Source of the DNA: Inhella proteolytica
Lineage (GTDB): Bacteria; Pseudomonadota; Gammaproteobacteria; Burkholderiales; Burkholderiaceae_C
Assembly: GCF_016093275.1 (NCBI RefSeq)
Contig: NZ_JAEDAK010000004.1
Span: forward strand, 124,001 to 188,000
Length of the DNA stretch: 64,000 bases
Reading direction: 5' to 3'
Of this stretch, positions 1 through 64,000 are shown one piece after another. The translations under genes were made by a program, and so were the position numbers. Every line of letters begins with the position of its first letter. The first letter of the stretch is position 1. Under the pieces are notes generated by a model that was given only the letters and a program-made list of their open reading frames with translations, was not told the origin of the DNA and did no database searches.

Positions 1-569
1 AGCCCGAGCTGCTGTTCCTGGACATCCAGCTGCCCGGCGGCAGCGGCTTCGAGCTGCTGGCGCAGCTGGACGAGGCGCCGCGCGTGATCTTCACCACCGC
101 CTACGCCGAGCACGCCATCCGCTCCTTCGACCACCGCACCGTCGACTACCTGCTCAAGCCCATCGCCCCCGAGCGCCTGGCCCAGGCCGTGGCACGCCTG
201 GGTGAGCCGGGCGGGGCCGCTGTGCGCCCGCCGCTGGAACGCGACAGCCGAATCTTCATCAAGGACGGCGAGCGCTGCCACCTGGTGAGCCTGGCGGAGA
301 TCCGCTGCATCGAGAGCTGCAAGAACTATGTGCGCGTGCACTGGGGCAGCCAGCAGGCCTACGTGAAGCGCTCGCTCAACGCCGTGGAGGAGCGCCTGCC
401 GCGCGGCCAGTTCTTCCGCGCCAACCGCCAGATGCTGGTGAACCTGAAGGCCGTGCGCGAGATCCGCGAGGCCCTGGGCGAGGGCTATCTGCTGAGCCTG
501 GACGACGGCCAGCGCATCGAGCTCTCGCGCCGCAACGCGGCCGAGCTCAAGGCGCTGCTCAGTCTGTAG
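1..569 (+). CDS. LytTR-family response regulator (5' end outside window)
   Basis: The reading frame is open from base 3 and its start lies upstream of the window. The first visible codons give the end of a CheY-like receiver: LFLDIQLPG carries the phospho-acceptor aspartate (codon at 21-23), TTAYAEHA follows, and YLLKPIAPERL carries the conserved lysine-proline. After a short linker the last ~100 residues match a LytTR DNA-binding domain (FIKDGERCHLVSL, then CIESCKNYVRVH, FFRANRQMLVNL, ELSRRNAAELK). It is therefore an AlgR/LytR-type transcription factor. These usually pair with a membrane histidine kinase encoded next door, which would lie upstream of the window. The gene converges on nadC. 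Confidence 0.93.
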   Translation, partial: PELLFLDIQLPGGSGFELLAQLDEAPRVIFTTAYAEHAIRSFDHRTVDYLLKPIAPERLAQAVARLGEPGGAAVRPPLERDSRIFIKDGERCHLVSLAEIRCIESCKNYVRVHWGSQQAYVKRSLNAVEERLPRGQFFRANRQMLVNLKAVREIREALGEGYLLSLDDGQRIELSRRNAAELKALLSL

Positions 570-595
570 GGCCTGTTCATACGACGCCAGGCCCT
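568..595. terminator. hairpin between convergent genes
   Basis: An 8-bp inverted repeat, AGGGCCTG and CAGGCCCT, separated by 12 nt, fills the 29-bp gap between the LytTR gene and nadC and overlaps the LytTR stop codon. It could end transcription from both sides. There is no T-run, so it is only terminator-like. Confidence 0.45.
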
Positions 596-598
596 GGC

Positions 599-1465
599 TC
601 AGAGCGGGCCGAGCACCCGCATCGAGTAGTCGGTCGCCTTCAGGTCCTTGGTCAGGGTGCCGAGGCTGATGCGGTCCACGCCGGTTTCGGCAATGCCGCG
701 CAGCTGCTCCAGGGTGACGCCGCCGCTGGCCTCCAGCAGCGCGCGGCCCTGCGTCAGCGCCACCGCCTCGCGCATGCCTTCGAGCGTGAAGTTGTCCAGC
801 AGCACGCTGGTGGCGCCGGCCTCCAGCGCCTCGTGCAACTGGTCCAGGTTCTCCACCTCGATCTGGATGCCCACGCCGCTGTTCAGCGCCTGCGCGGCAC
901 GCAGCGCAGCGGCCACGCCGCCGGCCGCGGCGATGTGGTTCTCCTTGATCAGGATGCCGTCGTACAGGGCCAGGCGCTGGTTCGCGCCGCCGCCCACGCG
1001 CACCGCGTACTTCTGCGCCAGCCGCAGGCCCGGCAGGGTCTTGCGCGTGTCCAGCACCACACAGCCCCTGGGGTTGGGGCTGGCGCCTTCGATCGCCTGC
1101 ACATGCAGGCGCGTGCGCGTGGCCACGGCCGAGAGCGTCTGCAGGAAGTTCAGCGCCGGGCGCTCGGCGCTGAGCAGGGCGCGGCCATCGGCCTCGATGT
1201 CGAGGATCACCTGATCGGGCTGCATGGCGGCCCCTTCGGCCACATGCCAGGTCAGCTGGCAGCTCGGGTCCAGGGTCTTGAACACGCCCTCGAACCAGGG
1301 CTGGCCGCAGCACACCGCGGCCTCGCGGCAGCGCACCTGGGCGCGCACGCGCTGGTTGGCGGGCGTGAGCCGCGCGGTCCAGTCGGCCACGCCGATGTCT
1401 TCGAACAGGGCGTCGCGGATGTTGCGGGCGCGCGCCTCGCCCAGGGTCTCGTTGTGGTCAAACAT
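599..1465 (-). CDS. nadC: nicotinate-nucleotide pyrophosphorylase (carboxylating)
   Basis: Quinolinate phosphoribosyltransferase makes nicotinate mononucleotide from quinolinate and PRPP in de novo NAD synthesis; cytoplasmic. The 288-residue product has the usual family length and motifs: TRKTLPGLR, GGGANQRLALYDGILIKENH, EVENLDQL and LLDNF, ending in the barrel strand DRISLGTLTKD. I place the start at the ATG at 1465 (MFDHNETLGEA), because the longer frame adds only shadow sequence from the preceding gene. This ATG overlaps the stop of the upstream hydrolase gene by 8 nt, so the two are probably translationally coupled. No other NAD genes (nadA, nadB) are visible nearby. Confidence 0.95.
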   Translation of the reverse strand: MFDHNETLGEARARNIRDALFEDIGVADWTARLTPANQRVRAQVRCREAAVCCGQPWFEGVFKTLDPSCQLTWHVAEGAAMQPDQVILDIEADGRALLSAERPALNFLQTLSAVATRTRLHVQAIEGASPNPRGCVVLDTRKTLPGLRLAQKYAVRVGGGANQRLALYDGILIKENHIAAAGGVAAALRAAQALNSGVGIQIEVENLDQLHEALEAGATSVLLDNFTLEGMREAVALTQGRALLEASGGVTLEQLRGIAETGVDRISLGTLTKDLKATDYSMRVLGPL

Positions 1466-2159
1466 GGGCCAGCTCCAGGCGCAGCGACGGCAGGCCGTCG
1501 ATCGCGCAGTCCACCACATCGCCCGGCTTCAGCGCGGCCACGCCGGCGGGCGTGCCGGTGTAGACCAGATCGCCCGGCTGCAGCGCATAGAACTCGCTCA
1601 GGCGCGCCAGCAGCTCGGGCACGGACCAGATCAGCTGGGCCAGATCGCCCTGCTGGCGCGACTGGCCGTTGACGCTCAGCGTGATGGCGCCGCGTGTGGG
1701 CAGTTCGCCTTGCAGCGGCAGCAGCGCGCCGATGACCGCCGCATGGTCGAAGCCCTTGGCCACGTCCCAGGGCTTGCCGCCGGCCTTGGCCACGGCCTGC
1801 AGGTCGCGCTTGGTCAGGTCGATGCCCACGCCATGGCCCCAGATCGCGGCCGCCGCCTGCGCGGGCGTGGCCTGCTTGAGCGGCGCACCCAGGGCGATCA
1901 CCCACTCCACCTCGTGGTGCAAATCCTGCGTGGCCAGCGGCCAGGGCAAGGCGCCCTGCGCGGCTGGCTCAAAGACGGCATCAGCCGGCTTGCTGAAGAA
2001 GAAGGGCGGCTCGCGGTCCGGGTCGTGGCCCATCTCGCGCGCGTGCTCGGCGTAATTGCGGCCCACGCAGTAGATGCGGTGCACGGGGAAGCGTTCGGTG
2101 CGGCCCTGCACGGCCACGCTGGGCGGGGGTGGGGGCGGAAAGAGGTAGGTGGCGCTCAT
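1458..2159 (-). CDS. fumarylacetoacetate hydrolase family protein (fumarylpyruvate hydrolase-like)
   Basis: The 233-residue protein is a single FAH-fold domain. RIYCVGRNYAEHAREMG is the classic N-terminal signature, followed by FFFSKPADAV, the metal-ligand region HHEVEWVIALG, GHGVGIDLTKRDLQ and the C-terminal YTGTPAGVAALKPGD. This size and pattern fit fumarylpyruvate hydrolase (NagK/UGP type), which splits fumarylpyruvate into fumarate and pyruvate, and also related acylpyruvases of broad specificity. No gentisate or maleylpyruvate isomerase gene is near, so the substrate cannot be fixed from context. A proline run follows the start. It overlaps nadC by 8 nt and is upstream of it in the same transcript. 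Confidence 0.9.
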   Translation of the reverse strand: MSATYLFPPPPPPSVAVQGRTERFPVHRIYCVGRNYAEHAREMGHDPDREPPFFFSKPADAVFEPAAQGALPWPLATQDLHHEVEWVIALGAPLKQATPAQAAAAIWGHGVGIDLTKRDLQAVAKAGGKPWDVAKGFDHAAVIGALLPLQGELPTRGAITLSVNGQSRQQGDLAQLIWSVPELLARLSEFYALQPGDLVYTGTPAGVAALKPGDVVDCAIDGLPSLRLELAHV

Positions 2160-2319
2160 GGGGCGCGATGGTAGGACGAGGCTTTTAGCTGCTGCGGCGG
2201 CGCAGCCGGTAAGCCCTTGTCAACGCCCCCCGCATCCACGCGCCCGCCCCCTGAACGGGCAGGCGCGCGCAAGCCTGTGCATGGCGAGACTGCGCGCCTC
2301 GCCGCAACCGGAGGCCCGC

Positions 2320-3237
2320 ATGTTGCAGACCCCGCAGGAAGTCGATCCCGCCGTCATCTGGGGCATCCCCAACACCGGCAGCGTGCAGCTGCGCCCGCAC
2401 GGCCTGGCCGAGGCCGGCTCGATCTACCCGGCTTGCGACGGCCGCCGCTTCCTGGCCACCGTGGGTGGTGGCGAGGCCTATTTCATCCAGGTCGAGGCCC
2501 TGCCCAGCGAGCGCTGGAAGGAAGGGCGCCTCTTCAAGCAGAGCGCCTTCTACTTCGGCGCCGACGTGGGCGGCTTCAGCGGCACCTCGCGCATCCTGAA
2601 CGTCAAGCTGGCGGCCACCAAGTCGGTGCTGTCGGACTTCCTCGACATCTATCTGGGCTGCATGGCCGTGGCCGGCGGCCCCACCGCCATGGCCATCACC
2701 GGCATGAACCTGGTGGTGGCGGGCGGCAAGATCAAGCGCAACTACAGCCTGTACTGCGACGCGCTGGAGGCCTTTGTCGGCAACGACATGGAGCTGCGCC
2801 GCCTGATGCCGACCTTCCACGAGCAGGTCTACGTCGGCCTGTTCCTGGGCCGCATCGAATCGGACCTGACTGGCAAGGCCAAGGAGATGGCCGCCGGCGC
2901 CATCCCTGCGCCCAAGGCCGTCAAAGGCCTGATCGGCGTGTTCCTCGGCAAGGTGGGCGAGGACGCGCTCACCAGCCTGCTGAAGACCGTCAAGGACCTG
3001 ATCAACGAGGTGCTGATCAAGACCATCGACCATGTGCTGGCCAAGAAGCCTGCCCTCAGCGAAGACCAGATCCGCCTGCTGGCCGTGCACCATGTGGTGC
3101 CGATGATCAACAAGGTCAGCCGCGTGGCGATGCGCGAGGACCGCGCGAAGGAGATCGTGCGGGAGGCGGTGCGGAACGCGGCGGCGGTGAAGCCGAGGTT
3201 GCAGAAGATTGCAGCGGCGATCGAGGCGATGGGCTGA
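2320..3237 (+). CDS. hypothetical protein
   Basis: I do not recognise this 305-residue protein. The start is the ATG at 2320 because GGAGG lies just upstream with suitable spacing; in-frame starts at 2149 and 2281 extend into low-complexity sequence. No signal peptide is visible. Residues ~90-145 are hydrophobic and glycine-rich (GCMAVAGGPTAMAITGM, NLVVAGGK), and residues ~190-240 form amphipathic helices (LIGVFLGKVGEDALTSLLK). The C-terminal third is lysine/arginine-rich and helical. A glycine-rich membrane-active segment within a helical protein is seen in some secreted effectors and some phage proteins, but nothing here decides a role. It is followed by two other unrecognised genes and the repeat block. 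Confidence 0.75.
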   Translation: MLQTPQEVDPAVIWGIPNTGSVQLRPHGLAEAGSIYPACDGRRFLATVGGGEAYFIQVEALPSERWKEGRLFKQSAFYFGADVGGFSGTSRILNVKLAATKSVLSDFLDIYLGCMAVAGGPTAMAITGMNLVVAGGKIKRNYSLYCDALEAFVGNDMELRRLMPTFHEQVYVGLFLGRIESDLTGKAKEMAAGAIPAPKAVKGLIGVFLGKVGEDALTSLLKTVKDLINEVLIKTIDHVLAKKPALSEDQIRLLAVHHVVPMINKVSRVAMREDRAKEIVREAVRNAAAVKPRLQKIAAAIEAMG

Positions 3238-3419
3238 GGCAGGACCGAGTGGGCTCCTGAGGGGCCCACGACGCCTGCCGAAGGACGGCCCATGTCTCGC
3301 ATGGGGCGGCTGGGGCGAGGCAGCAAGCCGCCACCTCCGCCCGACCGACGCCATCAAGCGGCCCTTCTGTACGCGGCGACTTATCTTGCCTCAAGCGTCT
3401 GCCGCTCCATCCCTCGCCC

Positions 3420-3932
3420 ATGAGCCGCCTCTATTACCCACTACCGATCTACCTGGACTCGCGACGGCAATTTCTGATCTGGTACTCCGACGTGACGGAT
3501 GGCGTGCTGCTCGAAGCCACTGGGACGCTGATGCGCTTTGCTAGCGAGGCCACCCTTCGGTCCAAGGCGAGTCAACTCGGCTTGGCGATTGAAGACGGCG
3601 ATGCCGTGCTGCACGATCTCAGCTCTATCGCCCGCTCGCTTCATTCCCGTCGCAACCGCCGCCTGGATTGCATCAAGGCTTTGCAGGCATGGAATCTGTT
3701 CGCGGACGTGGCTGCAAGCCTGCCGGACCGCGCGACACGCTTTGGCCGCCTGAACGCCTTGGCCGACCGCGAGTACTTGATGACTTTCGTTGCCAACAAC
3801 CTACCGGCCGTCACGCCTGCGGGGCACCACTACGAGCCGTCCTTGTCAGCTTGGGAGCGCAAAAGAGTTCGCAAGATTCTGCGCGCCGGATTAGCCTTGG
3901 TGCGGTCTGAACTTCGCCGCGCAGTCGGCTGA
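3420..3932 (+). CDS. hypothetical protein
   Basis: A 170-residue protein with no match I recognise: MSRLYYPLPIYL at the N-terminus, a mixed alpha/beta central part and a basic helical C-terminus (WERKRVRKILRAGLALVRSELRRAVG region). No signal peptide or membrane segment. The codon use is visibly AT-richer in third positions than in the flanking genes (many tta, ttt, att and aat codons), which suggests a different origin. It lies 182 bp after another unknown gene, and only 13 bp separate it from a small membrane protein gene. The size and the position behind a possible membrane-active protein would fit an immunity or accessory protein, but that is a guess from context. Confidence 0.7.
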   Translation: MSRLYYPLPIYLDSRRQFLIWYSDVTDGVLLEATGTLMRFASEATLRSKASQLGLAIEDGDAVLHDLSSIARSLHSRRNRRLDCIKALQAWNLFADVAASLPDRATRFGRLNALADREYLMTFVANNLPAVTPAGHHYEPSLSAWERKRVRKILRAGLALVRSELRRAVG

Positions 3933-3945
3933 GCGCCCACGCGCC

Positions 3946-4230
3946 ATGCGCTTCTTCCCACCTTCGCAGCTGCCAAGCTCCGAGCCCCCAGGGCCTGAAG
4001 ATCCGATGTCGCTCGCACCGCGCTGGCCCAGCCGCGCCCTTCGAATGGCATTGCTGTGCGGCAGTGTGGCCCTCGGCGGCCTGATCGCCTGGCTGGGTTG
4101 GGAGCGCACGGGGGCGACCCTTTGGTTTCTCGGCTTGCCAGGGGGCGTTGGGATGGGCGTGCTACTCGCCTATCGGCTCGGCGCCCTGCCCGGATCTGCC
4201 CGCGAGAAGGGCGGGCCCGTCCTCTGGTGA
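3946..4230 (+). CDS. small predicted membrane protein
   Basis: 94 residues. After a proline-rich N-terminus there are two hydrophobic segments, roughly residues 33-50 (MALLCGSVALGGLIAWLG) and 57-77 (TLWFLGLPGGVGMGVLLAYRL), with a short loop between, so a two-helix inner-membrane hairpin is likely. An alternative start at 4006 (MSLAPRW) would remove the proline-rich leader. It follows the previous gene by 13 bp in the same direction and ends at the edge of the repeat block. No function is recognised. Confidence 0.55.
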   Translation: MRFFPPSQLPSSEPPGPEDPMSLAPRWPSRALRMALLCGSVALGGLIAWLGWERTGATLWFLGLPGGVGMGVLLAYRLGALPGSAREKGGPVLW

Positions 4231-4322
4231 GGAGTGGCTGCCACGTTTCAGTTTCCGACCGCTTCCTAGGCCCTGGTGCAGGCGCTTCGAAAGACCCCGC
4301 CGGGTCTCGGCCCGGCACCCGA

Positions 4323-4354
4323 CCTACCTTCTTTGCTTCGCCAAAGAAGGTAGG
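4323..4354. repeat. hairpin repeat, 13-bp perfect stem
   Basis: The arm CCTACCTTCTTTG (4323-4335) pairs perfectly with 4342-4354 across the loop CTTCGC. The core CTTTG-loop-CAAAG with a 6-nt loop recurs in the hairpins at 16365-16400 and 16790-16825, so these belong to one intergenic repeat family. Confidence 0.85.
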
Positions 4355-4430
4355 CCAAGAAAGGCGACCCCGATGCCTGCGCCCCCGGCTGCGCCGGGGG
4401 TGCCCTGCGGTGCGCGAAGAGCGGGCCCAG

Positions 4431-4757
4431 GCCCAAAACTCACTTCGCTCACTGCGTTCGCTCCGTTCAGACAGTTGGGCCAAGTCAGAGCACGAGGCGC
4501 GCTCACGCGCGCGGGCCCGCTCTTCTGTGCTCCTCGGCTTGGCATAGGGGAGGCCCCAAACAGCCAACAGCCAAATACCGAACAGCCCGCACTTCAACCA
4601 GCGCGCCGTTTCCTGGCTGTTGGCTGTTCGGGCTGCTGCCCCTATGCGCTGCCGAGAAGCGCAGCTTGGCTGGGCAGCGTGCAAAGCACGCGTTCAAGAC
4701 TGACTCGGCCCAACTGTCTGAACGGAGTGAGCGAAGCGAACGCAGTGAGTTTTGGGC
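4431..4757. repeat. inverted repeat pair, two 51-nt arms
   Basis: Arm 4431-4481 begins GCCCAAAACTCAC and ends CCGTTCAGACAGTTGGGCC; arm 4707-4757 is its reverse complement at both ends. The middles differ in an unusual way: the blocks CTTCGCTCA and CTGCGTTCG appear in swapped order. The arms enclose about 225 bp. Confidence 0.85.
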
Positions 4758-4830
4758 CGGCCCAGCCAAGCGAGCATCGCAGGGGACCCCAGCCGCAGGC
4801 TGGGGCTGCGCATCGGGGCTTGACCTTTTG

Positions 4831-4858
4831 GTTCCTTTTGGGTCAAGCCAAAAGGAAC
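4831..4858. repeat. hairpin, 11-bp perfect stem
   Basis: GTTCCTTTTGG (4831-4841) pairs with CCAAAAGGAAC (4848-4858) across the loop GTCAAG. It is part of the repeat block next to the TPR gene. Confidence 0.8.
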
Positions 4859-5008
4859 TCGCCTGCCGGGCTGAGCAGGCACCGAGCGAGGTCCAGATGG
4901 GCCTTGCGACGGCTTGCGAAGGACTCGCGCTTGCAAGCGCGAGTGCGGCCTGCAGGGTCGAAATCCCGGCGGGGTCTTGCGGAGTAAGCCAGACCTGCGA
5001 TGCCCAGA

Positions 5009-6067
5009 CTACCGACTACTCGGCGTACTCGGCGCCGGCTCCGCCGCCGCCAGCAGGCCGGCATTCGGCGCTTGCCGCTCCAGTTCGGCCGAGAGCTCCA
5101 CATGCCGCCACAAATGCCGCAGCGCGCCGGCCAGGTCGCCCTGCTTCTCCAGCAGGCGCGCCAGCTGCAGATGGGCCTGGCGCTGCTGCGGCTTGCTCTG
5201 GATGCGCTCGGCCAGTTCCAGCCCGTGCTCGCTGCTGCGGATGGCCGCGGCCTCGTCGCCGCGGGCCAGGGCGATCTCCGTCCAGGTGCGGCTGGCGGCG
5301 GCTTCCAGCCAATGGTGCTGCAGCTGGCCGGCGATGCGCAGGGCCAGGCGGCAGTCGGCCGTGGCCCAGGCCAGTTCGCCGCGCGCCAGGGCGGCACGGG
5401 CCAGGTACCAATGGGCCTCGGCCTCGAACTCGCGGTGCTCGCCGCGGCGCGCGGCGGCCAGGCCGTGGCTGAACTGGCGCTCGGCGTCTTCCAGCTGGCC
5501 CAGCTCCAGATGGCCCACACCGAGGTTCAGCGCCACCTTGGCGGCCAGGTAGCTGTCGTTCAGGGGCTTGAGCTGCTGGGCGGCGTCGCGGTGGAAGCGC
5601 AGGCCGCTGCTCCAGGCGCCCATGGCGTAGTGGATCTGGCCCAGGCCGATGCGCGCCGCCACGGCCGCGCGCAGGTCCTTGACGGCCTCGGCCTGGTCGA
5701 GCGCCTGCGACCACTGCTCGGTGGCCTGCAGGTAATGGCCCTGCTGGTAGGCCACGCGGCCCAGCGCCTCGGCCAGGCGGGCGGCCTGGTGGCGCAGGCC
5801 CAGGGCCTGGGCCTCGCGGGCGCCGGCCTGCAGGGCCTCGGCCAGTTCCAGCGCACGGCCGCGGTGCTCCAGCAGGTAGAAGCGCAGATACAGCGCGTCC
5901 AGCGCCGCCGCCTGCTCGCCGCGGCCGCGCAGGCGCTCCTCCAGCGCCTGCAGGCGGCGCAGGGCGCTGTCCGGGTGGCGCTGTGCCACCTTGGAAAGGC
6001 GCCCACGCAGGGCGGTCGCAAGCTCGGAAGAGGGGCTGAGTTCGGGCAGCAAGGCGGACGCAGACAA
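5009..6067 (-). CDS. tetratricopeptide-repeat protein, possibly C-terminally shortened signalling protein
   Basis: The 352 residues are almost wholly helical pairs typical of TPRs: LGRVAYQQGHYLQATEQWSQAL, LGQIHYAMGAWSSGLRFH, LNLGVGHLELGQLEDAERQFSHGL, WYLARAALARGELAWATADC, and QLARLLEKQGDLAGALRHL. There is no signal peptide or membrane helix. This repeat style is common as the sensory half of GGDEF or histidine-kinase proteins, where the linker helix after the last repeat leads into the output domain. Here the linker (HVELSAELERQ) is followed by only ~20 low-complexity residues and a stop, right beside the repeat block. So the protein may have lost an output domain, or it may be a genuine stand-alone TPR scaffold. 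Confidence 0.8.
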   Translation of the reverse strand: MSASALLPELSPSSELATALRGRLSKVAQRHPDSALRRLQALEERLRGRGEQAAALDALYLRFYLLEHRGRALELAEALQAGAREAQALGLRHQAARLAEALGRVAYQQGHYLQATEQWSQALDQAEAVKDLRAAVAARIGLGQIHYAMGAWSSGLRFHRDAAQQLKPLNDSYLAAKVALNLGVGHLELGQLEDAERQFSHGLAAARRGEHREFEAEAHWYLARAALARGELAWATADCRLALRIAGQLQHHWLEAAASRTWTEIALARGDEAAAIRSSEHGLELAERIQSKPQQRQAHLQLARLLEKQGDLAGALRHLWRHVELSAELERQAPNAGLLAAAEPAPSTPSSR

Positions 6068-6170
6068 AAAGTGATGGGCGGAACCGGAGCGCAGGATAGC
6101 GATGCAAGCCAGAATCGGACCGCTCCAGCGCCAAGCTGCAGTCTAGGCGCGTTTCAAGATTCCACTTAAG

Positions 6171-6210
6171 TACCAATTGACCATGCTTTTGGTTGGTATT
6201 AGAGTGGTAT
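6171..6210 (+). promoter_or_regulatory. promoter with overlapping GntR-type operator ahead of the amino-sugar operon
   Basis: TTGACC (6177-6182) and TAGAGT (6200-6205) are 17 bp apart, a plausible sigma-70 promoter. That would put the transcription start only a few bases before the ATG at 6216, so the message may be nearly leaderless. Overlapping it are the dyad TACCAA (6171-6176) and TTGGTA (6193-6198), and a second TGGTAT at 6205-6210. Half-sites of the TGGT/ACCA type are typical for GntR/HutC repressors, and such a repressor is encoded as the second gene of the operon. Confidence 0.5.
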
Positions 6211-6215
6211 CCGAA

Positions 6216-7136
6216 ATGCAGCCCTCCACGCCCCCTTCCTCCCCTTTCCTGGCCGGTTCGGCCGCTGCGCCGGTCCGCTTCTGGATCGGCGTGGACGGTG
6301 GCGGCACCCACACCCGGGCGCGCCTGTTCGATGCCGGCGCCCATGCGCTGGGCGAGGGCCAGGCCGGCCCCTCGGCGCTGGGCCAGGGGCTGGAGCAGGC
6401 CTGGGAACATATCCAGCAGGCGGTGCAGGCCGCCGCCCAGGCCGCCGGACTCGGCACGATCAAGCCCGCCGACTGTGCGCTGGGCCTGGGCCTGTCCGGC
6501 GCCAACAACCCCGCCCTCGCCGCCGCCTTCGTGGCCGGCAACCCGGGTTTTGCACGCGTGGCACTGGAGGGCGATGCCGTGACCGGCGTGCTCGGCGCCC
6601 ATGGCGGCCGCCCGGGCGCTCTCTTGATCGCCGGCACCGGCTCGATCGCCCTGGCACACGGCGCCGGCGGCAGCCGCCGCCAGGCCGGTGGCTGGGGCTG
6701 GCTGAATGGCGACGAGGGCAGCGGTGCCTGGCTGGGCAAGGCCGCGCTGCGCCACGCCCAGCGCGCGCTGGATGGCCGCGACGCCACCGGTACGCTGGCG
6801 CGCGCCGTCTGGGCCCTGCTGGGCCCCAGCGCCGAAGACCTGCTGGCCTGGCAGGCGCAGGCCGGCCAGGCGCGCTTCGCCAGCCTGGCCCCGCTGGTGT
6901 TTGAACACGCCGACTCCGACGCCAAGGCGCAGCAGCTCTTGAGCGCCGCCGTGCAGCAGCTGGAAGACATGGTGCACGCGGTGGACCCCGCCGGTGAATT
7001 GCCCCTGGTGCTGAGCGGCAGCGTGGCCCAGCGCCTGGCGCCGCGCTTCAGCGCGCCGCTGCGCGAACGCCTGGTGGCCGCGCAGGGCGACGCCATGGAC
7101 GGCGCACTGCGCCTGCTGCAAACCGCATTCAACTGA
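6216..7136 (+). CDS. BadF/BcrA-type amino-sugar kinase (glucosamine or N-acetylglucosamine kinase)
   Basis: This 306-residue protein is an ASKHA-fold kinase of the BadF/BadG family. IGVDGGGTHTRARLFD is the phosphate-1 motif, GLGLSGANN and GDAVTGVLGAHGG the middle motifs, LIAGTGSIALA phosphate-2, GGWGWLNGDEGSGAWLG a family hallmark, and LSGSVAQRL adenosine binding. It should phosphorylate glucosamine or GlcNAc at O6 for the pathway encoded downstream. I prefer the ATG at 6216; an in-frame TTG at 6177 would fall inside the promoter. It is the first gene of the operon, 11 bp before the regulator. Confidence 0.88.
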   Translation: MQPSTPPSSPFLAGSAAAPVRFWIGVDGGGTHTRARLFDAGAHALGEGQAGPSALGQGLEQAWEHIQQAVQAAAQAAGLGTIKPADCALGLGLSGANNPALAAAFVAGNPGFARVALEGDAVTGVLGAHGGRPGALLIAGTGSIALAHGAGGSRRQAGGWGWLNGDEGSGAWLGKAALRHAQRALDGRDATGTLARAVWALLGPSAEDLLAWQAQAGQARFASLAPLVFEHADSDAKAQQLLSAAVQQLEDMVHAVDPAGELPLVLSGSVAQRLAPRFSAPLRERLVAAQGDAMDGALRLLQTAFN

Positions 7137-7147
7137 AGGACCCACCC

Positions 7148-7891
7148 ATGCCCAAGCAGGTGCTGGAATTCCAAGCCGACGAACAGTCCTCCTCGCCGCT
7201 CTACCTGCAGCTGGCGGTGGCGCTGGCCAAGGCCATCAATGAAGGCCGCTACCAGGCCAACGAGGCGCTGCCGAGCGAGCGCGTGCTGGCCGAGGAACTG
7301 AACCTCTCGCGCGTCACCGCGCGCAAGGCCATCGAGCGCCTGGTGGAGCAGGGCCTGATCGTACGCAAGCGCGGTTCGGGCAACTACATCGCGCCGCGCC
7401 TGGAGCAGCCGCTCACGCGCCTGTCCAGCTTTTCGGAAGAGCTGCACCAGCGCGGCTTCGTGCCGCAATCGCGCTGGCTCAGCCGCGGCTTCGTGGCCGC
7501 CGGGCCGGACGAGCAGATTGCGCTGGAACTGAAGAGCGGCGAGCGCGTGGCGCGCCTGGAGCGCCAGCGCCTGGCCGATGGCGTGGTGATGGCCTTCGAG
7601 GTCAGCGTGCTGCCCGAGTCGGTGCTGCCCGAGCCGGAGGCTGTCAGCGCCTCGCTCTACACCCACCTTTCGCACACCGGCCAGGCGCCGGTGCGCGCGC
7701 TGCAGCACATCCGCGCCATCAATGCCGACGCCAAGTTGGCCGGCCTGCTGGAAGTGCCGCCCGGTGCGGCCGTGCTCTTCATCACCCGCGTGGGCTATGT
7801 GGCCTCGGGAAAGGCGGTGGAGCTGACGCACTCGTATTGCCGCAGCGATTACTACGACTTCGTCGCTGAGATGCGGCGCGACCCGGCATGA
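7148..7891 (+). CDS. GntR/HutC-family transcriptional regulator of amino-sugar use
   Basis: A 247-residue repressor with an N-terminal winged helix-turn-helix (PLYLQLAVALAKAINEGRY, LPSERVLAEELNLSRVTARKAIERL, GLIVRKRGSGNYI, residues ~18-80) and a UTRA effector domain from ~95 onward (LSSFSEELHQRGF, VARLERQRLADG, ending in HSYCRSDYYDFVAEM). NagR/DasR-type members respond to GlcN6P or GlcNAc6P; the neighbouring nagA makes that likely here. AAGGA stands before the ATG. Its stop overlaps the nagA start by 4 nt. It probably represses its own operon through the sites at 6171-6210. Confidence 0.9.
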   Translation: MPKQVLEFQADEQSSSPLYLQLAVALAKAINEGRYQANEALPSERVLAEELNLSRVTARKAIERLVEQGLIVRKRGSGNYIAPRLEQPLTRLSSFSEELHQRGFVPQSRWLSRGFVAAGPDEQIALELKSGERVARLERQRLADGVVMAFEVSVLPESVLPEPEAVSASLYTHLSHTGQAPVRALQHIRAINADAKLAGLLEVPPGAAVLFITRVGYVASGKAVELTHSYCRSDYYDFVAEMRRDPA

Positions 7892-9015
7892 CCAATCTGC
7901 AGGGTCAGTTCCTGACGCCGGCCGGCTTCGTGCACGGCCAGCTCGCCATCGGCGCGGACGGCCGCATCGCCGTGCTCGACGGCCAGGCGCAGACGGAGGT
8001 GCAGGCACGCGAATCCGGCCTGCCGCTCTTCCTGCCCGGCTTCATCGACACCCATGTGCACGGTGGCGGCGGCGCGGACACGATGGAAGGCGGCGCGGCC
8101 GTGCGTCAGCTGGCGCGCACCCATGTGCGCCACGGCACCACCGCCCTGCTGGCCACCACGATGACGGCGCCGCTGGAGGAGATCCGCAGCGCGCTGGCCG
8201 CGCTGGCCCCGGCCTGCACGCAGCGCGGCGCGGGCGAGGCGCGCGTGCTGGGCGTGCACCTGGAAGGGCCCTACATCAGCCCCGGCCGCCTGGGCGCGCA
8301 GCCCGATTACGCAAAACCCCTGGCCCTGGCCGAGCTGCAGGCCCTGCATGCGCTCGCACCCATCCGCCTCATCACGCTGGCACCCGAGCTGCCCGGTCAT
8401 CTGGAGCTGATCCCGCAGCTGGTCGAGGCCGGCATGCGCGTGCAGATCGGCCACAGCAACGGCCGCTACGAAGACGGCGTGGCCGCGCTGCAGGCCGGCG
8501 CGCAGGGCTTCACGCATCTGTTCAACGCCATGACGGGCCTGCACCACCGCGAGCCCGGCATGGTGGGCGCGGCGCTGGCGCATGCCCAGCATGCCGAGCT
8601 CATTCCGGATCTGATCCATGTGCACCCCGGCGCCATCCGCGCCGCGCTGCGCGCGATTCCCGGTCTGTTCTGCGTCACCGATTCCACCGCCGCGGCCGGC
8701 ATGCCCGATGGCGAGTACCGCCTGGGCCGCCACCTCGTCACCAAGTGCCTGGGCGGCGTGCGCCTGCCCGACGGCACCCTGGCCGGCAGCACGCTGACGA
8801 TGGACCAGGCGCTGCGCAACCTCGTCGAGACCCTGGGCCTGAGCCTGAGCGAGGCGAGCAGCCGCTGCAGCTCGCAGGCGGCGCGCTACCTGGGCCTGAC
8901 GGACCGCGGCGCGCTGCAGATCGGCCACTGGGCCGACCTGGTGGAACTGGACGCCGACCTGCAGCTGCAGGCCACTTATGTCGAAGGAGAACGGATTGAG
9001 CGCGATGCCGGCTGA
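7888..9015 (+). CDS. nagA: N-acetylglucosamine-6-phosphate deacetylase
   Basis: Converts GlcNAc6P to GlcN6P and acetate in the cytoplasm. 375 residues, normal length. An amidohydrolase barrel is evident: PGFIDTHVHGGGG metal site near residue 50, GTTALLATTMT, VHLEGPYISP with the metal-binding glutamate, QIGHSNGRYEDG, HLFNAMTGLHHREPG, and VTDSTAAAGMPDGEY with the catalytic aspartate; LAGSTLTMDQALRNLV closes the fold. ATG overlaps the regulator stop (ATGA). It feeds the SIS-domain deaminase downstream. Confidence 0.96.
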   Translation: MTNLQGQFLTPAGFVHGQLAIGADGRIAVLDGQAQTEVQARESGLPLFLPGFIDTHVHGGGGADTMEGGAAVRQLARTHVRHGTTALLATTMTAPLEEIRSALAALAPACTQRGAGEARVLGVHLEGPYISPGRLGAQPDYAKPLALAELQALHALAPIRLITLAPELPGHLELIPQLVEAGMRVQIGHSNGRYEDGVAALQAGAQGFTHLFNAMTGLHHREPGMVGAALAHAQHAELIPDLIHVHPGAIRAALRAIPGLFCVTDSTAAAGMPDGEYRLGRHLVTKCLGGVRLPDGTLAGSTLTMDQALRNLVETLGLSLSEASSRCSSQAARYLGLTDRGALQIGHWADLVELDADLQLQATYVEGERIERDAG

Positions 9016-10045
9016 ACACAACACCCCCACGCTGATGGCGCAGGAATGCCGCAGCGCCCCCGAGCGCGTGGCCGAGCTGCTGGCGCATGACGCCGAGGTC
9101 TACGCCGCCCTGGGTGCGAGCCTGCGCGAACTGCCGCCCGCCGCGCTGGCCACCATCGCCCGCGGCAGCTCGGACCACGCCGCGCATTACCTCGCCTACC
9201 TGGTGATGGCGCGTCTGGGCGTGCTGGTGTCCTCGCTGCCGATGTCGCTGGTCACGCTCTACAACAGCCCGCTGCAATGCAAGGGCGTGGCCGGCCTGTC
9301 GTTCAGCCAGTCGGGCCAGAGCCCGGACCTGATTGCGCCGATCGAGTACCTGCGCGCCGGTGGCGCCCGCACGGCCGCCTTCGTGAACGACGCCGAATCG
9401 CCGCTGGCCCGCGCCGCCGAGTTCGTGCTGCCGCTGCGCGCCGGCCCGGAAAAGAGCGTGGCCGCCACCAAGAGCTACATCGCCCAGCTGGTGGCCGGCG
9501 CCCGCCTGGTGGCGCACTGGCAGGACGACGCCGTGCTCAAGCAGGCCCTGCAGGACCTGCCGGCACGCCTGCGCGAAGCCGCCGCGCTGGACTGGAGCGC
9601 CGCCATCGAGCCGCTGCGCAGCGTGGACCGCCTGTTCGTCATCGGCCGCGGCCCGGCGTTGGCGATTGCCGAGGAGGCGGCGCTGAAGTTCAAGGAGACC
9701 TGCTCGGTCTCGGCCGAGGCTTTCTCGGGCGCCGAGGTGCAGCATGGCCCCATGGCCCTGGTGGGCAGCGGCTTCGCGGCCCTGGTGTTCGCGCCGCGCG
9801 GCCCGGCCCAGGCGCAGCTGGTGGAGCTGGCCGGCCGATTGCGCGAGCGCGGCGCCACCGTGCTGCTGGCCGCCCCGGCCGGCACGCCGGGCGCGGACCT
9901 GCCGCTGGTGACCACCGGCCACGAGCACCTGGACCCGATTGCCGCGGTGCAGAGCTTCTACCCGATGGTGGAGCAGCTGGCGCGTGCGCGCGGCTTCGAC
10001 CCCGACCGCCCCCGTCACCTCTCCAAGGTCACCAAAACCCAATGA
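8996..10045 (+). CDS. SIS-domain glucosamine-6-phosphate deaminase (NagB-II/GlmS isomerase-like)
   Basis: Two sugar-isomerase (SIS) domains without the glutaminase domain of GlmS: ATIARGSSDHAAHYLAYL, LSFSQSGQSPDLIAPIEYLR and KSYIAQLVAGARLVA in the first, VIGRGPALAIAEEAALKFKE, GAEVQHGPMALV and PMVEQLARARGFDPDRP in the second. This is the pattern of the NagB-II group, which deaminates GlcN6P to fructose-6-P, and the operon supports that reaction. Start: AAGGAG at 8984-8989 sits 6 nt before the TTG at 8996, while the ATG at 9005 is 15 nt away, so TTG is favoured; the difference is three residues. It overlaps nagA by 20 nt and nagZ by 4 nt. Confidence 0.88.
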   Translation: MSAMPAEHNTPTLMAQECRSAPERVAELLAHDAEVYAALGASLRELPPAALATIARGSSDHAAHYLAYLVMARLGVLVSSLPMSLVTLYNSPLQCKGVAGLSFSQSGQSPDLIAPIEYLRAGGARTAAFVNDAESPLARAAEFVLPLRAGPEKSVAATKSYIAQLVAGARLVAHWQDDAVLKQALQDLPARLREAAALDWSAAIEPLRSVDRLFVIGRGPALAIAEEAALKFKETCSVSAEAFSGAEVQHGPMALVGSGFAALVFAPRGPAQAQLVELAGRLRERGATVLLAAPAGTPGADLPLVTTGHEHLDPIAAVQSFYPMVEQLARARGFDPDRPRHLSKVTKTQ

Positions 10046-11535
10046 GCCCGCTGACCCGCGAAGACGCCCTGCGCCTGGCCGCGCAGCTGGTGATGATCGA
10101 CGTGCCCGGCACCGCGCTGGATGCCGCCACCGAAGGCCTGCTGGCGCGCTACCCGCTGCGCGCGGTCTGCCTGTTCCGCCGCAACCTCAGCGGCGTGGAG
10201 GGCACGCGCGCGCTGTGCGCGGCGCTGCAGCAGCGCCTGGGCGCGAAGGCGCTGATCGCCATCGACCAGGAGGGCGGCGCGGTGTCGCGTGCCACCTTCA
10301 TTCCGGTCGCGCCGTCGGCGATGGCCTTGGGTGCGATTGGCAGCAGCGAGCGCGCCGAGGCCATCGGTGCAGCGGTGGCGCGCGGCCTCGCCCACCTGGG
10401 CGTGAACTGGAACTTCGCGCCGGTGCTGGACGTCAACAACAACCCGGCGAACCCGGTCATCGGCGAGCGCAGCTTTTCCGAGAATCCCGACGAGGTGGCG
10501 CGCCTGGCCAGCGCCTGGATGGCCGGCAGCCTGCGCGAGGGCGTGGCCTGCTGCGTCAAGCATTTCCCCGGCCATGGCGACACGCACGAGGACTCGCACC
10601 ACGCGCTGCCCCAGGTGGACAAGAGCCTGGCCGAGCTGGAGGCGCTGGAGCTGCGCCCTTTCCGCGCACTGAAGGATCAGGCGCCGGCGCTGATGACGGC
10701 CCACATCGTCTATCCGCAGCTGGATGCCGAGTTGCCCGCCACGCTCTCGCGCTTCTTTCTTACCGAGCTGCTGCGCCAACGCATCGGCTTCGCAGGTGTG
10801 GTCATCACCGACGCCTTGATGATGCGCGCCATCGCCGACCGCTGGGGCCATGCCAAGGCCGCCGTGCTGGCCCTGCAGGCCGGTGCCGACCTGGTGCTGG
10901 CCCAAGGCACGGTGGACGAGCAGGTGGCCACGCTGGAAGCGGTGGCCGACGCGCTGCAGGACGGCCGCATCGCCGTGCCCGCCGCCCAGCAGGCCGTGGC
11001 CCGCGTGGACGCGCTGGCCGCGCGCTACCCGGCCACGCTGCGCGACTACCCGGACGAACAACGCGGGGCCGACGAGGCCCTGATGCACGCCACCTGCGCC
11101 GCCGCGCTGACCGCCCTGCGCGGCGCCCAGCCGCCGCGCGGGGCCTTGCGCGTCATCACGCAGAAGGCCGTGGTCAGCGATGGCGTGAGCGAGGCCGGCC
11201 TGAGCGCCGAGGAGGTGGCGACGCTGTGGCCGGCCGGCACCGACATCGAGTGGCTGCATGTGCCCGACCTCGGCCAGCTGCGCGCCGCCGACATCCCGCG
11301 CGACGGCCGCGTCAACGTGCTGGTGAGCAACCGCCGCGGCCGCTATGCCGAGGCGGCGAATTGGCCCATCGACCTGCACATCGCCCTCTGGAATCCCTTC
11401 CAGGCCCTGGACCTGCCCGTGCCCACGCTCTTGAGCTGGGGCTACCAGCGGCCCATGCTGGCGGCGCTGCGGCGCTGGCTGGCGGGCGAGCTGGCGGCAC
11501 AGGGCAAGGCGCCCGTCGCAGCTTTGGGAGCGTGA
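10042..11535 (+). CDS. nagZ: beta-N-acetylhexosaminidase, GH3 family
   Basis: GH3 glycosidase releasing terminal GlcNAc. Motifs: IAIDQEGGAVSR, NFAPVLDVNNNPANPVIGERSF, KHFPGHGDTHEDSH (the His/Asp acid-base pair of the NagZ type), PALMTAHIVYP, and GVVITDALMM with the nucleophile aspartate. No signal peptide, so it works in the cytoplasm on imported disaccharides or muropeptides. At 497 residues it is much longer than the ~340 of minimal proteobacterial NagZ; residues ~345-497 form an extra domain (HATCAAALTALRG to the end) like the second domain of larger GH3 enzymes. ATG overlaps the previous stop. Confidence 0.92.
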   Translation: MSPLTREDALRLAAQLVMIDVPGTALDAATEGLLARYPLRAVCLFRRNLSGVEGTRALCAALQQRLGAKALIAIDQEGGAVSRATFIPVAPSAMALGAIGSSERAEAIGAAVARGLAHLGVNWNFAPVLDVNNNPANPVIGERSFSENPDEVARLASAWMAGSLREGVACCVKHFPGHGDTHEDSHHALPQVDKSLAELEALELRPFRALKDQAPALMTAHIVYPQLDAELPATLSRFFLTELLRQRIGFAGVVITDALMMRAIADRWGHAKAAVLALQAGADLVLAQGTVDEQVATLEAVADALQDGRIAVPAAQQAVARVDALAARYPATLRDYPDEQRGADEALMHATCAAALTALRGAQPPRGALRVITQKAVVSDGVSEAGLSAEEVATLWPAGTDIEWLHVPDLGQLRAADIPRDGRVNVLVSNRRGRYAEAANWPIDLHIALWNPFQALDLPVPTLLSWGYQRPMLAALRRWLAGELAAQGKAPVAALGA

Positions 11536-11536
11536 T

Positions 11537-12793
11537 GTGAAAGCCAGCCCGATCCGCTGGGTGCCCAGCCTGTACTTTGTGCAGGGCCTGCAGTTCTTCG
11601 TCGTCATGCTGATCGCCGGCCTGATGTTCAAGAACATGGGCGTGGACAACGCCACCATTGCGCGCTGGACGGGCCTGCTCGGCCTGGCCTGGGCGCTCAA
11701 GCCCCTGTGGAGCCCGCTGATCGAGCTGGTGGCGAGCAAGAAGCGCGTGGTCGTCATCGCGCAGTTCACCGGCGCCGTGGGCCTGGCCCTGCTGGCGCTG
11801 GCGCTGCAGGCGCCGGCCTGGTTCGCGCTCAGCATCGCCGTGTTCTTCGTGCTGGCCTACGCCAGCGCCACGCACGACATCGCCTGCGACGGCCTCTACA
11901 TGGCCGAGCTGGACGCCAAGCAGCAGGCCGCCTATGCGGGCTGGCAGGGTGCCTTCTTCAACGCCAGCAAATTCCTGACCCTGGGCGGCCTGCTGGTGCT
12001 GGCCGGCTGGCTGGAGCGCCGCCACGGCGTGATGAACGCCTGGTCGATCATCTTCGTGGGCCTGGCCGCGCTGCTGGCCGGGCTGGCGGCCTGGAACGCC
12101 AAGGTGCTGCCGCCCGCCGTCGGTACGCCGCCAGCGCGCGCCGAGCTGTGGGCCAACTTCGTCGAGGTGGTGGCGGACTTCCTGAAGAAGCCCGGCATCG
12201 GCATCGCCTTCCTCTTCATCATCCTGTTCCGCTTTGCGGAAGGGCAGGTGCAGACCATCGGCCCGCTGTTTCTCATCGAGGCCCGCGCCCAGGGCGGGCT
12301 GGGGCTGACGACCGAGCAGGTCGGCGGCATCTACGGCACGGCCGGCACGGCGGCCTTTCTGGTCGGCTCCATCCTGGGCGGCACCTTCACCGCCGCGCTG
12401 GGCCTGAAGCGCGCCATGCCGGCACTGATCCTGGCCATGATGGTGCCCAACGCCGTCTTCTTCGGCCTGGCGCGCGCGCTGCCCACCGATCTGTTCACCA
12501 TCAGCGCCGCCATCACGGTGGAGATGGCCGGCTACGGCTTCGGCTTCGTCGGCATGATTCTTTACATCATGCAGGTGGTGGCCCCGGGCCGCTTCACCAC
12601 CGCCCACTACGCGCTGGGCAGCGGCGTGATGCAGCTGGGCTTCATCTTCAGCAAGACCCTCAGCGGCGACATCGAGCAGGCGCTGGGCTACCAGGCCTTC
12701 TTCGCCTGGACCCTGCTGGCCGGCCTGCCCGTGCTGCTGCTCTGGGCCTGGGTGCGCCGCCGCGTGCCCGCGCCCACGCCGGTGGCGGCGTGA
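11537..12793 (+). CDS. MFS permease, AmpG-like
   Basis: 418 residues with about 12 hydrophobic segments; MFS proton symporter of the AmpG/PAT group. Motifs include the N-terminal IRWVPSLYFVQGLQFFVV, GLAWALKPLWSPLIE (the usual AmpG-like motif after helix 2), YASATHDIACDGLYM, FRFAEGQVQTIGPLFL and MQLGFIFSKTLSG. AmpG imports GlcNAc-anhydroMurNAc; relatives in aminosugar loci import GlcNAc or chitobiose. Placed right after nagZ it should bring in the substrate. The start is a GTG at 11537, one base after the nagZ stop. Its stop overlaps the next gene (GTGA). Confidence 0.9.
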   Translation: MKASPIRWVPSLYFVQGLQFFVVMLIAGLMFKNMGVDNATIARWTGLLGLAWALKPLWSPLIELVASKKRVVVIAQFTGAVGLALLALALQAPAWFALSIAVFFVLAYASATHDIACDGLYMAELDAKQQAAYAGWQGAFFNASKFLTLGGLLVLAGWLERRHGVMNAWSIIFVGLAALLAGLAAWNAKVLPPAVGTPPARAELWANFVEVVADFLKKPGIGIAFLFIILFRFAEGQVQTIGPLFLIEARAQGGLGLTTEQVGGIYGTAGTAAFLVGSILGGTFTAALGLKRAMPALILAMMVPNAVFFGLARALPTDLFTISAAITVEMAGYGFGFVGMILYIMQVVAPGRFTTAHYALGSGVMQLGFIFSKTLSGDIEQALGYQAFFAWTLLAGLPVLLLWAWVRRRVPAPTPVAA

Positions 12794-13641
12794 TCGCCCC
12801 CCTGGCCCTGGCCGCCGGCGCGCTGTTCTTCGACGACTTCAGCCAGGCCAACCGCGAGCAGCTGGCCGCGCAAGGCTGGCTGCTGCGCACGCAGGCCGGC
12901 CACCCCGGCGTGCCCGGCGCGCGCTGGGACCCGGCCGCGCTGGAGCTGCTGGACGACCCTGAACAGCCCGGCAACCGCCTGCTGCGCCTGCACGCCCGCA
13001 CCGATGGCACGCCCACGGGCACGGTGCAGAGCCAGCTCTGCCGCCCGCTGCAGTTCCTGTGGGGCAGCACCAGCGCGCGCGTGCGCTTCAGCCCGCGCCG
13101 CGAGGGCGGCGACCCGGTGGTGCAGGCGGTGTTCCAGCTCAGCCCGCTGCGCTTCGATTACGACCCGCTGTTCAGCGAGCTGGACTGGGAGTACCTGCCG
13201 AATGGGGGCTGGGGCAGTGCCAGCACGCGCCTTTACGCGATTGCCTGGCAGACCGTGCGCCTGGAACCCTGGGATGCGCACAACGCAATGGCCGAGCGCG
13301 CCGAGCAGTTGGGCGGGCGCTGGCTGCAGCTCACCGTGCAGAACACGCCCGCAGGCAGCCGCTGGTTCGTGGACGGGCAGGAGCTGGCCCGCCACGCCGG
13401 CCGCACCATTCCGCGCCAGCCCATGGCGCTGGCGCTCAGCCACTGGGTCTCGCCCGGCGGCCTGCGCAGCAGCGGGCCGCTACAGGGCGAGGCCTTCGAG
13501 GTGGATTGGGTGATCCATGAGGCCGACGCCACGCGCAGCCCGGCCGAGCTGGCCGCCACCGTGGCGGCCCTGCGCGCCCAGGGCCTGAGCCAGCAGGACA
13601 CGCTGCCCCCCGCGAACAGGCCTCCGCGCTGCGACTTTTGA
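12790..13641 (+). CDS. GH16-like (concanavalin-A fold) putative glycoside hydrolase
   Basis: 283 residues from the GTG at 12790, which overlaps the permease stop by 4 nt, so it belongs to the operon. The first ~15 residues are hydrophobic (IAPLALAAGALFF) and may be a short export signal. The body has beta-sandwich features: DDFSQANR at the front, NRLLRLHA, STSARVRFSPR, and the sequence SELDWEYLPNG, which matches the E-x-D-x-E catalytic signature of GH16; later LYAIAWQTVRLEPW, RWLQLTVQNTPAGSRWFVDG and MALALSHW. The overall sequence is otherwise divergent from laminarinases. It may act on a glycan or glycopeptide linked to the amino-sugar pathway, or be a binding protein that kept the motif by chance. 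Confidence 0.7.
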   Translation: MIAPLALAAGALFFDDFSQANREQLAAQGWLLRTQAGHPGVPGARWDPAALELLDDPEQPGNRLLRLHARTDGTPTGTVQSQLCRPLQFLWGSTSARVRFSPRREGGDPVVQAVFQLSPLRFDYDPLFSELDWEYLPNGGWGSASTRLYAIAWQTVRLEPWDAHNAMAERAEQLGGRWLQLTVQNTPAGSRWFVDGQELARHAGRTIPRQPMALALSHWVSPGGLRSSGPLQGEAFEVDWVIHEADATRSPAELAATVAALRAQGLSQQDTLPPANRPPRCDF

Positions 13642-13690
13642 GGAGGCGGCGCGGCCACAATCGCGCCTTCCGCCCGCTCCCCCCGCCGCC

Positions 13691-15391
13691 ATGCGCCGAA
13701 TTGCCGCCACGGCCCTTGCCGCCCTGTCCCTGTTTGCCCAAGCCGCCGCCAGCGCCGCCGAGCGTCCGCGCCTGGTCGTGCTGCTGGTGATCGACGGCCT
13801 GCCGATGCGCCAGGTGCAGGCCTTCAAGCCCCAGTTCGGCCCGGACGGCCTGCGCCGCTTCCTGGACCATGGGGTGAGCTACAGCCAGGCCTTCTACGCG
13901 CACGCTCACACCGTCACCGCCGCGGGCCACGCCACCTTGGCCACCGGCGCGCACCCGGCGCGGCACGGCATCGTCGGCAACGAATGGCTGGACCGCGCCA
14001 CCGGCGCCCCGGTCTACAACACGGAGGACCGCGCGCACCGCTACCTGGAGGGCCGCACCGCCCCCGATGCCGGCACCAGCCCGAAGAACCTGCTGGTGGA
14101 AACCTTTGGTGACGCACTGCGCACGCACGAGCCGGCCGCCAAGGTCATCGGCGTCTCGGGCAAGGACCGCGGCGCCATCCTGCCCGCCGGCCACAAGGGC
14201 GTGGCTTACATGTACCGCAGCGAGACCGGGCGCTTCACCTCCACCACCTACTACATGCCACAGCACCCGGCCTGGGTGAACGCCTTCAATGCCAAGCGCA
14301 ACGCCGAGCGCTTCTGGCATGCCGAATGGAGGCCGCTGCGCCCCGAGGCCGACTACGCCGGCTCCAGCCCCGACGGCCAGCCCTGGCAGGGCCAGGCCGG
14401 CTTTGGCAACCGCCTGCCCGCCACCCTGGGCGCCGGCATGGAGGCCCCGGGCGAGCGCTTCTTCACCGATGTGCTGACCTCGCCCTTCGGCGACCAGCTC
14501 ACGCTCGAATTCGCGCTCGCCGCGCTGCGCAACGAAGGCCTGGGCCAGGACGACATCCCCGATGTGCTGACCGTCAGCCTCTCCAGCCACGACTACATCA
14601 ACCACGTGTTCGGCCCCGAGTCGCGGCTCTCGCACGACCACCTGTTGCAGGTGGACCGCCTGCTGCAGGGCTTCTTCCGCGAGCTGGACCGCGAGGTGGG
14701 CGCCGGCCGTTACGCGCTGGCCCTGAGCGCCGACCACGGCTTCCTGGACACCCCCGAGTACCGCCGCAGCAAGGGTCTGCCCGGCGGCCGCCTGCCCGTG
14801 GGGCCGGCGCTCACCGCCTTGAACAACCACCTGGCCGCCGAGTTCGGCCTGCCCAAGCTGGCGCGCGGGCTCTCCGCCGGCACCGTGCTGTTCGACGAAG
14901 CGGCCCTGGCCGCCAAGGGCGTGGCCATGGCCGCGGTGACGCGCTCGGCCGCCGGTTTCCTGCAGCAGCTGGACGGCATTGCCACCAGCTATGGCGAGGC
15001 CGACCTGGCCAGCAGCGCCGCACCGCGCGCCGACCAAGCGCATCTGCAGGCGCTGCGCCTGAGCTGGTACCCGCCGCGCACCGGCCAGCTGGCGCTGGTG
15101 CCGCTGGAGGGCTGGATGTACAGCAGCCGCCCCACCGGCAGCAGCCATGGCAGCTCCTGGACCTATGACCAGCAGGTGCCCATCCTGCTCTGGGGCCCGG
15201 CCTGGTTCGGCCAAGGCGAGGTCAAGACCCGCGTGCAGCCGGCCGACCTGGCCCCGACCCTGGCCCGCGCCCTGGGTCTGCCCCCGCTGGCCCAGGCCCA
15301 GGGCAGCCCCCTGCCGCTGCCGAAGGAGGGGGCGCAGGACGGCCCGCAGAAGCGTCGTCCGCGCACGCCCGCCGCCGATACCGCGCGCTGA
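13691..15391 (+). CDS. alkaline phosphatase superfamily protein, PafA-like
   Basis: 566 residues with a signal peptide (MRRIAATALAALSLFAQAAASAAE). Alkaline-phosphatase superfamily motifs are in order: LLVIDGLPMRQ (metal Asp), HAHTVTAAGHATLATG with the threonine nucleophile typical of PafA, NEWLDRATG, SSHDYINHVFGPES (Asp/His ligands), LSADHGFLDTPEY and a late GSSHGSSWTYDQQVP His ligand. PafA enzymes are periplasmic phosphomonoesterases that work even with phosphate present. The C-terminus has a basic low-complexity tail of ~25 residues. It starts 50 bp after the amino-sugar operon. I see no Pho box in that gap. Confidence 0.88.
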   Translation: MRRIAATALAALSLFAQAAASAAERPRLVVLLVIDGLPMRQVQAFKPQFGPDGLRRFLDHGVSYSQAFYAHAHTVTAAGHATLATGAHPARHGIVGNEWLDRATGAPVYNTEDRAHRYLEGRTAPDAGTSPKNLLVETFGDALRTHEPAAKVIGVSGKDRGAILPAGHKGVAYMYRSETGRFTSTTYYMPQHPAWVNAFNAKRNAERFWHAEWRPLRPEADYAGSSPDGQPWQGQAGFGNRLPATLGAGMEAPGERFFTDVLTSPFGDQLTLEFALAALRNEGLGQDDIPDVLTVSLSSHDYINHVFGPESRLSHDHLLQVDRLLQGFFRELDREVGAGRYALALSADHGFLDTPEYRRSKGLPGGRLPVGPALTALNNHLAAEFGLPKLARGLSAGTVLFDEAALAAKGVAMAAVTRSAAGFLQQLDGIATSYGEADLASSAAPRADQAHLQALRLSWYPPRTGQLALVPLEGWMYSSRPTGSSHGSSWTYDQQVPILLWGPAWFGQGEVKTRVQPADLAPTLARALGLPPLAQAQGSPLPLPKEGAQDGPQKRRPRTPAADTAR

Positions 15392-15423
15392 TCGAGAATC
15401 CGCCCCGAACGCTGGAGCTGCCG

Positions 15424-16221
15424 ATGTCCTTCGACCTGCCCTCGATGCTGGGCGAGTACCTGTTGCCCCTCTTGATCCTGGTGCCGCTGGCCATCGTGGT
15501 GATGCTGCTCGCCATGCGCAACCAGAAGGATGAGCACTGGTCGCACAGCCGCAACGATCCGCTGCCCCCGAGCTTCGCGCCCACGCCGCGCGCCGCGCCG
15601 GCCCCGCGCAACGAGGCGCCCGCCAGCATCGCCGTCGCCACGCCCGAAGCCCCGGCGGTACGCACGGCCGAGCCCGCCGCCCCGGCGATCACGCCCTTCC
15701 TGAGCCCGATGGACGGCGGCACCACGGCCGAGGCACCGGCCTCGTCCCTGCACGAGGTCAGCACCCCGCTGCAGCCTGCCGCCACCCCCACGGTGCAGCG
15801 CCGTCGCGCCAGCGACGCCCTGCCCGGCCCCGCCGCCCAGGCCGGCCCGGCCCCGGTGCTGATCGTGGACGACTCCGCCGTGGTGCGCGCCAAGCTCAGC
15901 AAGCTGCTGGCCGGCGCCGGCTTTGCCGTCACCGTGGCCCGCCACGGCCAGGAGGCGCTGGAGCAGCTGAACCAGCACTGGTTCGCAATGATGATCACCG
16001 ACCTCGAAATGCCGGAGATGGACGGCTTCGAGCTGATCCAGCATGTCAGCAACGACATCCGCACCGAGAACCTGCCCATCGTCGCCATCACCGGCCACGA
16101 GGAACTGGGCGCCCGGGTGGCCGACGTGAAGGGGCTCTACGGCATCTTCAAGAAGCCTTGGAATGACCGGGAGTTGCTGGCGCGGGTGGGGGTGCTGACG
16201 CAGCTGCGTCCTCGCGCTTGA
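15424..16221 (+). CDS. membrane-anchored receiver-domain protein
   Basis: 265 residues in three parts: an N-terminal transmembrane helix (~9-31, YLLPLLILVPLAIVVMLLAM), a long Pro/Ala-rich linker (~40-138), and a C-terminal CheY-like receiver (~140-255). The receiver has the acidic pair VLIVDDSAVVRA, the phosphorylatable aspartate in MMITDLEMPEMDG, the Thr of IVAITGHEE and the lysine of GIFKKPWNDREL. No DNA-binding or enzymatic output follows. It presumably takes phosphate from a histidine kinase and acts by binding a partner at the inner membrane. It lies 32 bp after the phosphatase gene with no sensor kinase beside it. Confidence 0.88.
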   Translation: MSFDLPSMLGEYLLPLLILVPLAIVVMLLAMRNQKDEHWSHSRNDPLPPSFAPTPRAAPAPRNEAPASIAVATPEAPAVRTAEPAAPAITPFLSPMDGGTTAEAPASSLHEVSTPLQPAATPTVQRRRASDALPGPAAQAGPAPVLIVDDSAVVRAKLSKLLAGAGFAVTVARHGQEALEQLNQHWFAMMITDLEMPEMDGFELIQHVSNDIRTENLPIVAITGHEELGARVADVKGLYGIFKKPWNDRELLARVGVLTQLRPRA

Positions 16222-16364
16222 GCGCTTGATCAAGCGCTGATTGACTGCGTGAGAGCCCTCGGGGGCTTCACCCGCGTGCCAGCCAGTCCGCTTGCAAGCG
16301 GACTGTCCTTCGCCCGGGGTCGCAGGGCCCGCAGTGGGCCCTGCTCGCTCCGGGTTCAGCCCCT

Positions 16365-16400
16365 CCCCGCATTTCTTTGCTGCGCCAAAGAAACGCGGGG
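16365..16400. repeat. hairpin repeat (left copy)
   Basis: CCCCGCATTTCTTTG pairs with CAAAGAAACGCGGGG across the loop CTGCGC, with one A-C mismatch. It shares the CTTTG/CAAAG core with the hairpin at 4323-4354. Confidence 0.85.
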
Positions 16401-16789
16401 CATCGAGCGGCGCCAACCCACACAGTCGCCCTAGGAGCGAACTGTGATGGCGGTGCTTGGGCTCACACTGACACGAGCCCTCATCTGACTCCGACGGTCA
16501 GGACGACGAAGGCGCCCGGAGTACCGGTCGTCCCGGGCAGCGAGGACCATGGCCTCCGAGCTCCGAAGACCACATCCCCAACCAGCACCAAGCTAAGCCA
16601 AGAGGCTCCTTGGGGGTCCGTTCATCGCAGAGAGCCCGAGATGGTTTGCGGTGGTCTAGACGGCCGGTACTCCGGCCAGCTTAGCGGGCAGGTTTTCGCA
16701 GGCAGAGAAGGGGTGTGGGAGCCATGTGAACCAGCCGTGCAGTCGCGGCCGACCCTAGGTCGGCTGCGTGCATTCAGCGCCTTTCTTTG

Positions 16790-16825
16790 CCCCGCGTTTC
16801 TTTGGCGCAGCAAAGAAATGCGGGT
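16790..16825. repeat. hairpin repeat (right copy, inverted)
   Basis: CCCCGCGTTTCTTTG and CAAAGAAATGCGGG flank the loop GCGCAG. Read on the other strand it is the same 36-mer as 16365-16400 except for one terminal base. Confidence 0.85.
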
Positions 16826-16874
16826 CGGGGTGTGGGGTTGAAGACCCCACGGGCTCTCACTCAAATCTCAAGAC

Positions 16875-17507
16875 TCAGCAGAACGGCGCCACCAAGCCCT
16901 CCACCTCAAACACCTTCTGCAAAGCCGGCCGCGCCACGACCCGCTGCAGATACGGCCCGATATGTGGGAAGTCGCGCGCCTTCTTGCCGGCGAAATTGCG
17001 CGTCCAGCGGCACAGGGTGAAGGCCAGGCAGTCCACCGCCGTGAACTCCGACCCCAGCAGCCAGGGCTGACCGTGGCGTGCGAGTTGATCGTCGAGCTGC
17101 TGCAGCATCTCCAGCACCTTGGCCTCGGCCTGCGCCTTGATCTGGGCCGGGCGCTCGGCGTCCCAGCGCTCGGGGTAGAAGTAGTTGATCAGCGCGGGCT
17201 GCAGGGTGTTGGTCAGCCAGATCAGCCACTGGTAGGCCAGCGCGCGCTCGCGGCTGCCCACGGCGGGCAGCAGGCGGCCGGCCTGGTCGCTCAGGTGCAG
17301 CAGGATGGCCGCCGTCTGGTGCAGCACCAGGTCACCGTCCACCAGCACCGGGATCTGGCCGTTCGGGTTGAGCTTCAGGTAGGGCTCGCGGCGGTGTTCG
17401 CCGCCGGCCACGTCCACCCGCACCAGCTCATGCGGCAGGTCGAGTTCGCGCAGCAGGAAATGGGGCGCCATGGCGGCGCTGCTGGGGCTGAAGTGCAACT
17501 GGATCAC
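16875..17507 (-). CDS. glutathione S-transferase family protein
   Basis: 210 residues. The N-terminal thioredoxin-like domain has IQLHFSPSSAAMAPHFLL, the LNPNGQIPVLVDGD cis-proline strand and LHQTAAILLHLSD (the glutathione gamma-glutamyl site, normally ESxAI). The C-terminal all-helical domain contains FTAVDCLAFTLCRW. The serine-rich N-terminus suggests a Ser-type or Beta/Zeta-like member. I place the start at the GTG at 17507, with GGAG 7 nt upstream; it overlaps the stop of xdhC by 4 nt. It may detoxify an electrophile produced or handled by the neighbouring hydroxylase, but this is only context. Confidence 0.88.
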   Translation of the reverse strand: MIQLHFSPSSAAMAPHFLLRELDLPHELVRVDVAGGEHRREPYLKLNPNGQIPVLVDGDLVLHQTAAILLHLSDQAGRLLPAVGSRERALAYQWLIWLTNTLQPALINYFYPERWDAERPAQIKAQAEAKVLEMLQQLDDQLARHGQPWLLGSEFTAVDCLAFTLCRWTRNFAGKKARDFPHIGPYLQRVVARPALQKVFEVEGLVAPFC

Positions 17508-18451
17508 TGGGGTCTCCGGACTTGGACAAGATGGGCCGCGATCGCCACGGCGATCTCGGCGGGGGTGTGGGCGGCTATGGGCAGGCCCACCGGGCCGTGC
17601 AGGCGCGCGAGCCGCTCCTCTTCGAGGCCGAAGTGTTCGCGCAGGCGCTCGCGCCGTTTGCTCTGGTTGGCGCGCGAGCCGATGGCGCCGACGTAATAGG
17701 CCGGGCTGCGCAGGGCTTCGAGCAGGGCCAGGTCGTCGAGCTTGGGGTCGTGGGTGAGGGCCACCACGGCGCTGGCGGCGTCGGGGGCGAAGGCCTGCAC
17801 GGCGTCGTCGGGCATGGCGCGGCTGAGGCGCGCACCGCCGGGTTCGAAGGCGGCCAGGGCTTCCTCGCGCGGCTCGCAAACCGTCACCTCGAAATCCAGG
17901 CTGCGCGCCAGCGGGGCCAGGACGGCGGCGATCGGGCCGGCACCGATCAGCAGCAGCCGCCAGGGCGGGCCGAAGACCTGCTGCAGCATGGCGTCGTCGC
18001 ACTGCAGGCGCGGGGTGTCCGGGCTCGGGAGGCTGATCTGCGTGGCGCCGTCGGGCCGGGCCACCCGGCGCAGGCTGGCCTGGCCCTGCTCCAGCCGGGC
18101 GATGAGCGCCGGCAGCGCGCTGTGCGGGCCCAGGCGCTCCAGGTGCAGTTCCAGCGTGCCGCCGCAGGGCAGGCCGAAGCGCTGCGCCTCGTCGGCACTG
18201 ACGCCGTAGCGCAGCAACTGCACGGCGGCCTCGCCCAGCTGGCCGCGGCGCACCTTGTCCAGCACGTCGTCCTCGACGCAGCCGCCGCTGACCGAGCCGA
18301 CCCAGGCGCCATCGTCGCGCCAGGCGGCCAGGGAGCCGGGCGGGCGCGGTGCCGAGCCCCAGGTGCGCACCACGGTGGCCAGCCAGACGGCATGGCCGGC
18401 CTCCAGCCAGGCCTGGGCCTGGCGCAGAACGGAAAGATCGACGGGCGTCAT
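17504..18451 (-). CDS. xdhC: XdhC-family molybdenum-cofactor maturation protein
   Basis: XdhC binds molybdenum cofactor, helps its sulfuration and inserts it into xanthine-dehydrogenase-type enzymes. The 315-residue product has the N-terminal XdhC/CoxI domain (WLATVVRTWGSAPRPPGSLA, GSVSGGCVEDDV, FGLPCGGTLELHLE) and the C-terminal Rossmann domain (LLLIGAGPIAAVLAPLARSL, ALTHDPKLDDLALLEAL, YVGAIGSRANQSKRRERL, PIAAHTPAEIAVAIAAHL). It is divergent from the three hydroxylase subunit genes, which is the usual arrangement. The start is the ATG at 18451; the region up to 18566 should hold both promoters. Confidence 0.93.
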   Translation of the reverse strand: MTPVDLSVLRQAQAWLEAGHAVWLATVVRTWGSAPRPPGSLAAWRDDGAWVGSVSGGCVEDDVLDKVRRGQLGEAAVQLLRYGVSADEAQRFGLPCGGTLELHLERLGPHSALPALIARLEQGQASLRRVARPDGATQISLPSPDTPRLQCDDAMLQQVFGPPWRLLLIGAGPIAAVLAPLARSLDFEVTVCEPREEALAAFEPGGARLSRAMPDDAVQAFAPDAASAVVALTHDPKLDDLALLEALRSPAYYVGAIGSRANQSKRRERLREHFGLEEERLARLHGPVGLPIAAHTPAEIAVAIAAHLVQVRRPQ

Positions 18452-18566
18452 GGGCGCGCAGCATCGCAGAGCCGCGCGCGGCATCCAGGCGTCATGCTCC
18501 GGGTAAGGCCCATTGGAAGCCCGCACCCCGGGCGCGACGATGGCCCGAAACCATGAGGGGGCTGGG

Positions 18567-19043
18567 ATGCGATACCGGGTGGAATTGATGGTCAACGGCG
18601 AGGCCGTGACGCGCGAGGTGCCGGCCACGCGCACGCTGGTGCAGCTGCTGCGCGAGGACCTGGACCTCACCGGCACCCATGTGGGCTGCGACACCGCGCA
18701 ATGCGGCGCCTGCACGGTGCATCTGAATGGCCACGCCGTGAAGGCCTGCAATGTGCTGGCCCTGCAGGCCGAAGGCTGCGAGGTGCGCACCATCGAGGGC
18801 CTGTCGCCGCCCGACAGCTCGTTGCACGTGATGCAGCAGGCCTTTCAAGATTGCCATGGCCTGCAATGCGGCTTCTGCACCCCGGGCATGGTGATGGCCG
18901 CGCTCGATCTGGTGACCAACACCCGCTGCGAGACCGAGGCCGACATCCGCAACGGCCTGGACGGCAATTTCTGCCGCTGCACCGGGTATCACAACATCGT
19001 GCGCGCCGTGCAGAAGGCCGCTGACCAGTTGGTGCGTCGATGA
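18567..19043 (+). CDS. molybdenum hydroxylase, [2Fe-2S] small subunit
   Basis: 158 residues, the standard length for the CoxS/XdhA small subunit. The plant-type ferredoxin cluster ligands are in THVGCDTAQCGACTVHLNG and VKACNVLA; the second cluster ligands are in LQCGFCTPGMVMAA and NFCRCTGYHNIV. It passes electrons from the molybdenum centre to FAD. The ATG at 18567 follows a purine-rich GAGGGGG. An 80-bp gap separates it from the large-subunit gene; that gap contains a GTCAC/GTGAC dyad (GTCACGCAGTGAC) close before the large-subunit ribosome-binding site. Confidence 0.95.
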   Translation: MRYRVELMVNGEAVTREVPATRTLVQLLREDLDLTGTHVGCDTAQCGACTVHLNGHAVKACNVLALQAEGCEVRTIEGLSPPDSSLHVMQQAFQDCHGLQCGFCTPGMVMAALDLVTNTRCETEADIRNGLDGNFCRCTGYHNIVRAVQKAADQLVRR

Positions 19044-19122
19044 GCGCTCACGCACGGCCGCTCCGAAGTGAGCGCGTTCCTCCCTTGGGGAGGTGGTCAC
19101 GCAGTGACCGGAGGGCAGTCCA

Positions 19123-21465
19123 ATGAACACGAACCCGATCGGCCAGGCCCTGCCGCGCCGCGAGGACCACCGCTTCCTGGTGGGCCGCGGCCGCTACACC
19201 GACGACCTGGTGCTGCCCCACCAGACCTACGGCTTTTTCCTGCGCAGCCCCTACGCGCATGCGCGCATCCAGCGCCTGGACACCAGCGAGGCGCGCGAGG
19301 CGCCCGGCGTGCGCCTGGTGCTCACCGGGGCCGACTTTCGCGCCTTCGGCGGCCTGCCCTGCGGCTGGCTGATCCACTCGGCCGACAACAGCCCGATGAA
19401 GGAGCCGCGCCACCCCATCCTGGCCGACGGCGTGCTGCGCCATGTGGGCGAGCCCTATGCGCTGGTGGTGGCCGACACGCTGGCGCAGGCCAAGGCGGCC
19501 GCGGCGCTGATCGTGCTGGAGGCCGAGGAGCTGCCCGCGGTGGCCGACACCGCGCACGCCAGCACGCACGGCACCGCCGTGCACCCGGAGGCGCCGGACA
19601 ACGTCTGCTACCGCTGGGAGGTGGGCGACGAGGCCGCCACCACGCGCGCCTTCGAGCAGGCCGCGCACGTCACCCGCCTGGCCTTCCGCAACAACCGGCT
19701 GATCCCCAACGCCATCGAGCCGCGCGCCGCCAATGCCAGCCACAACCCGGCCGACGACCACACCACGCTCTATGTGGCCAACCAGAACCCGCACCTGGAG
19801 CGCCTGCTGATGTGCGCCTTCGTGCTCGGCATTCCCGAGCACAAGCTGCGCGTCATCGCGCCCGATGTGGGCGGCGGCTTCGGCAGCAAGATCTTTCTGT
19901 ACAGCGAGGAGACCGCGCTGGTGCACGCCAGCCGCCAGATCGGCCGGCCGGTGAAGTGGACGGCCGAGCGCAGCGAGAGCTTCCTGAGTGACGCCCATGG
20001 CCGCGACCACGTCACCGAGGCCGAGCTGGCGCTGGATGCCCAGGGGCAGTTCACCGGTCTGCGCGTGCGCACCACGGCCAACCTGGGCGCCTACCTGAGC
20101 ACCTTCGCCTCCTGCGTGCCCACCATCCTCTACGCCACCCTGCTGGCCGGCCAGTACCGCACGCCGGCCATCCATGCCGAGGTGACGGCCGTCTTCACCC
20201 ACACGGCGCCGGTGGACGCCTACCGCGGCGCCGGCCGGCCCGAGGCCACCTATGTGGTGGAACGCCTGGTGGAAACCGCGGCGCGTGAGCTGGGCATGGA
20301 CCCGGTGGAACTGCGCCGCCGCAACTTCATCCGCCAGTTCCCCTACGCCACGCCGGTGGGGCTGACCTATGACGTGGGCGATTACGACGCCACGCTGAAC
20401 GGCGTGCTGGAGCTGGCCGACCTGGCCGGCTACCCGGCCCGCAAGGCGGTGAGCGAGGCGCGGGGCCTCAAGCGCGGCATCGGCTACAGCTGCTACATCG
20501 AGGCCTGCGGCCTGGCGCCCTCGCACCTGGCGGGGCAGCTGGGCGCCCGCGCAGGCCTGTTCGAGTCGGCCCTGGTGCGCGTGCACCCCACCGGCAAGGT
20601 CAGCGTCTTCACCGGCAGCCACAGCCATGGACAGGGGCATGAAACCAGCTTTGCGCAGCTGGTGGCCGGGCGGCTGGGCATCCCGGTGGAGGATGTCGAC
20701 ATCGTGCATGGCGACACCGGCCGCATCCCTTTCGGCATGGGCACCTACGGCAGCCGCTCGCTGGCGGTGGGCGGCTCGGCCATCGTCAAGGCACTCGACA
20801 AGGTGCTGAACAAGGCGCGCCGCATCGCCGCCTACCTGCTGGACTGTGCACCCGAGCAGGTGCAGTTCGAGAACGGCCTGTTCCGCCACGGCGAGCGCCA
20901 GCGCCGCTTCACCGACATCGCGCTGGCCGCCTACGTGCCCCACCACTACCCGCTCGGTGAGCTGGAGCCCGGGCTGGAGGAGTTGGCCTTCTATGACCCC
21001 GCCAACTTCACCTTCCCGGCCGGCAGCCATGTCTGCGAGGTCGAGATCGACCCGCGCACCGGCCATGTGAAGGTGGATCGCTTCAGCGCGGTGGACGACT
21101 TCGGCACCGTGATGAACCCCTTGATCGTCGAAGGCCAGGTGCAGGGCGGCGTGGCCCAGGGCATCGGCCAGGCGCTGCTGGAGCACGGCGTCTACGACCC
21201 CGACAGCGGCCAGCTGCTGACCGGCAGCTACATGGACTACGCGCTGCCGCGCGCCGACGACATCCCCGACATCGCCGTGCACACCCTGCCCGGCACGCCC
21301 TGCCCGCACAACCCCATCGGCGCCAAGGGCTGCGGCGAGGCCGGCACCATCGGCGCGCCAGCGGCCGTCATCAACGCCATTTGCGACGCCCTGGGCGTGA
21401 AGGAGATGCCGATGCCGGCCACGCCCTTCCAGGTCTGGCAGGTGCTCCAGGAAATTGACCCATGA
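19123..21465 (+). CDS. molybdenum hydroxylase large subunit (xanthine dehydrogenase/CoxL family)
   Basis: 780 residues. It binds the molybdopterin cofactor and hydroxylates the substrate. Motifs: [15 protein letters not shown] at the N-terminus, VGGGFGSK for cofactor binding, [44 protein letters not shown], and [17 protein letters not shown] with the catalytic glutamate. The active-site loop is AYRGAGR, not the AYxCSFR of true aerobic CO dehydrogenase, so this is a form-II or general hydroxylase and CO is an unlikely substrate. Aldehydes, purines or N-heterocycles are all possible. The FAD subunit gene overlaps its stop. Confidence 0.94.
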
Positions 21466-22259
21466 ACTACACCCGTGCCGAATCGGTCGAGCAGGCGGTC
21501 GAGGCCTTCCAGGCCCACCCGGAAGCGCGCTACCTGGCCGGCGGCCAGAGCCTGCTGCCGGCGCTGCGCCTGGGCCTGGCCACGCCGGGCGCCCTGATCG
21601 ACCTGGGCCGTCTGCATGCGCTGCGCGGCATCCGCGCCGAGGGCGAGCACACCTTGCACATCGGGGCGCTGAGCCGCCATGCCGAAGTGGCCGACTCGCG
21701 CGACGTGCAGGGCCTGATCCCCGGCCTGGCCGAGCTGGCCGGGCAGATCGGCGACCGCCAGGTGCGCGAGATGGGCACGCTGGGCGGCAGCATCGCCAAT
21801 GCCGACCCGGCCGCCTGCTACCCGGCCGCGCTGCTGGGCCTGGGCGCGCTGATCCAGACCGACCGGCGCGTGCTGCCGGCCGATTCCTTCTTCCAGGGCC
21901 TGTTCCACACCGCGCTGGAAGAGGGCGAGCTGATCCAGCGCGTCAGCTTCCCGGTGCCCGAGCAGAGCGCCTACGAGAAGTTCCGCCAGCCGGCCTCGCG
22001 CTTCGCCCTGGTGGGGGTGTTCGTCAGCCGCGGGCCGCTGGGCGTGCGCGTGGGCGTCACCGGTGCGGGGCCCTGCGCCTTTCGCGCCAAGGCGCTGGAG
22101 GCCGCGCTGCAGGCCGACTGGCGGCCCGAGGCGGCGCGTGCGGTGGCGCTGGGCGCTGAGGGCTTGCTGAGCGATTTGCACGGCAGCGCGGCCTACCGCG
22201 CGGCGCTGATACCCGAGCTCTGCGCACGGGCCGTAGCCCGGGCCAGCCTGGGGCGCTGA
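21462..22259 (+). CDS. molybdenum hydroxylase FAD-binding medium subunit
   Basis: 265 residues of the CoxM/XdhB type. FAD-binding segments are [20 protein letters not shown] and [21 protein letters not shown]; the C-terminal domain has [17 protein letters not shown]. It transfers electrons from the iron-sulfur subunit to the acceptor. ATG overlaps the large-subunit stop (ATGA). The order here is small-large-medium subunit. Fifteen bases after its stop begins the first EAL gene, on the same strand. Confidence 0.94.
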
Positions 22260-22274
22260 AGCGGGCGGCCGGAG

Positions 22275-23666
22275 GTGCACACCGCCCCCGGCAACCCCTT
22301 GCGCTGGCGGCGCTGGCTGGGCACGGCCCGGCTGTTGCTGCTGGCGCAGGAGCGGCGCGAAAGCGCGGTCGCGGCGCCGGAGCGGCGCCGGCGCCAGCTC
22401 GATCTGGGCGCGCTGGGCCTGCTGCTGGCCTGTGCCCCCTGGCTGCTGTACTTCGCCTGGCGGGGCGTGTGGCTGCCGGCGCTGCTGTGCGGGCTGGGCG
22501 TGCTGCTGGGCCTGGCCCTGGTGCTGTGCGCGCAGCGGGGGCGCTTCCGCCTGGGGGCGCTGCTGCTCTTTGGTGGCGTCTGGGCCACCGTGGCCGCTTT
22601 CGGGATTTGGGTGGACCGGCCGGTCGACGCGCTGCCGCGTGGCGTGCAGTTCGTGCTGCTGCCGCTCTACCTGGCGCGGCCGGTGCTGCTGGCCGGCCTG
22701 CGCCCGCTGTGGCGCGCGCTGGCCGGGCTGCTGACGCTGGCGCTGTTCGTGCTGCTGTGTGCCTTGCCCGATGTCGGCACCGGCGCCCCCCCGCTCAGCC
22801 ACGGCGAACGCCTGGTCGGCCTGGGGTTGAGCTTGGTCGGCGCCGCGCTGTTGACGCAGAACCTGGCGCGTGCCGGCGCGGCGCAGGCGCGCGTGCGCCA
22901 GGGCCTGGCGCTGGAGCTGGCGCAGGCGATCGCGCAGGACCAGCTCAGCCTGCACCTGCAGCCGCAGTGCGACGAGAACGGCCGCCTCGTCGGCCTGGAG
23001 GCCCTGCTGCGCTGGCCCCACCCGCAGCGGGGTCTGCTGCGGCCGGCGCAATTCCTGTCGCTGGCCGAGCGCGAGGGCCTGATGGTGCCGCTGGGCCTGT
23101 GGGTGCTGCGCCAGGCGGCCACGCTGGCGCGGCAGTGGCAGGGCCACCCGCAGCTCGGCACGGTGCCCATCGCCATCAACCTCTCGCTGCTGCAGGTGCA
23201 GGACGCCACGGCCCGCCAGCGCCTGCTGGAGCAGCTGGCCGCCTTGGAGCTGCCGCCCGGGCGCCTGCGCCTGGAGCTGGCCGAGCCCGTGTTCGCCGCC
23301 CACCCGCAGACCCTGGAAGCAGTGCTGGAAGGCGCACAGGCGCTGGGCGTGGGCGGGGCGCTGGAGCACTTCGGCGCCGGCTGGTCGGCGCTGACCAGCT
23401 TGGCCCATCTGCCGCTGGAGCAGCTGAAGATCGACCGCCAGTTCGTGCAGACCCTGGACCCCGGCGCGGCGCAGCGCGACAGCATTGCCCAGGCCGTGGT
23501 GCAGCTGGGCCAGCGCCTGGGCCTGGCGGTGGTGGCCGCGGGGGTGGAGACCGCGGCCCAGCAGGAGGCACTGCGCCAGCTGGGCTGCACACGCTTCCAG
23601 GGCCACTGGATCGGCCTGCCGATGACCCCGGTGGCGCTGCAGCAGTGGGCGGAGGCGGCGCGGTGA
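22275..23666 (+). CDS. membrane EAL-domain protein with degraded active site (EAL array copy 1)
   Basis: 463 residues: several hydrophobic segments between ~42 and ~205, then an EAL domain from ~215. Kept motifs: GLEALLRW, INLSLLQVQ and LEQLKIDRQFV. Lost motifs: the metal-binding DDFGTGYS is EHFGAGWS, and AEGVE is AAGVE. Both changes remove residues needed for cyclic-di-GMP hydrolysis, so this copy is probably not a phosphodiesterase; it may bind cyclic-di-GMP or a partner. The GTG at 22275 has a GGAGG directly overlapping it, which is poor spacing, so the true start may be elsewhere. It overlaps the next EAL gene by 4 nt. Confidence 0.88.
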   Translation: MHTAPGNPLRWRRWLGTARLLLLAQERRESAVAAPERRRRQLDLGALGLLLACAPWLLYFAWRGVWLPALLCGLGVLLGLALVLCAQRGRFRLGALLLFGGVWATVAAFGIWVDRPVDALPRGVQFVLLPLYLARPVLLAGLRPLWRALAGLLTLALFVLLCALPDVGTGAPPLSHGERLVGLGLSLVGAALLTQNLARAGAAQARVRQGLALELAQAIAQDQLSLHLQPQCDENGRLVGLEALLRWPHPQRGLLRPAQFLSLAEREGLMVPLGLWVLRQAATLARQWQGHPQLGTVPIAINLSLLQVQDATARQRLLEQLAALELPPGRLRLELAEPVFAAHPQTLEAVLEGAQALGVGGALEHFGAGWSALTSLAHLPLEQLKIDRQFVQTLDPGAAQRDSIAQAVVQLGQRLGLAVVAAGVETAAQQEALRQLGCTRFQGHWIGLPMTPVALQQWAEAAR

Positions 23667-25042
23667 GCCCGGCCCTCGTCAAGGGCGCCGGGCGCGCCTG
23701 GAGCCCGCCCGAGGCGCCACCCGACCCGCAGTTCGAGCGCCGCCGCCAGCTGCTGCTGTGGGTGGCGATCGCACTGATCGGCCTGCTCTCGCTGAGCTTC
23801 GCGCTGCGCTTCGGTCTGCAGGGCCAGCAGCGCCTGGCGCAGCTGCAGCTGGGCTACCTGGGCGTGGCCCTGGGCGCCGCCTGGCTGCTGCACGCCGGCC
23901 TGGTGCGCGACGCCGCGCTCTTCCTGGTGCTGGCCAGCGCGCTGGGCATCGCCGTCAACGCCTGGTGGGCCGATCTGCCGCAGCACGGCACGCCGCGCAC
24001 CCTGCATCTCTACCTGATTCCGCTGCTGCTGCTGGCGCGCTTCTGGCTCTCGCGCGAGCCCCGCCTGCTGCGCAGCGCCACCAGCGCCAGCCTGCTGCTG
24101 CTGCTGGGCCTGCTGTGTGTGCTGGACAACCCTTTTGTCCAGCCGCTGGTTCTGCCGCCCGGCGAGCACCGCCGCCTGGCCTGGGCCGTGCCGGTGCTCG
24201 CCGCCGTGCTGTTCGCGCTGCTCACGCGCCTGCAGGAGCTGGACCTGCACGACCAGCTGCGCCTGGAGCTGGACCTCGCCACCGCGCTGGCCGAGGACGA
24301 ACTGAGCTTGCACTTCCAGCCGCAGTGCGATGCCGCCGGCCGCCCCTTTGGCGCCGAGGCGCTGGTGCGCTGGGAGCACCCGCGGCTGGGCGCGGTGTCG
24401 CCCGCACGCTTCGTGGCGCTGGCCGAGCGCAGCGGCCTGATCCTGGCGCTGGGCGAGCAGGTGGCGCGCAAGGCCTGCGCCTTTGCGGCGCGCTGCCAGC
24501 GGCAGCCCGGCCTGCGGGATCTGAGCATCGCCATCAACGTCAGCGCCGCACAGTTCCAGGACGAGGCGGCCTTCGAGCGCCTGCTGCAGACCGTGCAGGC
24601 GGCGCAGCTGCCGGCCGGCAGCATCAAGTTCGAGCTCACCGAGTCCTTGATCGTGCAGGACCTGGCCAGCCTGCGCGCGCGCCTGGCACGCTGCCAGGCC
24701 GCCGGCATCCGCACCGCGCTGGACGACTTCGGCACCGGGCATGCCTCGCTGGCCAGCCTGCGCGGCCTGCCGTTCGACCAGCTCAAGATCGACCAGGGCT
24801 TCGTGAAGAACCTCGGCCGCCACGCACGCGCCGAGGCGTTGGCGCAGTCCGTCATCCAGCTCGGCCGCGAACTCGGGCTGGAAGTGGTGGCCGAAGGCGT
24901 CGAGACCGCCGAGCACCTGGCCCTGCTGCAGGGCATGGGCTGCAGCCGCTTCCAGGGCTACTGGTTCGCCCGCCCCCTTCAAGAGGATGAGGCGCTGGCC
25001 TGGCTGCAGCGCCGCCGCGCGACTGAATCCACACCGGCCTAG
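23663..25042 (+). CDS. membrane EAL-domain phosphodiesterase (EAL array copy 2)
   Basis: 459 residues from the GTG at 23663, with GGAGG 7 nt upstream and a 4-nt overlap with copy 1. The N-terminal half has ~6 hydrophobic segments (LLLWVAIALIGLLSLSFAL, LGYLGVALGAAWLLHAGL and so on). The EAL domain keeps all key motifs: GAEALVRWEHP, INVSAAQFQ, FELTESLIV, LDDFGTGHASL, QLKIDQGFV and AEGVETAEH. It should hydrolyse cyclic-di-GMP to pGpG at the inner membrane. The membrane part shares a W-x-D-x-P then PR...LIPL pattern with the other three copies. Confidence 0.92.
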   Translation: MSPALVKGAGRAWSPPEAPPDPQFERRRQLLLWVAIALIGLLSLSFALRFGLQGQQRLAQLQLGYLGVALGAAWLLHAGLVRDAALFLVLASALGIAVNAWWADLPQHGTPRTLHLYLIPLLLLARFWLSREPRLLRSATSASLLLLLGLLCVLDNPFVQPLVLPPGEHRRLAWAVPVLAAVLFALLTRLQELDLHDQLRLELDLATALAEDELSLHFQPQCDAAGRPFGAEALVRWEHPRLGAVSPARFVALAERSGLILALGEQVARKACAFAARCQRQPGLRDLSIAINVSAAQFQDEAAFERLLQTVQAAQLPAGSIKFELTESLIVQDLASLRARLARCQAAGIRTALDDFGTGHASLASLRGLPFDQLKIDQGFVKNLGRHARAEALAQSVIQLGRELGLEVVAEGVETAEHLALLQGMGCSRFQGYWFARPLQEDEALAWLQRRRATESTPA

Positions 25043-25122
25043 GGTTTCCACCAGAGCCACTCCGGGGGGCGGGATGAACACACTGGGTTCACACCGGATC
25101 AACCGGGATCAGGGAGAGGGCC

Positions 25123-26529
25123 GTGGAGTTGCCGAGCTCGCGCCTGTTCATGGCGGCCTTGCTGCTGGAGCGCTTTCGTGCCCGGCCCTGGCTGCGCGCA
25201 GCCGAGGCCGGCTACGCGCGTCGCCAGCAGCGCATGCTCTGGGCATCGGCACTCGGTCTGGGCCTGTCTCTGCTGCCCTGGTTCCTGTTCTTCAGCTGGC
25301 GCGCCGACTGGGGCGCGGCCGGGCTGTACGCCATCGGGCTGAGCCTGGTGGCCCTGCAGGCCCTGCTGATCCGCCAAGGCTACGCGCTCGCGGCCAGCCT
25401 GGTGCTCAGCCTGACGGGCTGGCTGGCGATCTCCCTGGTCGCCCTGTGGATCGACCAGCCCAGCGCCGGCACGCCGCGCTCGGTGCTGCTGTTCTGCCTG
25501 CCACTCTTCCTGGTGCAGCGCTTCCTGCTGCAGGAACAGCCGCGCTGGTTGCGCGACGGCGTGCAGGGCGTCAGCCTGGGCCTGCTGGTGCTGTGGGCCA
25601 GCCTGCCCGATCTGGCCCCCGGCGCACCGCCCCTGGGGCCGGAGCTGCAGCGCGGGGGCGCGATCTTCAATGTCGCCGCCGCCGCGCTGCTGAGCGCCTG
25701 GGTGCTGCATCTGGAAGAGGCCGAGCTGCGCGAGCACAAGGGCCTGGCGCTGGAGCTGGCGCGCGCCATTGCCGGCGGCCAGCTGCGCCTGGCGCTGCAG
25801 CCGCAATGCGATGCGCAAGGCCGCGTGCTGGGGGTGGAGGCGCTGCTGCGCTGGTCGCACCCGCGCCGCGGTGAGCTGAGCCCCGCCGAGATCCTGCCGC
25901 TGGCGCGTGCCGAAGGCCTGCTGCTGCCGCTGGGCGACTGGGCCCTGCGCGAGGCCTGCCGCCTGCTGCAGGCCTGGCAGCTGCAGCTCGGCCTGCGCGA
26001 GCTGCCACTGGCGCTGAACCTCAGCCCCGCCCAGCTGCACGACGGCGCCGCCTTCGAGCGCCTGCTGGCCCAGGTGGAACGCGCCGGGCTCGCCCCCGGC
26101 CGCCTGGTGTTCGAGGTCACCGAGGCCGTCTTTGCCGAGCAGGCCGAGCGCGTGCGCGAGCGCCTGCTGCGCTGCCGCAAGCTCGGCATCGCCACCGCGC
26201 TGGACGATTTCGGCACCGGCTACTCCTCGCTCGCCTACCTGACCGAACTGCCCTTCGACCAGCTCAAGCTCGACGCCAGCTTCGTGCGCGGCCTGGGGCG
26301 CGATGCGCGCTGCCTGCGCATCGCCGAAACCGTGCTCTCGCTCGGCCAGCGCCTGGGCATGCAGGTGGTGGCCGAGGGGGTCGAGACCCCGGCGCAACGC
26401 CAGCAGCTGCTGGCCCTGGGCTGCACGGCCTTCCAAGGCCGCTGGCTGGCCGCGCCGATGCCGGCCGCCGAGCTGCCGGTCTGGCTGGCACGACAGGCGC
26501 AGTGCTCAGAGCCGCGGGCCGCGGCATGA
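25123..26529 (+). CDS. membrane EAL-domain phosphodiesterase (EAL array copy 3)
   Basis: 468 residues from a GTG preceded by GGGAG at good spacing. Membrane half: ASALGLGLSLLPWFLFFSW, GLYAIGLSLVALQALLI, LVLSLTGWLAISLVALWIDQP and others. The EAL domain is intact: GVEALLRWSHP, LNLSPAQLH, FEVTEAVF, LDDFGTGYSSL, QLKLDASFV and AEGVETPAQ. It lies 80 bp after copy 2, the only real gap in the array, so it may have its own promoter there. Its stop overlaps copy 4 (ATGA). Confidence 0.92.
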   Translation: MELPSSRLFMAALLLERFRARPWLRAAEAGYARRQQRMLWASALGLGLSLLPWFLFFSWRADWGAAGLYAIGLSLVALQALLIRQGYALAASLVLSLTGWLAISLVALWIDQPSAGTPRSVLLFCLPLFLVQRFLLQEQPRWLRDGVQGVSLGLLVLWASLPDLAPGAPPLGPELQRGGAIFNVAAAALLSAWVLHLEEAELREHKGLALELARAIAGGQLRLALQPQCDAQGRVLGVEALLRWSHPRRGELSPAEILPLARAEGLLLPLGDWALREACRLLQAWQLQLGLRELPLALNLSPAQLHDGAAFERLLAQVERAGLAPGRLVFEVTEAVFAEQAERVRERLLRCRKLGIATALDDFGTGYSSLAYLTELPFDQLKLDASFVRGLGRDARCLRIAETVLSLGQRLGMQVVAEGVETPAQRQQLLALGCTAFQGRWLAAPMPAAELPVWLARQAQCSEPRAAA

Positions 26530-27845
26530 CGCAGGAAGCCATCTTCGGCCAGCGGCGCCGCTGGACCCTGCAGCTCAGCGCCTGGCTGGCCCTGCTGGCC
26601 AGCCTGGGCTTCGTGCTCAGCCTGCTGGCGCTGGGCCAGCCCGAGCGCCTGCTCGGGCCCGGCCTCGGCGCCCTGGGCGCCCTGGCCGTGCTGGCCCTGC
26701 TGCAACGGGGCCATGGCCGTGCGGCGGCCTGGGTCTGCATCCTGGCGCTGGCGCTGTGCGTGGTGGTGCTGGGCCTGTGGGTGGATGTGCCGCTGGCCGA
26801 CGCACCCGAGCACACCCCGCGCAGCGTGCACCTCTACCTGCTGCCGCTCACGCTGATGGCCTACCTGCTGCTGGTGCGCGAGCCCGCCCTGCTGCGCCTG
26901 TCCTGCTGCGCCGGCCTGCTGGGCTTGCTGGCCTGGCTGGCCCTGCAGCCCAACCCGCTCGGCATCACGCCGGCCCTGGCCGAGGCCGAGCGCGCCCGTC
27001 TGGTGGTGGCGGCACCGCTCTTGAGCGCGCTGCTGCTGGCCGGCATCGTGCACCTGCGCAGCGCGGGGCTGGACGATCAGTCGCGCCTCGAGCTGGACCT
27101 GGCGCGGGCCATCGTCGAGGAGCAGCTGGAGCTGCACTACCAGCCGCAATGCGATGCATGGGGCCGCGCGCTCGGCGTCGAGGCCCTGGTGCGCTGGCGC
27201 CACCCGGTGCAGGGGCCGATCTCGCCGGCCCGCTTCGTGCCGCTGGCCGAGCGCAACGGTCTGATCGTGCCGCTGGGCGAGCTGGTGCTGCGCCAGGCCT
27301 GCCGCTTCGCGCAGGACTGGCAGGCCCAGCCCGGCGCGCAGCCGCTGCAGGTGGCCGTCAACGTGAGCGCGCTGCAGCTGGCCGAGGACGCCGGCCTGGA
27401 GCGCCTGCTGGAGCTGGTGCGCCAGCACCGCCTGCCGCCGCAGAGCATCAAGTTCGAGCTCACCGAATCCGTGCTGGCCGACCAACCCGAGCGCCTGCGC
27501 CGCCTGCTGGCGCGCTGCCGCGAGCAGGGCGTGTGCACCTCGCTGGACGACTTCGGCACCGGCTACGCCTCGCTGGCCTACCTGAGCCAGCTGCCGTTCG
27601 ACCAGCTGAAGATCGACCAGAGCTTCGTGCGCGCCCTGGGCAGCAGCGAGCGGGCCCTGGAAGTGGCGCGCACCGTGGTCCAGCTGGGCCAGCGCCTGGG
27701 CATGGAGGTGATCGCCGAGGGCGTCGAGACCGAGGCCCAGCGCGAGCAGCTGCTGGCGATGGGCTGCACGCGCTTCCAGGGCTATCTGTTCGCGCGCCCG
27801 CTGCCGACCGGTGAATGCCGGGCCTGGCTGCAGGCGCACGCCTGA
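26526..27845 (+). CDS. membrane EAL-domain phosphodiesterase (EAL array copy 4)
   Basis: 439 residues from the ATG at 26526. Hydrophobic segments run from ~16 to ~180 (LSAWLALLASLGFVLSLLAL, CILALALCVVVLGLWVDVP, LLPLTLMAYLLL), then an intact EAL domain: GVEALVRWRHP, VNVSALQLA, FELTESVLA, LDDFGTGYASL, QLKIDQSFV and AEGVETEAQ. It is the last of the array and converges on the quinone oxidoreductase gene with a gap of 11 bp. An upstream start at 26502 would add eight residues. Confidence 0.92.
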   Translation: MTQEAIFGQRRRWTLQLSAWLALLASLGFVLSLLALGQPERLLGPGLGALGALAVLALLQRGHGRAAAWVCILALALCVVVLGLWVDVPLADAPEHTPRSVHLYLLPLTLMAYLLLVREPALLRLSCCAGLLGLLAWLALQPNPLGITPALAEAERARLVVAAPLLSALLLAGIVHLRSAGLDDQSRLELDLARAIVEEQLELHYQPQCDAWGRALGVEALVRWRHPVQGPISPARFVPLAERNGLIVPLGELVLRQACRFAQDWQAQPGAQPLQVAVNVSALQLAEDAGLERLLELVRQHRLPPQSIKFELTESVLADQPERLRRLLARCREQGVCTSLDDFGTGYASLAYLSQLPFDQLKIDQSFVRALGSSERALEVARTVVQLGQRLGMEVIAEGVETEAQREQLLAMGCTRFQGYLFARPLPTGECRAWLQAHA

Positions 27846-27856
27846 TCAGGCGCCGT

Positions 27857-28822
27857 TCATTCGTTGCGCAGCACCAGCTTGCCCACCACGGCCCGCGCCG
27901 TCATGCGCGCAAAGGCGGCCGGCAGCTCACGCATCGGCAGCACCTGATCGAGCACCGGCCGCACGCTGCCCTGCTCCCACAGCGGCAGCAGGCCGGCCAG
28001 CAGGGCGGCATTGGCGGCCGGCTCACGCTTGGCGAACTCGCCCCACCACACGCCCAGCAGCGCGGCTTCCTTCAGCAGCAGCAGGTTCCAGGGCAGGGCC
28101 GGGATCTGCCCCTGCGCAAAGCCCACCACCAGGTAGCGCCCGCGCCAGGCCAGAGCGCGCAGCGCGGCCTCGGCCAGCGGGCCGCCCACCGGGTCCAGCA
28201 CCGCATCCACGCCCTGCGACGCGGCGGCCTTGAGCGCTTCGCGCAGGCCCTCGGTGGGCAGGGCCTGGTCGGCGCCGATGTCCAGGCAGGCCTGACGCTT
28301 TTCCGGCGTGGAGGCCACGGCCAGCACCCGCGCGCCGGCCGCCTTGGCCAGCTGGATGGCCGCCGTACCCACGCCGCCGGCCGCGCCCAGCACCAGCAAG
28401 GTCTCGCCGGCCCGCAGCGCGGCGCGCTGCAGTGCATGGGCGACGGTGCCGTAGGTCAGCAGCAAGGCCGCCCCGGCCTCGGGCGGCAGGCTCTCGGGCA
28501 AGGGCAGCAGCGCGGCGGCGGGGGCCACCGTCTGCGTGGCAAAACCGCCCAGGCCCGCAAAGCCGGCCACGCGCCGGCCCAGCAGGGCGGCGTCCACGCC
28601 AGCACCCAGCGCCACCACCCGGCCGCAGAACTCGGCCCCGGGCACGAAGGGCAGCGGCGGCTTCATCTGGTACTGGCCGTTGACGATCAGCCAGTCGGGA
28701 AAGTTCAGACTGGCGGCCTCGATGGCCACGCGCACCTGGCCGGGGCCGGGCTGGGGGTCGGGCAGCTCGGCCCAGCGCAGGCCGTCCAGCCCCGTCGCTT
28801 GTTCACAGATCCAGGCGTGCAT
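27857..28822 (-). CDS. NADPH:quinone oxidoreductase, zinc-independent MDR family
   Basis: 321 residues of the quinone-oxidoreductase branch of the medium-chain dehydrogenases. The GroES-like N-terminal part has ASLNFPDWLIVNGQYQ and PFVPGAEFCGRVVALG; the nucleotide fold has LVLGAAGGVGTAAIQLAKA, DAVLDPVGG and RYLVVGFAQG. No catalytic zinc ligands are apparent. It reduces quinones or enones with NADPH in the cytoplasm. The ATG at 28822 follows CGGAGAA. The 220 bp between it and the divergent coxG-like gene contain a GC-rich dyad (GGCGCCCCCTGGGGGGAGGCGCC region, ~28910-28935). Confidence 0.9.
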   Translation of the reverse strand: MHAWICEQATGLDGLRWAELPDPQPGPGQVRVAIEAASLNFPDWLIVNGQYQMKPPLPFVPGAEFCGRVVALGAGVDAALLGRRVAGFAGLGGFATQTVAPAAALLPLPESLPPEAGAALLLTYGTVAHALQRAALRAGETLLVLGAAGGVGTAAIQLAKAAGARVLAVASTPEKRQACLDIGADQALPTEGLREALKAAASQGVDAVLDPVGGPLAEAALRALAWRGRYLVVGFAQGQIPALPWNLLLLKEAALLGVWWGEFAKREPAANAALLAGLLPLWEQGSVRPVLDQVLPMRELPAAFARMTARAVVGKLVLRNE

Positions 28823-29042
28823 TGCAGTTCTCCGTTTGGCTAAGTTGCGCCTTTCATGCGGGTCAGCCCCCAAGTGCCACCGCGGAACCGGCTCCGCCGG
28901 GCCGCTGGTGGCGCCCCCTGGGGGGAGGCGCCGCAGGCGCTTCGGGGGGGACAAAGCAGGGTCTGCCCGCTTGGGCGGGCGAAAGAGCGGCGGCAGCATC
29001 CGCCCACGATGCGAACGGAGTGTGCATGCACCTCGATGCCCG

Positions 29043-29585
29043 ATGGAACTGAGCGGCCAGACCCTGTTGCCCGGCACGCCCGAGCAGGCCTGGGCGCTGC
29101 TGCACGACCCCGAGCGCCTGCGCGCCGCGCTGCCGGGCTGCGAAACCCTGCAGGCCGACGGGCCGCCCGGCCATTACCGCGCCGAGCTGCTGCTCAGCGT
29201 GGGCCCGTTGAAGGCGCGCTTCCAGACCCGGCTGGAGCTCTACGACCTGCAGCCCCCGCAGCGCTACCGCCTGCGCGCCCAGGCCCAGGGCGGCGCGGCC
29301 GGCCATGGCAAGGGCGAGGCCGAGGTGGAACTTTTGCCCGAGGCCGGTCAGGGCACGCGCCTGCAGTACCGCGCCCAGGTGCAGGTGGGCGGGCGCCTGG
29401 CCCAGCTGGGCGCGCGCCTGATCGAACCGGCGGCCCGGCAACTCAGCCAGACCTTCTTCGAGGCCCTGGCCAGCCAACTGGCCGCCGCAGCAGCACCGGC
29501 GCCGTCGCCTCTGCCGCCAGCGGTACGCCCCTGGTGGCGCCGCTGCTGGGACTGGCTGTGCGGACGGCGGGCCTCGTTACAGTAG
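29043..29585 (+). CDS. CoxG-like SRPBCC protein
   Basis: 180 residues. The first ~145 match the carbon-monoxide-dehydrogenase subunit G group of the SRPBCC fold: MELSGQTLLPGTPEQAWALLHDPERLRAALPGCETL, then YRAELLLSVGPLKARF, and QLGARLIEPAARQLSQTFFEAL. CoxG helps recruit or mature Cox-type hydroxylases at the membrane. The C-terminus ends in a hydrophobic/tryptophan-rich tail (WWRRCWDWLCG) that may touch the membrane, as in CoxG. It is probably functionally linked to the hydroxylase genes at 18567-22259, though the EAL array and a minus-strand gene lie between. Confidence 0.85.
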   Translation: MELSGQTLLPGTPEQAWALLHDPERLRAALPGCETLQADGPPGHYRAELLLSVGPLKARFQTRLELYDLQPPQRYRLRAQAQGGAAGHGKGEAEVELLPEAGQGTRLQYRAQVQVGGRLAQLGARLIEPAARQLSQTFFEALASQLAAAAAPAPSPLPPAVRPWWRRCWDWLCGRRASLQ

Positions 29586-29667
29586 TTCACACGCACAAAA
29601 GCACCAAGGGAGCGGCGCGGGTCGGAAGGGGGCTGAAGCCACCGCCACAGCACCCGCGCCTTGACGC

Positions 29668-32600
29668 ATGAGCGCCACCGAGCCGCAGATCGAAGCCGCG
29701 CTGGACGAACAGCGCCAGCGCCTGGACGAAAGCACCCGGCGGGGGCTGCGCGTCGCGCTCTGGCTCGTCTTTGCCGCCGGCCTGGCCCAGGCCCTGGCCA
29801 CTTGGTGGGGCGCGGGCAGCCAGCCCATCGCCACCTGGCGCCTGGTGCTGCTGAGCACCATCGGCGTGGGCATGAGCGGCGTGGCACTGCTGGCGCAGCG
29901 CAGCCTGCGCCGTCGGGGCGTGGCGGTGGCCGCCGCGCTCTTCAGCTGGGCCGCGCTGGCGGTGCTGCTGGTACTGCCCTGGATCACCGGCGACGGGCTC
30001 TCCGACCCCAGCCTGCCGGCGCTGGGCGTGGTGGTGGTCTGCATGGGCCTGCTGGTGTCGCCGAAGGCGGCCTGGCAGGCGCTGTGGCTGGGCGTGGCCG
30101 GGCTGCTGCTGGTCACGCTGGCGCAGGCGCTCGGCTGGATCGAGGGGCCCAGCGACCTGCGCCGCGCCCCCCTGCCGGTGGTGGCGCTGGGTCATCTGCT
30201 GCCCCTGCTGCTGAGCGGCTGCTTGGTGGTGCATTACGGCCGCCTGTTCTGGAGCGCCACGCGCTCGCTGGACGAGGCGCAGGGGCTGCTGAGCCGCGCC
30301 CAGCAGGAGCAGCAGGCCTCGGCAGCACGGCTGGACGCAGCCGAGCGGCGCCAGCGCGAGCTGCTCGACGCCTCGCTCACCGCCATCCTGATCTACGACG
30401 CGCGCGACGGCAGCCTGCTCTACGCCAACCCGCAGGCGCTGGGGCGCTACGGCGTCGGCACCGTGGCCGAGCTGGACCCGACCTGGCTGGCCCCGGGGGA
30501 TGGCTACGGCCCCGAGGAGGCGCGCGCCCTCATCCAGCGCACGCTCGAAAAGGGCCCGCAAGAGCAGTGGTGGTGCTCGCGCCGGCGCGACGGCGGCCTG
30601 CTGTGGTGGGACATCAAGACCCAGCGCCTTCAGCTCGACGGCCGCGACGCCGTGGTGGTGTTCGGCCACGACATCAGCGACCAGGTGGCGGCCCGCTCCG
30701 CCCTGGCCCATGCGCGCGAGGAACTGGAACAGCAGGTGCGCAGCCGCACGCGCGAGTTGCAGCAGCAGCAGCAGCGCCTGCAGGCCGTGCTGGACGCTTT
30801 GCCCGCCACCCTGGCCATCCGCGATGCGGGCGGCCGCCACCAGCTCATCAATCGCCAGTTCGAGCTGGCCACCGGCTGGCGGCGTGAGCAGGCGCTGAGC
30901 CAGCACAGCCGCCTGTGGCTGGGCGCCGAACTGGGCGCGCAGCAGGACCGGCGCGATGCCGAGCTGCTCGCCGGCGGCGGGCTGCAGCAGTTCGAACAGG
31001 CCGTGCTGCACCCCAAGGAAGGCCCGCGCACGCTGCTGGTGAGCACCGTGCCACTGCCCGACGCCGAGGGCGGCACCCAGGTGCTGAGCCTGGGGGTGGA
31101 CATCACGGCGCTCAAGCGCCAGCAGGAGCAGCTGGCGCAGGCGCGCGACGAGGCGCAGCGCCTGGCGCAGGCCAAGCACGAGCTGCTGGCACGCATGAGC
31201 CACGAGCTGCGCACCCCGCTCAATGCCGTGCTCGGCCTAGCCCAGATGGCCCTGATGTCCTCCCCCGAGGGCGAGGTCCGACCCGCCGAAGCCCGCCAGG
31301 TATTCGAGCGCATCCACACCGCCGGCCAGCACCTGCTGGGCGTGGTGAATGAGGTGCTGGACCTGGCCAAGCTGGAGGCCGACAAGTTCAGCCCGGCGCT
31401 CGAAGCCCTGGACCCCGCCGAGCTGGCGCGCGACGCGCTCGCCCTGGTGGAGCCGCGGGCGCGCGAGAAACAGCTGCCGCTGCGCCTGCAGCTCGACCCG
31501 CCGCTGCCCGCGGCGGCCCGGCTGGACCGCCAGCGCGTGCGCCAGGTGCTCGTCAACCTGCTCGGCAACGCCATCAAGTTCACCAGTCAGGGCGAGGTCT
31601 GCCTGCAGCTGCATACCGAGGGCCAGGAGCTGGTGTTCACCGTGCACGACACCGGCCCCGGCATTGCCGCCGCCGAGCGCGAACGGGTGTTCCAGGACTT
31701 CGAACAGGCCGAGGGCGCGGCCGCCGAGCCCGGCACCGGCCTGGGCCTGGGCATCAGCCGGCGGCTGGCGCGCGCCATGGGCGGCGAGATCCGTCTGCAC
31801 AGCCAGCCCGGCCTGGGCTCGCAATTCAGCCTGCACCTGCCCTGGCGCGCGGCGGCGGCCGCGCTGCCGGCACCCGCGGTGGCCCCCGTGCCCCCGCCCG
31901 CCGAGGGCGGCCGCTTCAGCCGCGCCGCGCTGCAGGGCCTGCGCGTGCTGATCGTCGACGACGTGGCGATCAACCGCGAGATCCTGGGCGAGATGCTGCT
32001 GCAGCTGGGCGCCCAGTTCGAGCAGGTGGGTGGCGGCGCCGAGGCGCTGGCCTGGATCGCCCAGCATGGCGTGGCCCGCATCGACCTGGTGCTGATGGAC
32101 ATCCAGATGCCCGGCATGGATGGCTACGAGGCCACGCGCCGGCTGCACCAGGTGCACCCGCAGCTGCCGGTTCTGGCGCTCACCGCCAACGCCCTGCCCG
32201 AGCAGCGCGCCGAATCGGCCGCCGCCGGCATGCGCGGCCACATCACCAAGCCGGTGGAGCTGGCCGAGCTCGTCAGCACCCTGCGCGAGCAGGCGCAGGC
32301 CCTCGGGCTGTGGCTCGGGGCCGAGCCGGAGCAGCCGGCCGCCGCGGTGGCGGCGCCTGCGCCCAACCGTCCGCCGCCCCCGCCGCCGCCGCGCGAGGAC
32401 CTGCCGCTGGACTGGGACCATGAGGCCGCGCTGGCGCGCTGCGCCGGCAAGCTGGAACTGCTGTGCCGGCTGCTCGGCGGCTTCGTCAGCCAATACCGCC
32501 AGGAGGGCCTGCCCAGCGAGACGGCGGCCCAGCTGGCCTGGGTGCACCGGCTCAAGGGCACGGCGGCCAATCTGGGCCTGATGGGCCTGTCCCGCCTGGC

Positions 32601-32724
32601 CGCGGCCTGCGAGGCCGAGCTGCGCAGCGAGCCCGCCGCCGCCCAGCGCTCGCTGCAGCGCTTGCAAGCCGCGCTGGACCTGCAACTCACCCAGCTGCAG
32701 GCCTGGCTGGAGCTGCAGGGCTGA
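29668..32724 (+). CDS. hybrid sensor histidine kinase with REC and Hpt domains
   Basis: 1018 residues, BarA/ArcB-like. About six transmembrane helices (30-200), coiled coil, PAS (~235-345), second PAS (~370-480), HisKA with the phosphorylated histidine in ARMSHELRTPLN (~510), HATPase (NLLGNAIKFTS, DTGPGI, GTGLGLGIS), receiver (~750-870; VLIVDDVAINRE, LVLMDIQMPGMDG, ITKPVELAEL) and a C-terminal Hpt domain with HRLKGTAANLG. All phosphorelay residues are present, so it can pass phosphate to a separate response regulator, which is not encoded next to it. The PAS and membrane region should sense an unknown signal. Only weak ribosome-binding sequence precedes the ATG. Confidence 0.94.
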   Translation: MSATEPQIEAALDEQRQRLDESTRRGLRVALWLVFAAGLAQALATWWGAGSQPIATWRLVLLSTIGVGMSGVALLAQRSLRRRGVAVAAALFSWAALAVLLVLPWITGDGLSDPSLPALGVVVVCMGLLVSPKAAWQALWLGVAGLLLVTLAQALGWIEGPSDLRRAPLPVVALGHLLPLLLSGCLVVHYGRLFWSATRSLDEAQGLLSRAQQEQQASAARLDAAERRQRELLDASLTAILIYDARDGSLLYANPQALGRYGVGTVAELDPTWLAPGDGYGPEEARALIQRTLEKGPQEQWWCSRRRDGGLLWWDIKTQRLQLDGRDAVVVFGHDISDQVAARSALAHAREELEQQVRSRTRELQQQQQRLQAVLDALPATLAIRDAGGRHQLINRQFELATGWRREQALSQHSRLWLGAELGAQQDRRDAELLAGGGLQQFEQAVLHPKEGPRTLLVSTVPLPDAEGGTQVLSLGVDITALKRQQEQLAQARDEAQRLAQAKHELLARMSHELRTPLNAVLGLAQMALMSSPEGEVRPAEARQVFERIHTAGQHLLGVVNEVLDLAKLEADKFSPALEALDPAELARDALALVEPRAREKQLPLRLQLDPPLPAAARLDRQRVRQVLVNLLGNAIKFTSQGEVCLQLHTEGQELVFTVHDTGPGIAAAERERVFQDFEQAEGAAAEPGTGLGLGISRRLARAMGGEIRLHSQPGLGSQFSLHLPWRAAAAALPAPAVAPVPPPAEGGRFSRAALQGLRVLIVDDVAINREILGEMLLQLGAQFEQVGGGAEALAWIAQHGVARIDLVLMDIQMPGMDGYEATRRLHQVHPQLPVLALTANALPEQRAESAAAGMRGHITKPVELAELVSTLREQAQALGLWLGAEPEQPAAAVAAPAPNRPPPPPPPREDLPLDWDHEAALARCAGKLELLCRLLGGFVSQYRQEGLPSETAAQLAWVHRLKGTAANLGLMGLSRLAAACEAELRSEPAAAQRSLQRLQAALDLQLTQLQAWLELQG

Positions 32725-32735
32725 ACAAGAGACAG

Positions 32736-32768
32736 CCTGAGGGCTTCGGCGTTTACGCCTCCCTCAGG
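32736..32768 (+). terminator. hairpin after the hybrid kinase gene
   Basis: CCTGAGGG (32736-32743) pairs with CCCTCAGG (32761-32768), and inside it GGCG pairs with CGCC. It begins 11 bp after the stop codon. There is no T-run, so it may be a factor-dependent stop or an mRNA 3' stabiliser. The rest of the gap to 32948 shows nothing else I can name. Confidence 0.5.
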
Positions 32769-32948
32769 GGGACTGCAAAAGTCACCCGCAAGCAAGGTGC
32801 AGCCAAGACGCCACAGCAGGGGTTTACCCACTGATGGCACCCCTTGGCCGGGGTTCAACAATCCCGCCCCACCCAAAGGGACATTCGCCCCTGGTCCGTG
32901 CTGCCACGAGCAGCCTAATTGTTTCGATTCGTATCTGGAGGAGTTCTG

Positions 32949-35705
32949 ATGCGTCATCCCACCCGTCTTTGCGCTGCGCTGGCCGTGGCATTCGGCGGCC
33001 TCGCCGCCGGCCAGGTCCAGGCCCAAGACCAAAACAGCCAACAACTTGAGCGCGTGGTCGTCACCGGCTCGTCGATCAAGCGCCTGGAGAGTGAGACCGC
33101 CCTGCCGGTCACCACCATCACCCGCGCCCAGATCGAGAAGACCGGCGCCACCAACGTCGAAGACCTGCTGCGCCGCGTCTCGGCCGCCACCGCCGCCTTC
33201 TCCGACACCACGCAGGGCGCCGGCTACGCCACCAGCAACGCCAACCTGCGCGGCCTGGGTGCCAACTCCACCCTGGTGCTGCTGAACGGCCGCCGCCTGG
33301 CCAACCACCCCTTCGGCAATATCGGCGGCACCGTCGCAGTCGACCTGAACAGCATCCCCTTCGCCGCGCTGGAGCGCGTGGAAGTGCTGCGTGACGGCGC
33401 CTCGGCCGTGTACGGCACCGACGCCGTCGGCGGCGTGATCAACTTCATCACCCGCAAGGACTACGGCGGCGGCAACATCAGCCTGCGCGCCGGCAACACC
33501 GAAGACAACATCGGTGGCAAGGAAACCGGCGCCAGCCTGGCGCTGGGCTTCGGCGACATCAGCAGTGACGGCTTCAACCTGCTCGTCACCGGCAATGTGC
33601 AGAAGAACACCCGCCTGAAGGCGATCGAGCAGAAGTTCTACAACCGCGGCGTCGACGAGATCCCCGGCTCCGCGCCCCCGACCTCGGGTGGTGCCTTCCC
33701 CGGCCGTCTGGTCGATTTCGGCATCAGCCCGGGCGCCTATTCCAATGCCGGCGCCAACTTCGAGGCCTGCGACCCGAACTTCACCACGCGCGTTTCGCGC
33801 GGTCCCTCGCCCAACGGCACCGAGCGCTTCATCTGCCGCTTCATCTACGCCGCGACGCTGGACAACCTGCCCGACCAGGACAAGGCCGATGTGTTCGGCC
33901 GCGCCACCTGGAACCTGAACAAGGACGCGCAGATGTTTGCCGAGGTCTCGTTCGCGCGCAGCGCGTCGATCGGCCGCATCGCCCCGACCCCGATCTTCTG
34001 GGGCGCCACCAGCCTGGATCCGGTCAAGGGCGACTACGCGCACCCGATGATGCCGGTCAACAGCCCGTTCTTCCCGCGCGCCCTGCTCAAGAGCTTGGGC
34101 TGGACGGATGCGCAACTCGCCGGCGATGCCAATGGCCTGACCGAGATCGCCATGCGCGCGATTCCCGCCGGCAACCGCATCAACGACAACACCAACACCC
34201 AGGCCCGCTTCGTGCTCGGCTCCACCGGTGTGCTGGCCGGCTGGGACTACGACACCGCCTTCAACTACGCCAAGGCCAAGGGCGACCTGGAGTACCGCGG
34301 CTACATCCACGAAGGCCGCTTCCTGGCCGAACTGGCCGCCGGCAACATCAACCCCTTCGGCTCCAGCGGTGCCGGCGGTGATGCGGCCTGGGCGCGTGCC
34401 GCCATGACCGGCCCGATGCGCAAGTCCGACAGCACCACTATGGAAGTCGACTTCAAGGTCAGCCGCGAGCTGGGCGCGATGGCCGGCGGCAACATGGCCG
34501 TGGCCATGGGCGTGGACTTCCGCCGCGAGAAGGCCGAGGACCGTCCGGTCAACGCCGACTACTCGGCCGGCAAGCACATCGGCGGCGAAGGCTCGGTGCC
34601 CGCCACCGTCGCCGCGCGCAACATCTCGGCCGTGTTCGGCGAGCTGAGCATGCCCTTCGCCAAGGGCGTCGAGGCCGGTCTGTCGGCCCGCTACGACCGC
34701 TACAGCGACTTCGGCGGCACCTTCAACCCGCGCGCCACCATCCGCTGGAACCCGAGCAAGGAATTCCTGTTCCGTGGCGCCGTCGGTACGGGCTTCCGCG
34801 CCCCCACGCTGTGGGACGTGAACTCGCCGGTCTCCTCGACCAACACCGCCAACTCCCTGGTCGACCCGGACTGCCCGGCCGGCTTCTCCGGCGATCCGCG
34901 CTGCGAGATCCAGTTCAATGTGCGCAACTTCTCGTCGCCCGACCTGAAGCCGGAAAAGTCGCGCCAGGCCAGCATGGGCGTGGTGTTCGAGCCGAATCGT
35001 CACTTCACGGCGGCGGTGGACCTGTGGACCATCACCAAGCGTGACCTGATCGGCCAGATCGGTGGCGACGCGCTGATGTCCAGCCCCAGCCTGTACCAGC
35101 GCTTCAAGAGCCGCGTGAAGCGCAATGCTCAGGGCTTCATCCTCTACATCGAGACCCCGGTGGAGAACCTGGGTGAGCTGAAGACCTCGGGCATCGACAT
35201 CGACCTGCGCGGTTCGATCCCGATGGGCGACATGGGCACCCTGCGTCCCGCGCTGAACGCCACCCACATCGCGAAGTGGAAGCGTCAGAGCGAGAAGGGC
35301 GGCGCCTTCACCGACTTCGAGGGCACGGCGGGCGACGGTTCCGGCGTGCAGCCGGTGCCGACCTGGCAGCACACCCTGTCGCTGGACTGGGCTCTGGGCA
35401 GCTTCAACTTCACGGTGGAAAACACCTTCGTGAAGGGCTGGACCGAGTCCGCCGGCCTGGTCGATGCCAACGTCGGTGTGAACGTGGCCCACAAGGTCAA
35501 GGACACCAACCGCTTCAACCTGGCCGCCGGCTACACCGGCTTCAAGGGTCTGAACCTGCGCCTGGGCGTGAAGAACGTGACCGACAAGGAACCGCCGTTC
35601 ACCGCCGTGTCGAGCTACGGCTCGCACGCCGCGGGCTACGCCGGCTCCTTCGCCGATCCGCGCGGCCGCTACTGGTACGGCACGGTCTCGTACGAGTTCA
35701 AGTAA
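32949..35705 (+). CDS. TonB-dependent outer-membrane receptor
   Basis: 918 residues with a signal peptide (cleavage after GQVQA, about residue 25), a TonB box (ERVVVTGS), a plug domain (ALPVTTITRAQIEKTGATNVEDLL, LRGLGANSTLVLLNGRR, VEVLRDGASAVYGTDAVGGVINFI) and a long 22-strand-type barrel ending in an aromatic C-terminus (RYWYGTVSYEFK). The plug style is that of the carbohydrate/peptide-type receptors with large barrels. It imports a substrate too large for porins, using TonB energy. GGAGGAG precedes the ATG at 32949. Codon use is highly biased, as in well-expressed genes. It has its own terminator. The substrate cannot be told from context. Confidence 0.95.
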   Translation: MRHPTRLCAALAVAFGGLAAGQVQAQDQNSQQLERVVVTGSSIKRLESETALPVTTITRAQIEKTGATNVEDLLRRVSAATAAFSDTTQGAGYATSNANLRGLGANSTLVLLNGRRLANHPFGNIGGTVAVDLNSIPFAALERVEVLRDGASAVYGTDAVGGVINFITRKDYGGGNISLRAGNTEDNIGGKETGASLALGFGDISSDGFNLLVTGNVQKNTRLKAIEQKFYNRGVDEIPGSAPPTSGGAFPGRLVDFGISPGAYSNAGANFEACDPNFTTRVSRGPSPNGTERFICRFIYAATLDNLPDQDKADVFGRATWNLNKDAQMFAEVSFARSASIGRIAPTPIFWGATSLDPVKGDYAHPMMPVNSPFFPRALLKSLGWTDAQLAGDANGLTEIAMRAIPAGNRINDNTNTQARFVLGSTGVLAGWDYDTAFNYAKAKGDLEYRGYIHEGRFLAELAAGNINPFGSSGAGGDAAWARAAMTGPMRKSDSTTMEVDFKVSRELGAMAGGNMAVAMGVDFRREKAEDRPVNADYSAGKHIGGEGSVPATVAARNISAVFGELSMPFAKGVEAGLSARYDRYSDFGGTFNPRATIRWNPSKEFLFRGAVGTGFRAPTLWDVNSPVSSTNTANSLVDPDCPAGFSGDPRCEIQFNVRNFSSPDLKPEKSRQASMGVVFEPNRHFTAAVDLWTITKRDLIGQIGGDALMSSPSLYQRFKSRVKRNAQGFILYIETPVENLGELKTSGIDIDLRGSIPMGDMGTLRPALNATHIAKWKRQSEKGGAFTDFEGTAGDGSGVQPVPTWQHTLSLDWALGSFNFTVENTFVKGWTESAGLVDANVGVNVAHKVKDTNRFNLAAGYTGFKGLNLRLGVKNVTDKEPPFTAVSSYGSHAAGYAGSFADPRGRYWYGTVSYEFK

Positions 35706-35725
35706 GCACCCCTCGCTTGACCGAC

Positions 35726-35752
35726 AAGGCCCCGCTTCGGCGGGGCCTTTTT
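35726..35752 (+). terminator. rho-independent terminator of the TonB receptor gene
   Basis: A perfect 10-bp stem, AAGGCCCCGC and GCGGGGCCTT, with a TTCG tetraloop, followed by a short T-run, 21 bp after the stop codon. Confidence 0.92.
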
Positions 35753-35784
35753 GCTTTCCGCACGCTTCCACCTGCGGTCCTGGA

Positions 35785-37911
35785 TTGAAGGAAACTGTTG
35801 CGCCCCTCCTTTTGCCAGTCTCCGCTCACCCCCAGCTCCCCACCGTGCCCGCTCTCTCGCCCGAACCCCCGCACACCGCCCAGTCACCTCCAGCCCAGCG
35901 TCTGGGCTTGCGCGGCAAGTCCCTGCTGGCGCTCTTCTTCAGCAGCTTGCTGGCCTTGGGCCCCGCTTTCTGGCTGGGCTGGCAGGTGGTCGACAGCGTG
36001 CGCGCCCAACTCGGCAGCGCCTATGCCCGCGACACGGTGCTGCTCAAGCGCGAGCAGGTGGCCGGCTTGCTGTCGCGCGAGTTGGCGCTTTCGCTGCGGC
36101 AGGCGCGCTCGGAGGCCACCCGCCAATGGCTGCTGGCCGAGGACGATCCCCAGGCGCGGGCCACCTTCTGGCGCGAGGCTGCCAGCTTTCGGCAGGACTT
36201 CGCCTCTCGGGCCTTCTCCATCACCCCGGCCCAGAGCCTGAACTACTACTTTCAGTCGGACGACAAGCCCGGCACCGAACCACTGGAGCGCCTGCGCCCG
36301 GACGCCGAGAAGGACAGCTGGTTCTTCAACACCCTGAAATCGGAGCGCCCCTACAACATCAATGTGGACGTCAACCACCAGGTGGGCGCCACGCGGGTCT
36401 GGATCAATGTGCTGGTGCGCGACGCCGGCCGCGCGCTCGGCTCGGTCGGCGCCAGCCTGGACCTGGGGGAGCTGACGCGCCGCCTCGTCAGCGATGTGGC
36501 GCCGGGTCAGCAGGTGCTGATCGTCAACCGCAGCGGCGCGATCCAGATCGACCGGGACCTGGCGCGCATTGCGCTGAATTCCGGCACCCAGAGCCAGGCC
36601 GCGCGCGACCACACCATCGAGGCTCTGCTGGATTCCCCCGCCGACATCCAGGCGGTCCGCACGGCACTGGCCCGCGCCGAGGCCGAGCCTGGCAGCGCGC
36701 AGGTGGTCAACGTCAACATTCGCGGTGTGCCCGAGCTGCTGGCCAGCGCCTACATCCCCGATCTGGACTGGCATGTGGTGTCCACCTTGGACCTGCGCGT
36801 GGCGCCGCTGCTGCGGTTGGATACCCTGGTCGGGCCGCTGATCGCCATCGGCCTGCTGGGCCTGGGCCTGTTCCTGGGCATCGCCCTGTCGGTGGAGCGC
36901 CTGATCCTGGCGCCGCTGCGCCAGCTGAAGCGCTCGGCCCAGGCGATTGCGGACGGGCACTACGAGGTGACGCTGCCGGCCCCGCGGGCCGATGAGATTG
37001 GTGACCTGACGCGCGCCTTCGGCACCATGGCCAGCCAGGTGCGGGGGCATACCGAATCACTTGAACGCGAGGTGCAGGCCCGCACCCGCGAGCTGGAGCA
37101 GGCCAACCGGGACATGGCGCAGGCGCACCGCGCCATCAGCGACTCGATCGATTACGCCCGCTTGATCCAGCGCGCCATCCTGCCGGACCGCCAGCTCGAA
37201 GAGCAGCTTGGCAGCGAGCACTTCGTGCTCTGGCAGCCGCGCGATGTCGTCGGTGGGGACTTCTATGTGTTCCGCACCAGCGCCGAGGGCGAGCTGCTCG
37301 GCGTGGTGGACTGTGCCGGCCATGGCGTGCCGGGCGCCCTGATGACCATGCTGGCGCGTTCCGCCATCGACCACGCGCTGGAAGAGGTCGGCCTGACCGA
37401 CCCCGCCACGCTGCTGCATCGCATCGACGCCTCGATTCGCAGCATGCTGGTGGCGGCGGACATCCCACGCACGATCGCCACCACCATGGATGTCGGCCTG
37501 GTGCACATCGACCGCCAGGCGCTGCGCGCCCGCTTTGCCGGCGCCAAGGTCTCGCTGTTCCGCAGCGATGGCCGGACGGTAGAGGAAATCAAACCCGGAC
37601 GGCGCGCGCTCAACGAGACGCGCCGCGGTCAGTACGAGAACGTCGAGTTCGAGCTGAGCGCCGGCACCAGCTACTACCTCGTCACCGACGGCTTCCTCGA
37701 TCAGGCCGGCGGCGAGCATGGCTTCGGCTTTGGCAACCAGCGTTTCGCCGAACTGGTGCGCGAGCACGCGGCACTGCCGCCCGGCCAGCAGCGCGAGGCC
37801 TTCGTCAGCGCACTGCGCCGCTACCAGGGCGGCTTCGCGCAGCGCGATGACATCACTGTCATGTGCTTCCGGGTCGACCAGGGCCCCAAGGCAAGCCAAC
37901 CTCAGGAGTGA
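35785..37911 (+). CDS. siaA: SiaA-type membrane PP2C-like phosphatase
   Basis: Up to 708 residues: proline-rich N-terminus, transmembrane helix (~47-69), periplasmic Cache-like sensor (~70-345), second helix (~353-373), HAMP (~375-428), coiled coil, then a SpoIIE/PPM serine-threonine phosphatase domain (~450-700) with RDVVGGDFYVF, VDCAGHGVPGALMTML, TDGFLDQAGG and QRDDITVM, so the metal-binding aspartates are intact. In Pseudomonas aeruginosa, SiaA dephosphorylates SiaC and thereby turns on the diguanylate cyclase SiaD. The start is uncertain: TTG at 35785 and GTG at 35845 both lack a good ribosome-binding site. First gene of siaABCD; 2 bp before siaB. Confidence 0.92.
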   Translation: MKETVAPLLLPVSAHPQLPTVPALSPEPPHTAQSPPAQRLGLRGKSLLALFFSSLLALGPAFWLGWQVVDSVRAQLGSAYARDTVLLKREQVAGLLSRELALSLRQARSEATRQWLLAEDDPQARATFWREAASFRQDFASRAFSITPAQSLNYYFQSDDKPGTEPLERLRPDAEKDSWFFNTLKSERPYNINVDVNHQVGATRVWINVLVRDAGRALGSVGASLDLGELTRRLVSDVAPGQQVLIVNRSGAIQIDRDLARIALNSGTQSQAARDHTIEALLDSPADIQAVRTALARAEAEPGSAQVVNVNIRGVPELLASAYIPDLDWHVVSTLDLRVAPLLRLDTLVGPLIAIGLLGLGLFLGIALSVERLILAPLRQLKRSAQAIADGHYEVTLPAPRADEIGDLTRAFGTMASQVRGHTESLEREVQARTRELEQANRDMAQAHRAISDSIDYARLIQRAILPDRQLEEQLGSEHFVLWQPRDVVGGDFYVFRTSAEGELLGVVDCAGHGVPGALMTMLARSAIDHALEEVGLTDPATLLHRIDASIRSMLVAADIPRTIATTMDVGLVHIDRQALRARFAGAKVSLFRSDGRTVEEIKPGRRALNETRRGQYENVEFELSAGTSYYLVTDGFLDQAGGEHGFGFGNQRFAELVREHAALPPGQQREAFVSALRRYQGGFAQRDDITVMCFRVDQGPKASQPQE

Positions 37912-37913
37912 GC

Positions 37914-38465
37914 ATGGAGACATTGGATTTGTTCGAGATGCGCGCCAACTGCATTCGGCAGCGCGTCATGCTGTGTTTCAACGGCCCCATTTCGCGCAGC
38001 CTGATCGAGGAGATCGGGCATGCTCTGCGCAAGTACCTGGAAGACGCCGAAGCCTCGCCCGGTGGTGCCATGGACGTGTTCGCCGTCTATGTGGAGATGA
38101 CGCAGAACATCCGCCACTACGCCAGCAAGATGAACTACTCGGAGGCCGATGGCGCCGCCACGGTGGTGGTCTCGCGCGATGAGCAGGGCCGCTACATGAT
38201 CTCGGTCGGCAATCTGGTCGAAGCGCCGGATGCCGAGCGCCTGCTGCAGCGCATCCAGCAGCTGGCCGCGCTGGACAAGGCCCAGCTCAAGGCCGCCTAC
38301 AAGGAGCAGCTGCGCCGCCCGCGCGACGCCGACTCGCCGTCGGGTGCCGGCCTGGGCCTGCTCGACATGGCCCGCCGCTCGTCCGAGCCGCTGCAGGCCA
38401 GCCTCCAACCGATGCCCGACGGCCGCAGCTTCTTCTGCCTGCGCGCCGTCTTTGCCAATGCCTGA
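37914..38465 (+). CDS. siaB: SiaB-family protein kinase
   Basis: 183 residues. SiaB is the kinase that phosphorylates SiaC on threonine and so opposes SiaA. Visible features fit the HATPase-related fold: VEMTQNIRHYASK holds the N-box asparagine, and SGAGLGLLDMARRS resembles the glycine-rich lid. The start is supported by AGGAG before the ATG, overlapping the end of siaA. It has no membrane segment. Its stop lies 7 bp before the siaC start. Confidence 0.9.
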   Translation: METLDLFEMRANCIRQRVMLCFNGPISRSLIEEIGHALRKYLEDAEASPGGAMDVFAVYVEMTQNIRHYASKMNYSEADGAATVVVSRDEQGRYMISVGNLVEAPDAERLLQRIQQLAALDKAQLKAAYKEQLRRPRDADSPSGAGLGLLDMARRSSEPLQASLQPMPDGRSFFCLRAVFANA

Positions 38466-38472
38466 GCTGTAT

Positions 38473-38853
38473 ATGAACTCCTTGCACATCGAAGGTTCTG
38501 TGTCCTCGCCCTCCATCCATGCCGACGCCGAGCGCGGCACGCTGGAGATGGCCGGCGACTCCTATCCGGAGAATTCGTTCGAGCTCTTCGGCCCGCTGAT
38601 CGACTGGATCGAGGCCTACTTCCGCGCCGACGACAAGCCCTTGCAGCTGCGCCTGAAGCTGCGCTACCTCAACACCAGCAGCGTCAAGATCATGATGGAC
38701 ATCTTCGACCTGCTGGAAGACCAGCACCGCAGCGGCCGCGAGGTGGGCGTGCTGTGGCTCTATGACGCCCGCAACGAACGCGTGGCCGAACTGGCCGAGG
38801 AGTTCAAGGAGGATTGCAGCTTCCCCTTCCAGATCCAGGCCCTGGCGGAGTAA
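38473..38853 (+). CDS. siaC: SiaC, phosphoprotein controlling the diguanylate cyclase (DUF1987)
   Basis: 126 residues. Conserved DUF1987 motifs: GDSYPENSFELFGPLIDW, YLNTSSVKIMMDI and ERVAELAEEFKEDCSFPF. With the ATG at 38473 as start, the threonine of LNTSS is residue 68, the number known for the phosphorylated threonine in P. aeruginosa SiaC; the alternative ATG at 38458 would shift it to 73. Unphosphorylated SiaC binds and activates SiaD; phosphorylated SiaC is sequestered. Five bases separate it from siaD. Confidence 0.92.
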   Translation: MNSLHIEGSVSSPSIHADAERGTLEMAGDSYPENSFELFGPLIDWIEAYFRADDKPLQLRLKLRYLNTSSVKIMMDIFDLLEDQHRSGREVGVLWLYDARNERVAELAEEFKEDCSFPFQIQALAE

Positions 38854-38858
38854 GGGCC

Positions 38859-39665
38859 ATGTCCAAGGTCCATGGGGATGAGCTGCTGGTCAAGCTGGAA
38901 GCCCTGGCCGACCTGGCCGAGCACGACGGCAACCCCCTGCAAGAGCCGCTGCGTCAGGCGCTCCAGCTGTGCCGCGAGCAGCAGCACCGCATCGAACGCA
39001 TGCTGCGCATCGCCGATGGCTTCAATGCGGCCGCGCTGGGCCACTCGACCTCCGCCTTGCGCCGCCAACGCTCGCGCCTCGAAAAGGTGGCCCGCATCGC
39101 CGACCGTTACCAGGAGCTGATGCACGAGCAGAACCTGCATCTCTCGCAGGCCTCCAGCGTCGACCCGCTGACCGGTCTCGCCAACCGGCGCCAGATCGAT
39201 GCCGTGCTGGGGGACGAACTGGCGCGCGCCCACCGCCGCGGCCAGGCCCTGTGTGTGGCCATGCTGGACGTGGACCATTTCAAGCAGATCAATGACAGCT
39301 TCGGCCACGCCGTGGGCGACCGCGCGCTCACCAGCCTGGCGCAGGTGCTCAAGGCCAGCCTGCGCGAGCAGGACTTCTGCGGGCGCTGGGGTGGCGAAGA
39401 GTTCGTTCTGGTGCTGCCCGGCAGCACGACGGCGGGCGCCCGCACCACCCTGGAGCGCGTGCTGAGCGCCATCCGGCAGCTGGAAGTCGACACGGGCCAA
39501 GGCCTGGTGCGCATGACCGCCAGCGCTGGCCTGGCCCAGCGCCTGCCGGCTGAAGCGGCCCAGGATCTGGTGCGCCGCGCCGACATTGCCCTGCTCATGG
39601 CCAAGCGCAACGGGCGCGACCGCATCGAACTGGCACCGGAAGCGGCCGCGGCCAGCGGCGCCTGA
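38859..39665 (+). CDS. siaD: SiaD diguanylate cyclase
   Basis: 268 residues, cytoplasmic. An N-terminal helical, coiled-coil stalk (~1-105) that in SiaD binds SiaC is followed by a GGDEF domain: DPLTGLANRRQID, MLDVDHFKQINDSFGH and GRWGGEEFVLVLPG. The active-site motif is GGEEF, which is catalytically competent. REQD, five residues before it, forms an intact RxxD inhibitory site. It makes cyclic-di-GMP that drives aggregation or biofilm formation in the known system. GGAG precedes the ATG. The gene ends next to a palindromic element. Confidence 0.93.
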   Translation: MSKVHGDELLVKLEALADLAEHDGNPLQEPLRQALQLCREQQHRIERMLRIADGFNAAALGHSTSALRRQRSRLEKVARIADRYQELMHEQNLHLSQASSVDPLTGLANRRQIDAVLGDELARAHRRGQALCVAMLDVDHFKQINDSFGHAVGDRALTSLAQVLKASLREQDFCGRWGGEEFVLVLPGSTTAGARTTLERVLSAIRQLEVDTGQGLVRMTASAGLAQRLPAEAAQDLVRRADIALLMAKRNGRDRIELAPEAAAASGA

Positions 39666-39686
39666 GCCGGCCCTGCCGCCGGCTCA
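39663..39686 (+). terminator. hairpin at the end of siaD
   Basis: TGAGCCGG and CCGGCTCA form an 8-bp stem that starts on the siaD stop codon. A TTTTT run follows at about 39697-39701 after a second small dyad (CTCAG/CTGAG), so this stretch may end the siaABCD transcript. Confidence 0.5.
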
Positions 39687-39688
39687 GA

Positions 39689-39843
39689 GGCTGAGAGTTT
39701 TTCGGACGTGCCCGAAAGGCGCACCCAAACACCCCGGATCTAGGCGCAAAGCGCAGCCATAGCTCGGGCTATGGCGAGCATTTGCAACGACGAGCCGGGG
39801 TGTTTGGATGTGCAAGGCGGGCATGGGCGGAAGACTCTCAGCC
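39689..39843. repeat. 155-bp palindromic (MITE-like) intergenic element
   Basis: Nested inverted arms: outer GGCTGAGAGT (39689-39698) with ACTCTCAGCC (39834-39843); middle CCAAACACCCCGG (39725-39737) with its perfect complement at 39795-39807; centre CCATAGC/GCTATGG hairpin (39757-39763, 39768-39774) with loop TCGG. It fills the gap between the convergent siaD and oxyR genes. The core (GCTATGG...GCATTTGCAACGACG) has the look of repeats dispersed in beta- and gammaproteobacterial genomes, but I cannot name a family. Confidence 0.75.
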
Positions 39844-39845
39844 TC

Positions 39846-40769
39846 TCAGGCGTTGATGCGCTGCACGCCGGCCAGGCGACAGGCCATCACCGCATTGCGC
39901 AGCGCGGCAATCGCCTCGTAGCGCGTGAAGCTGCGCCGCCAGGCCAGCACCACGCGGCGGCTCGGCACCGGCTCGGTGAAGTGCAGGAACTTCAGATGCG
40001 GGGGCGGCTCGGCCGGCACCGAGAGTTCGGGCACCACGGTGATGCCCATGCCCGAGGCCACCATGTGCTTGATGGTCTCCAGCGACGAGCCCTCGAAGCT
40101 GCGCTGGATGCCCTCGGCCCCGCTGGCGAAGCGGGCGAACTCGGGGCAGACCTCGAGCACATGGTCGCGGAAGCAATGGCCGTTGCCGAGCAGCAGCAGG
40201 GTCTCCTGCTTGAGTTCCTCGGCGCTCAGGGACTCGCGCTGCGCCAGCGGGTGGCTGGCCGGCACGGCGATGCGGAAGGGCTCGTCGTACAGCGGCGCGA
40301 TCGCCAGGCCGGCGTCGGGGAAGGGTTCGGCCAGGATGGCGCAATCCAGTTCGCCGCTGCGCAGCATGTCCAAGAGCTTGACGGTGAAGTTCTCCTGCAG
40401 CAGCAGGGGCATCTGCGGCGTGCGCTCGATGACCTGGCGCACCAGGTCCGGCAGCAGGTAGGGCCCGATGGTGTAGATCACCCCCAGGCGCAAGGGTCCA
40501 GCCAGCGGGTCGCGGCCGCGCTTGGCGATCTCCTTGATCAGCTGCGCCTGCTCGATCACCACCTGGGCCTGGCGCACGATCTCCTGGCCCAGCGGGGTGA
40601 CGGCGATCTCGTTGCTGCTGCGCTCGAAGATCTTGACGTCCAGCTCCTCTTCCAGCTTCTTGATCGCCACGGAGAGCGTGGGCTGGGAGACATGGCAGGC
40701 CTCGGCGGCGCGGCCGAAGTGGCGCTCGCGCGCCACAGCCACCAGGTAGCGCAGTTCGGTCAGGGTCAT
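39846..40769 (-). CDS. oxyR: OxyR, hydrogen-peroxide-sensing LysR-family regulator
   Basis: 307 residues. LysR helix-turn-helix at residues 1-60 ([51 protein letters not shown]), then the LysR effector domain. The redox pair is clear: [14 protein letters not shown] has two cysteines nine residues apart, the same spacing as Cys199 and Cys208 of Escherichia coli OxyR. It should activate peroxide-defence genes, none of which is in the window. It is divergent from panB, with 74 bp between. Confidence 0.93.
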
Positions 40770-40843
40770 GGGGGGTGATCGTAGGGCGCCGAGGCGCGCG
40801 CATGGCTACACTGCGCCCCCTCTCGGAAGCTCGGGAAACCCCC

Positions 40844-41650
40844 ATGCCCGAACGCAAAGCTGTGACCCTGCACAAGCTGCAGGAGATGCATGCCAGCGGC
40901 GAAAAGATCGCCATGCTGACCTGCTATGACGCCGCCTTCGCCAGCGTGCTGGACGAGGCGGGGGTGGACATCCTGCTGGTGGGCGATTCGCTCGGCACCG
41001 TGCTGCAGGCCGAACCAACCACCACGCCGGTGCAACTGGCCGACATGGTCTATCACACGCGCTGCGTGGCGCGTGGCAACAAGACCGCCTGGCTGCTCGG
41101 CGACCTGCCCTTCGGCAGCTACCACGCCAGCCCCGAGCAGGCTTGGCATTCGAGCCTGGCGCTGATGCAGGCGGGTGCCCACATGGTCAAGCTCGAATGC
41201 AGCGACTGGACGGCGGACACCGTGCGCTTCCTGACGCAGCGCGGCGTGCCCGTGTGCGCGCACCTGGGCTTCACGCCGCAAACGGTGTCGGCCCTGGGCG
41301 GCTTCAAGGTGCAGGGGCGTGGCGAGGCGGCCGAGCGCGTCAAGGCGCAGGCCAAGGCCATGGTCGAGGCCGGCGCGCAAATGCTGCTGTTCGAGATGAT
41401 CCCCGCCGCGCTGGCGCGCGAGATCACCGCCTGGAGCCCGGTGCCGGTGATCGGCATCGGCGCGGGCTTGGGCACCTCCGGCCAGGTGCTGGTGCTGCAC
41501 GACATGCTGGACATCACCCCCGGCCGCCGGCCGCGCTTTGTCAAGAACTTCATGTCGGGGTCCGACTCCATCGCCGCCGCCATCCGGCGCTATGTGGCCG
41601 AGGTCAAATCCGGCCAGTTCCCCGACGAGGCGGTGCACGCCTTCACCTGA
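40844..41650 (+). CDS. panB: 3-methyl-2-oxobutanoate hydroxymethyltransferase
   Basis: First step of pantothenate (coenzyme A precursor) synthesis: ketopantoate from alpha-ketoisovalerate and methylene-tetrahydrofolate. 268 residues, normal length. Motifs: [61 protein letters not shown] and [22 protein letters not shown]. Start at the ATG at 40844 (MPERKAVTL). Its stop overlaps panC by one base, so the two are co-translated. Confidence 0.97.
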
Positions 41651-42483
41651 TGAAACTGATCCACACCATTGCCGAGCTGCGCAACGCGCTCGGCCCCGGT
41701 CAGGCGGCGTTCGTGCCCACCATGGGCAATCTGCATGCCGGCCATCTGGCCCTGGTGGCGCAGGCGCGTGCCGTGGCAGGGCCGCAGGCGCCGGTGGTGG
41801 TGTCGTTATTCGTCAATCGCCTGCAATTCCTGCCACACGAAGACTTCGACCGCTACCCGCGCACACTCGAAGCCGACTGCGCGCAGTTGCAGGCCCAAGG
41901 CCATTGCGACCTCGTGTTTGCCCCCAGCGAGCAGGAGCTCTACCCCGAGCCGCAGGGCTACAAGGTGGTGCCGCCGGCGGCGCTGGCGGACATCCTGGAA
42001 GGCCAGTTCCGCCCCGGCTTCTTCACCGGCGTGTGCACGGTGGTGCACAAGCTCTTCAACCTGGTGCAGCCCGCGCATGCCGTGTTCGGCAAGAAGGACT
42101 ACCAGCAGCTGATGGTGCTGCGCCGCATGGTGGCGCAGATGGGCCTGCCGATCCAGATCCACGGCGGCGAGACCCTGCGCAGCCCCGAGGGCCTGGCGCT
42201 TTCCAGCCGCAACCAGTACCTCAGTGCCGAGCAGAAGACGCAGGCCCTGCAGCTGAGTGCCGCGCTGCGCGCGCTGATCACCGAATGGCAGGCGGGCCTG
42301 CGCGACCGCGAGCGCATGGAAGGCGAGGCCATGGACCGCCTGGCCGCACAGGGCTGGCAGCCCGACTACCTGACGCTGCGCTGCCGCCACGACCTCAGCC
42401 CGGCGCGTGCCGGCGAACCCCTGGTGGCGCTGGGCGCGGCAAAGCTGGGCAGCACTCGGCTGATCGACAACTTCGAGGGCTGA
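41650..42483 (+). CDS. panC: pantoate--beta-alanine ligase
   Basis: Last step of pantothenate synthesis, joining pantoate and beta-alanine with ATP. 277 residues. VPTMGNLHAGHLALV carries the HxGH nucleotidyl-transferase signature; VVSLFVNRLQFLPHEDFDRYPR, FGKKDYQQLMVL and SPEGLALSSRNQYLS (the KMSKS-like loop) follow. The family's usual FVNPxQF is FVNRLQF here, a variant I associate with Burkholderiales enzymes. The gene follows panB with a one-base overlap. Confidence 0.96.
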   Translation: MKLIHTIAELRNALGPGQAAFVPTMGNLHAGHLALVAQARAVAGPQAPVVVSLFVNRLQFLPHEDFDRYPRTLEADCAQLQAQGHCDLVFAPSEQELYPEPQGYKVVPPAALADILEGQFRPGFFTGVCTVVHKLFNLVQPAHAVFGKKDYQQLMVLRRMVAQMGLPIQIHGGETLRSPEGLALSSRNQYLSAEQKTQALQLSAALRALITEWQAGLRDRERMEGEAMDRLAAQGWQPDYLTLRCRHDLSPARAGEPLVALGAAKLGSTRLIDNFEG

Positions 42484-42552
42484 GCCCCGGGACGGTCAAC
42501 GCCGGCGCACACTGCACCGTTGCCAGGCGCTCTGCCTGAATCGGGTGCATCC

Positions 42553-43236
42553 ATGCGCACAACACGCCTTCTCTCCGCCAGCCTGCTGGCCCTGTTGCTG
42601 AGCGCCTGCGGTGGCGGCATCTACGTCGAGGTGGGCGACCCCGCCCCGCCCCTGCCCCCGATTCCGCAACCCAACCCGCAGCCCAACGCGCCCACCCAGA
42701 ACTGCAGCCCGGCCGGCCTGGCCGAGGCCGCCAAGAGCCGCTGGCCGGTGGTCTGCATGCTGACCAGCAGCGGCGAGCTGGTGATTGAGCTCTACGACGA
42801 ATACGCCCCCATCACAGTGGCCAACTTCCTGGCGCACGTGAACACCAACTACTACCGCAACACCCTGGTGCACCGGGTGGATCGCGACTTCGTCGTGCAG
42901 GGCGGCGGCTACAGCCCAGGCATGGTGCGCAAGCCCAGCCCCTTCGCGCCCATCTTGTTGGAGGACAACACCATCCTCTCCAACCTGCGCGGCACCATCG
43001 CCATGGCGCGCTCCAGCGACCCGAACAGCGCCACCTCCGAGTGGTTCCTGAACGTGCGCGACAACACCGGGCTGGATGGCACCAGCGCCAAGCGCGGCTA
43101 TGCCATCTTCGGCAAGATCATCTCGGGCCTGCCGGTGCTGGACGCCATGAACATCGTGCCCGTCTACCGCTACACCGACACCGACCTGCGCCCCCGCACC
43201 GAGATCCTGACCTACTGGGTGCAGCGCGTGCGCTGA
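42553..43236 (+). CDS. cyclophilin-type peptidyl-prolyl isomerase, predicted lipoprotein
   Basis: 227 residues. The N-terminus is a lipoprotein signal ([22 protein letters not shown]; lipobox LSAC, cysteine ~20), then a proline-rich linker (~30-52) and a cyclophilin domain: [62 protein letters not shown] and [18 protein letters not shown]. It probably helps fold exported proteins while anchored to a membrane. An upstream start at 42520 would break the signal. It sits 24 bp ahead of queA. Confidence 0.92.
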
Positions 43237-43259
43237 GCCGGCTGGGGACAATGCGCCCC

Positions 43260-44288
43260 ATGGCCTACACCCTGTCCGACTTCGACTACGAGCTCCCGCC
43301 CGAACTGATCGCCCAGCATCCGGCGCCCGAGCGCACCGGTTCGCGCCTGCTGGATGGCCGTGGGGCCGCGCCGGTGGATCGCGCCTTCCGCGAACTGCCA
43401 GGCCTGCTCGATGCCAAGGACCTGCTGGTGTTCAACGACACCCAGGTCATCAAGGCGCGGCTGCACGGCCAGAAGGCGAGCGGCGGCAGCGTGGAGGCCC
43501 TGGTGGAGCGCCTGCTGCCGGGCACGCAGGAGGTCTGGGTGCATCTGCGTGCCAGCAAGAGCCCCAAGCCGGGCAGCCGGGTGCGTTTTGCCGATGCCTT
43601 CGACGCCGAGGTGCTGGGCCGCTGCGGGCCCGAGAACTCGCTCTTTCATCTGCGCTTCCCGGCCGACCCGCTGGCCCTGCTGGACCAGCATGGCCATGTG
43701 CCGCTGCCGCCGTACATCACACACGCGGACGGCGCCGAGGACGTGCAGCGCTACCAGACCGTGTTCGCGGCCAAGCCCGGCGCGGTGGCCGCGCCCACGG
43801 CCTCGCTGCATTTCGACGAAGCCCTGCTGGCCCAGCTGCCCTGCCCGCGCGCGCAAGTGACCCTGCATGTGGGCGCCGGCACCTTCCAACCGGTGCGCAG
43901 CGAGAACCTGGCCGAGCACCAGATGCACAGCGAGTGGTTCGAGGTGCCGCAGGCCACGGTGGAGGCCATCGCCGTCTGCCGCGCGCGCGGCGGCCGAGTG
44001 ATGGCGGTGGGCACGACCGCCCTGCGGGCGCTGGAAAGTGCAGCGGCCGGCGGGGCGCTGCAAGCCGGCGCGGCCGAGACCCAGCTTTTCATCACCCCGG
44101 GCTACCGGTTCCAGGTGGTGGACCGCCTGCTGACCAACTTCCACCTGCCCAAGAGCACGCTGATGATGCTGGTGAGCGCCCTGGCCGGCTACGAGCACAT
44201 CCGTGCCCTGTACCGGCACGCAGTCGAGCAGCGTTACCGCTTCTTCAGCTATGGGGACGCCATGCTGCTCGACCGAACGACGGATTGA
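43260..44288 (+). CDS. queA: S-adenosylmethionine:tRNA ribosyltransferase-isomerase
   Basis: Makes epoxyqueuosine in tRNA from the preQ1 base inserted by Tgt. 342 residues, full length: [24 protein letters not shown] at the start, [54 protein letters not shown], and [20 protein letters not shown] near the end. The start is the ATG at 43260; one nine bases upstream is also in frame. The partner tgt lies 5.2 kb away in the same orientation, not adjacent as in many genomes. Confidence 0.96.
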
Positions 44289-44323
44289 GCCCCGCGCCGC
44301 GCGGTGCTAATGTGTCCTGGCCC

Positions 44324-44767
44324 ATGAACGCGTTCCGCAGCACCGACGACATTGCGCAACCGCGCTTCCGCGCCCATGGCCGGGTGGACTTTCACGTCGA
44401 CGGCCGTCTGCTGCGGACCGAGGCCATCGGCCCCTTCAATGCCGAGCTGGTGCTGGCCGTGCAGGCCCTGGTGCACCAGATCTACCGAGAGATGGCGGCT
44501 GGGCCGACCTGGGGCCAGTTGGTGCGCTTCCATGAAAGTGCGCTGGCCTCTCCCGACACGCTGGAGCAATTCACGCTGACCCTGTGCGCCCTGCGCGCGC
44601 AGGGGCTGACGCCCCATGCCACCGCCTACGAACTGCCGCCGGAGGTGGAAGGGGCCACGCTGATGGCGCGCCCCTTCCAACAATGCTTCGAGCAGGCCGG
44701 CCTGCACTTCGCGCATTTCGCCCACGCGGATGAAGCGCACACCTGGCTGCTGGCGCAGCTCGGCTGA
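44324..44767 (+). CDS. hypothetical protein, possibly STAS/SpoIIAA-like
   Basis: 147 residues with no firm family. The pattern beta (VDFHVDGRLLRTEAIGPFNAEL), long helix (VLAVQALVHQIYREMA), strand (GQLVRFHESALASPDTLEQF), helix and a late FAHFAHADEAHTWLLAQL helix resembles the SpoIIAA-like STAS fold, where a final segment of the form DEAxxWL is usual. This is a judgement from pattern only. No signal peptide. It lies 35 bp after queA and ends at the base before the argG stop codon on the other strand. Confidence 0.75.
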   Translation: MNAFRSTDDIAQPRFRAHGRVDFHVDGRLLRTEAIGPFNAELVLAVQALVHQIYREMAAGPTWGQLVRFHESALASPDTLEQFTLTLCALRAQGLTPHATAYELPPEVEGATLMARPFQQCFEQAGLHFAHFAHADEAHTWLLAQLG

Positions 44768-46237
<1,470 letters not shown>

Positions 46238-46250
46238 TCAGGAGAGCGCC

Positions 46251-46664
46251 ATGCCCCCGAGCCCGCTGAGCAACAACAACCTGGATCCCATGCAGATGAA
46301 GAACCTGCTGGAGCAGCGCATTCGCCAGCTGGAAGAGCGCCTCAATGGCCTGCTGCGCAACGACGGCAGCATCGAGCTGAGCTCGCACCGGCGCATCGAG
46401 CTGGTGGTGGGCAACAGCCGGCTGCTGATCGACAACAGCGGGGTGACGGTGCGCTCGTCCGGCACGGTCAAGGTGGACGCGCCGCGCGTGGAGCTGCTGG
46501 GCGCGCAGACGCAGGTGAAGGGTGCGACCGTGGAGCTCGCGGCCGGCGTGGTCAAACTGGATGCGGCGATGACCGATGCGAGCGGCATCGTGAAGTGCCA
46601 AACCCTGCAGGCGAACTCGGTGATTTCCGCCACCTACTCTCCAGGCGCCGGTAACGTCTGGTAG
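46251..46664 (+). CDS. small repetitive beta-rich protein of unknown function
   Basis: 137 residues. A short N-terminal coiled-coil (MQMKNLLEQRIRQLEERLNGLL) leads into a run of short regular strands: SIELSSHRRIELVVGNSRLLID, NSGVTVRSSGTVKVDAPRVELL, QTQVKGATVELAAGVVKLDAAM, then GIVKCQTLQANSVISATYSPG. The spacing of alternating hydrophobic residues looks like a triple-stranded beta-helix, as in VgrG tips and phage baseplate spikes, but no other tail or secretion gene is nearby. AGGAG precedes the ATG. It ends 4 bp from the IMPACT-family gene. Confidence 0.75.
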   Translation: MPPSPLSNNNLDPMQMKNLLEQRIRQLEERLNGLLRNDGSIELSSHRRIELVVGNSRLLIDNSGVTVRSSGTVKVDAPRVELLGAQTQVKGATVELAAGVVKLDAAMTDASGIVKCQTLQANSVISATYSPGAGNVW

Positions 46665-46668
46665 CGGC

Positions 46669-47259
46669 TCAGTCCGCTTCGCGCCAGTCGATTCGGCCCT
46701 GGGTCGCGTCGGTCAGGCGCTGGCGCAGCGCGGCCACCTGGTCGGTCGGGGCCTGCCAGCGCAGCAGAGCCAGGGCGCCATGCTCGGCGCCCTCCACCTC
46801 CAGCCCGGCGGCGGCCAGTTCGCGCCGCAGCACGCCTTCCAGCGCGTAGGGCACCGCCGCGGCCAGGGCCTGGCGGCGCACCAGCGTGATGCGCTCTGCC
46901 CCCTGCAGGGCCTGAGAAACGGCGTCGCCGTAGGCGCGCACCAGGCCACCCGCGCCCAGCTTCACGCCGCCGAAGTAGCGCACCACGGTGGCCAGCACCC
47001 CTTCGAGCTGCTGGTGGCGCAGCACCTCCAGCATCGGCCGCCCGGCGGTGCCACCGGGTTCCCCATCGTCATTGGCGGCGCTGTGCCCCCCGGCCATCAG
47101 CGCCCAGCAGACATGCGCGGCCTGCGGGTGCTGGGCGCGCAACGCCGCCACGCGGCCCAGGGCCTGCTCGCGGTCGGCGCAGGGTTCCACGCAAGCCAGG
47201 AAACGGCTCTTCTTGACCAGGGTTTCAGCATGGGCCGGCGCGGCCAGGGTGTCGGACAT
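46669..47259 (-). CDS. YigZ/IMPACT-family protein
   Basis: 196 residues. The N-terminal IMPACT domain has KKSRFLACVEP, the hallmark NDDGEPGGTAGRPMLEVL and VVRYFGGVKLGAGGLVRAYGDAV; the C-terminal ~75 residues match the YigZ C-terminal domain. Family members are linked to translation control and their molecular role in bacteria is not settled. Start chosen at the ATG at 47259 (MSDTLAAP), as the 17 extra residues of the longer frame are not family-like. Confidence 0.9.
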   Translation of the reverse strand: MSDTLAAPAHAETLVKKSRFLACVEPCADREQALGRVAALRAQHPQAAHVCWALMAGGHSAANDDGEPGGTAGRPMLEVLRHQQLEGVLATVVRYFGGVKLGAGGLVRAYGDAVSQALQGAERITLVRRQALAAAVPYALEGVLRRELAAAGLEVEGAEHGALALLRWQAPTDQVAALRQRLTDATQGRIDWREAD

Positions 47260-47344
47260 CAAAAATTTCTGCGCGGCCCTGAATCCAAACCGGGCACGGC
47301 GTGCATCCAAGCATCACCATCCACCCTTTCGGAGCCCAACGGCC

Positions 47345-47752
47345 ATGGAAAGCGACATTTTCGTTCTGAAGCACATCCTGCCTTTCATGATCCCCATCGT
47401 GGCGCTGCTGATCCCGATCGTGGCCATCGTGGCCCACTACGTCAGCAAGACCAGCCGCGAGCGCGCCATCCATGAAACCGTGCGCCAGCTCAGCGCCGCC
47501 GGCCAGCCGATTCCGCCGCAGCTGCTCGATGGCTCGGCCTTTCGCAGCGAGGAGGCGCCCAGCGCCAGCAAGGGCAGCCCGCACTACCACCTGCGCGCCG
47601 GCGCCGTGAACCTGGCCGTCGGCCTGGGCCTGGCCGGCATGTTCTTCGTCATGCGCCCGAGCTCCTGGTTGTGGGCCATCGGCCTGATTCCGCTGTGCCT
47701 GGGTGCGGCCTTCCTCGTGCTCTGGAAGTACGAGAGCAAGCACCCCGCGTGA
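47345..47752 (+). CDS. DUF6249-type small membrane protein
   Basis: 135 residues. An N-terminal transmembrane helix (~8-30, LPFMIPIVALLIPIVAIVA) is followed by a cytoplasmic segment with ERAIHETVRQLSAAGQPIPPQLL, and then two C-terminal helices (NLAVGLGLAGMFFVM, WLWAIGLIPLCLGAAFLVLW). This layout fits the DUF6249 proteins that often lie beside ECF sigma factor genes. It is the first gene of a three-gene unit, 20 bp before the sigma factor gene. Confidence 0.82.
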   Translation: MESDIFVLKHILPFMIPIVALLIPIVAIVAHYVSKTSRERAIHETVRQLSAAGQPIPPQLLDGSAFRSEEAPSASKGSPHYHLRAGAVNLAVGLGLAGMFFVMRPSSWLWAIGLIPLCLGAAFLVLWKYESKHPA

Positions 47753-47772
47753 CGACCTGAGCGCGTGACGGC

Positions 47773-48324
47773 ATGACCGAACAGCAGCTGGAAGCGCAAG
47801 CCATCGCCGCCGCCCGCGGCGGCGACCGGCCCAGCTTTGAGCGCCTGGTGCGCGCGCACCAGGCCTATCTGCGCCAGCTGCTGCGCCGGCTCTGCCGGGG
47901 CGACCACGCGCTGGCTGATGACCTCGCCCAGGAGGCCTTCGTGGCCGCCTGGCGCGCGCTGCCGGGCTTTCGCGGCGAGGCGCGCTTCCGCACCTGGCTC
48001 ACGCGCCTGGCCATCAACGCCTTTCGCCAGCAGGCTCGCAAGGCCTGGCCCGAGGCCCTCCCCGACGAGGCCCCGGATGCCGCGGACAGCGACTTCGCCC
48101 CCGCTACCGGCGAACGCCTGGACCTGCAGCGCGCGCTGGCGCGCCTGCGCGAGCCCGAGCGCGAGGCCGTGCTGATGTGCTTCTACGCCGACCTCTCGCA
48201 CGCCGAAGCGGCCGAGGCCCTGGGCTGGCCGCTGGGCACGCTCAAGACCCAGGTGCTGCGCGCCCGCGCCAAGCTGCGCGCCTGGCTGGCCGAGGGCCAG
48301 CTGCCACAGGAGAGCCCCACATGA
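47773..48324 (+). CDS. ECF-type RNA polymerase sigma factor
   Basis: 183 residues. Region 2 is at ~20-85 (FERLVRAHQAYLRQLLRRL, HALADDLAQEAFVAAWRAL, FRTWLTRLAINAFRQQARK) and region 4 at ~115-170 (LPEPEREAVLMCF-like, LSHAEAAEALGWPLGTLKTQVLRARAKLRAWL). It should direct transcription of an unknown stress or envelope regulon. Its stop overlaps the next gene (ATGA), which is where an anti-sigma factor gene normally lies. Confidence 0.93.
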   Translation: MTEQQLEAQAIAAARGGDRPSFERLVRAHQAYLRQLLRRLCRGDHALADDLAQEAFVAAWRALPGFRGEARFRTWLTRLAINAFRQQARKAWPEALPDEAPDAADSDFAPATGERLDLQRALARLREPEREAVLMCFYADLSHAEAAEALGWPLGTLKTQVLRARAKLRAWLAEGQLPQESPT

Positions 48325-48683
48325 GTGCTCACCCCACCGAACGCGAACTGGACCGTTTGCTGCAGCAGGCCGAACTGCTGCGCCCCGACCCGGAACTGCT
48401 GGACGACGATGCCTTCGTGCAGCGGGTGATGACGGCCCTGCCGGCGCCAGCGGCGCCAACCCGCCAGAGGGCGCTGCAGCGTTTGCAGCGCCTGCTGCCG
48501 CACCTGCAGGCCCTGGCCCTGGGCAGCCTGCTGGCCCTGCTGCTGGCGCTGTGGCCCGAGCAGGCGCTGGCGCTGGCCGCCGGCGGTGGGGCGGCACTGG
48601 AGGCCGGCCTGCTGGGCGCCTGCGGCCTGGGCCTGCTGGCCTGGTGGAGCCTGCCGCAGGCCTGGGCCTCGCCCTGGCGCTGA
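48321..48683 (+). CDS. small membrane protein, likely partner of the ECF sigma factor
   Basis: 120 residues. An N-terminal soluble helical part (~1-55: TERELDRLLQQAELL, DDDAFVQRVMTALP) is followed by two hydrophobic helices (~62-82, LQALALGSLLALLLALWP; ~88-112). The position and the soluble-then-membrane design suggest an anti-sigma role, but the protein has no HxxxCxxC zinc motif and is very short. It overlaps the sigma gene by 4 nt. Confidence 0.78.
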   Translation: MSAHPTERELDRLLQQAELLRPDPELLDDDAFVQRVMTALPAPAAPTRQRALQRLQRLLPHLQALALGSLLALLLALWPEQALALAAGGGAALEAGLLGACGLGLLAWWSLPQAWASPWR

Positions 48684-48696
48684 GGCGCCGGCCGCT

Positions 48697-50642
<1,946 letters not shown>

Positions 50643-50948
50643 TCGTGTTCCTGCATTGACCGAGCGCGATCAGGCCGCCAGGGTGCGGCCCTCCGCTCAT
50701 GTCCCCCTCCGGTGCGCTGCCGCGCACCGGATTCCTCCTTTACTTCGCTCCGAGCCGCACCCTGCCGTCCTGCTCCAGCACGACCGTGGCATGCACAACG
50801 AAACACTCGGTGCCATTGGCCGAGGGCGCGGGGTGGGCACTGCAGCGAAGTAAAGGGGGAAGTCAACAGCCGGCAGGCTGTTGACGGAGGACATGAGCGG
50901 AAGTGCCCGCCCCGTGTCCTTGGCGCGCTCGGTCGTCGACCAAAGGGC
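50643..50948. other. gene-free gap between tgt and radA, mostly occupied by a palindromic element
   Basis: This 306-bp gap between the converging tgt and radA genes holds the element at 50658-50934. I see no small gene with a convincing ribosome-binding site in it. Confidence 0.75.
50658..50934. repeat. 277-bp nested palindromic (cruciform-like) element
   Basis: Three nested pairs of perfect inverted arms: GACCGAGCGCG (50658-50668) with 50924-50934; CCGCTCATGTCC (50693-50704) with 50889-50900; CCTTTACTTCGCT (50737-50749) with 50844-50856. Each strand also carries a side hairpin between arms two and three: CCGGTGCG/CGCACCGG (50709-50730) on the left and GTCAACAGCC/GGCTGTTGAC (50862-50885) on the right. 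No transposase and no obvious target duplication are visible. Confidence 0.8.
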
Positions 50949-52307
50949 TCACAGCCCCCGCACGCAGTCCATCGCCTCTTCGATGCGCTCCACCGCATGC
51001 ACGGTCAGCCCCTCGATCGGCTTCTTGGGCGCATTGGCCTTGGGGATGACGGCCACGGAGAACCCGAGCTTCGCCGCCTCCTTCAAGCGCTCCTGACCAC
51101 GCGGCGCGGGGCGCACTTCGCCGGCCAGGCCGACTTCACCGAACGCCAGGAAGCCGCGCGGCAGCGGACGGCCGCGCAGCGAGCTCTGGATCGCCAGCAG
51201 CACCGCCAGGTCGGCCGCGGGCTCGCTGATGCGCACGCCGCCGACCGCGTTGACGAACACGTCCTGATCATTTGTCGCCACACCGGCATGGCGATGCAGC
51301 ACCGCCAGCAGCATGGCCAGACGGTCGCGGTCCAGGCCCACCGAGAGGCGGCGCGCGCCGCCCACATCGACGAGCGCCTGCAACTCCACCAGCAGCGGGC
51401 GCGTGCCTTCCAGCGTCACCAGCACGCAGCTGCCAGGCACCGGTTCGGCATGGGCCGAGAGAAAGATCGCGCTCGGGTTGCTGACGCCCTTGAGGCCCTT
51501 CTCCGTCATGGCGAACACGCCGATTTCGTTCACCGCGCCGAAGCGGTTCTTGATGGCCCGCACCAGGCGGAAGCTGGAGTGCGTGTCGCCCTCGAAGTAG
51601 AGCACCGTGTCGACGATGTGCTCCAGCACGCGCGGGCCGGCCAGGGCGCCTTCCTTGGTGACATGGCCCACCAGCACCATGCTGCAGCCGCTGCCCTTGG
51701 CGGCGCGCGTCAGCAGCGCGGCGCATTCGCGCACCTGGGCCACCGAGCCGGGGGCGCTGGTGAGCTGCTCGGTGTAGACGGTCTGGATCGAGTCGATGAC
51801 GCAGAAAGCCGGCTGCTCGGCCTCCAACGTGGCGAGGATGCGCTCCAGGTTGATCTCGGCCAGCACGCGCACCGCGGTCCCGGGCAGGCCGAGCCGTCGG
51901 GCGCGCATGGCCACCTGGGCACCGCTCTCCTCGCCCGTCACGTACAGGACCTTCATGTTGCGGCTCAGCGCATCCAGCGCCTGCAGCAGCAGGGTGGACT
52001 TGCCCACGCCGGGGTCGCCGCCGATCAGCGTGACGCCGCCGGCCACGATGCCGCCACCCAGCACGCGGTCCAGCTCCTCGATGCCGGTCGGCGTGCGCGC
52101 GGTGTCCACCGCTTCGATCTCCGACAGCGTGGCCACGGCGCTGGTCTTGGCCAAGGCCTGAAAGCGGTGGCCCTTGCCACCGCCGGCCGGCTCGGCCGGG
52201 CCTTCCACCAGGGTGTTCCAGGCATTGCAGCCGGGGCACTTGCCGAGCCAGCGCGGGCTGCTGGCGCCGCATTCATTGCAGGTGTAGACGGATTTCTCTT
52301 TGGCCAT
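50949..52307 (-). CDS. radA: DNA repair protein RadA
   Basis: RadA is a RecA-like helicase that drives branch migration in recombination. 452 residues, full length. N-terminal zinc finger YTCNECGASSPRWLGKCPGCNAW in two CxxC halves (~9-31), Walker A GGDPGVGKSTLL (~95), Walker B CVIDSIQTVY, the RadA-specific KNRFG in RAIKNRFGAVNEIG, and the Lon-like C-terminal domain ending in VHAVERIEEAMDCVRGL. The start is the ATG at 52307 (MAKEKSVYTC). It follows the cation-efflux gene by 10 bp on the same strand and may be read with it. Confidence 0.97.
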   Translation of the reverse strand: MAKEKSVYTCNECGASSPRWLGKCPGCNAWNTLVEGPAEPAGGGKGHRFQALAKTSAVATLSEIEAVDTARTPTGIEELDRVLGGGIVAGGVTLIGGDPGVGKSTLLLQALDALSRNMKVLYVTGEESGAQVAMRARRLGLPGTAVRVLAEINLERILATLEAEQPAFCVIDSIQTVYTEQLTSAPGSVAQVRECAALLTRAAKGSGCSMVLVGHVTKEGALAGPRVLEHIVDTVLYFEGDTHSSFRLVRAIKNRFGAVNEIGVFAMTEKGLKGVSNPSAIFLSAHAEPVPGSCVLVTLEGTRPLLVELQALVDVGGARRLSVGLDRDRLAMLLAVLHRHAGVATNDQDVFVNAVGGVRISEPAADLAVLLAIQSSLRGRPLPRGFLAFGEVGLAGEVRPAPRGQERLKEAAKLGFSVAVIPKANAPKKPIEGLTVHAVERIEEAMDCVRGL

Positions 52308-52317
52308 GCGGCCATTC

Positions 52318-52947
52318 TCAGTGGGCGTGGGAATGGCCCGCTTCACCCTGCTCGCTGGCCGCCTGCCGCCACACGCTGAAGGCCGCACTCAGGCCCAGGC
52401 CGGCCATCAGGGCCGCCACGCCCAAATCCGGCCAGGCCGTGCCGGTGCCGAACACGCCCAGCGCCGCCGCCATCACCGCCAGGTTGCCGATGGCGTCGTT
52501 GCGCGAGCACAGCCAGACGGATTGCAGGTTCGCGTCGCCGGTGCGGTAGCGGTACAGCGCCCAAGCCACGGCCAGGTTGGCGATCAAGGCCAGCAGGCCC
52601 ACGGCCCCCATCACCGGCGCCTGCGGCACCTCGCCCTGGCCCAGGCGCCAGACGGCTTGTGCCAGCACCGCCAGGCCCAGGCTGCCCATCATGGCGGCCT
52701 TGATGCGCGCCACGCGCAGGCGCGCGGCCAGGCCGGCGCCCAGCACGGCCAGGGTCATCGCATAGCTCAGGGTGTCGCCCAGGAAGTCGATCGCGTCGGC
52801 CCACAGGGCGAGCGAACCGGCCTGCAGGCCGGCCAGGATCTCCAGCCCGAACATGGTGCCGTTGACGGCCAGTGCGAACCAGAGCGCACGGCGCAGGCGC
52901 GGGTCTTCGGCGGGGGTGGTGGGGGTGTGGCAGCAGTGAGCGCCCAT
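52318..52947 (-). CDS. cation diffusion facilitator-type transporter
   Basis: 209 residues, shorter than typical CDF exporters (~300) because the C-terminal cytoplasmic domain is missing. Six hydrophobic segments run from ~25 to ~195. Membrane metal-site motifs are in helix 2 (LWADAIDFLGDTLSYAMTL, normally HxxxD) and helix 5 (LCSRNDAIGNLAVMAAALG, with DxxxN). N- and C-termini are histidine-rich (GAHCCHTP and HSHAH). This suits a short zinc/cobalt/cadmium exporter. Start at 52947 (MGAHCCHTP). The promoter at 52980-53010 fits metal induction. Confidence 0.87.
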   Translation of the reverse strand: MGAHCCHTPTTPAEDPRLRRALWFALAVNGTMFGLEILAGLQAGSLALWADAIDFLGDTLSYAMTLAVLGAGLAARLRVARIKAAMMGSLGLAVLAQAVWRLGQGEVPQAPVMGAVGLLALIANLAVAWALYRYRTGDANLQSVWLCSRNDAIGNLAVMAAALGVFGTGTAWPDLGVAALMAGLGLSAAFSVWRQAASEQGEAGHSHAH

Positions 52948-52979
52948 GGCGTGCAGAGTGTGGAATAGAAACGGGCGCC

Positions 52980-53010
52980 ATTGCAAAGCCTGAAGCCCCT
53001 GCAAGGTCAA
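52980..53010 (-). promoter_or_regulatory. MerR-type metal-responsive promoter with 19-bp spacer
   Basis: On the minus strand TTGACC (53005-53010) and TGCAAT (52980-52985) are separated by 19 bp, longer than the optimal 17 and typical of promoters bound by MerR-family activators. The spacer carries a dyad TTGC...GCAA. It lies 33 bp before the start of the cation-efflux gene. No merR-type gene is nearby; the regulator would be encoded elsewhere. Confidence 0.45.
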
Positions 53011-53076
53011 GCACCATGACCCCGGGTTAACCAGGGGTTTCATGTTTCAATCGGCGCCCCGCTGTTGGAGACCCCC

Positions 53077-53712
53077 ATGGAACTGAGCACCTGGCTCGCC
53101 TTTTTTGCCGCCTCCTGGGCGATCAGCCTGTCGCCCGGCGCCGGTGCCGTGGCCGCCATGAGCAGCGGGCTCAGCCATGGCTTCCAGCGCGGCTACTGGA
53201 CGACGGCCGGGCTGATCCTGGGCATCTGGACCCAGGTGCTGCTGGTGGGTGTGGGCCTGGGTGCGCTGGTGGCCACCTCCACCACCCTGTTCAGCGTCAT
53301 CAAATGGGCCGGCGTGGCCTACCTGATCTACCTGGGCGTGCAGCAATGGCGCGCGCCGGTGGTGGCGCTGCGCGCACAGGACGACGGCGTGACGGGCGGC
53401 GCGAAGGCGCGCCGGCGCGACCTGGTGCTGCGCGGCTGGCTGGTCAACACCATCAACCCCAAGGGCACGGTGTTCCTGCTCGCCGTGGTGCCGCAGTTCC
53501 TGCACCTGGAGCAGCCGCTGGCGCCGCAGTACCTCGTCATCGCCGCCACGCTGGGCTTCACCGACCTGGTGGTGATGGGCGGCTACACCGCACTGGCCGC
53601 CAAGGTGCTGGGCGCGCTGAAGGACCTGCGCCTGATCAAGCTGATGAACCGCGCCTTTGGCGGCCTGTTCGTGGCCGCCGGCCTGCTGCTGGCCACGATC
53701 AAGAAGAGCTGA
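53077..53712 (+). CDS. LysE/RhtB-family amino-acid exporter
   Basis: 211 residues with about six transmembrane helices. Typical LysE family motifs: FFAASWAISLSPGAGAVAAMSSGLSHG at the N-terminus, WAGVAYLIYLGVQQWR, and NTINPKGTVFLLAVVPQF in the middle. It exports an amino acid or derivative from the cytoplasm; the substrate is unknown. GGAG precedes the ATG at 53077. It is 10 bp ahead of an EamA exporter gene. Confidence 0.92.
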   Translation: MELSTWLAFFAASWAISLSPGAGAVAAMSSGLSHGFQRGYWTTAGLILGIWTQVLLVGVGLGALVATSTTLFSVIKWAGVAYLIYLGVQQWRAPVVALRAQDDGVTGGAKARRRDLVLRGWLVNTINPKGTVFLLAVVPQFLHLEQPLAPQYLVIAATLGFTDLVVMGGYTALAAKVLGALKDLRLIKLMNRAFGGLFVAAGLLLATIKKS

Positions 53713-53722
53713 GCAGCCGCGG

Positions 53723-54601
53723 ATGCCGACCTGGCTGCTGTTCCTGGGCCCGACGCTGATCTGGGCCAGCACCTGGCATGTCATCCTGTACCAGCTGGGG
53801 CAGGTGCCGGTGCTCAATTCGGTTGGCTGGCGCTTCGCGCTGGCCGCGGCCGTGCTGGCCGGGCTGGCGCGCTGGCAGGGCCAGAGCCTGAAGCTGCCCA
53901 AGAGCGCGCACGGCCTGATGCTGGCCGCCGGCGTCGTGCAGTACAGCGGCAATTACTGGGCGGTGTACGAAAGCGAGCGCTACATCCCCTCGGGCCTGGT
54001 GGCGGTGCTGTTCGCGCTGATGGTGTTCGGCAACGCGCTGGGCGCCTGGTGGGCCTTCGGCCAGAAGAGCAGCCGCGGCTTCCTGCTCGCGGCGCTGGGG
54101 GGCGTGGCCGGTGTGGCGTTGGTGTTCTGGCCTGAGATCGCCGCCAGCGGCGCGCGCCCGCAGGCCGGCTACGGGCTGGCCATCGGTCTGGGCGCGGTGC
54201 TGGCCGCCTGCATCGGCAATGTGCTCACGCTCACGCTCACGCGCCGCGGGCTTTCGCTGCTGCCCATCCTGGCTTGGAGCATGGGCTATGGCGCGGCCTT
54301 TCTGCTGCTGCTCTCGGTGGTCAGCGGCGTGGGCCTGCAGTTCGATTGGCGCTGGCCCTATGTGCTGAGCTGGCTCTACCTGAGCCTGTTCGGCACGGTG
54401 ATCGCCTTTGTCCTGTACTTCAAGCTGGCGCAGCGCCAGGGCCCGGCGCGCGCGGCCTTGATGGGGGTGGTGATCCCCGTCATCGCGCTGACGATCTCGG
54501 CCCTGTTCGAGGGCTGGCAGCCCACACCGATGGCGCTGGCCGGCATGCTGATGTGCGTGGGCAGCGTGTGGCTGGCGCAGCGTCAGGCCGCCGCCAGCTG
54601 A
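53723..54601 (+). CDS. EamA/DMT-family transporter
   Basis: 292 residues with ten hydrophobic segments in two EamA repeats: LGPTLIWASTWHVILYQLG to FALMVFGNALGAWW in the first, GYGLAIGLGAVLAACIGNVLTL to VIALTISALFEGWQPTP and GMLMCVGSVWLA in the second. It is an inner-membrane metabolite exporter of unknown substrate. It follows the LysE gene by 10 bp, so the two are likely co-transcribed. Start at 53723. Confidence 0.92.
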   Translation: MPTWLLFLGPTLIWASTWHVILYQLGQVPVLNSVGWRFALAAAVLAGLARWQGQSLKLPKSAHGLMLAAGVVQYSGNYWAVYESERYIPSGLVAVLFALMVFGNALGAWWAFGQKSSRGFLLAALGGVAGVALVFWPEIAASGARPQAGYGLAIGLGAVLAACIGNVLTLTLTRRGLSLLPILAWSMGYGAAFLLLLSVVSGVGLQFDWRWPYVLSWLYLSLFGTVIAFVLYFKLAQRQGPARAALMGVVIPVIALTISALFEGWQPTPMALAGMLMCVGSVWLAQRQAAAS

Positions 54602-54636
54602 AGGGCGCACACTGGGCGGCTCCAATGGAGCTCGCC

Positions 54637-55716
54637 ATGAACCCAACGCCCCGACTCTCCCGCCGCTTCTTGCTGGCCGGCCTGCTGTTCGTCAACCTGG
54701 CCGGTGCGGCCTGGGCCTCGGACAACGGCAAGGCCACCGGCCAGGCGGCCACGCGCAGCAGCAAGCACTACGACTACTACCTGAGCGGCAACGCCGGCGA
54801 TGCCCAGCCCCCGCAGCCCGCCACGCCGCTGTGGGTGCTGGCCGGCGGCGGCAACGATGTCGATTCCGCCTACCAAGCCATGATCGACAAGGCGCGCGGC
54901 GGCAGCGGCACCAAGGTGGATGTGGTGGTGATCCGCACCTCGGGCGCCGACGGCTACAACCCCTACCTGATGGCCATGGCGGGGGTGGATTCGGTCGAAA
55001 CCTACGTCATCAAGAGCCGCACCGGCGCCAACGACCCCGAGCTGAATGCGGTGGTGGCCAAGGCGGACGTGCTCTTCATCGCCGGCGGCGACCAGAGCAC
55101 CTACATCAGCCTGTGGAAGGGCACCGCGCTGGACACCACGCTGAGCCAGCTGCGCGCGCGCCGCGTGCCCTTCGGCGGCACCAGCGCGGGCCTGGCGGTG
55201 CTGGGCGATGTGGACTACACGGGCGTGAACGGCTCGATCACCTCGGCCACCGCGCTGGCCAACCCCTACGACCGCAAGCTCACGCTGGACACCGGCTTCA
55301 TCACCGGCCTGGACGGGCTCGCCGGCTCCATCATGGACAGCCACCTGGTGACGCGCGACCGCATGGGCCGGCTCGTCACCTTCTTGGCCCGCATGGTGCA
55401 GGACGGCCTGCAACCACTGGGCCGGGCGCGCGGCATCGGTGTGGACGAAGGCACCGCCCTGGTGGTGGACGACGGCCGCGCCAGCGTGCACGGCGCCAGC
55501 AGCGCCTACTTCCTGCTGCCCACAGTAGCGCCCAGCAAGGTGCAGGCCAAGCAGGCCCTGGAGTTCAGCAGCGTGCAGGTGAACCGCCTGCGCGCCGGCG
55601 AAGGCCCGTTCGACCTGCGCCTGTGGGGCAGCGGCACGATCCAGGGCAGCCCCTACTTCCTGAGCGCGAGCGGCGGGGCGCTGTTCAGCAGCCAGGCCGG
55701 CGGTTCGCCCTACTGA
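54637..55716 (+). CDS. secreted cyanophycinase-like peptidase (S51 family)
   Basis: 359 residues with a signal peptide (RFLLAGLLFVNLAGAAWAS, cleavage after ~AWA). The S51 peptidase fold: PLWVLAGGGNDVD, VDVVVIRTSGADGYNPYL, ADVLFIAGGDQSTYISLW, the nucleophile serine in FGGTSAGLAVLGDV, DSHLVTRDRMGRLVTFLARM with the catalytic histidine-type region, and GIGVDEGTALVVDD. Extracellular cyanophycinases (CphE type) cut the storage polymer cyanophycin into Asp-Arg dipeptides. I see no cyanophycin synthetase gene here, so scavenging of foreign polymer is likelier than storage. The start ATG at 54637 has GGAG six nt upstream. Confidence 0.88.
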   Translation: MNPTPRLSRRFLLAGLLFVNLAGAAWASDNGKATGQAATRSSKHYDYYLSGNAGDAQPPQPATPLWVLAGGGNDVDSAYQAMIDKARGGSGTKVDVVVIRTSGADGYNPYLMAMAGVDSVETYVIKSRTGANDPELNAVVAKADVLFIAGGDQSTYISLWKGTALDTTLSQLRARRVPFGGTSAGLAVLGDVDYTGVNGSITSATALANPYDRKLTLDTGFITGLDGLAGSIMDSHLVTRDRMGRLVTFLARMVQDGLQPLGRARGIGVDEGTALVVDDGRASVHGASSAYFLLPTVAPSKVQAKQALEFSSVQVNRLRAGEGPFDLRLWGSGTIQGSPYFLSASGGALFSSQAGGSPY

Positions 55717-55756
55717 GGGCTGGGTTACGCAGCCAAGCCGGGGCGGCGTCACGAAG

Positions 55757-55785
55757 CTGTCACGCCGTTTACACGCGGCTTTCAT
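55757..55785 (+). promoter_or_regulatory. Pho box (PhoB-binding site)
   Basis: Three 7-bp direct repeats separated by exactly 4 bp: CTGTCAC (55757-55763), TTTACAC (55768-55774), CTTTCAT (55779-55785). The first is a perfect half-site of the E. coli consensus CTGTCAT/CTGTCAC and the others are close variants. It stands 49 bp upstream of the phoX start, a suitable place for PhoB activation under phosphate starvation. Confidence 0.85.
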
Positions 55786-55833
55786 CGTCGCTGACCACAG
55801 TGCGTGGGTCTGAAAACCCCACCCACGCACACC

Positions 55834-58101
55834 ATGAACCAGCGCACCGACGCCCCCCGCATCGACTTCAACGACGAAGACTCGAACCGCAGCGACAACC
55901 CGCATTTCGACCAGGTGCTGAGCGCGCGCCTGAGCCGCCGCAGCATCCTGCGCGGCAGCCTGGGTGCCAGCAGCGCAGCGCTGGGCAGCGTGCTGCTGAG
56001 CGCCTGCGGCAGCGATGACCCGGCACCGGCCCCCGCGCCGGCTCCCGCCCCGGCACCGGCCCCCGCACCCGCACCGTCCCCCATCGTCACCAGCCTGGGC
56101 TTTGCCGCCGTGGCCAAGAACCTGGACGACAAGGTCACCGTGCCGGCCGGCTACAGCGTCAGCATCCTCTACGCGCTGGGCGACCCGCTGCGCGCCGCCA
56201 CCGCCGACTTCAAGAACGACGGCACCGACACCGACTGGGAGAACCGCGCCGGTGACCACCACGACGGCATGGAGTGGTTCGGCCTGAGCAGCAGCGGCGC
56301 GCCCTCGACCACCGCGGTGGACCGCGGCCTGCTGGCCATCAACCACGAGGCCACCACGGACGAGGTCAGCTCCTTCTTCATCCACGCCAACGGCGGCACC
56401 AAGACCCTGCCGCGCCCGGCCGCCGAGGTGGACAAGGAACTTGCCATCCACGGCATCTCGGTGGTGGAAGTGAAGAAGAACGGCAGCAGCTGGGCCACGG
56501 TGAAGGACTCGGCCTTCAATTTCCGCATCCACCAGAACACCGAGGTGGACATTGCCGGGCCGGTGCGCGGCAGCCTGCAGGTCATCACCAAGTTCTCGCC
56601 CACCGGCACCACCACGCGCGGCACGCTGAACAACTGCGGCGCCGGCAAGACGCCCTGGGGCAGCTATGTCTCGGGCGAAGAAAACTGGGCCGGCTACTTC
56701 TTCCGCGCCGGCAATGACGACACCGTGCGCAACAACGACAAGAGCGTCACCGCGCTCAAGCGCTACGGCCGCGCGGCCGGTGCGGCCTCGCGCCACGGCT
56801 GGGAAACCGGCGGCGCCGACGACCGCTACCAGCGCTGGAACATCAGCAAGAGCGGCGTCTCGGTGGACGGCAGCGACGACTACCGCAACGAGATGAACGG
56901 CCAGGGCTACATCCTCGAAGTGGACCCGTACAGCAAGAGCAAGAAGGCGGTGAAGCGCACCGCCCTGGGCCGCTTCGCGCACGAGAGCGCGGCCTTCGGC
57001 AAGCCTGTGGCCGGGCAGCCGATTGCCGCCTACATGGGCGACGACTCGCGCAACGAGTACATCTACAAGTTCGTCTCCACCGCGCTGTGGAGCGAGGCCG
57101 ATGCCAACCCGGCCGACCGCCTCGCCGCCGGCGCCAAGTACCTGGACCAGGGCAAGCTCTTCGTCGCCAAGTTCAACGCCGACGGCAGCGGCCAGTGGGT
57201 CGAGCTGAGCCTGGCCAACACCACCGTGCGCGACTACGCCGGCTATACCTTCACCGACCAGGCCGACATCTGCGTCAACACCCGCCTGGCCGCCGATGCC
57301 GTGGGCGCCACCAAGATGGACCGCCCCGAGTGGTGCTCGGTGAACCCGAAGAACGGCGAGATCTACTTCACCCTGACCAACAACAGCAACCGCCGCGCCG
57401 AGCCCGCCGCCGGCGGCAGCCAGCTGGCCCCGGACAGCGCCAACCCGCGCGCCTACACCGACATCAAGGGCGCCGGCACCAGCCAGGCCGGCAACCCCAA
57501 CGGTCACATCCTGCGCATCAAGGAAGGCACGGGCGGCGCCGGCGCCAGCAGCTTCACCTGGGACGTCTACCTGTTCGCCGCCGAGGCCAGCGCCGCGCCC
57601 GGCATGGTGAACCTGAGCAACCTCACGGCCGACCAGGACATGAGCAGCCCCGACGGCCTGGCCTTCAGCCCCGCCACCGGCATCTGCTGGATCCAGACCG
57701 ATGACGGTGCCTACACGGATGTGACCAACTGCATGATGCTGGCCGCCATCCCCGGCCAAGTGGGCGACGGCAGCAAGAAGACCCTGAGCTACAGCCGCAG
57801 CAGCGGCGGCGCGCTGAACGTCGACACCTTTGTGGGCAAGACGCCGGCGGCCAACGAGCTCAAGCGCTTCCTGGTGGGCCCGCGCGACTCGGAGATCACC
57901 GGCATCGCCGAAACCCCGGACGGCAAGGCCCTGTTCATCAACATCCAGCACCCGGGCGAAGGCACGGCGATGGCGAATGTCGCCGACCCGACGAAGTACA
58001 CCAGCCAGTGGCCCAGCAACGCCGGCTACGGCGCCGGCAAGCGACCGCGCTCGGCCACCATCGTCATCACCAAGAACGACGGGGATGTGATCGGACGCTG
58101 A
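55834..58101 (+). CDS. phoX: PhoX-type alkaline phosphatase, Tat-exported
   Basis: 755 residues. Tat signal with twin arginines SRRSILRGSLGAS (~35-47), followed by a lipobox-like LLSAC and a (PA)n linker at ~68-84. The rest matches the PhoX/DUF839 family: YSVSILYALGDPL, GDHHDGMEWFGL, LLAINHEATTDE, GTTTRGTLNNCGAGKTPWGSYVSGEENW, RYGRAAGAASRHGWE, DRPEWCSVNPKNGEIYFTLTNN, SSPDGLAFSPATGICWIQTDDG and RRFLVGPRDSEITGIAETPDGKALFINIQHPGE-like end. PhoX enzymes use Ca2+ and Fe3+ and free phosphate from organic esters in the periplasm. It stands alone behind its own Pho box. Confidence 0.95.
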   Translation: MNQRTDAPRIDFNDEDSNRSDNPHFDQVLSARLSRRSILRGSLGASSAALGSVLLSACGSDDPAPAPAPAPAPAPAPAPAPSPIVTSLGFAAVAKNLDDKVTVPAGYSVSILYALGDPLRAATADFKNDGTDTDWENRAGDHHDGMEWFGLSSSGAPSTTAVDRGLLAINHEATTDEVSSFFIHANGGTKTLPRPAAEVDKELAIHGISVVEVKKNGSSWATVKDSAFNFRIHQNTEVDIAGPVRGSLQVITKFSPTGTTTRGTLNNCGAGKTPWGSYVSGEENWAGYFFRAGNDDTVRNNDKSVTALKRYGRAAGAASRHGWETGGADDRYQRWNISKSGVSVDGSDDYRNEMNGQGYILEVDPYSKSKKAVKRTALGRFAHESAAFGKPVAGQPIAAYMGDDSRNEYIYKFVSTALWSEADANPADRLAAGAKYLDQGKLFVAKFNADGSGQWVELSLANTTVRDYAGYTFTDQADICVNTRLAADAVGATKMDRPEWCSVNPKNGEIYFTLTNNSNRRAEPAAGGSQLAPDSANPRAYTDIKGAGTSQAGNPNGHILRIKEGTGGAGASSFTWDVYLFAAEASAAPGMVNLSNLTADQDMSSPDGLAFSPATGICWIQTDDGAYTDVTNCMMLAAIPGQVGDGSKKTLSYSRSSGGALNVDTFVGKTPAANELKRFLVGPRDSEITGIAETPDGKALFINIQHPGEGTAMANVADPTKYTSQWPSNAGYGAGKRPRSATIVITKNDGDVIGR

Positions 58102-58110
58102 GCCCGGCAA

Positions 58111-58134
58111 GCCCTCCTTCCTTCGAAGGAGGGC
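58111..58134 (+). terminator. hairpin after phoX
   Basis: A perfect 10-bp stem, GCCCTCCTTC and GAAGGAGGGC, with the loop CTTC, 9 bp after the phoX stop. There is no T-run, so intrinsic termination is not certain. Confidence 0.6.
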
Positions 58135-58259
58135 CGCGGTACGGGCGCCACAGACCGCACGATTCCGAGGGGCTCAGCCCCCCGGGGCTTGACCTGCAAT
58201 AAGGTGGCCAAACCGCCCTGCACCCAGCATCGCCGCATTCTTTGAAAGCGGAGTGCGTG

Positions 58260-60197
58260 ATGGCGGTGTCGAACTGGCTGAAGAACCTGTCCTTGCGCGG
58301 CAAGTTCGCCCTGCTGTCGGCCTTGGCGCTGCTGATGCTGGCCCTGCCCAGCGCGCGGCTGCTGCAAGGGGACTGGCGGACCTGGCAGGTGGCCGAACGC
58401 GAGGCCGCCGGCATCGCCCCTGCCACCGAGCTGCTGCAATGGGTGCGCCTGACGCAGCAGCACCGGGGGCTCTCGGCCGGCCTGCTGGCCGGTGATGGCA
58501 GCCAGGCAGATGCGCGCAGCGCCAAGCAGGCCCAGGTCCAGGCCAGCGCCGAACGCGTGCTGGCCGCGCTGGCCCCCTTCGAGCCCGCCGGCCTGCCGCA
58601 GCGGGGCGCCGAGCTGCAGCAGCAGGCCCAGAGCCTGATGCAGGCGGTGGCACAGCGCCAGCTGGACGGCAGCCAGAGCCTGCGGCGCCACAGCACACTC
58701 ATCGACCAGCAGCTGCGCCTGCTGCAGGACCTGGCCCAGACCAGTGGCCTGGCGCAGGACGCCCAGCCCGCACTGCTGAACCTGCAGGCCGGTGTGCTGA
58801 CCCAGCTGCCGCGCCTGACCGAACAACTCGGGCAGCTGCGCGCGCGCGGCACACGGGCCCTGGGCAGCGCCAGCATCGGCCCCGAGGATCGCGCGCGCAT
58901 CGAGGCCCAGATCGAACAGGCGCAGCAGCTGCTGGCACAAGGTCAGCGCGCGTTCGACCTGGCCATCGCCGCCCGCCCGCGCGAACTTGCGCCCCTGGCC
59001 ATCCCGCTGGCCGAAGCCCGCCAGGCCGCGCTGGCCGCGCTCGCGCTCAGCCACGCGCAGCTGGTGGAAGGCCAGCAGCCCAGCCTCAAGCCGGCCACCT
59101 TCTACGCCCAGCAGACGCAGCAGATCGACCGCCAGTTCGCGCTGATGGACCGGGCACTGGAGCTGCTGCGCGAGCAGGTGCTGGCGCAGGCCCGCGCCGC
59201 GCGCCAGGCCATCGCGGTGCTGCTCGGCAGCCTGCTGCTGCTGTCCGGCCTGGCCGGCTGGATCCTGTGGCGCGTGGCGGCCCACACCAGCGCCGCCATC
59301 GGGCAGGCGGTGGACCTGGCGCGTGCCGTGGCCCAGGGCGATCTGCGCGGCCAGGTCGACGTGGACAGCCGCGACGAAACCGGCCAGCTGCTCGGCGCCC
59401 TGCAACGCATGAACGAGCAGCTCACCGGCGTGGTGGCCGGCGTGCGCCAGAACGCCGACGGCGTGGCCACCGCCGCCACGCAGATCGCCCAGGGCAACCA
59501 GGACCTTTCCAACCGCACCGAGCAGCAGGCCAGCGCGCTCGAACAGACCGCCGCCTCGATGGAGCAGCTGGGCGCCACCGTGCGCCAGAACGCCGCGCAC
59601 GCGCAGCAGGCCAACCAGCTGGCGCTGGGCACGGCCGACATGGCGCAGCGCGGCGGCAGCGTGATGCAGCAGGTGGTGCAGACCATGCACGGCATCCAGG
59701 AGAGTTCGCGCCGCATCGAGGCCATCATTGGCGTCATCGACGGCATTGCCTTCCAGACCAACATCCTGGCGCTCAATGCCGCCGTGGAGGCCGCGCGCGC
59801 CGGCGAGCAGGGCCGCGGCTTTGCCGTGGTGGCCAGCGAGGTGCGCGCGCTGGCGCAGCGCAGCGCCGATGCCGCGCGCGAGATCAAGGGCCTAATCGAC
59901 ACCAGCGTGACGCGCGTGGAGCACGGCAACCGGCTAGTGGACGAGGCTGGCCAGACGATTGCCGAGGTGGTGCAGCAGGCCGAGCGCTTGCGCGTGCTGA
60001 TGGCGCAGATCAGCACCGCCTCCGCCGAGCAAAGCAGCGGGGTACAGCAGGTCGGCCAGGCCGTCAGTGAGATGGACCGCGTGACGCAGCAGAACGCCGC
60101 CCTGGTGGAGCAGAGCGCGGCGGCGGCCGAGAGCCTGCAGCAGCAGGCCCAGCAGCTGGTGGACGCCGTGGCGGTGTTCCGGCTGCGGCTGCGCTGA
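58260..60197 (+). CDS. methyl-accepting chemotaxis protein
   Basis: 645 residues. N-terminal helix (~15-35, [17 protein letters not shown]), a periplasmic helical domain (~36-315) with [17 protein letters not shown], which resembles NIT-type sensors, second helix (~318-338, [20 protein letters not shown]), HAMP (~340-395), then the methyl-accepting signalling domain: [24 protein letters not shown], and the conserved hairpin tip [36 protein letters not shown]. No C-terminal CheR-binding pentapeptide is visible. GGAG precedes the ATG at 58260. The next gene begins 3 bp after its stop. Confidence 0.94.
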
Positions 60198-60200
60198 GCC

Positions 60201-63200
60201 GTGCGCCACCGGCCACTTCCGGCCAGGGCCTTGGCCCTGGCGCTTGCGCTGCTGGGGATGCCCACCCCAGTCGCGCAGGCGGAGCCGCCGGCACCGCATC
60301 TGCGCGTGGGCGTGCTGGCGGTGGGCGAACCTGCGCAGGAGCAGGGCCTGTGGCAGCCGCTGCAGCAGCACCTGGCGCAAAGCCTGGGGCAGCGCGTGGC
60401 GCTGGCGGTTCACACCCGCGAGCAGCTCGACGCCGCCTTGCACGAAGGCCGGCTCGACCTGGTGCTCACCCACCCCGGCCATGCCGTGAGCCTGCTGCAC
60501 CAGCAGCGCGTGGGCAGCCCCATCGCCACCCGGCTGATGCGGCCGCACCCCCAGGCCGCCGAGGGCCTGGGCAGCTTTGGTGGCGTGATCTTCACGCTCG
60601 AGCGGGCCAGCCACCCGCAGGCCCTGCCGGAACTGGCGCTGGCCCGTATCGCTGCGCCGGACCGGCACTGGCTGGGGGCCTACCAAATGCAGGCGCAGGA
60701 GCTCATCGACCAGGGCCTGCCGGCGCCGCAGGCCCAGCAGCTGCACCCGGTGGGCCCGAGCCAGTGGGCGGTGGTGGAGGCCGTGCTGAAGGGCCAGGCG
60801 GCGGCCGGCTTCGTGCGCACCGGCGTGCTGGAAGACCTGGCCGCGGCCGGCCAGCTGGATCTGCGGCAGATCCGCGTGCTGGGCGCCAAGCAGTGGTCAC
60901 GCTTTCCGCTGCGCGTCTCCACCCGGCTCTACCCGGAATGGCCGGCCCTGCTGAGCCCGCAGCTCAGCCCCGCCGCGGGCGCACGCGTGGCCGCGGCGCT
61001 GCTGTCGATGCCAGCGGCGCCCGGCCAGGCACTGGCGGGCTTCACCATCCCGGCCGACTACCGAGACGTCGTGGCCGTGCTGCGCGCCCATGGCGAGCCG
61101 CCCTTCGACGACACCAGCCGGGCCCTGCTGCAGGAGCTGTGGCTGCGCCACCGGCTGGGCCTGGGCTTGGGTCTGGGCGCGCTGGGCCTGTGTGCCCTGG
61201 CCGTGCTGTGGGAACGCCGCCGCCTGGCGCGCAGCGTGCGCCGCGTGGGCATGCTGGCCGATGCCTCGCGCGATGCGGTGTTCAGCCTGGACCGCAGCGG
61301 CCGCCTGCGCTTTTGGGGCCGCGCCGCCACCCGGCTGTTCGGACCCGCGCTGCGCCCGGGACAAGGCTTCGCCACGCTGCTGGCGCCGGGCTCGCAGGAC
61401 GGCTGGCGCCAAGGCCTGGCGCACCTGCAGGGGCCGCAGCCCGCCGAGCTGCGCACCGAGCTGGTGGCGCTGGACGCCGCCGGTCAGCCCTTCCCGGCCG
61501 AACTGACCCTGCAGCCGGTGGCCGGCAGCCAGCGCGCCCACCACACCGCCATGCTGGCCTTCGTGCGCGACTTGCGCCCCGAGCGCGAGCATCAGCTGCG
61601 CACCCGCCTGCTGGCCAGCGTGTTCACCCACGCGCGTGAGGGCATCACCATCACCGACCCGCAGGGCACCATCCTGGAAGTGAACGAGGCCTTCTGCCAG
61701 GTCACCGGCTACCGCCGCGAGGAAGCGCTGGGGCGCAACCCGCGCCTGCTGCAGTCCGGCCGCCAGAGCCCGGGCTTCTACCGCACCATGTGGGAGACCC
61801 TGCTGCGCCGCGGCCACTGGAGCGGCGAGATCTGGAACCGCCGCAAGAGCGGCGAGGTCTACCCCGAGATGCTGAGCATCAGCGCGGTGCGCGACCCGCA
61901 GGGCACGCTGCAGCATTACGTCGCGCTGTTCAGCGACATCAGCGAACTCAAGAGCCAGCAGCAGCGCCTGGAGCAGGTGGCGCACTTCGACAGCCTGACC
62001 GGCCTGCCCAACCGCACCCTGCTGGGCGACCGCCTGAGCCAGGCCGCCGCCTACGCGCACCGCCACCAGCGCTGCGTGGCGGTGGCGCATCTGGACATCG
62101 ACCAGTTCACACAGATCAACGAACGCCTGGGCCAGAGCCTGGGCGACGAGCTGCTGCGCCTGCTGGCGCGGCGCCTGCAGCTCACCCTGCGCGAGGACGA
62201 CACCGTGGCGCGCGTGGGCGGGGACGAGTTCATGCTGCTGCTGTGCGACATGGGCAGCCCCGAAGCCAGCCGCGAGGTGCTGGAGCGCCTGCAGGCCATC
62301 GTGGCCGAACCCTTCAGCCTGCAGCAGCACACCATCCGCCTGACCAGCAGCCTGGGCGTGGCCCTCTACCCGCACGACAGCGAGAACCCCGAGCGCGTGC
62401 TGCGCGGCGCCGAGCAGGCCTCCTACCGCGCCAAGCAACAGGGCCGCAACAGCCTGTGCTACTTCGATGCCGCGCACGACGCCGCCCTGCAAGCGCGCCA
62501 CCAGCTGCTGCACGCGCTGCGCGAGGCCCTGCAACAGGGCCAGTTCCGCCTGCACTACCAGCCCAAGGTGGACATGGGCAGCGGCCAGGTCATCGGCCTG
62601 GAGGCGCTGATCCGCTGGCAGCACCCGCAGCGCGGCCTGGTGCCGCCGGCCGAGTTCCTGCCCGTCATCGAGGACGACGCGCTCGGCCTCGACGTGGGCG
62701 ACTGGGTGCTGGCCCAGGCCCTGCGCCAGCTGACCGAGTGGGCCGCGGCCGGCTGTGCGCTGCCGGTCTCGGTCAACATCGCCGCGCGCCATCTGCAGGC
62801 ACCCGGCTTCGTCGAGCGCCTCGCCGAGCTGCTGCGCCAGCACCCGCAGGTGCCGCCGGCGCTGCTGGAGCTGGAGATCCTGGAGACCGGCGCGCTGCAG
62901 GACCTGCAGGCGGTGCGTCAGGTGCTGACGGCAGCCCAGGACCTGGGCCTGCAGTTCGCCCTCGACGACTTCGGCACCGGCTACTCCTCGCTCGCCTACC
63001 TGAAGAACCTGCCGGTGCGCACGCTCAAGATCGACCAAGGCTTTGTGCGCGGCATGGCGCAGGACCCTGGCGACCGCGCCATCGTGCAGGCCGTCATCGG
63101 CCTGGCCCAGGCCTTCGACCGCGAGGTCATCGCCGAAGGCGTGGAGGACCGCGAACTCGCCGCCTTGCTGCTCGCCCTGGGCTGCCGCCAGGGCCAGGGC

Positions 63201-63341
63201 TATGGCTTCGCGCGGCCGCTGCCGCCCGAGCAGGTGCCGGCCTGGGTGCGCGGATTTGTCGCCAGCTGGCGACCCCTGTGCCCTCATGAAGAAGGAAGCG
63301 CGCAGCAGGCGCTTGGCAGGGTGGGGGTCGCGGTTTCATAG
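60201..63341 (+). CDS. PhnD-like/PAS/GGDEF/EAL cyclic-di-GMP protein
   Basis: 1046 residues from a GTG. Signal sequence (~1-27), a periplasmic phosphate/phosphonate-binding-like domain (~33-300: LRVGVLAVGEPAQEQGLWQPL, LDLVLTHPGHAVSL, VVEAVLKGQAAAGFVRTGVLEDL), transmembrane helix (~320-337), two PAS domains (~350-460 and ~470-590), GGDEF (~597-755; ARVGGDEFMLLL, with the RxxD inhibitory site REDD five residues before it) and EAL (~775-1020; GLEALIRW, VNIAARHL, LDDFGTGYSSL, LKIDQGFV, AEGVE). Both output domains look intact, so the protein may be bifunctional, switching on a periplasmic ligand. Three bases after the chemoreceptor gene. Confidence 0.93.
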   Translation: MRHRPLPARALALALALLGMPTPVAQAEPPAPHLRVGVLAVGEPAQEQGLWQPLQQHLAQSLGQRVALAVHTREQLDAALHEGRLDLVLTHPGHAVSLLHQQRVGSPIATRLMRPHPQAAEGLGSFGGVIFTLERASHPQALPELALARIAAPDRHWLGAYQMQAQELIDQGLPAPQAQQLHPVGPSQWAVVEAVLKGQAAAGFVRTGVLEDLAAAGQLDLRQIRVLGAKQWSRFPLRVSTRLYPEWPALLSPQLSPAAGARVAAALLSMPAAPGQALAGFTIPADYRDVVAVLRAHGEPPFDDTSRALLQELWLRHRLGLGLGLGALGLCALAVLWERRRLARSVRRVGMLADASRDAVFSLDRSGRLRFWGRAATRLFGPALRPGQGFATLLAPGSQDGWRQGLAHLQGPQPAELRTELVALDAAGQPFPAELTLQPVAGSQRAHHTAMLAFVRDLRPEREHQLRTRLLASVFTHAREGITITDPQGTILEVNEAFCQVTGYRREEALGRNPRLLQSGRQSPGFYRTMWETLLRRGHWSGEIWNRRKSGEVYPEMLSISAVRDPQGTLQHYVALFSDISELKSQQQRLEQVAHFDSLTGLPNRTLLGDRLSQAAAYAHRHQRCVAVAHLDIDQFTQINERLGQSLGDELLRLLARRLQLTLREDDTVARVGGDEFMLLLCDMGSPEASREVLERLQAIVAEPFSLQQHTIRLTSSLGVALYPHDSENPERVLRGAEQASYRAKQQGRNSLCYFDAAHDAALQARHQLLHALREALQQGQFRLHYQPKVDMGSGQVIGLEALIRWQHPQRGLVPPAEFLPVIEDDALGLDVGDWVLAQALRQLTEWAAAGCALPVSVNIAARHLQAPGFVERLAELLRQHPQVPPALLELEILETGALQDLQAVRQVLTAAQDLGLQFALDDFGTGYSSLAYLKNLPVRTLKIDQGFVRGMAQDPGDRAIVQAVIGLAQAFDREVIAEGVEDRELAALLLALGCRQGQGYGFARPLPPEQVPAWVRGFVASWRPLCPHEEGSAQQALGRVGVAVS

Positions 63342-63382
63342 TCGGGCTCCAAGGCCGCATGCGACGGCTCAGGGAGCTCTCC

Positions 63383-64000
63383 ATGCGGAACACCGGTCCG
63401 GTCACCCAGCACGAGCACTTTTTTCCGCCTGGCGCCACGCTGGTGTCGGTCACGGATGACAAGGGCCGTATCACCTACTGCAACCAGGCCTTCATCGAGG
63501 TCAGCGGCTACACCCGCGAAGAGCTGCTGGGCCAGCCCCACAACCTGGTGCGCCACCCCGACATGCCGGCCGAGGCCTTCCGCGACCTCTGGGCCACCAT
63601 CGCCGCCGGCCGTCCTTGGTCGGGCCTGGTGAAGAACCGCCGCAAGGACGGTGACCACTACTGGGTCATGGCCAATGCCACGCCGGTGCGCATGGGGGAA
63701 CGGACGGTGGGCTACATGTCGGTACGCACCGCGCCCAGCCGCGAGCAGGTGCGCGCGGCCGAGGCCCTGTACGCCCAGATGCGCGGGAGCGACCGCCTCG
63801 GCCTGGACGCAGGCCAGGTGGTGCGGCGCGATCCGCTCGGACGGCTGCTCGGTGCGAGCCGGGCCTGGCTGCGCTGCCAGGGCCTGAGCGCGCTGGTCGG
63901 GCTGGCCAGCCTGATCGGGATGGGCGCCTTGGTGTCGGCCGGCGCCCCGCTGCTGGCCTGGTTGCCTGCGGCCCTGGCCGCGGCGCTGGCCCTGGCCTGG
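63383..64000 (+). CDS. Aer-like PAS chemoreceptor (3' end outside window)
   Basis: The frame stays open to the last base of the window; 206 codons are visible. The N-terminal PAS domain (~10-125) is of the Aer type: TLVSVTDDKGRITYCNQAFIEV, SGYTREELLGQPHNLVRHPDMP, AFRDLWATIAAGRPWSGLVKNRRKDGDHYWV and NATPVRMGERTVGYMSVR. A hydrophobic pair (~165-206, GLSALVGLASLIGMGALVSA and LLAWLPAALAAALALAW) follows, where Aer has its membrane anchor. HAMP and methyl-accepting domains would be expected beyond the window. AGGGAG precedes the ATG at 63383. Aer proteins sense redox state through FAD bound to the PAS domain. Confidence 0.88.
   Translation, partial: MRNTGPVTQHEHFFPPGATLVSVTDDKGRITYCNQAFIEVSGYTREELLGQPHNLVRHPDMPAEAFRDLWATIAAGRPWSGLVKNRRKDGDHYWVMANATPVRMGERTVGYMSVRTAPSREQVRAAEALYAQMRGSDRLGLDAGQVVRRDPLGRLLGASRAWLRCQGLSALVGLASLIGMGALVSAGAPLLAWLPAALAAALALAW

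Follow-up and report, generated by a model that had tools for sequence, protein, structure and literature searches.

Four tandem membrane EAL genes in Inhella proteolytica, the first of which encodes a probable pseudo-phosphodiesterase

The window, which is the whole stretch of 64,000 nucleotides of Inhella proteolytica DNA analysed here, carries four neighbouring genes on the + strand, each encoding a membrane half followed by a C-terminal EAL domain, and the first of the four proteins has lost catalytic residues that the other three retain. With the list of open reading frames checked in window coordinates, copy 1 (A1; 22275..23666, 463 aa) combines a six-helix membrane half with a degenerate EAL domain (~22914-23618), and copy 2 (B1; 23663..25042, 459 aa, EAL ~24272-24976), copy 3 (A2; 25123..26529, 468 aa, EAL ~25753-26457), and copy 4 (B2; 26526..27845, 439 aa, EAL ~27096-27800) each combine a membrane half with an EAL domain in which all catalytic residues checked are present. 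The start of copy 2 overlaps the stop of copy 1 by 4 nt (GTGA, 23663..23666), copies 3 and 4 overlap in the same way (ATGA, 26526..26529), and 80 nt (25043..25122) lie between the two pairs; the coordinates, strand, and junctions given in a first-pass annotation of this DNA were all confirmed. Pfam found one EAL domain per protein in all four copies (E 7.3e-59 to 2.8e-69), with scores of 199-234 bits vs a curated cut-off of 31.3, and no other family in any of the four at E<=0.01. NCBIfam matches fell within the EAL region and none came up to its cut-off.

The genome holds 33 EAL domains in total, and four EAL genes came to lie within 4.2 kb in 0.0125% of random placements. Outside the array, only two EAL pairs in this genome are closer than 10 kb (5.8 and 6.4 kb). 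Another c-di-GMP protein, of phosphonate-binding-domain/PAS/GGDEF/EAL make-up, lies in the same window at 60201-63341. A scan for promoters and terminators returned no promoter-like site and one terminator-like site, vs 1.1 in shuffled sequences. A role in defence was considered and rejected, as PADLOC gave no match for the three proteins scanned (copy 1, copy 4, and the neighbouring kinase).

Homology among the four proteins extends over their full length, with pairwise identities of 26-43% for the N-halves and 46-59% for the EAL halves, and the W-x-D-x-P, PR, and (L/I)PL pattern pointed out in the first-pass annotation was found in all four membrane halves. By blastp, the N-halves of c1-c3 (4.5e-17), c2-c4 (1.2e-13), and c2-c3 (1.5e-13) gave the lowest E-values, followed by c3-c4 (1e-8), c1-c4 (7e-6), and c1-c2 (0.01), and a search of the own genome at E<=1 matched the membrane half to the four array proteins only. 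In a full-length tree of 35 relatives, the four copies formed one clade (100/97), whose sister group comprised 9 proteins belonging to three further genera of the same family. Weaker nodes joined the four in a tree of the membrane half alone (69/78) and in a tree of the own EAL domains, where they grouped at 89 (unstarred) among membrane-half relatives; this last tree held 30 of the 33 domains, the three weakest, which had no locus, being left out. Local duplication of whole genes, and not of the EAL domain alone, had been the original proposal, and it is supported by the end-to-end homology together with the single clade. The opposite outcome, in which the nearest relative of each copy is a stand-alone gene, was rejected from the own-genome search, the full-length tree, and the tree of own EAL domains.

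The full-length tree paired copy 2 with copy 4 (98/97) and copy 1 with copy 3 (92/86), and AU tests rejected the sister pairs c1+c2 (p 0.003), c3+c4 (0.013), and c2+c3 (0.013). Trees of the two halves taken separately used 21 of the 35 rows: the membrane-half tree returned the same pairing (94/93 and 94/95), and the EAL tree joined the four copies at 96/97 and copies 1 and 3 at 83/67, with no support for pairing copies 2 and 4. Given the overlap inside each pair and the gap between the pairs, the simplest history is that an overlapping two-gene unit A-B was probably duplicated to yield A1-B1 and A2-B2. Alternatively, copy 1 may have split off first, as a topology with c1 outside c2+c3+c4 survived the AU test (p 0.218); copy 1 also sits on a branch longer than any other among the 35 rows (1.16) and is odd in composition, so the duplication of a pair is a probable history and not a firm one.

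For the catalytic residues, 12 positions were compared across 61 aligned EAL domains, 30 from the own genome and 31 from membrane-half relatives, with the row of L052 ending before the E352 position. Positions are given in RocR numbering. Copies 2, 3, and 4 are each intact at 12/12 catalytic and metal-binding positions, and each probably works as a c-di-GMP phosphodiesterase. Copy 1 is intact at 8/12 and carries D295E, D296H, a T to A change in loop 6, and E352A; by alignment, the E and H codons that replace DD of DDFGTG lie at 23364..23369 and the A codon that replaces the catalytic E at 23538..23540, both on the + strand. Either aspartate is altered in copy 1 only among the 61 domains, and the loop-6 A recurs in three other EAL domains of the own genome. 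A second altered EAL domain was seen elsewhere in this genome (L029, G000:C15:1420-2124), with E265D, D318S, and E352K. In the part of PMC12943098 that was available, E352 of RocR is described as catalytic, and replacing the equivalent glutamate of TBD1265 as abolishing activity. With D295, D296, and E352 lost, copy 1 is probably an inactive pseudo-phosphodiesterase, and on its residues it is counted among proteins of the EAL fold but not among the phosphodiesterases. Its frame is open, with an ordinary codon make-up, and it retains E175, N233, E265, K316, and Q372. This loss is an addition to the first-pass annotation, whose suggestion of graded cyclic-di-GMP breakdown by four enzymes does not hold for a copy lacking three catalytic residues; its other suggestion, a hetero-oligomer, would fit better.

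The membrane half was modelled twice from 7-row alignments, one of the models being that of copy 4. Both models have six helices (mean pLDDT 85.3 and 82.7), which in copy 4 span residues 3-197, and in both the sixth helix continues towards the EAL domain. The D-x-P..PR loop lies between helices 3 and 4, and its D, P, and R are invariant in 25 aligned members. This loop is predicted to be periplasmic, because helix 1 is preceded by basic residues and further ones fall in the loops that follow helices 2 and 4. None of the known membrane sensor domains (MASE, MHYT, 7TMR, and others) gave a Pfam match above the curated cut-off in the array proteins. Among the 25 members, MASE7 was found in 3 (best E 0.018), MASE6 in 1 (0.15), and 7TMR-DISM in 1 (0.25), and the lowest E-value of any family was for TgpA_N, again in 1 member (0.0047). 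Assignment to a known sensor domain was rejected, since no Pfam family covers the members consistently.

In a structural comparison, the best-ranked matches came from the six-helix membrane modules found in class III adenylyl cyclases. The top-ranked Foldseek match was Cya (7yzk, Rv1625c; probability 1.00, E 0.057, TM-score by query 0.51) and the second was human AC9 (probability 0.93, E 0.49, TM-score by query 0.50), with superpositions at an rmsd of about 7 A, and no match of the membrane half reached E<=0.001. Array proteins and these cyclases have in common six helices, the sixth of which reaches towards the output domain (predicted for the array proteins), and they differ in that the output here is an EAL domain. 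Cya itself is a dimeric adenylyl cyclase whose sixth helix extends to its output domain, according to the part of PMC9433096 available.

Sequence comparisons with the same group were mixed. The domain profile was aligned by hhalign with six six-helix cyclase N-termini, picked by ORF length and motif from 30, after the cyclase-fused row had been left out of the domain profile; the alignment ran end to end over 173 columns (P 3.5e-4, probability 37%), vs probabilities of 0.1% for reversed profiles and 1.3% for the membrane part of the window kinase (29668-32724), which shows no kinship with the array membrane half. The six cyclases taken singly were not significant (P 0.03-0.63), and circular-shift controls, with a best P of 0.00084, retain true segments and are thus unclean nulls. 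When 30 loci of class III cyclases were searched with the domain profile by hmmsearch, the lowest domain E was 0.042 (L178). A cyclase-fused relative aligned with full-length Cya in one stretch running through the membrane part (E 3.7e-5); the membrane part adds no score to it, at 26.7 bits vs 27.0 for the soluble piece, and the values with the full query were 160.5 vs 156.9 bits. There, the D of D-x-P is matched to a Cya D located three residues ahead of the one that I count as T122, with low posterior support; the Cya residue names and the Ex1 pocket next to this site are taken from the available part of PMC9433096. Searched by sequence against solved structures, the membrane half alone gave no match for profile A3 (E<=1) or L069, and the membrane parts of L051 and L042 gave chance-level matches only. 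A match of profile A2 to RecA chains (best E 0.00098) ran through a 30-residue repeat and was discarded as spurious. All things considered, I lean towards kinship of the membrane half with the class III adenylyl-cyclase membrane module, for which the sequence support is weak.

Genome surveys placed the six-helix domain in at least 36 of 399 genomes of the family and, at E<=1e-10, in at least 9 of 399 genomes chosen order-wide, the own genome being included in both counts; the genome sets of the surveys overlap, and the counts are lower bounds from 8 scored candidates per genome (4 in the full-length survey). The domain also turned up in named records from Lysobacteraceae, Shinella, and Ahrensia, and it is dispersed in proteobacteria, usually as a single copy. 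The EAL motif was present in 25/29 fetched proteins with the membrane domain. An alignment-based contig scan returned mostly other EAL proteins, with the membrane domain at E<=1e-3 in 3/80 loci (L075, L082, L136). When 379 genomes were searched with a full-length profile, the own genome gave its four strong matches, G209 three, two of them adjacent, and all others at most two among the four candidates scored in each. G209 holds an adjacent EAL-EAL pair with the membrane domain, and G115 holds two EAL genes 6.4 kb apart. None of the five other genomes of the genus has the array, so synteny, which had been proposed as a check, did not extend to them, and these lower-bound surveys showed no second array of four genes in any genome that they covered. 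The first-pass view that such an array is unusual therefore stands for four membrane EAL genes in the genomes searched, but it is tempered by the pairs elsewhere and by a seven-gene array in Leptospira (PMC12943098, available in part).

Relatives of the membrane domain are not confined to EAL proteins. In G286 (L069:3271-6141), two adjacent genes have it fused to a Guanylate_cyc domain, and on this evidence the module appears to serve cyclases as well as EAL proteins. L051 carries a Guanylate_cyc domain. Two six-helix domains occur within one ORF of ~450-500 codons in L050/L073, L072 (G114), L053 (G074), and L055 (G256). Pfam recognised no family in L050 and L072, the two of these that were scanned, and each would be a membrane protein of two modules without a recognised output domain. 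Recurring neighbouring copies of the domain, in different guises, would fit a partner function.

The proposed mechanism would start from one ancestral gene, whose product was a six-helix membrane receptor bearing an EAL domain in the cytoplasm; this gene would have doubled into an overlapping pair A-B, the pair then doubling again into A1-B1 and A2-B2. The products would probably assemble into dimers, with contacts in the membrane domain, in its long sixth helix, and on the EAL face, and these dimers would include heteromers between the products of translationally linked genes. Ligand binding on the periplasmic side, near the conserved D-x-P/PR loop, would move the sixth helix and thereby set EAL activity, and A1 would be the non-catalytic regulatory partner. 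I give this reading, of receptor phosphodiesterases working as dimers or heteromers with A1 as the non-catalytic partner after duplication of an A-B pair, close to an even chance, which makes it the likeliest of those considered. A narrower form, in which each overlapping pair makes one A:B heteromer whose adenylyl-cyclase-type module controls c-di-GMP breakdown, with A1 as the dead subunit, is rather doubtful. Under that narrower form, the pseudo-heterodimeric membrane adenylyl cyclases would have here a counterpart that is made from two genes and degrades c-di-GMP. Local control through contacts between GGDEF/EAL proteins of E. coli is described in the available part of PMC5635695, where the passages on heterodimers concern GGDEF domains.

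Instead of partners, the four products could be independent homodimers with diverged ligands, adjacent only because they are tandem duplicates, with copy 1 redundant and decaying under relaxed selection. The strong divergence of the copies, whose N-halves are 26-43% identical, would suit this, as would the long branch of copy 1 and its loss of several conserved positions, but the intact frame and the majority of conserved positions that copy 1 retains, and the 4-nt overlaps that favour joint translation, make it somewhat unlikely. LapD, FimX, and BluF are degenerate EAL proteins, and copy 1 might presumably resemble them as a non-catalytic c-di-GMP receptor that reports to a partner, with copies 2-4 holding the local level low. 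Action of degenerate EAL domains by binding is on record, for LapD and BluF in PMC5635695 and also in PMC3509220 (each available in part), and the residues E175, N233, E265, K316, and Q372 are kept in copy 1; the loss of both aspartates and E352 may nevertheless weaken binding, no output partner was found for copy 1, and I regard this role as improbable.

The neighbourhood suggests a further reading, in which the array belongs to a molybdenum-hydroxylase (cox-like) operon and matches c-di-GMP levels to the substrate, or to the redox state, that the enzyme serves. A CO-dehydrogenase-like enzyme is encoded upstream by genes for iron-sulphur, molybdopterin, and FAD subunits, the last of which, a CO-dehydrogenase/xanthine-dehydrogenase-like FAD subunit (21462..22259, +), stops 15 nt before the start of copy 1 on the same strand. 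The array ends 11 nt from a zinc-type alcohol dehydrogenase gene on the opposite strand (27857..29077, -), convergent with it. CO-dehydrogenase-like subunits and, past the array, a CoxG-family region occupy 18513-22259 and 28536-29585 of the window, and it looks as if the array had been inserted, together with the alcohol dehydrogenase gene, into a cox-like cluster. Further on, at 29668-32724, there is a hybrid histidine kinase with a membrane N-terminus, PAS, HisKA, HATPase, and receiver domains, and an Hpt domain slightly below the cut-off. The 15-nt spacing and the CoxG-family region speak for the operon, but the FAD subunit recurs at 69% identity in 1/5 other genomes of the genus (G004), where genes for DUF3617 and AAA ATPase proteins, and no EAL gene, come after the orthologous subunits. 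The relatives in G209 adjoin a formate-tetrahydrofolate ligase gene, and so do those in G115, as judged from the opening residues of that ORF alone. The link between array and hydroxylase is not conserved, and membership in such an operon is very unlikely.

Set beside known systems, the array shares with membrane-sensor EAL phosphodiesterases that have no GGDEF domain a membrane N-half, a C-terminal EAL domain, and, in copies 2-4, the catalytic positions, but it differs in a membrane half without a Pfam family, in four tandem copies, and in a first copy that is predicted inactive. As in other tandem arrays of c-di-GMP enzymes, the genes are adjacent paralogs that appear to descend from one another. 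Leptospira also has tandem paralogous genes for c-di-GMP turnover at one locus, seven PAS-GGDEF genes in its case; those encode PAS diguanylate cyclases that are all predicted to be functional in the available part of PMC12943098, whereas here they encode membrane EAL proteins, one of them predicted dead. Like copy 1, LapD, FimX, and BluF keep the EAL fold with catalytic residues lost, and copy 1, predicted dead, differs in heading an array of intact paralogs. Literature searches, screened by title and abstract start, brought up no recognisable description of a tandem membrane-EAL array, nor one of an EAL protein with a membrane module of the adenylyl-cyclase type. The available part of PMC4821796, which clusters adenylyl-cyclase-type membrane modules, contains neither c-di-GMP nor diguanylate.

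A predicted-dead EAL protein at the head of translationally linked, intact paralogs makes heteromer control of phosphodiesterases directly testable. According to the available parts of PMC9433096 and PMC12414865, it is an open question what adenylyl cyclases sense through their membrane domains. If the kinship with these domains is true, a bacterial EAL family with invariant residues in a loop predicted to be periplasmic would give ligand searches a second read-out. Should the doubtful reading of A:B heteromers with an adenylyl-cyclase-type module also be true, cAMP synthesis and c-di-GMP breakdown would share one orphan membrane receptor.
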